The notes under the pieces are model-generated. The model worked only from the letters and a program-made list of their open reading frames with translations. It ran no database searches and had not been told where the DNA came from. The position numbers and the translations under genes were made by a program. Positions 1 through 25,371 of a stretch of DNA of 25,371 nt are shown one piece after another (positions within the stretch are counted from its first letter, which is position 1; every line of letters starts with the position of its first letter). The DNA is from a virus, in the IMG/VR virus record IMGVR_UViG_3300009285_001669, positions 1 through 25,371 of that record; one strand, given 5' to 3'.

Positions 1-340
1 CTCTAATTCTAGAAGCCTCGTCGAGACTCAAATCGAGACCTAATCCCGTCGCCTGGGCTACGATTTTGTTTGCAATGTTGGACAATTGTTCGGACAAGAA
101 AGACAATGCTCCCGCGGGATTCCCGAAACTTTGGATACCGGGTCCATTCGCCCACGCAATTTCTTCTTGTGTAGCCGATCTCCCGACTTTTGATCCAAAA
201 TTTTTATAACTTTGCTCCATGGCATTGTTATATTGATTGGCTATCGCAACATTAACACCCGATTCTGTCGGTTCTTGGCCTTTTAATTGCTTGTTTAAAT
301 ATTGCTGTCGGATGGCATTCGTATCAATGTTATACGGCAT
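1..340 (-). CDS. Partial gene, unknown phage protein (runs off the left edge)
   Basis: The first 113 codons are visible; the 3' end lies outside the window. The ATG at 338-340 is preceded by a clear AAGGAG ribosome site six bases upstream. The protein begins MPYNIDTNAIRQQYLNKQLK and is rich in Asn, Gln and Ser with no signal peptide or membrane segment in the visible part. It follows the tail hub gene by 11 bases in the same direction, so it is probably the next structural, internal or injection protein of the late operon. I do not recognise the family. Position is the only support for a virion role. Confidence 0.8.
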   Translation of the reverse strand, partial: MPYNIDTNAIRQQYLNKQLKGQEPTESGVNVAIANQYNNAMEQSYKNFGSKVGRSATQEEIAWANGPGIQSFGNPAGALSFLSEQLSNIANKIVAQATGLGLDLSLDEASRIR

Positions 341-351
341 TTAAATCTCCT

Positions 352-2670
352 TTACGGTAAAACTCGCCACGGCCTTGGCCGATAGTCATATTTGAAACCA
401 TAAACTTCAAATGGGGAGTCCCCATCATCATTACCAAACATAAAATTTATGAATGTTCCAAACCTTCCATGTTTAACGTTTGCGTTAATACGGTGAAAAG
501 AATTACCGTCAATGTCGGTTAGGGAAAAGTTGCTCGTAACAACTGATGACGTATTGATTGTGTATGTCAGATCAAGATTTGACCCGGACTGTGTTTTGGC
601 GAGAAAACTGTAGGCTAAGAAGTCTTTTTCAACGTAAGGGTCGTTCCCAATATAGTCTTTTGATTTCCAATATGCTGTAATGGCTGATCCGTTATCGGTG
701 TTGCCTGACGCCCAGCGATAGACAACTCCGGTAGACACTCCGCCGAAATAAAGACTGTCCCCTATTTTAGCCGCGGCCTCCATGGGAAATGAATATTTTA
801 ACCACGAATCAAAACGAGGATCATACACATAAGAAACATTAGGAACAATGGACGTGCTGTCGGCAACAGACCAAATAATCCTATTATCTTTATCAGATAT
901 TCCCCAAAATTTAGCATTGGTTCCTTCATGCCAATTTACTGTAATATCATTTAACGCTGGTGTCTGTGTACTGGCTGTTCTGTTAAATAAAGCTGTCCAT
1001 GTAACGTAAGCCGCTGTGGATAATGTAGGTACAGAATTGAGCGTTACTGTTTGACTTGAAGTAAATGTTGCGGAATCTGATATTGTAATCGCGCTGTTAG
1101 TGTCGCTGTAAATGGCATATGTAATTGATCCATTATTTAGAGTATTATTGCCATCAAATGTCCCCCATGATACTATCCCCGTTCCTAGATTAAACGTTTC
1201 CGATGTATAAACGGATGATGAATTCGATAAAATAAACGTCAAGTCACTGCTATATCCAGAATCGGTTACAATCCATGAGCCATCTGACTGCCTAAGAAGC
1301 TGTCCGTTCGAATACGGGTTGTTCCGATTTGAATACATTCTACGTTCATTCGATGTCGTGGAAGCGATAGACGATACATGGAGCCAATATGTTGTGTTTG
1401 CCGATAATGATACGGAAGGAGAGAAAGAAAGAAGACGATCCGTAAATGTGCCGCTTATAGAGAGCGTCGCTGTGGATAGTATGGTTGAAGATGGCGAACC
1501 GCTATTGTCTGTCCTTATTGTCCATGTTGAAATACCAGCCGCCGAGTCGTCCGCGCAACATGTAATTCGCCCGTAAGTCAATATAAAATCAGAAGCTGGA
1601 ATAAACGACTGCGCAACATTTGATGACATTCCAACAGTGTTATTGTAAATTTCCTGTGTTATGGTTTTCGTTAAAATAACATCATCGGGTGATGTTGTGC
1701 TGGACAGACTTGCGCCAAACGATCCATTGTCAAATTCTGATTGCGCGGTAACTAACCATGCAAATGATTCTGGTGTGCCGCGAATCCCTGAAACATCTAA
1801 CTTAGACGATATTTTTGTAATTCCGCTACAGTCGTATGAATAAAAATTCTTGTCTTGTCCGAACCAGTAAATATTTCCCAAATTACTCACTACCGCATAT
1901 GGTTGATCTGTCCCGATTCTATTCGAAATGCTTACAGTTGGATTTAGATCGTATTGCGTTTGCGCGGTAACCAGCGAAAGCGAATCCTTAGTAAAAGCCA
2001 ACAAACCGCCGCATGCGTCTTTTATAGCTGTCACTGCACGCCCGGGCAATCCGATGTCTTCGGTAAAGGGATCAGTATCCTCAGTTCCTGTGGTAAAATT
2101 CGTAAAATCCCCTGTCTCGGAAAAATGAATTCTATTGGGATTTGCCGAAGTGCCGGAAATGGCCAGCCTGGTAGGTAAAACTTCGATCTGGTTCCCTTTC
2201 GGCAAGGATGGATAATAAGTTAAAGTGGTTCCGTTATAGCTGGCAATCTCATCTCTATTATTCGTAGCCCTCCATGCGGATCCATTAGAATCGGTCCAAT
2301 CGTAATACGATCCTGCCGTGTCAGTACTAATAAACGCCGCCGAATAGGCCCCCGATTCGACGCTTTCGTAACATTTGATGTCATTGCAATTAACAAGCGT
2401 GTCTGTACTATTCGCATCTCGAAAATAGTATCCCCCCCTAACTCCATGAGTGGAAACGCCAATTGTTCTAAATTGAAAATATCCCGCTCGTTTCTTTATC
2501 CCTAATCCACCAGCAGTGATGTCCACGTTCAACAAGTCCTGAGCTTCGTTGTCCCCAATAAGAACCGAAGCGTCAGAATTGTAGAGTCCGCGCATCTGGC
2601 TAACCGATTGAACGTCGGCTTTAATAGCAGACGGCGTTATTAAAAGAAGGAATGCGAGTAGCTTTTTCAT
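352..2670 (-). CDS. P22 gp10-like tail hub/stopper protein with a carbohydrate-binding-like insertion and a signal peptide
   Basis: About 772 aa. The reading frame is open back to 2706, but I chose the ATG at 2670 because it overlaps the stop of the upstream adaptor gene as ATGA. From about residue 26 (MRGLYNSDASVLIG) it looks like the podovirus tail hub family: a start with an AQDLLNVDIT segment, then RLAISGTSANPNRIHFSETG and a later VYDPRFDSWLKYSFP repeat typical of beta-propeller hubs. Residues of roughly 353-440 resemble a choice-of-anchor R type beta-sandwich (QSFIPASDF, TIRTDNSGSPS, LSANTTYWLHVSS), followed by a second beta-rich insert. The first 18 residues (MKKLLAFLLLITPSAIKA) look like a Sec signal peptide ending in a plausible cleavage site, which is odd for a hub assembled in the cytoplasm. 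Confidence 0.75.
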   Translation of the reverse strand: MKKLLAFLLLITPSAIKADVQSVSQMRGLYNSDASVLIGDNEAQDLLNVDITAGGLGIKKRAGYFQFRTIGVSTHGVRGGYYFRDANSTDTLVNCNDIKCYESVESGAYSAAFISTDTAGSYYDWTDSNGSAWRATNNRDEIASYNGTTLTYYPSLPKGNQIEVLPTRLAISGTSANPNRIHFSETGDFTNFTTGTEDTDPFTEDIGLPGRAVTAIKDACGGLLAFTKDSLSLVTAQTQYDLNPTVSISNRIGTDQPYAVVSNLGNIYWFGQDKNFYSYDCSGITKISSKLDVSGIRGTPESFAWLVTAQSEFDNGSFGASLSSTTSPDDVILTKTITQEIYNNTVGMSSNVAQSFIPASDFILTYGRITCCADDSAAGISTWTIRTDNSGSPSSTILSTATLSISGTFTDRLLSFSPSVSLSANTTYWLHVSSIASTTSNERRMYSNRNNPYSNGQLLRQSDGSWIVTDSGYSSDLTFILSNSSSVYTSETFNLGTGIVSWGTFDGNNTLNNGSITYAIYSDTNSAITISDSATFTSSQTVTLNSVPTLSTAAYVTWTALFNRTASTQTPALNDITVNWHEGTNAKFWGISDKDNRIIWSVADSTSIVPNVSYVYDPRFDSWLKYSFPMEAAAKIGDSLYFGGVSTGVVYRWASGNTDNGSAITAYWKSKDYIGNDPYVEKDFLAYSFLAKTQSGSNLDLTYTINTSSVVTSNFSLTDIDGNSFHRINANVKHGRFGTFINFMFGNDDGDSPFEVYGFKYDYRPRPWRVLP

Positions 2671-3344
2671 ATATTTTTGTGATACCGTCCACCTTTTAAG
2701 CGCCACCCCTCGGATTGTTCCATGTGTTTGAACGTCTCAATACAATGAGAGACTTCGTCCGAATATCTCTTGGCGTAAGCTCCTACTCTGGCGGAATTCT
2801 CTCTCGACGGGTCCGTAACCATAAGCTCTTTGGCGGCGAAATAGGCTAGGGCGTTGTGATATGGGACTAATAGAGTATGTCCGTCCAGCGGGACGGAACT
2901 ATCGGTAGACAATGTCGGGGGTATCTTTACATATTCAATAGCTACATTCGCCCCGGCGTCGGCGCCCGTGGGGATTGGATAGAGTCCGTATTTCTTGTTA
3001 TTGGGGTCTAGGTCAACGTAGTAATAGAGAGGAGTACCGGAGTCGTCGTCCCATCGTTCCGTAGTGTAGAAATCGAGGTCGGCCTTGGATATCCTCCGTA
3101 ATTCGACGCCTTTGTGGGCGACTCTGACGATATCCATAACGTCCGAAGGTAACGCATATTCCTGCGTCCCGTCCACGCTGGTGTCTGTTGTGGAGTCCCG
3201 GAGAACCCTGGTATCTAATACAAATCGTTCTTGCGCTTCTTGGAGCTTATCTTGTATCTGTGTAGTGGTAAATTCTTGGTTTGAAATGTCATGCAACAGA
3301 AAGCTGACGAGTGTCGTCAGTGAAACCCGCGTTTGGCTCGGCAT
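2667..3344 (-). CDS. Head-tail adaptor (connector) protein
   Basis: 225 aa, the usual size for podovirus adaptors of the P22 gp4/SU10 type. The N-terminal part is helical (TTLVSFLLHDISNQEFTTTQIQDKL), then comes the family-like pattern of a short beta segment GTQEYALPSDVMDIVRVAHKG with SGTPLYYYVD and YGLYPIP, and a C-terminal helix DEVSHCIETFKHME. It would bind under the portal ring and link it to the hub encoded next. Its stop overlaps the hub start by four bases (ATGA). Its own start lies 56 bases inside the 3' end of the upstream glycosyltransferase gene. The adaptor call rests on fold pattern, length and position between portal/capsid genes and hub. Confidence 0.7.
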   Translation of the reverse strand: MPSQTRVSLTTLVSFLLHDISNQEFTTTQIQDKLQEAQERFVLDTRVLRDSTTDTSVDGTQEYALPSDVMDIVRVAHKGVELRRISKADLDFYTTERWDDDSGTPLYYYVDLDPNNKKYGLYPIPTGADAGANVAIEYVKIPPTLSTDSSVPLDGHTLLVPYHNALAYFAAKELMVTDPSRENSARVGAYAKRYSDEVSHCIETFKHMEQSEGWRLKGGRYHKNI

Positions 3345-4488
3345 TTGTGATTTCCTCGATTGTGCGCAAGTATTTTTCGGCTTGCTTTCGAGGGGTCCAG
3401 TTCTCTCGAACCTCGTTCAATGCACTCTTTCCAATGCTTGCCCGTAGTTGCGGGTCATTGATTAAGCGTGTCAACTGGCTTACCCATTCATCAGGACTAT
3501 CCGCAAACAGTCCCGTTTTGCCGTCAACTATGCTCAGTTTGAAATTCTCTACTGGGGATGCTACTGTCGGAATTCCCATGGCGGAATATTCCAACCACCT
3601 TAAATTGCTTTTTGCTCGGTTAAAGGTATTGTCTAACAACGGCGCTATTCCGATGTCGAACCCTTCCTTAGATACCCACTCCGGGTATTTGTCGATGGAC
3701 GTAAATTTGTGCGACCACTGAACCATTGGTAGGCCACCACACCGGGGGCACGGATCTCCTTTATGGTAACGGGGGTCGTTGGTATCGAGCCACGAACAAT
3801 CGGGCGTATGCTTAAAGAATTCGGGGCATCCGTGAAGGATTTTGAATCTGACGTGCTTGTTTTGTGAGCAGACATCTTGAACAACGTTTTTAATAAGTGC
3901 CAGGTCTTTTTCATGCGTCGCACCTCCCACCCATCCTATATTTATCCTCCGGCGGCGAGGGGGAGGGCTACGCCGCCAGAGGGAAGAGTCGATGGTGTTC
4001 TCTACCACCCGAATGTTTTGGTGGTATTTTTCTAGGCGTTTCTTCAAAAATGGTGTTGAAACTATGATACCGTCGCATCCCTTGATCTGCCGGAGTAGAA
4101 TTTCCGACAAAGGACTCCCCGGATAGTATGCCTGAGACCCAACGTTATAACCTGGGACATCAAACACGATATCGTCCAACTCCAATAAGAACGGCTTGCC
4201 AGAGTGTTTCAGGCGCATTTCCTCGTAGAATTTCAAGGCGGACGGCGTATGAACGGCCATCCAAACGACTACGTCGCCCCATTCGCAAGCCATGTCCAAG
4301 TCTTTTCGTATCGCCCATCCGATTTCGGGATTGTCAATCTCCCACTCAAAATCGGGGCGCTTAAATTGATCGTGCTTATACCAGAGAAGTGCTGCTTTGT
4401 GCCCCATCTTCCGCATTTCCATGGCAGGAGCCCACATTCGGTAATACGCAACACCCGCTACCTCCGTGACAACGAAACTTATTTTCAA
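3289..4488 (-). CDS. GT-B fold glycosyltransferase with a Cys-pair insertion
   Basis: 399 aa. The second Rossmann domain is clear: GWVGGATHEKDL at about 185-196 and FDIGIAPLLDNTFNRAKSN at 277-295 followed by LEYSAMGIPTVAS, the nucleotide-sugar site of GT4/GT1-like enzymes, and a C-terminal NDPQLRASIGKSALNEV helix. The N-terminal acceptor domain contains LLELDDIVFD at 101-110. Between the two halves of the donor domain, around residues 221-252, there is an unusual segment with C221, C231 and a CPRCGG motif (C247, C250) that could hold a metal ion. It overlaps the next glycosyltransferase start by four bases. Donor and acceptor cannot be told from sequence. The family is sure, the substrate unknown. 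Confidence 0.9.
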   Translation of the reverse strand: MKISFVVTEVAGVAYYRMWAPAMEMRKMGHKAALLWYKHDQFKRPDFEWEIDNPEIGWAIRKDLDMACEWGDVVVWMAVHTPSALKFYEEMRLKHSGKPFLLELDDIVFDVPGYNVGSQAYYPGSPLSEILLRQIKGCDGIIVSTPFLKKRLEKYHQNIRVVENTIDSSLWRRSPPPRRRRINIGWVGGATHEKDLALIKNVVQDVCSQNKHVRFKILHGCPEFFKHTPDCSWLDTNDPRYHKGDPCPRCGGLPMVQWSHKFTSIDKYPEWVSKEGFDIGIAPLLDNTFNRAKSNLRWLEYSAMGIPTVASPVENFKLSIVDGKTGLFADSPDEWVSQLTRLINDPQLRASIGKSALNEVRENWTPRKQAEKYLRTIEEITNAEPNAGFTDDTRQLSVA

Positions 4489-5171
4489 ATGACGCTCTTC
4501 TTCAATGCCAGGATAGTTTCCTCATCCCGCTTTTTGGGGATGTAGCGGTAGTAAACGAGAGGTGCGTTAATCAAGCCATACTTGAATCCGGCCCTGTGTA
4601 ATTCCAACTGAAGACGCCAATCGTCGATTCCGTGCTTTGAAAAATCCCCGTTTACATACTGGACCTTCTCGAAAACCTTCTTTCTAAAAGCCATCGTTGA
4701 ATGGCCTATGTGGAAGAAAAGACCAGAACTGTTAAGCATCCTTTGGTAGTTGAACGGCTCGGCCTTAACTTCCCCCTGAACCTGGTTAATCGGATCGAGA
4801 ACCCAGAACCCGCCATAGACAACATCCACATCAGGATTTGCATCAAGGAATTGAGTTGTCTTTTTTACCCTATTCAGGTTCGGGATATCGTCGGCATCAT
4901 TTGTTAGGATGATGTCCGACTGTGCCGCATTAATCCCCGCATTTCTTGCGGAGCTTCTACCCTTATTCTCCGCAAAATATATGGGTACAATGCGCTTGTC
5001 ATTCTTTGCGAAATACTCAATGACCTTCTTTGTGGAGTCCGTTGAGCAGTCGTCAACAACGACAATCTCTATTTTCTTGACCGTCTGCCTTTGGCAAGCG
5101 TCCAGAGTTTCAGCCAACCATGCCGCGCCGTTGTAAACGGGTATGACGAAGGAAGCCGCTTTCCTAGGCAT
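4485..5171 (-). CDS. Family 2 glycosyltransferase
   Basis: 228 aa from the ATG at 5171, chosen over the upstream in-frame starts because GGAGG lies six bases before it and it overlaps the previous stop by eight bases. The GT-A fold is plain: FVIPVYNGAAWLAETLDAC at the N terminus, VVVDDCSTDST at 37-47, ENKGRSSARNAGI at 68-80, and a metal-binding DXD motif in TNDADDIP (D92, D94). A downstream GIDDWRLQLEL supplies the usual ED/DD acceptor-side motif. It should add a sugar from a nucleotide-sugar donor in the cytoplasm. It sits in a run of three glycosyltransferases and a carbamoyltransferase, so it is probably part of one glycan pathway. Slightly shorter than many GT2 enzymes but apparently complete. 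Confidence 0.92.
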   Translation of the reverse strand: MPRKAASFVIPVYNGAAWLAETLDACQRQTVKKIEIVVVDDCSTDSTKKVIEYFAKNDKRIVPIYFAENKGRSSARNAGINAAQSDIILTNDADDIPNLNRVKKTTQFLDANPDVDVVYGGFWVLDPINQVQGEVKAEPFNYQRMLNSSGLFFHIGHSTMAFRKKVFEKVQYVNGDFSKHGIDDWRLQLELHRAGFKYGLINAPLVYYRYIPKKRDEETILALKKSVI

Positions 5172-6675
5172 TGACAACCTCCAACACCGGGGAAATGCGT
5201 GAAAGAATCGCATCCCTGAACCTCTCGGGGGACATGACATCCTTATAGTAGTCCTGTGCCTCTTTGTTGAACGTCGGATTGGCTTGAATCTCTCGGATTT
5301 TCGCTATGACGTTTTCCTTGAAAGCTACCGGATCGGCGGGGTCAATATACCCCGAATACGGCTCTTGGACGTTGGATATCATATGCCGCCCAAGAATCAA
5401 GGCGTTCCGTGCAGCCGTGACGAATCTGCCGTCCTTCAAGAAGTACAGGACAACCGTGTAGTCGCTGAACGGGAAAGCCTTCTTGTCTTGGAACTTGTCA
5501 AAGTCAACGTCCGGCATGGCTCGAATGATGGAGTCAACGATAGGCTCATATTCCTTGTCCGAGAATGCCAATACCTTGAAGTCCTTGGGGATGTCCGTTA
5601 GCAGTTCCCCCTTGGCTACTGGGAGAGTCAAGATGTCCGTCTTGATTCCCAAATCTTCCAGGGTGTTCTTGGTTTTCACGTCGGGGCAATAATTGGCGGA
5701 TATCTTGCCGTTAATTCCCTCGATCAATGCCTTGGTTTGCATAAACGGACCGTTGGCAAGCATGTCGGCATCTAACCCCATCCAATAGATTATTTTCTTG
5801 GATTCCTTCCCTGACGCATTGGCAAAGAACAACGCCGTTTCCATTTCCATCGGATTAAACCCGAATATCAGGCAAGCCTTATACTCATGAGTAATCCAGA
5901 ATGGCCCGTTGAAGTAGTCTGCGTCCAGAATTTGAGCCACGTTTACGGCTTCTTGTTTCATAATGTCGCCGTAGACGAGGATGTCCGCCTTGGCGTCTCC
6001 GTGTTTCTCCCGAACCTTATTGATTCGTTCCACGGCTTTTTCGCGGGCAGAAACACCTGAGATTGAATCCTGATCTGGAAATTCAGTTTCAAAACCGGCG
6101 GAGACGGCATTTGTTCCACATGGAACATATAGACCTTTTGCCCCGGAGTCCACCATACGCCTGAAATAGTCCCAGTCCTGTAACCCTTCCAAGTTTTCAT
6201 CCCATTCCAAGACTTTGTCCCGGCGAATAGGAGACATGGAGCAGATATAATTGTATTTCTTCAACAGCCAAGGATTCAGCGGTTCGGACGCATATCCGGG
6301 AATTTGTGGATCAGTCCACTTATACCCGGAATAAAGAAAGTCGGGATACGGTTTGTCCCTGAAATACTCCAACCATGTCTTTGCCATCTCCGGCATTGCG
6401 TAACAATCCGCGTCCCAAAAGCAGACGATTTCGCCCGTCGATTCCTTGAACCCTGTGTTCCTTGCCTTACATGCGCCGCCGTGGTCGCCGACCACCTTTT
6501 TCACCCGTTTGTCTTTCTTGGCGAAAGCCTCTACTTCGGCTTCTAAAGTCGCGTCTGGGCCGTCGAACGACGCGACGACCTCAATGTCCGTGTAGGACAT
6601 ATCCAACAGAGATTCGATGCACCGCTTCAATTGCTCCAGCGGCTTTTTATATATCGGCAAAACAAACGAGATCAT
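5164..6675 (-). CDS. Two-domain glycosyltransferase: N-terminal GT2 plus C-terminal second domain
   Basis: 503 aa with AGGGGAG five bases before the ATG. Residues 1-210 form a GT2 domain: ISFVLPIYKKPLEQLKRCIE, VVASFDGPDATLE, GGACKARNTGF at 66-76, DXD in CFWDADCYA (D88, D90) and the acceptor motif LQDWDYFRR. Residues of about 225-503 are a second alpha/beta domain beginning ADILVYGDI and ending with a segment resembling the donor half of GT-B enzymes (FPFSDYTVVLYFLKDGRFVTAARNALILGRH and a final helix). The gene starts one base after the carbamoyltransferase stop, so the two are translated together. Two catalytic halves suggest it makes two successive linkages, but the second half could be non-catalytic. 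Confidence 0.88.
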   Translation of the reverse strand: MISFVLPIYKKPLEQLKRCIESLLDMSYTDIEVVASFDGPDATLEAEVEAFAKKDKRVKKVVGDHGGACKARNTGFKESTGEIVCFWDADCYAMPEMAKTWLEYFRDKPYPDFLYSGYKWTDPQIPGYASEPLNPWLLKKYNYICSMSPIRRDKVLEWDENLEGLQDWDYFRRMVDSGAKGLYVPCGTNAVSAGFETEFPDQDSISGVSAREKAVERINKVREKHGDAKADILVYGDIMKQEAVNVAQILDADYFNGPFWITHEYKACLIFGFNPMEMETALFFANASGKESKKIIYWMGLDADMLANGPFMQTKALIEGINGKISANYCPDVKTKNTLEDLGIKTDILTLPVAKGELLTDIPKDFKVLAFSDKEYEPIVDSIIRAMPDVDFDKFQDKKAFPFSDYTVVLYFLKDGRFVTAARNALILGRHMISNVQEPYSGYIDPADPVAFKENVIAKIREIQANPTFNKEAQDYYKDVMSPERFRDAILSRISPVLEVVNA

Positions 6676-6676
6676 G

Positions 6677-8311
6677 CTATCTCCCCTTTTCTAAGACGAA
6701 ATTACCCAAAACCATGATGTCCATCCCTACCCCGGCGAAGCAGCGCAAAGCCTCTTCGGGTGTTCGGATGATAGGCTCGCCCATGATGTTCAAAGACGTA
6801 TTCAACAATACGGGATGTCCTGTTAACTTCCCGAACTGGGTCAACAACTCATGGAACTTCGGGTTTTCTTCTTTACGAAGAATCTGAGGCCGAGCCGTGT
6901 TGTCAACGTGTGTCACGGCTGGTATGTGTGTATTCTTTACATTGCAAGCGGTAATCATAAATTCGCCACCGCCATCGAAATAGGCGGACGCCGCCTCCGA
7001 TATCACGGACGGACAGAATGGCCGGAAAGACTCCCGAAACTTAACGTCCCGATTGATAATGTCCTTATTGCAAGCCTTTAAAGGAGACATCAAAATTGAT
7101 CTATTCCCTAGCGCCCTCGGACCGGCTTCCATCGCCCCCTGGAACCATCCCACGATTTTGTTATCAAGTAGTTGCCGAGCCACATAGTCACTTTCATACG
7201 GCTTGTGTGCGAGTTTGTTCCTTTCAAGGATCGTTTTGATTTGGTCGTCCGCATATTCCGGCCCCCAATAAAGATTTCCTACCCTGATCGGTTCATACGG
7301 CTTATCGGTCGTTTTCCAATATTCCCGAAGCGCCGCGCCTATTGGAATTCCAGAATCGCCCGCCAGAGGGAAAGCCCAATAGTTCTCCCCATATTTCTCA
7401 GCCAAAAGCTGGTTGACTTTGACATTCAAAAACACACCCCCAGAGGTGCAAATCCTATCGGAATTCGTCTTTCTCACCCATTCATCGACAAGATTGACCA
7501 CCTCTTTTTCAAGGAGACGTTGCGCCGCCGCCGCTAAATTTTCGCGCCCGTATTTCAACATCAATTCTTGATAGTATCTGGCGGACTCCATTGAATAGTA
7601 TGTCCTTCCGCTGTTCTGGTAGTATCCGACCCTGCCAGCATCGTAGAGTTTGACCCTCATCAACTCTTCGGGAATAGCGTCAGGATCGCCGTAGGGGGCA
7701 AGCCCCATAGTCTTTCCCTCGTCACAACAAATTCGCCATCCCAACGCCTCTGTCACCGCCGAATAAAACCAACCCAAAGACTCAATTTTCTTGGCAGGAA
7801 ACTTCTTTAACTCAAATGCCCCGTCGTTCTTCCTGGTGTATTCCCCATCGACTGTTTTTATATAGATCGCCTTGAGGTCTTTCCCTTCGGCCAGATAGGT
7901 CGACACCGTCGTATTGCCGCCTATTCCATCAGCAACAACAACCAGAGACTTATCAAAGCCAGAAGTATAATAAGCACTGGCAGCATGGCACTCATGATGC
8001 TCATATTGCGATATGCGATTTATGTCGTAACATTTGTCCAACAACCAGAGAGGAAACCCTTCCAGTTTCGACGCTTTCGTGAGCGCATCCAAGTGAACCT
8101 TTACTATGCCGTGAGTCGCGTTTTCCGTAGCCAACTTGTCAATTTCGGACATCTTGTTGTCGCCCAAACAGTAAGACAGCGATTCATGCGGTCCGCAAAG
8201 TCCGACTTTGATACGGTTAAACCTTTCCTCGGCGACATAGCGCACGATACGCCCATCTTCGACTAGGCAGGCTGCTGAATCGTGGCCTATGACTACGCCG
8301 AGTATTTTCAT
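6677..8311 (-). CDS. NodU/TobZ-family O-carbamoyltransferase
   Basis: 544 aa, the full length of the family. It uses carbamoyl phosphate and ATP to transfer a carbamoyl group, usually to a sugar hydroxyl. The Kae1-like N-terminal domain carries GVVIGHDSAACLVEDG at the start, the metal-binding HHECHA at 105-110, ADGIGGN at 127-133, EGKTMGLAPYG at 198-208 and CTSGGVFLNVKVNQ at 288-301. The YrdC-like C-terminal domain carries WFQGAMEAGPRALGNRS at 389-405, the signature of this family. All key residues appear present. Its start shares one base with the previous stop (TAATG), and glycosyltransferases follow directly, so a phage-made glycan is the likely acceptor. NodU acts on Nod factors and TobZ on aminoglycosides; here the target is unknown. 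Confidence 0.95.
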   Translation of the reverse strand: MKILGVVIGHDSAACLVEDGRIVRYVAEERFNRIKVGLCGPHESLSYCLGDNKMSEIDKLATENATHGIVKVHLDALTKASKLEGFPLWLLDKCYDINRISQYEHHECHAASAYYTSGFDKSLVVVADGIGGNTTVSTYLAEGKDLKAIYIKTVDGEYTRKNDGAFELKKFPAKKIESLGWFYSAVTEALGWRICCDEGKTMGLAPYGDPDAIPEELMRVKLYDAGRVGYYQNSGRTYYSMESARYYQELMLKYGRENLAAAAQRLLEKEVVNLVDEWVRKTNSDRICTSGGVFLNVKVNQLLAEKYGENYWAFPLAGDSGIPIGAALREYWKTTDKPYEPIRVGNLYWGPEYADDQIKTILERNKLAHKPYESDYVARQLLDNKIVGWFQGAMEAGPRALGNRSILMSPLKACNKDIINRDVKFRESFRPFCPSVISEAASAYFDGGGEFMITACNVKNTHIPAVTHVDNTARPQILRKEENPKFHELLTQFGKLTGHPVLLNTSLNIMGEPIIRTPEEALRCFAGVGMDIMVLGNFVLEKGR

Positions 8312-8577
8312 TAGCTATACGAAACCGTTGCGCGGTCGTCCCATGCCACGTCAAAGGCATACGTCGATCCCGTGTAATAACCATTTGAATCGTAGTTGTA
8401 TTTCCTAATCCACCATTTCGCGTCCGATGTTGCAGACCCCCTCGGCGCAAGCGCCGCATAAAGCATCTGCCCTGCTGCGTTAAACTCCACTTTGTCCGGG
8501 GGAATATCCGGAACATATCCTTGCCCCTTATTCAGGGGACCAACCATGATCGACAGATAAAGGTCTGTGAGATTCAT
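8311..8577 (-). CDS. Small phage protein, unknown function
   Basis: 88 aa. It begins MNLTDLYLSIMVGPLNKGQG and has a Tyr/Trp-rich C-terminal half (KWWIRKYNYDSNGYYTG) that looks like a beta-rich fold. It overlaps the upstream membrane protein gene by four bases (ATGA) and the downstream carbamoyltransferase by one (TAATG), so it is a coupled member of the late operon. No signal peptide, no membrane segment and no motif that I recognise. Coding status is well supported by coupling at both ends. A small virion or tail accessory protein is only a guess. Confidence 0.75.
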   Translation of the reverse strand: MNLTDLYLSIMVGPLNKGQGYVPDIPPDKVEFNAAGQMLYAALAPRGSATSDAKWWIRKYNYDSNGYYTGSTYAFDVAWDDRATVSYS

Positions 8578-8957
8578 CTAATTATCATCGTCTGCGTTTT
8601 GGCCGTCATCAGCTTCGTCCATCCTCGGCCAATCGCATAAAAACTCACAGCAAGCCCCATAAACAAGTAAGCATTGAAGTCCGATATCCATCCGGCCTCC
8701 GAAGCAATCAAATTCCATAGCAACTGAGCACCCACAGCCTGCAACTCGGCCGAACCTTCCCTTTTGATTTCTCTGTTCCCAGGCGTCCCGCGACTGACCT
8801 TTGCGAGCACGCGCGAGAACAAAAGCCCGTTAAAGATGACCGCCAACAGTTTGGAAACCTCGAGAGCATTAAGCCCACCAGTGCAAAATTTAACGATAAC
8901 GCCGACCCCCAAAATCAGCGCCAAAATGTATTCTTTGGTTTTATGAGACCGTTTCAT
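8574..8957 (-). CDS. Small membrane protein, possible holin
   Basis: 127 aa with GAGGAG six bases before its ATG. The sequence has a hydrophobic segment at about 10-28 (YILALILGVGVIVKFCTGGL), a second moderately hydrophobic stretch at about 33-50, a charged middle (NREIKREGS) and a last membrane segment at about 96-112 (AYLFMGLAVSFYAIGRGW). Size, basic N terminus, membrane segments and location among tail genes would fit a holin or another late membrane protein, but no endolysin gene is visible beside it. The holin idea is therefore weak. The membrane call is good. Confidence 0.75.
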   Translation of the reverse strand: MKRSHKTKEYILALILGVGVIVKFCTGGLNALEVSKLLAVIFNGLLFSRVLAKVSRGTPGNREIKREGSAELQAVGAQLLWNLIASEAGWISDFNAYLFMGLAVSFYAIGRGWTKLMTAKTQTMIIR

Positions 8958-8990
8958 TTTGTTCTCCTCGCTTAAAATCGAATATCGCGT

Positions 8991-10181
8991 TTATTTCCGA
9001 AACGTGGACTTGATCGTTTCACAACCCGCAATATACGCTTCAAGCTTGCTTCTTTCGCGAATATCCCCAATCTGTTCAAGCGTATTCGTCGCATCTAAAG
9101 CCGCCAATGTTGCAGCGTTATCCCCCGCCGTTTCAGCGGCTATCTCGTTGGTGGCAAGAGCCTCCACGAGCGTTTGCATATCGGTTGTGAGCCGCGTTTC
9201 GTCTTCTACGTCCGTTACGTCTCCGTCCAGATACGTGATACTCCGAAGCCCCGCCGTAACAAGCCCGGCGGTTTTCGCCAACTGCTCAACAATCCGATAT
9301 AACATCTCTCTATCACCGATAAATTTTCGCCCAGTATAGAGATTCTCAGAGATATCATAGAGACGCCCATCACGGTGACTGCTCAACTGAGTCACATTTC
9401 CCAACTCATCGATTGCTTTTAGTTCTGCATTCCCGGCAGTTGTAATAGATGCCAGCCCTGCCGCATTGCTCGGTGCCGTCGGCGTTGACGTTTGCTCCGC
9501 CAGCCACATACCTCCATTGCCAGTCACGCCCCACATTGCCGTCGTGTCATTCTGGCTTGAAATTTGGACCACGTATGCGGTTGGTGCTGCGTTCGATTTC
9601 ACCTCAAGCAAAGCATCTGGGGACGTATCATTAACACCAAAGTTGCCAGCAGCTTTAAGTGTTAATTTTGTATTGTTATTCGTCCGAATCAACACATCGT
9701 CATTGGTCGCTGATCCAAGTATGAAGCCTGCCCCATTCGCAACCCCGAAAAACGCCTCCATGTCAACTATTGTGTTTCTCAGCGTTAGCCAGGTATCTCC
9801 GGTATAAAATACTCCAAGAACGCCTGTTATAACGCCCGCCTCCGGCGCTCCGACCGTCAATGTGTTGGTCGGTGCAGTTGTTCCTATGCCAACACGATTC
9901 GTTCCGGCATTCGCATAAAAACTGCCGGAGTCAAAATTAATGACGGCCATGTTTACCGTCATGGTGTCGGATGTTGCCTGAAACGTTACAGAGGCGCTTG
10001 AGACCGTAAACGTGCTTGCCACTATTGTCCCGGTGTGGGTGTGGTCGCCGGTCCATGTTACGTCTTGGTTTTTCTTGACCCCTCCCCCTCCTTCGTCATC
10101 AAATGGTCCGGCGTTGACAGAACTTGTCAACCCTAGGAAAACGATTGTTAACCATATCGGTGACTTCAACGAAATGGTCAT
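8991..10181 (-). CDS. Fibre-like repeat protein with N-terminal signal peptide
   Basis: 396 aa from the ATG at 10181, chosen because it overlaps the upstream stop (ATGA) and has AGGAG about eight bases before it; the frame is open further upstream. The first 24 residues (MTISLKSPIWLTIVFLGL then TSSVNA) form a signal peptide ending VNA. The body is Thr/Asn/Ala-rich and contains NRVGIGTTAPTNTLTVGAPE and FGVNDTSPDALLEV, the GIGT-type motifs found in phage tail fibres and large repetitive surface proteins. The C-terminal 130 residues are helical (REMLYRIVEQLAK, ATNEIAAETAGDNAATLAAL) and may trimerise. No intramolecular chaperone domain is seen. Probably a fibre or spike; export remains to be explained. 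Confidence 0.75.
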   Translation of the reverse strand: MTISLKSPIWLTIVFLGLTSSVNAGPFDDEGGGGVKKNQDVTWTGDHTHTGTIVASTFTVSSASVTFQATSDTMTVNMAVINFDSGSFYANAGTNRVGIGTTAPTNTLTVGAPEAGVITGVLGVFYTGDTWLTLRNTIVDMEAFFGVANGAGFILGSATNDDVLIRTNNNTKLTLKAAGNFGVNDTSPDALLEVKSNAAPTAYVVQISSQNDTTAMWGVTGNGGMWLAEQTSTPTAPSNAAGLASITTAGNAELKAIDELGNVTQLSSHRDGRLYDISENLYTGRKFIGDREMLYRIVEQLAKTAGLVTAGLRSITYLDGDVTDVEDETRLTTDMQTLVEALATNEIAAETAGDNAATLAALDATNTLEQIGDIRERSKLEAYIAGCETIKSTFRK

Positions 10182-10690
10182 TGTCCCCACTCCTGGACAT
10201 GCGCGTTTTCGGCGGACGTGTGAAGCGATAAAAGCCATATATAGATAGAATCCCCCGCAGCAATACATGGCCCTTCCCCCGTCTCAATTTCTCCCGGCCT
10301 GACAGTCGTCGCCTCTCCGGGAATAACGGAAGAAGTTGACGGGATGTAGACAAACGACGCATTGTTGCTCGACGGATTAGAAACTTTGACACAAGCGCGA
10401 TTTGACAGGCTGCTTGACGTAACAGCGTTGGTCCATGCAAATGTCGAAACGGATACCGTCGTCCCGGTCCCAACCCGAGAAATAGGCACTTCCCGGACGC
10501 CTACGGTGGAGGTGTTTACGGAGACAGGCAGGGGATTGGAGGAGGTGACGGAGGAGCCGTTGACAGAAACAACAACGGTATTCGACATAGTGCTTATTCG
10601 TATCGAATTCAGGACATTTACATTGTCCATCCCCGCAAAAACAATCTCCGGGGCAAGTAGCGCAAAAGCTACTAAAAGTATTTTCTTCAT
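10178..10690 (-). CDS. Secreted or virion beta-rich protein with signal peptide
   Basis: 170 aa. The N terminus MKKILLVAFALLAPEIVFAG has a KK n-region, an apolar core and a VFA cleavage site. The mature part is very Ser/Thr/Val-rich (SSVTSSNPLPVSVNTSTVGV) with alternating polar and apolar residues as in beta-structured fibre parts, and has only two Cys residues near the end. It overlaps the glycosyltransferase upstream and the fibre-like gene downstream by four bases each (ATGA). No enzymatic motif. I read it as an accessory fibre or surface protein. Its Ser/Thr-rich surface would suit O-glycosylation by the neighbouring enzymes, but that is inference. Confidence 0.75.
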   Translation of the reverse strand: MKKILLVAFALLAPEIVFAGMDNVNVLNSIRISTMSNTVVVSVNGSSVTSSNPLPVSVNTSTVGVREVPISRVGTGTTVSVSTFAWTNAVTSSSLSNRACVKVSNPSSNNASFVYIPSTSSVIPGEATTVRPGEIETGEGPCIAAGDSIYIWLLSLHTSAENAHVQEWGQ

Positions 10691-11499
10691 TTCAATACCG
10701 CCTCAAATTCGTCTTTGTATTTGCTGAACACTTCGGGCAATTCGTCTTTCCGAGGGGCAAACTCAAACTCTCCAAATTGGCTGTTTTGACTTTCGAGGTG
10801 AACCCTCGGATGATTCATTACTAAGTCAAACAAAGACCCCTTGTCGTTGATGTTGAATACCGTCTTGAACACTGTCTCCATTTTCTGCTCTCGGCGTTTG
10901 CGAGGCTTTGATTCACAAAAATGCTCTAAATGGATGCCAGAATCTTCGACGATAAACGGGTATTGGCGCATGTCCTTATAGACGTTGTGCTGGTTCCCCG
11001 TGATCGCCGTGAAATACATATCCTCATTTGGATCGCCGTAGCATCCCCAATACTTCAACCCAAACCCGTTCCGCATAATGGTCTTCCACTTGTTCGTCCG
11101 GCCCTTCGTTATCTCGGTTTTTAGGTCTTCCCCTGCGAACGACCGCATGTTGACGTAGTATGCTAAACCGGACATCTGCTCCCGATTCGCAAGGATTCCT
11201 GGTTTCGTCAGGATCATGTCAGGATGAGCATATAGCAAGTAAGAACCGGAACACTCCTTCATGCACTCGTTGAAGGTTTTAACGTAATTTTCCTTGAAGT
11301 CGGTAAAATCCCTGTTCTTGAATATCTTGATTTTTCCGCTTGGGTCATACTTCTCTTTGATGTAGTCCAACAATCGGAGAGTGCCATCAGTTGAAGAATC
11401 AAAGTAGACAATTTCGTCTACGTGGGGCAGTAACGACATTGCCCCGTGGCCGATAAAATCCTGTTCGTTTTTTATGACCGAAAAAGCGGAAACCGTCAC
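10687..11499 (-). CDS. GT2-like glycosyltransferase with an atypical metal motif
   Basis: 270 aa starting at a GTG that directly follows the TAA of the upstream gene; an in-frame stop precedes it, so no earlier start is possible. The start of the GT-A fold is visible: TVSAFSVIKNEQDFIGHGAM, then EIVYFDSSTDGTLRLLDYI in place of the usual vvDd.StDgT. Where GT2 enzymes have DXD this protein has LLYAHPDMIL (about 90-99), keeping only one Asp. HLEHFCESKPRKRREQ in the C-terminal half could be an acceptor or catalytic region. It lies between two genes for signal-peptide proteins. Glycosyltransferase is the best call, but activity with the altered motif is uncertain. Confidence 0.75.
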   Translation of the reverse strand: MTVSAFSVIKNEQDFIGHGAMSLLPHVDEIVYFDSSTDGTLRLLDYIKEKYDPSGKIKIFKNRDFTDFKENYVKTFNECMKECSGSYLLYAHPDMILTKPGILANREQMSGLAYYVNMRSFAGEDLKTEITKGRTNKWKTIMRNGFGLKYWGCYGDPNEDMYFTAITGNQHNVYKDMRQYPFIVEDSGIHLEHFCESKPRKRREQKMETVFKTVFNINDKGSLFDLVMNHPRVHLESQNSQFGEFEFAPRKDELPEVFSKYKDEFEAVLK

Positions 11500-12234
11500 T
11501 TATTCATGTCCCGTGCTGAAAGAAACCTCATACCAAACGCCGGATAAAAGACGAAGAACAAGGTTGTCTCCGGGGTTAGAAAGAACCCTGTCAGTGGAAG
11601 TCGTCGTCGTGCTAAGCTGAATGTATGCCGTGTCGTTAAGGGTAATGTTTGCTGTCGTGGACGACATGACAGTGAACATTGACCCATTCGCTACCGAAGT
11701 GGATATACATGAATTCGTGCAAGACCAAGAGATAGCACCACCCGTCGTCGTAAAAACCCCAAAACCGGACGTTGGCGTGACTTCAGTGGCCGCGCCGAGG
11801 ATGTAATTGGTTGGAGTGTCAACCGCCAGCCCAGTGGACGTTAAACCAACTGCACTAAGCGCACCGGATATTGAAAGATTCCCATTGTCGTCAAGAGTGG
11901 CAACCGTCGCCTGAGTCGTCGAACCGTCGGGAGTCGTCTTGAATAGGATTTTCGTCCCGTTGGCGGTCGTGGACCAGTCCTGATTTGCTTGGACCTCAAT
12001 AGACCCCTTCGGCCCGGCGAACGCCGATCCGTTATGCCCGTAGGCATGAAACTGCCCCAAAACGTCGCTGGAATAAATCTTGGACGGCGTGCCGAACTGC
12101 CCACGCGCCCGCTTCATAACAGGGCCCGTCCCGGCATCGTCGTTATACGTGATGTAAATCGGGCTATTCCCTTCCGCAAAAACCGTGACCCAAGAGGCCA
12201 CAACAAAAGCCGCCAATACAACCAATCTCTTCAT
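11500..12234 (-). CDS. Fibre-like protein with signal peptide
   Basis: 244 aa with AGGAG ahead of the ATG. A signal peptide covers residues 1-20 (MKRLVVLAAFVVASWVTVFA). The rest is Thr/Ser/Gly-rich with fibre-type motifs: GSIEVQANQDWSTTANGTKI, ATVATLDDNGNLSISGALSA, ending in VLRLLSGVWYEVSFS. The stretch around TTQATVATLDDNGNLSISG matches the shape of head-binding or shaft parts seen in many tail fibre and endo-sialidase-like proteins. It precedes a glycosyltransferase and follows a methyltransferase, with no gap to the former. Likely a virion surface component, with export of uncertain meaning. Confidence 0.75.
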   Translation of the reverse strand: MKRLVVLAAFVVASWVTVFAEGNSPIYITYNDDAGTGPVMKRARGQFGTPSKIYSSDVLGQFHAYGHNGSAFAGPKGSIEVQANQDWSTTANGTKILFKTTPDGSTTQATVATLDDNGNLSISGALSAVGLTSTGLAVDTPTNYILGAATEVTPTSGFGVFTTTGGAISWSCTNSCISTSVANGSMFTVMSSTTANITLNDTAYIQLSTTTTSTDRVLSNPGDNLVLRLLSGVWYEVSFSTGHE

Positions 12235-12243
12235 TTCACTCTC

Positions 12244-12759
12244 CTATTTGACCGCTTTCAGATTCAAGGAAATCGGGATGTTATACCGATTGTCCGTTAT
12301 TTTTGACGCATCATTGACCCCATACGGCAAGTCAACAATCCTGTCTATCTTGCTGAAACCCGCTTGGCTCAGATAACCTGAAAGCGTAGGGAATGTAAAA
12401 GATGAATAATGAAAACTTTCAGGATTCGCCTGGTCCCCATGCAAAAGGTGGTCCAGCCACACCGACAACTCTTTCCCTGATTTCAGATACATTTCTACGA
12501 TCCGCGCAAAATCGGGAACGGACACCCACAAAACACCGCCCTCCTTTAGCACCCGATTCCAATCCAAGAGAACCTTCGGTAACGCAAGCTTCTTAAAATG
12601 TTCAATAATGTGGCTCGCATAAATCTCATCTACGCTCTCCGTTTCAAAGTTGCTCAAATCGGACGCATCCTGAACGAAATCAATGTCTCCATGCTGGATA
12701 ATGTCCAGCTTTTTGAAGCCATCAATCCCTTCCCCTTTTGCGCCGATTTGGAGTTTCAT
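12244..12759 (-). CDS. Class I SAM-dependent methyltransferase (COG4627-like)
   Basis: 171 aa. It starts MKLQIGAKGEGIDGFKKLDI, a compact version of motif I with the acidic residue of motif II (LDI) close behind. It continues with SVDEIYASHIIEHF at about 42-55 (motif IV region) and LKEGGVLWVSVPDF at about 71-84, then DHLLHGDQANPESFHYSSFT, all typical of small predicted methyltransferases found in glycan and capsule clusters. The substrate is not readable; given the neighbours, methylation of a sugar or of a phage protein is likely. Its start shares a base with the upstream stop (TAATG). Confidence 0.85.
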   Translation of the reverse strand: MKLQIGAKGEGIDGFKKLDIIQHGDIDFVQDASDLSNFETESVDEIYASHIIEHFKKLALPKVLLDWNRVLKEGGVLWVSVPDFARIVEMYLKSGKELSVWLDHLLHGDQANPESFHYSSFTFPTLSGYLSQAGFSKIDRIVDLPYGVNDASKITDNRYNIPISLNLKAVK

Positions 12760-13187
12760 TATCGGTAGCTGAACGTGACCTCAGCTCCGCTCGCCGCGCC
12801 GATATGCTGGATACCGCTTGTCACCTGAACATCGAAAAGGTATGTTCCTGCGGCAGCAGAAGCCTCAAATTTCGCAATCGGCCTAGTCGTGTCTCCCGTG
12901 TGGGTGCTGTCATAAACGATAAACGCAGTCGCAACAGAATCTGTAATTGTAATTGCGTGCAAAAGACCGGCGATTGCGCTCACTGTTTTGGTTGACGCAG
13001 TTTGCGAATAGCTGTAATTGCTCTCCACGTTGTAAGTCTGTGCGTGTGACGTGGTGGCGGTTCCCCTGTCTCGGTAGTTGACGGTGATTGACTGGCTGTT
13101 GTCCGGCAACCTGACACTTGGGTTCAGGTCAGCGGCTGACGCACCGACCGCAAACAAGACAAATAGTAAAGGCAAAAATCGTTTCAT
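12759..13187 (-). CDS. Small secreted or virion protein with signal peptide
   Basis: 142 aa from the ATG at 13187, which has AAGGAG five bases upstream; the longer open frame back to 13247 has no better start and crosses a hairpin. Residues 1-18 (MKRFLPLLFVLFAVGASA) are the clearest signal peptide of the window, ending ASA. The mature part is beta-rich: SITVNYRDRGTATTSHAQTY, a middle LLHAITITDSVATAFIVYD and a final GTYLFDVQVTSGIQHIGA. It is the first gene after the major capsid protein, the usual place of a head-decoration or minor structural protein, but such proteins normally lack export signals. Confidence 0.75.
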   Translation of the reverse strand: MKRFLPLLFVLFAVGASAADLNPSVRLPDNSQSITVNYRDRGTATTSHAQTYNVESNYSYSQTASTKTVSAIAGLLHAITITDSVATAFIVYDSTHTGDTTRPIAKFEASAAAGTYLFDVQVTSGIQHIGAASGAEVTFSYR

Positions 13188-13203
13188 TGTTTCTCCTTTA
13201 GCT

Positions 13204-13246
13204 TGGTCCTGGGGGTGATGGCCTTTAGACCACCACCCCCCGACCA
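13204..13246 (-). other. Strong hairpin between capsid gene and next gene
   Basis: TGGTC at 13204-13208 can pair with CGACCA near 13241-13246, and inside it GGGGGTGATGG at 13211-13221 pairs with CCACCACCCCC at 13230-13240 with one mismatch. The hairpin follows the capsid stop in the minus direction but lacks a T-run. It is more likely an RNA-stability or processing hairpin, or a partial terminator that sets high capsid and low downstream expression, than a full terminator. Confidence 0.6.
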
Positions 13247-13253
13247 AATTAAC

Positions 13254-14303
13254 TTAGATCTTCTCGTGAACCCACAGAATCACGCCAGCAGACGGATTCA
13301 ACGCAGCCGCCGCAGCAGTAATCTTGTAGGAGAAATACGCCATGGTGTTGAACTTGTTTCCGCTGTCAGGCGTAGTGATCGCGAACATCTCAAGGCCCGA
13401 AAGTGCCTCGGAAACGCCGAAACTTTCCTGTCCCATGATGAAAACAGGCAGAACCGAGTGAGCCGCAACCGCATACCTAGGACACTCGGGAGTAGCGATA
13501 AACCGCATACGGAAAATGCGGCCCATTTCGCCATTGTAGAGCGTCTCTTTGGAGTTGGCATACTGGTTCCAGTCCTTCCAAGTCGCATCCTTCCTCAGCG
13601 TATGGATCGCATTTGGATGCGTATACGCTGGGAACAGACCGTCGGCGGGAGGCTTAATGCTCTTTCGCTCAAGCACGTTGATGGCTTTCCGCAGACCGAA
13701 GATGCTCAGTTGCGCAGACTGCGAAGGAGCAGTCTTGGAAACGGCGGAAAGGCGGGAGCAGGAAGTCCCGAACATGGCGGGGAACTGGAACTGCGTGTTA
13801 GACGCCACAGCGCCGGTGGTGCCGGTATTCGCACAGAAAGCCGACGCGACAGACGACATATACGCTGACAACAGTTTGGAGGTAGTATGTTGCGCGTAGA
13901 ACGTGGTCTTAAAGATACCAGTGTGGCAGACGCGCTCCCACGTAATCTTGGCAGACTCTTTCAGAGCATTAAGAACGCCTTCGCGGGCATCCAGAACGCT
14001 GAAAAACTCGGCCATATCCGTGTTGATAAGGGCGCGGCCATACTGGGTGATCGTCGCAGAAACCCGACGGGACGAGAACGACGGAGCGGAATTGTCTCCA
14101 CCCTCGGAGAGGGTCGAAGACGCACCGTCAAACTTCGTCCAGGCGTTCCAGTAAACGATCTTTCCCGACCCTTTCGGGCAGGGGTATTTCTTGGCGAGAC
14201 CGTAAAGCGGGGTCTCGTTGTAGACAGTAATCAGGGCCTGCGGAACAAAATAGTTCTTAAGCAGGTTGTCGAGAATACTGGTAGTAGTATTAGTATCAGC
14301 CAT
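13254..14303 (-). CDS. Major capsid protein, N4-gp56 family
   Basis: 349 aa. The protein has the N4-gp56 pattern: an N-terminal NYFVPQALITVYNETPLYGLAKKYPCPKG segment followed by KIVYWNAWTKFDGASSTLSEG, a middle SATITQYGRALINTDMAEF, and a C-terminal PVFIMGQESFGVSE with KFNTMAYFSYKITAAAAAL. It would form the icosahedral shell with an HK97 fold. It sits directly after the scaffold gene, the standard order portal, scaffold, capsid. Length and motifs are normal for the family and no protease domain is present. Confidence 0.9.
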   Translation of the reverse strand: MADTNTTTSILDNLLKNYFVPQALITVYNETPLYGLAKKYPCPKGSGKIVYWNAWTKFDGASSTLSEGGDNSAPSFSSRRVSATITQYGRALINTDMAEFFSVLDAREGVLNALKESAKITWERVCHTGIFKTTFYAQHTTSKLLSAYMSSVASAFCANTGTTGAVASNTQFQFPAMFGTSCSRLSAVSKTAPSQSAQLSIFGLRKAINVLERKSIKPPADGLFPAYTHPNAIHTLRKDATWKDWNQYANSKETLYNGEMGRIFRMRFIATPECPRYAVAAHSVLPVFIMGQESFGVSEALSGLEMFAITTPDSGNKFNTMAYFSYKITAAAAALNPSAGVILWVHEKI

Positions 14304-14334
14304 TTGATTCTCTTTGCACTATATTTTCGAGAAC

Positions 14335-15294
14335 CTAGAACCTAACCTGTGCGCTCAATTTGCGCATTTCCAACCCAATACGATTTGCTTCTGCCATATC
14401 TCTGTTCGCAAACGCCTGTTGCAGTTTGGAATTAAGATCAGCCAGCTTCAACTCAGGGGTTTCCGTCGGTTTCGACATGGGAGGCGGGACGGCTTGCGAA
14501 ACTCCCAATACGGGTGTTCCACGACTCGCCGGTGCTTCGGCGGCCTGCCGTGCCTCTTTAGACGTGATTTCGTCCGAGAACTGCCTGACGGCGGCGCGAT
14601 AAGGATCGGACATTTGCATCAGACCAGGCTCTTCCTGGAACTTCTGTGCAAACCATTCCTGCCCTTCCTTGGTATAAACCCAAGGATGTCCAGCCTGTCC
14701 CAATGAATCGAGGCTTTCGGCCTCTTTCCTGAAACGGCTTTCCTGTCGCGTTTCCGCAAACTGTTCCCTAATAGGATTCACTCTTGACTCAGCAACAATC
14801 TCAGCCGCCTTAAAAATCGCCTCAACGGGGTCCTTTTCAAGGTCAGCAAGGATTTGTTTCCGAAGTTCAGGGCTGATACCCCTGGCATCCACCTGGGGCG
14901 CGGCCTTTTCCAATGAGCGCATTTCCATGCTCTTCTTGGTGAACTCCTTCTGCAATTCCTTGTTCTGCTTTAACAGTTGCTGAATCCGTGCTTCCCTATC
15001 GACTGTCTCACGTCTAAGGCTCTCGTTGGCCTTCTCGATCCTCTGAGGGTCAATTGTGCCTTCCTTGTCTTTAAACGGTTGCAATGGGTCAGACTTCACC
15101 TTTGTTTCTGGAGCGGGAGCCTGAACCTGCGTCTGAGTCTCTACCGGGGCTACCGGGGCCACAACCGGGGGAGCCGACAAGTCAGCCATGAGCGCTTTAG
15201 CCGCTTCTGCTTGCGCGGCAAGTTGCGCCACGGCGCTTTGGTCGGTTTTCCCTACTGGATCAGCCATTACGGTATTGCCTATAATTTCGTCCAT
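14335..15294 (-). CDS. Scaffolding protein
   Basis: 319 aa. The first ATG has GGAGA a few bases upstream; a second Met at residue 10 has none. The sequence is Ala/Gln/Pro-rich to about residue 68, then a long charged helix or coiled coil at about 82-132 (RIEKANESLRRETVDREARI and onward), a middle helical part, and a basic C-terminal helix ending MRKLSAQVRF. Composition, coiled coil, basic tail and position between portal and capsid genes are those of phage scaffolds, which line the procapsid and leave or are degraded before DNA filling. No catalytic motif is present. Confidence 0.85.
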   Translation of the reverse strand: MDEIIGNTVMADPVGKTDQSAVAQLAAQAEAAKALMADLSAPPVVAPVAPVETQTQVQAPAPETKVKSDPLQPFKDKEGTIDPQRIEKANESLRRETVDREARIQQLLKQNKELQKEFTKKSMEMRSLEKAAPQVDARGISPELRKQILADLEKDPVEAIFKAAEIVAESRVNPIREQFAETRQESRFRKEAESLDSLGQAGHPWVYTKEGQEWFAQKFQEEPGLMQMSDPYRAAVRQFSDEITSKEARQAAEAPASRGTPVLGVSQAVPPPMSKPTETPELKLADLNSKLQQAFANRDMAEANRIGLEMRKLSAQVRF

Positions 15295-15327
15295 CTATTC
15301 TCCATTGAACGGACTTGTCTTCTTCCC

Positions 15328-15513
15328 CTAAGATTCCCGTTCACGCCTAATTATTTCCATGCGCTGTCGAACCGCTTCAATCATTCTCAGTTCGCCACAC
15401 GCAATCGAAAATCGTGGTTTTGGAGCGTCATCTAGCACTAACTTCAAATGTGCGTCCAAACGGCTTCTTTCCTCTTCGGCAAGCCATGATTCGAGCTTGT
15501 CTAAATCAGCCAA
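15328..15513 (-). CDS. Small protein between portal and scaffold genes
   Basis: 61 aa, MADLDKLESWLAEEERSRLD and onward, highly charged and helical. It uses a TTG start inside the last codons of the portal gene (overlap eight bases) with GGGGAT upstream; no ATG is available in frame nearby. It fills the only gap between portal and scaffold genes. No family recognised. Small helical proteins at this place occur in many phages, but their job is usually unknown. Confidence 0.6.
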   Translation of the reverse strand: MADLDKLESWLAEEERSRLDAHLKLVLDDAPKPRFSIACGELRMIEAVRQRMEIIRRERES

Positions 15514-17458
15514 GAGGTTGCATCCCCGGATTTCCCATCCCGCCAGCTGGTGAAGGCGGCGTCTCGCTTGACGTCTGCTTCGTCGGCCTCGAAATAGACG
15601 GGACGCCCTGTCCCATACCCATCGGCGTAGGCATTGGCCCTTGTTCCAGTCCTTCCATCAATTCGCTGACTTCGTCAGACGACAATTCCGAATACTTAAA
15701 CAACCGCTTAATAGCGGGAACGGGGTTCCAACCTGGAACAACAGAAGCCATCAACTGCATTTTGGACGCGAGGTCCTGGGACTTCTGCATTTTGTTTTCC
15801 TGTGAAAAAACATCAACGGGGACAAAGTCGTAGCAAATGTCTATCTCTTCTGGCGATTGTCGTTTCCAAGTCTGCCACCTAGCGACAAATTCGCCAGGAA
15901 GCGTCTCAATAGGGACATCACCGAGTATTCGCCGGACAGATTCATCACTAATGTTGAGGTAGACCAGCTCGGAAACCTTCTTCGCGATCTTAACGTCAAG
16001 AGTCCTACCTATGATAAAGGCGTATACCGTGAACCTGTCGAAAGCGGCCTGTCGCATGAGTTCCATGCCGCCCAATGTCTGATTGGTGTCGTTGACGAGC
16101 CCAGCTGTCCCAGTGGTGACACGATTAGCCGCCGTAGTCTCTTGAATCTGTCTTTCTAGTTCCCCGGTTTCTCTAAAAGCCGACAAGGGAACATCTGAAA
16201 TTTGTATCTCCGCGAACGCCTTTCGAATATCATCAATTTCCGAACCCTTGAAACGGATGATTCCACCCGGTTTAGACCTCAACTCCTTAGGATCAACGAT
16301 GTATTTCTCGACAACCGCTATCATCTTGTTCATGATCAGAGTCACGTTGTCGATTCGCTGATTGCGGATTTCGTTGAATTCGTCCTGCAACCCTTCAATA
16401 AGCTGCGCCACTCCAATCCCATACCCGCCACCAGGAGAAGGAATGTAGTCAGCCTTTACAAATTCCGGCTCGTCCGTGTAATTATTGGATTCACCAGAAG
16501 CGAGGAAGTAATCAGCTGACGCGACAAACGCCTTGCCGGGAGTCACCTCCATGGCAGCTTTCTTCTGTTCCTCCGTGTCCTCCGGCATATCCAAATTGAT
16601 CCACTTCAACGGCAACGGCCCGGAATACTCCCACACCGTATGCCGCTTGTCGAAACCCTGCCTTGGCAATTTCGGGTCAGTTACACCTTGGTCGCCCTTG
16701 CTCGTCCGCAAATCGTCCTCAAAGTTGTCGTTTTCCGTGACATCGAACAATTCTTTGACAGAATCCGAATCAAACAACCCTTGGTCGGCCAGCTGCCTTA
16801 ACTCGTTATAGGTCAACTTCTCCCTATGAATGAGTCGGCTCAAATCCGTGAAGTTTGGCTCAGGGAAGATGTTCCTGATATGGATGTGCTTGAACGTCAC
16901 GCCGTCTTTAACTAGAACGTCTTCCCAGTCCTTCGTAGTCCCGATTTTTTGCGGCATACGCATCTTCGCCATGGCAGACAAAAGAGTCTCCATCTTGTCT
17001 TTGACGACTCGCCTCTTTGCGTATTTCTTCTCCCAATAAACCTTCATGAACGCTGAACCGTAAATCGACAATTCTTTGATAACGTGGTATCGGTTCAGAT
17101 CGTAATCGCCCTTCTCCCTGTAATAGTCCACAATGTCCGTATTCAACTCGGCCTGCAACTCGTCCCCCGACTCCCTCGGCTCCAATGCGATAGGACGCTT
17201 CTTCCCGGACCCTATCTTTGTCAATGAAGCGGTAATCACTTCAACACTCGTGACTGTCGCAGGAACAAACATGGTCGCTTGCCACGATTCCTTCTTGGCC
17301 GCAATGTCCGGGTCATAAATGTTTCTATAGTTCCGTTCGTATTTGTCCCATTTGGCATCGTATGCCTGCCTACGCCAATTGTTGGAAGTCTCGTAGAAAT
17401 TCCGAACGAACTTTACGACTTCCTGCTTGTGTATCGCTTTCCAATCTTTATCAGCCAT
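15506..17458 (-). CDS. Portal protein
   Basis: 650 aa from the ATG at 17458, which has AGAGGA six bases before it; the frame is open to 17536 but that part lies in the inverted-repeat leader. It resembles P22/SU10-like podovirus portals: N-terminal SNNWRRQAYDAKWDKYERNY, SWQATMFVPATVTSVEVITAS, HVIKELSIYGSAFMKVYWEK for the wing, IHIRNIFPEP, then GYGIGVAQLIEGLQDEFNEIRNQ and the long helix LGGMELMRQAAFDRFTVYAF, with a Pro/Met/Gly-rich tail. Twelve copies form the DNA channel at one vertex. It follows a structured leader, so it may be separately controlled. Confidence 0.9.
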   Translation of the reverse strand: MADKDWKAIHKQEVVKFVRNFYETSNNWRRQAYDAKWDKYERNYRNIYDPDIAAKKESWQATMFVPATVTSVEVITASLTKIGSGKKRPIALEPRESGDELQAELNTDIVDYYREKGDYDLNRYHVIKELSIYGSAFMKVYWEKKYAKRRVVKDKMETLLSAMAKMRMPQKIGTTKDWEDVLVKDGVTFKHIHIRNIFPEPNFTDLSRLIHREKLTYNELRQLADQGLFDSDSVKELFDVTENDNFEDDLRTSKGDQGVTDPKLPRQGFDKRHTVWEYSGPLPLKWINLDMPEDTEEQKKAAMEVTPGKAFVASADYFLASGESNNYTDEPEFVKADYIPSPGGGYGIGVAQLIEGLQDEFNEIRNQRIDNVTLIMNKMIAVVEKYIVDPKELRSKPGGIIRFKGSEIDDIRKAFAEIQISDVPLSAFRETGELERQIQETTAANRVTTGTAGLVNDTNQTLGGMELMRQAAFDRFTVYAFIIGRTLDVKIAKKVSELVYLNISDESVRRILGDVPIETLPGEFVARWQTWKRQSPEEIDICYDFVPVDVFSQENKMQKSQDLASKMQLMASVVPGWNPVPAIKRLFKYSELSSDEVSELMEGLEQGPMPTPMGMGQGVPSISRPTKQTSSETPPSPAGGMGNPGMQPLG

Positions 17459-17481
17459 TCGATTCCTCTTTTTCAAATGTC

Positions 17482-17640
17482 CCATGCACAAAAAAGAGCC
17501 GATTATTAATGGCAACGGGAGGATTCGTCGCGGCAATAATCGGCTCTTAGAAACCGTGCATGGAGGGTGAGTCCTAGAAGACTCTCGCGGGAGCTACCCG
17601 CCCCTTATGGTTTTTGGCAGTAACCCGCCTTGCGGGTCAC
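17482..17640 (-). ncRNA. Structured leader upstream of the portal gene
   Basis: Several nested inverted repeats occur in 160 bases without a gene. CCATGCAC at 17482-17489 pairs with GTGCATGG at 17556-17563. Inside it a perfect 14-bp arm at 17494-17507 pairs with 17535-17548. Then GAGTC at 17569-17573 pairs with GACTC at 17580-17584, GCGGG at 17587-17591 with CCCGC at 17597-17601, and GTAACCCGC at 17620-17628 with GCGGGTCAC at 17632-17640 (one mismatch). On the minus strand it lies in the leader of the portal mRNA. Function unknown; I do not claim an RNA family. Confidence 0.6.
17489..17548 (-). terminator. Terminator-like hairpin with T-run, minus direction
   Basis: Read on the minus strand, the 14-bp stem ending CGGCTCTT is followed by a TTTTTT run (17490-17495 on the plus strand as A residues). 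The loop is long (27 nt), so it may act as an attenuator rather than a full stop, because the portal and all capsid genes lie downstream and no strong promoter is visible between. Confidence 0.5.
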
Positions 17641-17650
17641 GCCCTAAATT

Positions 17651-18127
17651 TTACCCTTCGTTCTTTTTCAGCAAATCGTCAATACTAACGTCGTCGTCCC
17701 ATTGCCCGACAAAAAACCTGTCCGAACAATTCGTAATCCTGCCAAAAATAATCGGGTCTTTTACTTCCCGAATATACGCCACCTCAAAATTGTCGAAACA
17801 CTTCATTCCATGCGCTTTTTCGAGAGCATCTAAAACGTCGTCCGGCGGGCACTTGTCGTAATCCTCTATGCGAGTAAACGCGAGCTCTTTCCATGTTCGC
17901 GCGTTTTTATCCGACTCTTCCCGCAATTTTCTATTAAAGTCGTTAATCTTTTCCTGCGTTACGAAACGGTAATGTTCATAAGCAATCGCCATTTTCCGTT
18001 TGGCTTCTTTAAGTTCCCGGACGCGATTTCCAAGGAACTTAAATCCTAACGATTCGAGCCTATTTGACTTCTTGTTTTCGCTTGCCGATTTTACCGCTTG
18101 ATCCATGACTTCCCCGATTGTCTCCAT
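17651..18127 (-). CDS. Unknown phage protein
   Basis: 158 aa from the ATG at 18127, preceded by GGGGGAG; the frame stays open to 18250 but that part lacks a ribosome site and overlaps the previous gene in another frame. The protein begins METIGEVMDQAVKSASEN, has a basic helical middle (RVRELKEAKRKMAIAYEHYR) and an acidic C terminus (VGQWDDDVSIDDLLKKNEG). It overlaps the upstream gene by 68 bases. I do not recognise a family. It lies just before the portal leader, in the packaging/head region. Confidence 0.75.
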   Translation of the reverse strand: METIGEVMDQAVKSASENKKSNRLESLGFKFLGNRVRELKEAKRKMAIAYEHYRFVTQEKINDFNRKLREESDKNARTWKELAFTRIEDYDKCPPDDVLDALEKAHGMKCFDNFEVAYIREVKDPIIFGRITNCSDRFFVGQWDDDVSIDDLLKKNEG

Positions 18128-18347
18128 TGCTTTCTCCCCCTTCAATCTTAATCCTCTCGTAAAACAGCACGTTGTTTTTGTTGATGACATACTCAACGCC
18201 CAATTCATCAGCAATATGCACCATTTCGTTTTCCCATACATACATGACATTCTGTATGAGGCGCTTCACACCGCCAACAAAATGGATAATTTGGTGGTGC
18301 TTGTGCCGTCCCGTGTTGCATTGACGCGACGTATTTGTGTCTATCAT
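18060..18347 (-). CDS. Unknown small phage protein
   Basis: 95 aa. The ATG overlaps the stop of the 57-aa gene upstream (ATGA), which supports the start. The middle (RLIQNVMYVWENEMVHIADE and LGVEYVINKNNVLFYERIKI) looks like a small alpha/beta domain; the C-terminal 25 residues are Gly/Lys/Ser-rich and probably disordered. The N terminus carries a His-rich RHKHHQIIH that could bind metal. It overlaps the next gene by 68 bases, a long overlap, so its real 3' part may be under double coding constraint. Confidence 0.6.
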   Translation of the reverse strand: MIDTNTSRQCNTGRHKHHQIIHFVGGVKRLIQNVMYVWENEMVHIADELGVEYVINKNNVLFYERIKIEGGESNGDNRGSHGSSGKIGKRKQEVK

Positions 18348-18517
18348 AGTCTGCTTACCATCCCCCTCATTGGAAAATTCATGGGAATACTCATGTTAGA
18401 ACTACGCTCCGCGCCCGGCGCTTTAATCATCTTCGCAAATTGCTCGTCTGTCCTGTCGTCGCGTTCCAGGTCATTCAGAAGGTCTTTGGGTAACAGTTCT
18501 TTTTTTTTGCCAAACAT
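18344..18517 (-). CDS. Small 57-aa phage protein
   Basis: MFGKKKELLPKDLLNDLERD begins a charged 57-aa protein with a Met/Pro-rich tail (SIPMNFPMRGM). Its ATG lies at 18517 just after the stop of the upstream frame and its stop overlaps the next ATG (ATGA), so it is a translationally coupled link in the late operon. No ribosome site better than AGGGCG is seen. No family recognised. Confidence 0.6.
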   Translation of the reverse strand: MFGKKKELLPKDLLNDLERDDRTDEQFAKMIKAPGAERSSNMSIPMNFPMRGMVSRL

Positions 18518-18519
18518 GG

Positions 18520-18702
18520 TCACGCCCTAAAGATTTTTTTCCAAACCGCCTTTCCCATTTCCATCGGATGATAGAAGCTCCCTATCACCTGTGGACACTT
18601 TCGATACATGCCGAAATTCCAGAACACCAACGGCCACTTAATCATCTCCCCAAAATATACTTCGGCTCGTACGTCTCGCGGTTTTTCATGCAACATGGAC
18701 AC
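18520..18702 (-). CDS. Possible 60-aa gene behind the HNH endonuclease
   Basis: The frame starts MSMLHEKPRDVRAEVYFGEM and ends VWKKIFRA. Its start lies 17 bases inside the end of the HNH gene and its stop is two bases before the next ATG, so it fills the space exactly. A second Met (residue 3) is an alternative start; neither has a good ribosome site. It has many aromatic residues and two Cys-free conserved-looking blocks, but I recognise nothing. It could be a real gene or chance open frame. Confidence 0.45.
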   Translation of the reverse strand: MSMLHEKPRDVRAEVYFGEMIKWPLVFWNFGMYRKCPQVIGSFYHPMEMGKAVWKKIFRA

Positions 18703-19195
18703 GAGTGACCAGCTTTTTCGTCAACCGTCTTCCTCCTCCAGTATGTCCTCTCTGAGTGCAATTCGCACATACCACGTCGCACTTGTTTATCTCAGACACC
18801 AATCTTTCCATGCTTTTCGTTACTCCGTGCCCAACATTGAAAACTTTTAACTGGGGATTCCTGTGGTCAAAGTGCATAACCCACGGATGATATTTAATCC
18901 CGCAATCCGCACAAGGAACGGATTTCTTGCCCCATAAAAAATCCATCCTGCTCTTTCGCGTTTTGTTGGCATGGAAAATAACGCGATCTTTGTTGTTCTT
19001 GCACCACTCCTTATTCTGTTCCGATCGCCTTGCTTTGTTCTTGTTCAGCCAAACCCGATACGCTTCTGACGCGCAATTCTTACAAGCATGTCTCGGTTTT
19101 CCATTGTGAAGACTAAAATCAGACAATGGCAAGGCTTTTAGACATTTCGTGCAAGTCTTATCTCCCAAGGATATATCCCACCTTCTGCTGTTCAA
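18686..19195 (-). CDS. HNH endonuclease with zinc-binding Cys pairs (probable free-standing homing enzyme)
   Basis: 169 aa. An N-terminal zinc motif has TCTKCLKALPLSDF (C15, C18) with C38 and C41 of HACKNCASEAY. The nuclease part has CADC at 95-98, the HFDHR core at 108-112 and VCANC at 142-146 followed by GHTGGG, a beta-beta-alpha metal arrangement as in many phage HNH proteins. It overlaps the end of the large terminase gene by 38 bases. HNH genes beside terminase genes are either homing endonucleases or packaging cofactors that stimulate terminase cleavage. The two-zinc form is commoner in the former. Confidence 0.85.
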   Translation of the reverse strand: MNSRRWDISLGDKTCTKCLKALPLSDFSLHNGKPRHACKNCASEAYRVWLNKNKARRSEQNKEWCKNNKDRVIFHANKTRKSRMDFLWGKKSVPCADCGIKYHPWVMHFDHRNPQLKVFNVGHGVTKSMERLVSEINKCDVVCANCTQRGHTGGGRRLTKKLVTRVHVA

Positions 19196-20588
19196 AATTC
19201 CGTGGAACCCATACCTCCAAATTCGCCATGCTCACATATCTCACAAGATCAAAATGGTCTTTATACGGGCTGTCCGGCTCAGGCTTTAATGTTTCGTGGT
19301 TCCTGCCCCATCGCTCACACGCCCGGATAATGTTTTTGCACCGATTCTTAAATTTCAGTCTTGGAAAATTCAAGGTGTCCTCGGGCATCCTATCGTTGAA
19401 CCCAAGCAAATCTTTTACCTTCTGTATCCCGGTTTCAACCTCTTCCTCGCAAGCATAGGAGTCTCGAAAATCCAAATCAAACTTTTCAGACAAGTCTCGC
19501 TTCAGCGTGGTTCCATAATCGTTTCTCGCATTAGCAAAGTGTCTATCTATGATTCTGGTTTCAACTGGTTTTCCCTTTTCCATGAGCCTTATAATGTCCA
19601 CGTAATCGCGTATCGTCAACTTCGTTTCCTTGATGCGTAGCCAATCCTCACGCGGATATTCGTCGTCAAAAACTATCTGGCCCCTCGGGTCTACCCACCC
19701 CAACCCTATCGCCCACGGCTTGCCCCTCGCGGGGTCTACCACCGTAAACCACTGTGACCCGTCCGGCGGCTTCAGCGAATCATCAACGACGTGGTGCTCC
19801 CTACGGAAAGACTTCCCAAGTATGACGCTGGATAAGTGCATGAACTTTCCGTGCGCCCTCGCGTCCCTTTCGTCGGGGTCCCATTTCGACATCATGCGCT
19901 CAATGTTCTTGTGCGAAAGATGCCCCCTTACCCCATGTTCAATACATGCGTCCTCAATGTCGGCAGTTACAGAAACAGAATCTTGGTCATGGCTATCGAC
20001 CAAACTGTCCTGTATCCATGCCGACCCGCGCAACGGCGTAATCTGAAACATCAGTATCCCGCCCCTACGCATACGTCCAACACACGCATTAAATATGTCC
20101 TCGCTTGGGGGTTCATTGAACGCAACCGCACCCAATGTCGCGGATTCAAACTCCTTTGGCTCTTGCGCGTTACTGAACTTGTCCATCAAAAATCCAGTGT
20201 CCGTTTTATATACGAAATTGTAGTTCTTGCCGTGCTTCTCAGCAGAATACCGCCCCTTCGGCCACCAATATTTAATTTCCTTATCAATCGTCCCCGTTTC
20301 CCCAAGATCGTTGGCCTCCGTTACAACCCTCAAATGCTTGTCATATGGCCAATTTCGAAATAACGGATAGTCAAAGAACTCGTTTTGCGGCCCCCAAAAT
20401 ATGTTTGCAAATATATTCGCCCACGCCGCCGTCTTCCCTATCCCATTCGCCGCCAAAATGAGATATACAAAGTGCTTCCCGTTCCCGACATGCTTTATGA
20501 AATCCTGAACCTTGGCGTTTGGCTTGTAATACCTACACCGCTCCTCCACCATCCTCCGGTTCAGTTCAGCTTTCGCCTTGTCGATCAA
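19158..20588 (-). CDS. terL: Terminase large subunit
   Basis: 476 aa. It cuts concatemeric phage DNA and pumps it into the procapsid through the portal. The ATPase has Walker A AANGIGKT at 46-53 and Walker B TLGAVAFNEPP with the catalytic Glu at 159, followed by the coupling region MFQITPL. The RNase H-like nuclease has acidic residues in VVDPARG (D285), IIDRHF (D348) and YKDHFDLVRY (D444, D447). The frame opens only nine codons upstream of a TTG at 20588, so the start is TTG unless it begins at the internal ATG (residue 13), whose GGAGG touches the codon. A stable hairpin ends five bases before this TTG. Confidence 0.93.
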   Translation of the reverse strand: MIDKAKAELNRRMVEERCRYYKPNAKVQDFIKHVGNGKHFVYLILAANGIGKTAAWANIFANIFWGPQNEFFDYPLFRNWPYDKHLRVVTEANDLGETGTIDKEIKYWWPKGRYSAEKHGKNYNFVYKTDTGFLMDKFSNAQEPKEFESATLGAVAFNEPPSEDIFNACVGRMRRGGILMFQITPLRGSAWIQDSLVDSHDQDSVSVTADIEDACIEHGVRGHLSHKNIERMMSKWDPDERDARAHGKFMHLSSVILGKSFRREHHVVDDSLKPPDGSQWFTVVDPARGKPWAIGLGWVDPRGQIVFDDEYPREDWLRIKETKLTIRDYVDIIRLMEKGKPVETRIIDRHFANARNDYGTTLKRDLSEKFDLDFRDSYACEEEVETGIQKVKDLLGFNDRMPEDTLNFPRLKFKNRCKNIIRACERWGRNHETLKPEPDSPYKDHFDLVRYVSMANLEVWVPRNFEQQKVGYILGR

Positions 20589-20592
20589 AGTG

Positions 20593-20824
20593 GCCGAATG
20601 CCTACAACCGTATCGCTACGGAGGCTACGCTTCGGCATGGAGAGTCTTGCCCACCGTCCCACCCTTTGCGGGGACACGTGACGCATAAACGCTACGCTTA
20701 TGCGTTTCACCGGATATTCCCGGATCATCAGACGTGTGAAATAGGGGTGGGTTCGTCATAATGCCCCGACCTCTCCTGGCATTTCACGTACGTTTCCCGC
20801 CTCTTTTTCCGCTTCGCGGGGCAT
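20593..20824 (-). ncRNA. Dense inverted-repeat region between the terminase genes (structured RNA or packaging site)
   Basis: Arms: GCCGAA 20593-20598 with TTCGGC 20631-20636, inside it GCCT 20600-20603 with AGGC 20622-20625 and CCGTA 20608-20612 with TACGG 20617-20621. Next CCCACC 20650-20655 with GGTGGG 20746-20751, enclosing GTCCC 20656-20660 with GGGAC 20671-20675, CACGT 20675-20679 with ACGTG 20732-20736, ACGCATAA 20681-20688 with TTATGCGT 20698-20705 and CCGG 20710-20713 with CCGG 20720-20723. Finally ATGCCCCG 20761-20768 with CGGGGCAT 20817-20824. A multibranched fold, or a pac/cos type recognition site; no family recognised. Confidence 0.55.
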
Positions 20825-21041
20825 CTTCGAAATCAAGATATCGCGCGTTTCCTTCGTTTGCGTATACCAACTTTCTCCTGCTATAGGCACACCGAAACCG
20901 TTTCTTTACCCTGTTCGTGTTCATACGGTTATGCTTTACATCTTTTGGACAAGTCCAATTTCGTGAAAAATCTTCAGCGGCTGCAGAACAACTCGCCCGT
21001 TGTCCGATTTCGCGGTCTTCCTTATTCGCTTTGTCCGACAA
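20784..21041 (-). CDS. Possible 85-aa basic protein between the terminase genes
   Basis: A TTG-started frame overlapping the end of the small terminase gene by 20 bases. The protein is basic (many Lys/Arg, KKRFRCAYSRRKLVYANEG) with three Cys residues and a Gly/Lys/Arg tail. There is no recognisable domain and no strong ribosome site. Its end runs into the inverted repeats at 20761-20824. It may be a nucleic-acid-binding gene or an accidental open frame in a non-coding packaging region. Confidence 0.35.
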   Translation of the reverse strand: MSDKANKEDREIGQRASCSAAAEDFSRNWTCPKDVKHNRMNTNRVKKRFRCAYSRRKLVYANEGNARYLDFEDAPRSGKRGGKRT

Positions 21042-21501
21042 CCTGCGTCCCCTCAGGCTCTACCACCCTCAACTCCTTCTCCTCCAACGCCTTCTCCAAA
21101 TCTTCCTTGCTCATAGCCTTCACTACCATCTTGTTCAACTCAGCGTCCGTCATACCACCCTCTGGCCCCTTATTGATATTCTCGCTGGTGAACTTCTCCG
21201 ACCACCCTAACCGCTTCTGATACCAAAGCTTTATCCCCGCTATGTCCCCACCCAATGCCTTCCGATACAACGCATCGTTGACCTTTACCTCCTGCTCCGC
21301 CAACCTTACCTTCTCCTCCTCCCGCCACCTCTCCCACCTGTGTGGCATTATCTTGTATTCCCACTGGTAAATCGTGTTCGGCGTCACGTCCAATACCGCC
21401 GCCTTCTCCTTCAATGACAAATGACGGTATTCGGGATCTGACATCCTCAAATCCCACTCCCGCCGTATCGCCTCCATCTCTGCTTCTGGTCGTTTTCCCA
21501 T
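21022..21501 (-). CDS. terS: Terminase small subunit (HTH type)
   Basis: 159 aa. The N-terminal half has a helix-turn-helix at about 29-48 (LSLKEKAAVLDVTPNTIYQW), as in phBC6A51-like small terminases. A helical KVRLAEQEVKVNDALYRKAL and GIKLWYQKRLGW follow, the latter typical of this family. The C-terminal region is acidic and helical (MSKEDLEKALEEKEL) and would contact the large subunit. It recognises the packaging start site. It opens the packaging block, with only the zinc-finger gene before it. Confidence 0.85.
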   Translation of the reverse strand: MGKRPEAEMEAIRREWDLRMSDPEYRHLSLKEKAAVLDVTPNTIYQWEYKIMPHRWERWREEEKVRLAEQEVKVNDALYRKALGGDIAGIKLWYQKRLGWSEKFTSENINKGPEGGMTDAELNKMVVKAMSKEDLEKALEEKELRVVEPEGTQVVGQSE

Positions 21502-21574
21502 GGTTTACTGTTCCCTTGAACTATAAACTATCCAAATTGCCCAAATTCTGCCCGAATAAACCCCATTTTTGCCA

Positions 21575-21778
21575 TCAACTACCCGTTTTCAAGCAGTTGG
21601 TAACCTTCCCGCTTTTCGCCCGCAGCCGAAACCCTCCATTCCTCTCAGCAGCCACTAACCCACTGCACCTACGCCCACAATAATTGCCCTTTTCCTCATT
21701 CAAATTCGACTTTCTAGCCAGTTTCCTTATCCCACACCGCTTACACCCTATTTCAACCAGCTTATGACGGTTAGGCAT
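21575..21778 (-). CDS. Small zinc-finger protein
   Basis: 67 aa with AAGGGG upstream of the ATG. A four-Cys site is visible: GCKRCG (C12, C15) and YCGRRC (C34, C38), then a basic tail. The pattern resembles the zinc motif that heads many phage HNH or homing proteins, but no nuclease core follows, so it is either a stand-alone DNA-binding protein or the remnant of one. It is the first likely gene of the packaging block. Confidence 0.6.
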   Translation of the reverse strand: MPNRHKLVEIGCKRCGIRKLARKSNLNEEKGNYCGRRCSGLVAAERNGGFRLRAKSGKVTNCLKTGS

Positions 21779-21857
21779 GGCTAAGAACCCCTTCCAACAT
21801 CGTCAGATATCGCCTACAACCCTTCGTTTCTGCCAGTTTCCACAAATTCTACTGACA

Positions 21858-21939
21858 GGGGAGGGGGATAGGGTGGTATAACTATAATAATTATGGAACC
21901 ATTCACGATTGCCCCACCCCTCCCCGCCGGCCATCCCCC
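21858..21939. promoter_or_regulatory. Facing G-quadruplex-capable tracts around an AT-rich core
   Basis: Plus strand 21858-21876 has GGGGAGGGGGATAGGGTGG. The minus strand over 21912-21939 has four runs of four or more G separated by 9, 1 and 1 bases. GGGGAGGGG at 21858-21866 and CCCCTCCCC at 21917-21925 are perfect inverted arms. The 35 bases between are AT-rich with TATAAT-like words in both directions. It could be a control region or origin feature; no protein-binding site is recognised. Confidence 0.5.
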
Positions 21940-22173
21940 TCAAACTGTCTCCCAACTTCCGATAATAATGGTTATGTGGCATATTTAAAACATGCAAACA
22001 TATGATTATTAACGCTTTTCTCTTTTGGGAGCATATTATGTGGCATCTTGAATGGAAAATGGGGGTATTTGAATGAAAAGTTGAATGAAATCGGAAATAC
22101 AATCGAATGGCTACGAGGGAAACTTCCAGGAATGACACGGATTTGCTTGAGCGAGCATCTTTTCACCCAAAAT

Positions 22174-22299
22174 CTCACAGTTGAAACCCAGTATCTCACA
22201 GTTGAAACCCAGTATCTCACAGTTGAAACCCAGTATCTCACAGTTGAAACTCCAAATCGAACAGTTGAAACCCAAAACCGATCAATTGATCTCTCGGAT
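22174..22299. repeat. 21-bp tandem repeat array, six units
   Basis: Three identical units CTCACAGTTGAAACCCAGTAT begin at 22174, 22195 and 22216, followed by diverging units at 22237, 22258 and 22279 in exact 21-base register. The last unit contains the perfect palindrome GATCAATTGATC (22280-22291). The period is two helix turns, as in iterons or operator arrays. The unit is a multiple of three without stops, so both strands read as heptapeptide repeats (LTVETQY plus, VSTVRYW minus). Whether it is translated is open. Confidence 0.85.
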
Positions 22300-22492
22300 C
22301 TAGCTATCTCTCTACGGGAGTAAAACATATTATCCTGTAATGGGGGTTGGTTATGCGAGTTGCTTCGGATTTTTTGGTTGTTATTCTGCTGTATTAGTTT
22401 TACTAATGCTACTATCGTAGATACAAGGAGATTACTGGTTATGCCGATTATACTGCTTTTGCTGTTCTTCGTTGATATTGAGGTTTTGGACA

Positions 22493-22696
22493 TCACGATG
22501 CGCGGATGATCCGGATTTTTTGCATGAATGGGGCCTGGTGGCAACTATCACAATTTAGCTGAACATCGGATATTACCAACTGAGAGCAGAGGGGACATTG
22601 ATACATTTGAGTGCTTTGTTCCGGCTTTTTCGCAAGGCCGGTGGCACCTGATTTCGTGATTGTTCGTTTATTTCGAGATTTCGATCTATTGGACAT
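22493..22696 (-). CDS. Small zinc-ribbon protein
   Basis: 67 aa. After a basic, Lys/Arg/Ser-rich N terminus (MSNRSKSRNKRTITKSGATG) comes YQCPLCSQLVISDVQL and NCDSCHQAPF, two CxxC knuckles 14 residues apart that make a zinc ribbon. Such proteins bind nucleic acid or other proteins. The ribosome site is weak. It lies 100 bases behind the sigma-like gene in the same direction, probably in the same early transcript. Role unknown. Confidence 0.6.
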   Translation of the reverse strand: MSNRSKSRNKRTITKSGATGLAKKPEQSTQMYQCPLCSQLVISDVQLNCDSCHQAPFMQKIRIIRAS

Positions 22697-22797
22697 TTAT
22701 TGTCCGATGCGGAACGCACGACGATTCGATTTTAGAGCTATTATCTCGAAATATGGGTGTTGGATATCTAGATAATTGGAGGCCGGGAAACAGCAGA

Positions 22798-23088
22798 CTA
22801 ATTGCCGTACTCATTTTCGGCCTCGAAATTTTGGGATACATTGATTCTTCCCGAACCTCTTTTGCGACCTTCCTTATCAATCCATGTGGGGGGTAAATCG
22901 GGGCATGATCCATCGGATTTTTCGCGGCAATTATCCCGGAGATAATTCAACATCCGTCCTCTGATTACTTTTTTGCTCGCGGCCTTTTTTCCAAGCTTGA
23001 AAATTTCCAGATTCCCAACAGAAATGAGATCATCGAAATGGAGATTATTAGGTGGTAGGATCGAACGGGCGATTGACTCTATATTCAT
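22798..23088 (-). CDS. Sigma-70 region 2-like small protein
   Basis: 96 aa. Residues of about 17-57 (HFDDLISVGNLEIFKLGKKA then VIRGRMLNYLRDNCRE) match the shape of sigma factor region 2: the acidic ..DDLisvG.l.. helix that contacts RNA polymerase and the IRGrmlnYLRd helix before the -10 binding part. The aromatic -10 recognition section is not evident, and the C-terminal 40 residues are polar and unrelated. There is no region 4. The start is fixed by a stop codon directly before the ATG; the ribosome site is poor. It may be a sigma-like or anti-sigma-like regulator of late transcription. Confidence 0.6.
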   Translation of the reverse strand: MNIESIARSILPPNNLHFDDLISVGNLEIFKLGKKAASKKVIRGRMLNYLRDNCREKSDGSCPDLPPTWIDKEGRKRGSGRINVSQNFEAENEYGN

Positions 23089-23117
23089 CTACTATAGATC
23101 ACTTCTCAACGACAAAT

Positions 23118-23294
23118 TTACAACCAATCTTTCAAATATTTCTTCATCTTTTTTAATTGGGAGGATATTGCCTGTTGGGATTTCTGTAGTAATTTTCCGA
23201 TTTCAGTTTGTGACATTCCACGGTAGATGAGCCGAGCGACTAGCTGATCTTTCATCCGCATTTTTTCCATAGCTAATTTTAAATCCAACTCCAT
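23118..23294 (-). CDS. Small helix-turn-helix protein, sigma region 4-like
   Basis: 58 aa with GAGGTAAAC just before the ATG. The core RLIYRGMSQTEIGKLLQKSQ followed by QAISSQLKKMKKYLKDWL is a helix-turn-helix of the kind found in sigma region 4.2 and in small phage regulators (Sq.eIg..l..sq.aiS..l). It lies 29 bases upstream of the region 2-like gene, so the two may work as a split factor. Alternatively it is a simple repressor of the leftward early operon, of which it is the first gene. Confidence 0.65.
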   Translation of the reverse strand: MELDLKLAMEKMRMKDQLVARLIYRGMSQTEIGKLLQKSQQAISSQLKKMKKYLKDWL

Positions 23295-23331
23295 CTGTTT
23301 ACCTCGTTTTTAATATTTAGAACATACTAAA

Positions 23332-23360
23332 CGTATAGAATATCCGCGACGTCCAGGCAA
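23332..23360 (-). promoter_or_regulatory. Candidate leftward early promoter
   Basis: On the minus strand TTGCCT (23355-23360) and TATACG (23332-23337) are separated by 17 bases, each matching four of six sigma70 consensus positions. It would start transcription about 30 bases before the HTH gene. The AT-rich stretch 23364-23394 between this and the rightward promoter could serve as an upstream element for either. Confidence 0.4.
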
Positions 23361-23394
23361 GCGAAAATATATTTTTATTTGTTGATAATAAACC

Positions 23395-23422
23395 TTGACA
23401 AATATCTGCGGTCTGGTATACT
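23395..23422 (+). promoter_or_regulatory. Strong rightward early promoter
   Basis: A perfect TTGACA at 23395-23400, a 16-base spacer and TATACT at 23417-23422, with an AT-rich stretch upstream. Transcription should start near 23429, exactly where the first helix of the structured RNA begins. It drives the RNA and the following repressor-like genes. Confidence 0.8.
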
Positions 23423-23428
23423 ATATAT

Positions 23429-23546
23429 GTAGCCAATCGGTGAGCCCCCACCTCAGCGGGGCTAGGGGGAGCGCGGATCATGTGCAGCGATGACCGCGAG
23501 CGCCACCGGGTCGCCGGGGCGCTGGCGTGGGGGGCTCTCGGGCTAC
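23429..23546 (+). ncRNA. GC-rich multibranch structured RNA in the early leader
   Basis: About 118 nt, very GC-rich in an AT-rich surrounding. P1: GTAGCC 23429-23434 with GGCTAC 23541-23546. P2: GAGCCCCCAC 23442-23451 with GTGGGGGGCTC 23527-23537 (one bulged G). P4: CGCGG/CCGCG (23472-23476, 23494-23498) and TCAT/ATGA (23478-23481, 23490-23493) with an 8-nt loop. P5: AGCGCC 23499-23504 with GGCGCT 23518-23523, then CCGG/CCGG and a GTCG loop. A weaker hairpin lies at 23452-23466. An alternative pairs AGCCCC 23443-23448 with GGGGCT 23458-23463, excluding P2. It precedes the RHH gene; a put-like antiterminator, riboregulator or riboswitch-like role is possible. Confidence 0.7.
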
Positions 23547-23576
23547 CGGAAAATCTGATCGAAATCGAAGGGGAAA

Positions 23577-23747
23577 ATGGAAAATAAAAAAAGCACATAC
23601 ACTCTGAACGTAAGGCTCGCCGCCGACGAGAAAAAAATGCTCGACGACATCGCGCAAGCGGACCATGATGGACTCACGGGAATGATCAAAAAATTGATTA
23701 TTGATTACTGGCGGAAACTGAAAAGCCAGGGGATTATCAACCCCTAA
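23577..23747 (+). CDS. Ribbon-helix-helix (Arc/CopG-like) protein
   Basis: 56 aa with AAGGGG four bases before the ATG. MENKKSTYTLNVRLAADEKK gives the short N-terminal strand (TYTLNVRLA) followed by helix MLDDIAQADHDG and a second helix LTGMIKKLIIDYWRKLK, the layout of ribbon-helix-helix regulators, which bind operators as dimers through paired strands. It is the first gene of the rightward transcript, 30 bases behind the structured RNA. It most likely represses one or both divergent promoters. It is shorter than most annotation limits. Confidence 0.75.
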   Translation: MENKKSTYTLNVRLAADEKKMLDDIAQADHDGLTGMIKKLIIDYWRKLKSQGIINP

Positions 23748-23798
23748 AAAAATTTACCCAAACGTGTAATGCGGATTACATCCAGGAGGGACCAACAA

Positions 23799-23918
23799 AT
23801 GAAACGAACCCTAGTAAATCGGCTTAGAATTAAAATGTGGATGACCCTAGAATGTTGGGCGCGGCAGCAAAAGGTTAACGCGGTTTTTCAGGCATCTAAA
23901 AAACGGATCGGGAGGTAA
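23799..23918 (+). CDS. Small 39-aa basic protein
   Basis: MKRTLVNRLRIKMWMTLECW begins a basic 39-aa protein ending KKRIGR, with an excellent AGGAGG ribosome site eight bases upstream. Its stop is five bases before the next ATG, and the next gene's GGAGG lies in its last codons. A small hairpin, TGTAAT 23765-23770 with ATTACA 23775-23780, lies just upstream of the ribosome site. Function unknown. Confidence 0.6.
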   Translation: MKRTLVNRLRIKMWMTLECWARQQKVNAVFQASKKRIGR

Positions 23919-23923
23919 CGAAA

Positions 23924-24223
23924 ATGAAAACTCAAAACGACATGGTACGATTTTACCAGATAGCGGAGTTACGTCTTTCGGAGCTGGGACCGCGAGACAA
24001 AAACATCAATATAAAAGTGGCTCGCAACACAGCGCAAATGATGGTCAACGAGGAAAAGCGCCTTATGAAGGCGGCGCCGGAGCTTTTGGAAGCAGCGAAA
24101 GCGGCAATTGCTGAAATTGATAGGCTGATCCGAGAAAAAAATCCATTATCGGGTGAGCGTCTTACAAATCCGGCATCGGTGGCGCTCACGCTGGCCATCG
24201 CAAAAGCCGAAGGGAGGGTATAG
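23924..24223 (+). CDS. Small conserved-type phage protein (APELLEA family)
   Basis: 99 aa with GGGAGG ahead of the ATG. The core KAAPELLEAAKAAIAEIDRL with the C-terminal ALTLAIAKAEGRV is a pattern seen in many small early or replication-region phage proteins, whose function is unknown. It is all-helical and has no catalytic residues. It follows the 39-aa gene closely and precedes the 328-aa gene by two bases, so these genes form one transcript. Confidence 0.8.
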   Translation: MKTQNDMVRFYQIAELRLSELGPRDKNINIKVARNTAQMMVNEEKRLMKAAPELLEAAKAAIAEIDRLIREKNPLSGERLTNPASVALTLAIAKAEGRV

Positions 24224-24225
24224 AA

Positions 24226-25212
24226 ATGGCAACCTATGACCTCGGCAGCGGAATGAAACGGATTGACGTATCAGCAAACAACGCAAAAAACAGTCTCCCT
24301 ATAGGGACCGTTCTTCAACTTAATGGGTATTCATGTCCCCGTTATGTCGTCGTAAAAAATGAGGGGATAGATCAAAATTACGGCTATGGAGCGCGCTATC
24401 TGACCGTTTCCCTGGAGGACGGGAAATTTTCTAAATCAGACGCTTATGGCATGATGCACATCAGCGAGAAAACGTCAAACCGCATCCAAATGTATTATAC
24501 GGATGATGTCGTATCTCCGGATGAGTGCCTCCGTCTCTATGAAAAAGCATCCGCCCTTCAAAAATTGGAGGAGCAAATAAAAGAAGACTCGGCAAAGCGG
24601 ATATCCGCTCTCGTGGAAAAAGGGAAGAAAATAGCAGCAGAGAAAGGCATAGACGCTTTCTCGGCGCTGATTGTGGCTGAGTATGAGCAAGATGACTGTG
24701 ATTTACACACGGATTACTTCAACACCAAAACCACACAAATGATAATCCTCTCCACCTCAAAACACGCCAGGGACTTGTTTCCAGAAATGAGAAAGGCGGC
24801 AGGGAAATTCGAGAAAACAGCGCACCTTGGAACAGGAAAGGGGGATTTTACCGCTTACGTCTCGATCGGCGCGGACTTCAAGAGCAATGGGAGTTACTAC
24901 TCTGCCGGATGCCAGTCCCACTGGCACAACGAGCTTATAAGGAAATTTAAAACGAGAGCAGAAGCGGAGGCGTATATCAACAGCCAACCAACGCCGGGGG
25001 CAGTGTCATTTGACGGCGTCCTTGTCCCGTTTCTGTGGGAAATCTCTGAAAACAATATCGAACACCGTGAGAAATACAGTATGGGGGTGGGATACTACCT
25101 CAAGGCGTCGTCTAGGTATTCATCCGGCTGGACGGTCAGCAAGCGGCGAAAATATGGCAATACTTGGGGGGATGACATATATATATCACTGGCTCAAATC
25201 TGCTTACTCTAA
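24226..25212 (+). CDS. 328-aa phage or mobile-element protein, function unknown
   Basis: Ribosome site GGGAGGG seven bases before the ATG. Beta-rich N-terminal part (NSLPIGTVLQLNGYSCPRYV, GYGARYLTVSLEDGKF), a helical or coiled-coil segment at about 102-142 (LQKLEEQIKEDSAKRISALV), then a middle with CDLHTDYFNTK and AGCQSHWHNELI whose His and Cys residues might hold metal, and a beta-rich end (YYLKASSRYSSGWTVSKRRK). The helical middle is followed by RAEAEAYINSQ. I do not recognise the family. No signal peptide or membrane segment. It is the last gene of the early rightward transcript before an opposing gene. Confidence 0.85.
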   Translation: MATYDLGSGMKRIDVSANNAKNSLPIGTVLQLNGYSCPRYVVVKNEGIDQNYGYGARYLTVSLEDGKFSKSDAYGMMHISEKTSNRIQMYYTDDVVSPDECLRLYEKASALQKLEEQIKEDSAKRISALVEKGKKIAAEKGIDAFSALIVAEYEQDDCDLHTDYFNTKTTQMIILSTSKHARDLFPEMRKAAGKFEKTAHLGTGKGDFTAYVSIGADFKSNGSYYSAGCQSHWHNELIRKFKTRAEAEAYINSQPTPGAVSFDGVLVPFLWEISENNIEHREKYSMGVGYYLKASSRYSSGWTVSKRRKYGNTWGDDIYISLAQICLL

Positions 25213-25249
25213 TTGATTCCCGGCCCCGGCCATCACTCCGGGACAATTT

Positions 25250-25371
25250 CTAGCAGTTCACCCAGCCCCAAACAGTCGTGATCTTCACTCTCATCCGCCG
25301 GGCGACGACCTTGTAGCATTTCCAGCGGACGTACAGCCTCTTAGCTACTCGGATATTTTTCTCCCTAATTC
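25250..25371 (-). CDS. Possible partial gene entering from the right edge
   Basis: An open minus-strand frame runs from the right edge to TAG at 25250. It encodes a basic peptide with LYVRWKCYKVVARRMRVKIT and ending WGWVNC. No start is visible. A GC-rich hairpin, TCCCGG 25218-25223 with CCGGGA 25238-25243, lies between it and the converging 328-aa gene and may serve as a weak two-way terminator. It is short, so chance openness cannot be excluded. Confidence 0.35.
   Translation of the reverse strand, partial: IREKNIRVAKRLYVRWKCYKVVARRMRVKITTVWGWVNC

Follow-up and report, generated by a model that had tools for sequence, protein, structure and literature searches.

A structured leader at the predicted start of an early phage transcript, tentatively read as a 5'-terminal stabilising element

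Here we describe a GC-rich structured leader (23429-23546, + strand) that opens at the predicted first nucleotide of an early operon in an uncultured virus of bacteria. The window analysed is the whole 25,371-base viral contig. Our tentative reading, which we put forward with reserve, is that a polycistronic early mRNA of the phage starts with this 5'-terminal structured leader, which would shield the message from decay and may also adjust translation via a small open reading frame (ORF). The leader is similar to elements of a known kind and would be new mainly in its sequence. If it does stabilise or time the first message of the infection, it represents a compact RNA solution to early expression that sequence annotation overlooks.

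Genomic setting of the leader

The leader sits at a divergence at ~23,300, where the direction of transcription switches. The leftward genes are structural and encode a portal protein (PF23899/PHROG 332), a major head protein (PHROG 1357), a terminase small subunit and a TerL-like protein, the last of which was assigned via relatives. Among the phage structural genes, at 3289-8311 and 10687-11499 (-), we also noticed by eye glycosyltransferase-like genes, and the same regions hold a NodU/carbamoyltransferase-like gene (E 3.5e-39).

Rightward of ~23,300 the genes are small and closely spaced, in a layout typical of an early region, and we take them to be early genes on account of this position and layout. 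A gene at 23577-23747 (+) encodes a 56-aa protein that is probably ribbon-helix-helix (RHH)-like, with weak DUF6290/RelB-like similarity (matches at E 0.007 and E 0.06, both below the cut-off); AlphaFold returned for this protein alone a two-helix model of low confidence, which was uninformative. Next in the operon is a 39-codon ORF (23799-23918, +), which occupies the space from the RHH-like gene to that for a 99-aa protein and has a strong Shine-Dalgarno sequence (energy -10.8). The 99-aa early protein (23924-24223, +) belongs to PHROG 1273, and the 328-aa early protein that follows (24226-25212, +) fell into no family that we could find.

On the other side of the divergence, a small gene at 23118-23294 (-) resembles sigma-70/ECF region 4 (TIGR02937, E 1.5e-8, below the cut-off), and the adjoining small gene at 22798-23088 (-) has weak similarity to region 2 (E 0.02-0.03; motif FDDLISVGNLEIFKL...IRGRMLNYLRDN). 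The two could possibly form a split sigma factor for the late genes, with a layout like that of SigO/RsoA or T4 gp33/gp55.

A strong promoter precedes the leader

A sigma-70-type promoter lies at 23395-23422 (+). It combines TTGACA (23395-23400), a 16-nt spacer and an extended -10 element, TG-N-TATACT (TG at 23414-23415, TATACT at 23417-23422), and matches 11 of 12 consensus bases. Only one site of the form TTGACA-N15-19-TATAMT occurs in the window, against 0.01 expected. The original prediction had called this promoter perfect, which is slightly overstated, because the -10 element matches at 5/6 positions. The best predicted +1 is G23429, 7 nt past the -10 element, in agreement with the start at about 23429 that had been proposed.

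The leader is predicted to fold into one closed domain

The leader has a minimum free energy (MFE) of -68.5 kcal/mol and a z-score of about -3.0, and only 1 of 200 dinucleotide shuffles folded as well. Among 1,265 windows on both strands it has both the lowest MFE and the highest GC content (74% vs 48%). Its z-score is not unique, since values of -3 or lower were found in 37 of these 1,265 windows. The strongest z-score, about -5.5, belongs to 17454-17650 (-), where a clear terminator hairpin (AAGAGCCGATTATT...AATAATCGGCTCTTTTTT) comes after a further GC-rich, structured stretch. This stretch separates the portal gene from another gene and could be a small RNA or a structured intergenic element.

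The MFE structure of the leader is a single 118-nt domain with a long-range closing helix and three inner hairpins, so that the 5' and 3' ends are adjacent and closed, as in many stable RNAs. The two strands of the outer helix (23429-23449 and 23530-23546, +), detected by folding and as inverted repeats I3 and I9, make up the arms of an imperfect 20-nt inverted repeat and form 17 pairs (6 + 3 + 8), namely 23429-34/23541-46, 23438-40/23538-40 and 23442-49/23530-37, with the first pair at +1 and an interruption by a 3-nt loop. The six-pair helix that had been proposed at the end of this structure (23429-23434/23541-23546) was recovered with pair probabilities of 0.94-0.97 for the first six bases in a 332-nt context. 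Among random 170-mers, 43 of 600 (7%) paired their first six bases. The outer helix is kept when folding is extended to 23600 or 23760, and can be replaced in the MFE structure to 23660.

Inside the domain, hairpin A (23451-23468, +) holds most of the Shine-Dalgarno sequence of a small ORF, hairpin B (23471-23485, +) carries ATG23480, the start codon, at the edge of its loop, and hairpin C (23494-23529, +) includes a ten-pair helix with one bulge at 23499-23509/23514-23523, just as had been predicted. The two further stems of the original prediction are also present but are modest, with 7 and 5 pairs, rather than long. Folding of successive prefixes showed that local hairpins form first, including the alternative pairing of 23443-23448 with 23458-23463 that had been suggested, which already forms in a nascent chain of 36 nt. 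The outer helix closes only after 23530-23546 has been made, and the closed and open forms differ by about 15 kcal/mol.

We also considered whether the leader acts as an intrinsic terminator or attenuator. Since there is no U-run 3' of the outer helix, we rejected this candidate.

A 35-codon ORF is embedded in the structure

The original prediction overlooked an ORF inside the structure. This 35-codon ORF (MCSDDRERHRVAGALAWGALGLPENLIEIEGENGK; 23480-23587, +) starts at ATG23480 and overlaps the start of the RHH-like gene by 11 nt, and it could specify a leader peptide or be a small gene. Its Shine-Dalgarno sequence, AGGGGGAG (23464-23471, +), lies 8 nt 5' of the ATG and has an anti-Shine-Dalgarno duplex energy of -9.3 kcal/mol, to be compared with -6.7, -10.8, -11.6 and -11.8 for the four following genes. 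Shuffling the island yielded an ORF as good with an ATG start in 66 of 3,000 cases, and with any start in 191 of 3,000. With such a good ribosome site in place, it is unsafe to read the region as RNA only.

One alternative, which we regard as rather unlikely, is that the region is primarily a GC-rich small coding gene, possibly a recent acquisition, that comes first in the early operon and whose structure is a by-product of composition. The ribosome site is similar to those elsewhere in the early operon, the stop codon overlaps the next start, an equally good ATG ORF is seen in few shuffles of the island, and the frame is the best of six with a codon score of +2.3. However, this score is weak, as true 35-codon pieces have a median of 4.6 and the best wrong frame a median of 1.6, and another frame slightly outscores that of the ORF when only the GC-rich part is counted. 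We found no homologue of the 35-aa product, and the 5' strand of the outer helix lies outside the ORF. The evidence for the ORF is no more than suggestive.

The structure also surpasses what the protein would require. When the protein was kept and its synonymous codons were permuted, the observed energy was reached in 14 of 1,000 versions; with random GC-rich synonymous codons it was never reached (0/1,000), and when only the part before the ATG was shuffled it was reached in 22 of 1,000. The codon-permuted and pre-ATG shuffles therefore place the pairing between the 5' strand and the ORF beyond the demands of composition and protein, at about the 1-2% level. Since the fold is stronger than both the dinucleotide and the protein-preserving shuffles, it is probably real. 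The ORF and the structure may both be real, and such dual content is a warning that small genes may go unnoticed in structured phage leaders, and vice versa.

A proposed model of 5'-end protection, weighed against other roles

RppH and RNase E depend on single-stranded 5' ends, and mRNA can be stabilised by 5' secondary structures (review PMC3997798). In the model that we tentatively prefer, transcription would begin at G23429 and the nascent RNA would make local hairpins; once 23530-23546 has been made, it would pair with the first bases to give the 17-pair helix that includes the first nucleotide. Lacking unpaired 5' bases, the early message would be attacked more slowly by the pyrophosphohydrolase RppH and by 5'-end-dependent ribonucleases, provided that the host has such enzymes, and would be longer-lived. 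The structure would also enclose the ribosome site of the 35-codon ORF, so ribosomes on this ORF would melt the helix or oppose its closure, and translation could be coupled to that of the RHH-like gene, as the 11-nt overlap suggests.

Stabilisation appears to be the most economical reading because the helix includes the first nucleotide, which is hard to explain otherwise. The strong promoter with its predicted +1 and the firm pairing of the first bases argue for it, as does a fold that beats 986 of the 1,000 versions with permuted codons and every one of the 1,000 with random synonymous codons. Several points weigh against it: no homologue of the leader was found, the leader of the nearest relative is unstructured (see below), 7% of random 170-mers pair their first six bases as well, and a GC-rich fold of 118 nt is bigger than a stabiliser requires.

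The closest known counterparts are the 5' stabilising stem-loops of the ompA/papA type. Like these, given the predicted +1, the leader begins directly with a helix that leaves no base unpaired at the extreme 5' end and lies upstream of a ribosome site, and it would be likely to shut out RppH and 5'-dependent RNase E. In contrast to them, it is much larger, branched and phage-borne, and it contains the start of an ORF.

The shift from early hairpins to a late outer helix raises a second possibility, that the leader is a regulatory switch in which a protein or the ribosomes on the small ORF decide between the 23443-23448/23458-23463 pairing and the closed form, and so adjust how strongly the RHH-like gene is expressed, perhaps by autoregulation. 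We consider this unlikely. The prefix folds do shift as the 3' strand emerges, with the energy difference between closed and open forms given above, and the Shine-Dalgarno sequence and ATG of the small ORF, which overlaps the RHH-like start, are partly hidden in the closed form. However, such alternatives are seen in most GC-rich RNAs, and we found no relative with the same arrangement. The ribosome site of the RHH-like gene (~23569-23573) lies outside the fold, and control of this gene by the leader, one of the roles first suggested, is therefore not favoured if it works by hiding that site.

The leader could also be an RNase III processing site or the source of a short stable RNA, with the long helix cut and the leader removed or released; this seems improbable to us. 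T7-type phages carry RNase III sites in their early messages, and these share with the leader an imperfect long hairpin before the first genes, while the leader, a putative site, is branched and carries an ORF. The interrupted 17-pair helix would be a plausible substrate, and the adjacent, closed ends would suit a stable RNA. Against this, the helix is broken by a 3-nt loop, and there is no terminator 3' of 23546, so release of the leader would need cutting. The leader matches no RNA family, phage packaging RNA included. The phi29 pRNA, likewise encoded by a phage, also has inner branches and 5' and 3' ends that are paired, but the leader has no Rfam match and this phage has terminase genes.

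The leader is not a put RNA

The original prediction compared the leader to the put RNAs of phage HK022. To place putL, we used the nucleotides named in a cryo-EM paper (PMC9378689), which match uniquely, at 29/29 letters, in the genome stretch read. Nine put RNAs were collected and aligned for covariance models, and model R2 was built from seven putL RNAs, with putR and the PdC23 put held out. R2 recovered the unseen putR at 44-45 bits and the divergent PdC23 put at 46 bits and gave no match in the leader; with filters off, model R1 scored the leader at -1.7 bits (23431-23497). The leader and putL have a 10-mer in common, GGGAGCGCGG (+39 to +48 and +34 to +43, respectively), which looked suggestive to the eye, but their local alignment is not significant, as 265 of 2,000 shuffles aligned as well. 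Since the models recover held-out put RNAs but not the leader, and the alignment test fails despite GGGAGCGCGG, the leader is not a put RNA and the suggested kinship does not hold.

Beyond the shared 10-mer, the leader and the HK022 RNAs putL and putR are alike in being highly structured RNAs that begin an early phage transcript. They differ in architecture, as put consists of two tandem stem-loops of about 70 nt whereas the leader is one closed 118-nt domain, in which two-hairpin-like forms occur only in prefixes. The leader also has none of the put-invariant blocks GAACGGC, GTCGG, AGGA and CAAT.

Readthrough of terminators by put RNAs depends on the beta' zinc-binding domain of RNA polymerase. 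A cis-acting antiterminator outside the put family, whose RNA would bind the transcribing polymerase and make it ignore terminators, is in our view very doubtful for this leader. The leader's place at the head of an early transcript, the rich structure and the 10-mer shared with putL are in keeping with it, and putL likewise sits immediately downstream of its promoter (PMC9378689). On the other hand, the put models find nothing, the similarity to putL is non-significant, the fold is a single closed domain, and the window has no convincing + strand terminator downstream of the leader; the sole terminator-like site there (24404-24422) is a weak one within a coding frame. There is likewise little likelihood that the leader founds a class of phage early-leader RNA of its own, with no sequence relationship to put, which acts on the polymerase or as a translation-driven switch via the 35-codon ORF. 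Were it to act on the polymerase, antitermination by RNA alone would have a second design besides put.

Relatives and independent 5'-terminal structures

As the original prediction supposed for an undescribed RNA, the leader has no Rfam match at the gathering threshold, and relaxed thresholds gave only chance-level matches (E about 7). We found no leader homologues in phages, viral contigs or genomes. DNA similarity searches of phages and plasmids returned just short GC-rich chance matches, and the leader DNA patterns matched nowhere else, with no second copy for the patterns searched. A pattern joining the promoter to GTAGCC gave 11 matches in viral contigs, 0 of them with the same leader. 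At the protein level, the RHH-like, 99-aa, 328-aa and upstream sigma-like proteins had no homologues in viral contigs, and the RHH-like protein had none in genomes.

The nearest relative found (L002) has a TerL about 74% identical. It has a similar predicted extended -10 early promoter and the same GTAGCC start, a resemblance that is weak, as 181 of 5,000 shuffles were as good and it was chosen after the fact. Its leader is short, with a ribosome site and without structure. Because this leader is unstructured, the element is not needed in relatives, nor is it general among the close relatives found.

The absence of the element from this relative would also fit a region with no RNA function, that is, a GC-rich inverted repeat acting at the DNA level (an operator or an inserted element) or a product of chance, an explanation that we judge quite unlikely. 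The number of windows with z <= -3 and the imperfect 20-nt repeat formed by the arms point the same way. However, the MFE and GC content are extreme, the helix begins at the predicted +1, the arms are not flanked by a visible target-site duplication, and the patterns searched turned up no second copy.

Two other contigs drew our attention. In an unrelated phage contig (L009, 6640-6440, -), the predicted +1 opens a small GTAGC...GCTAC hairpin, which is followed by a second hairpin and then a gene; this is an independent 5'-terminal structured leader. In L017 (4311, +), a large near-perfect 20-pair palindrome with repeated CCCTACTATG units lies directly after a promoter-like -10 element and is probably a repeat element.
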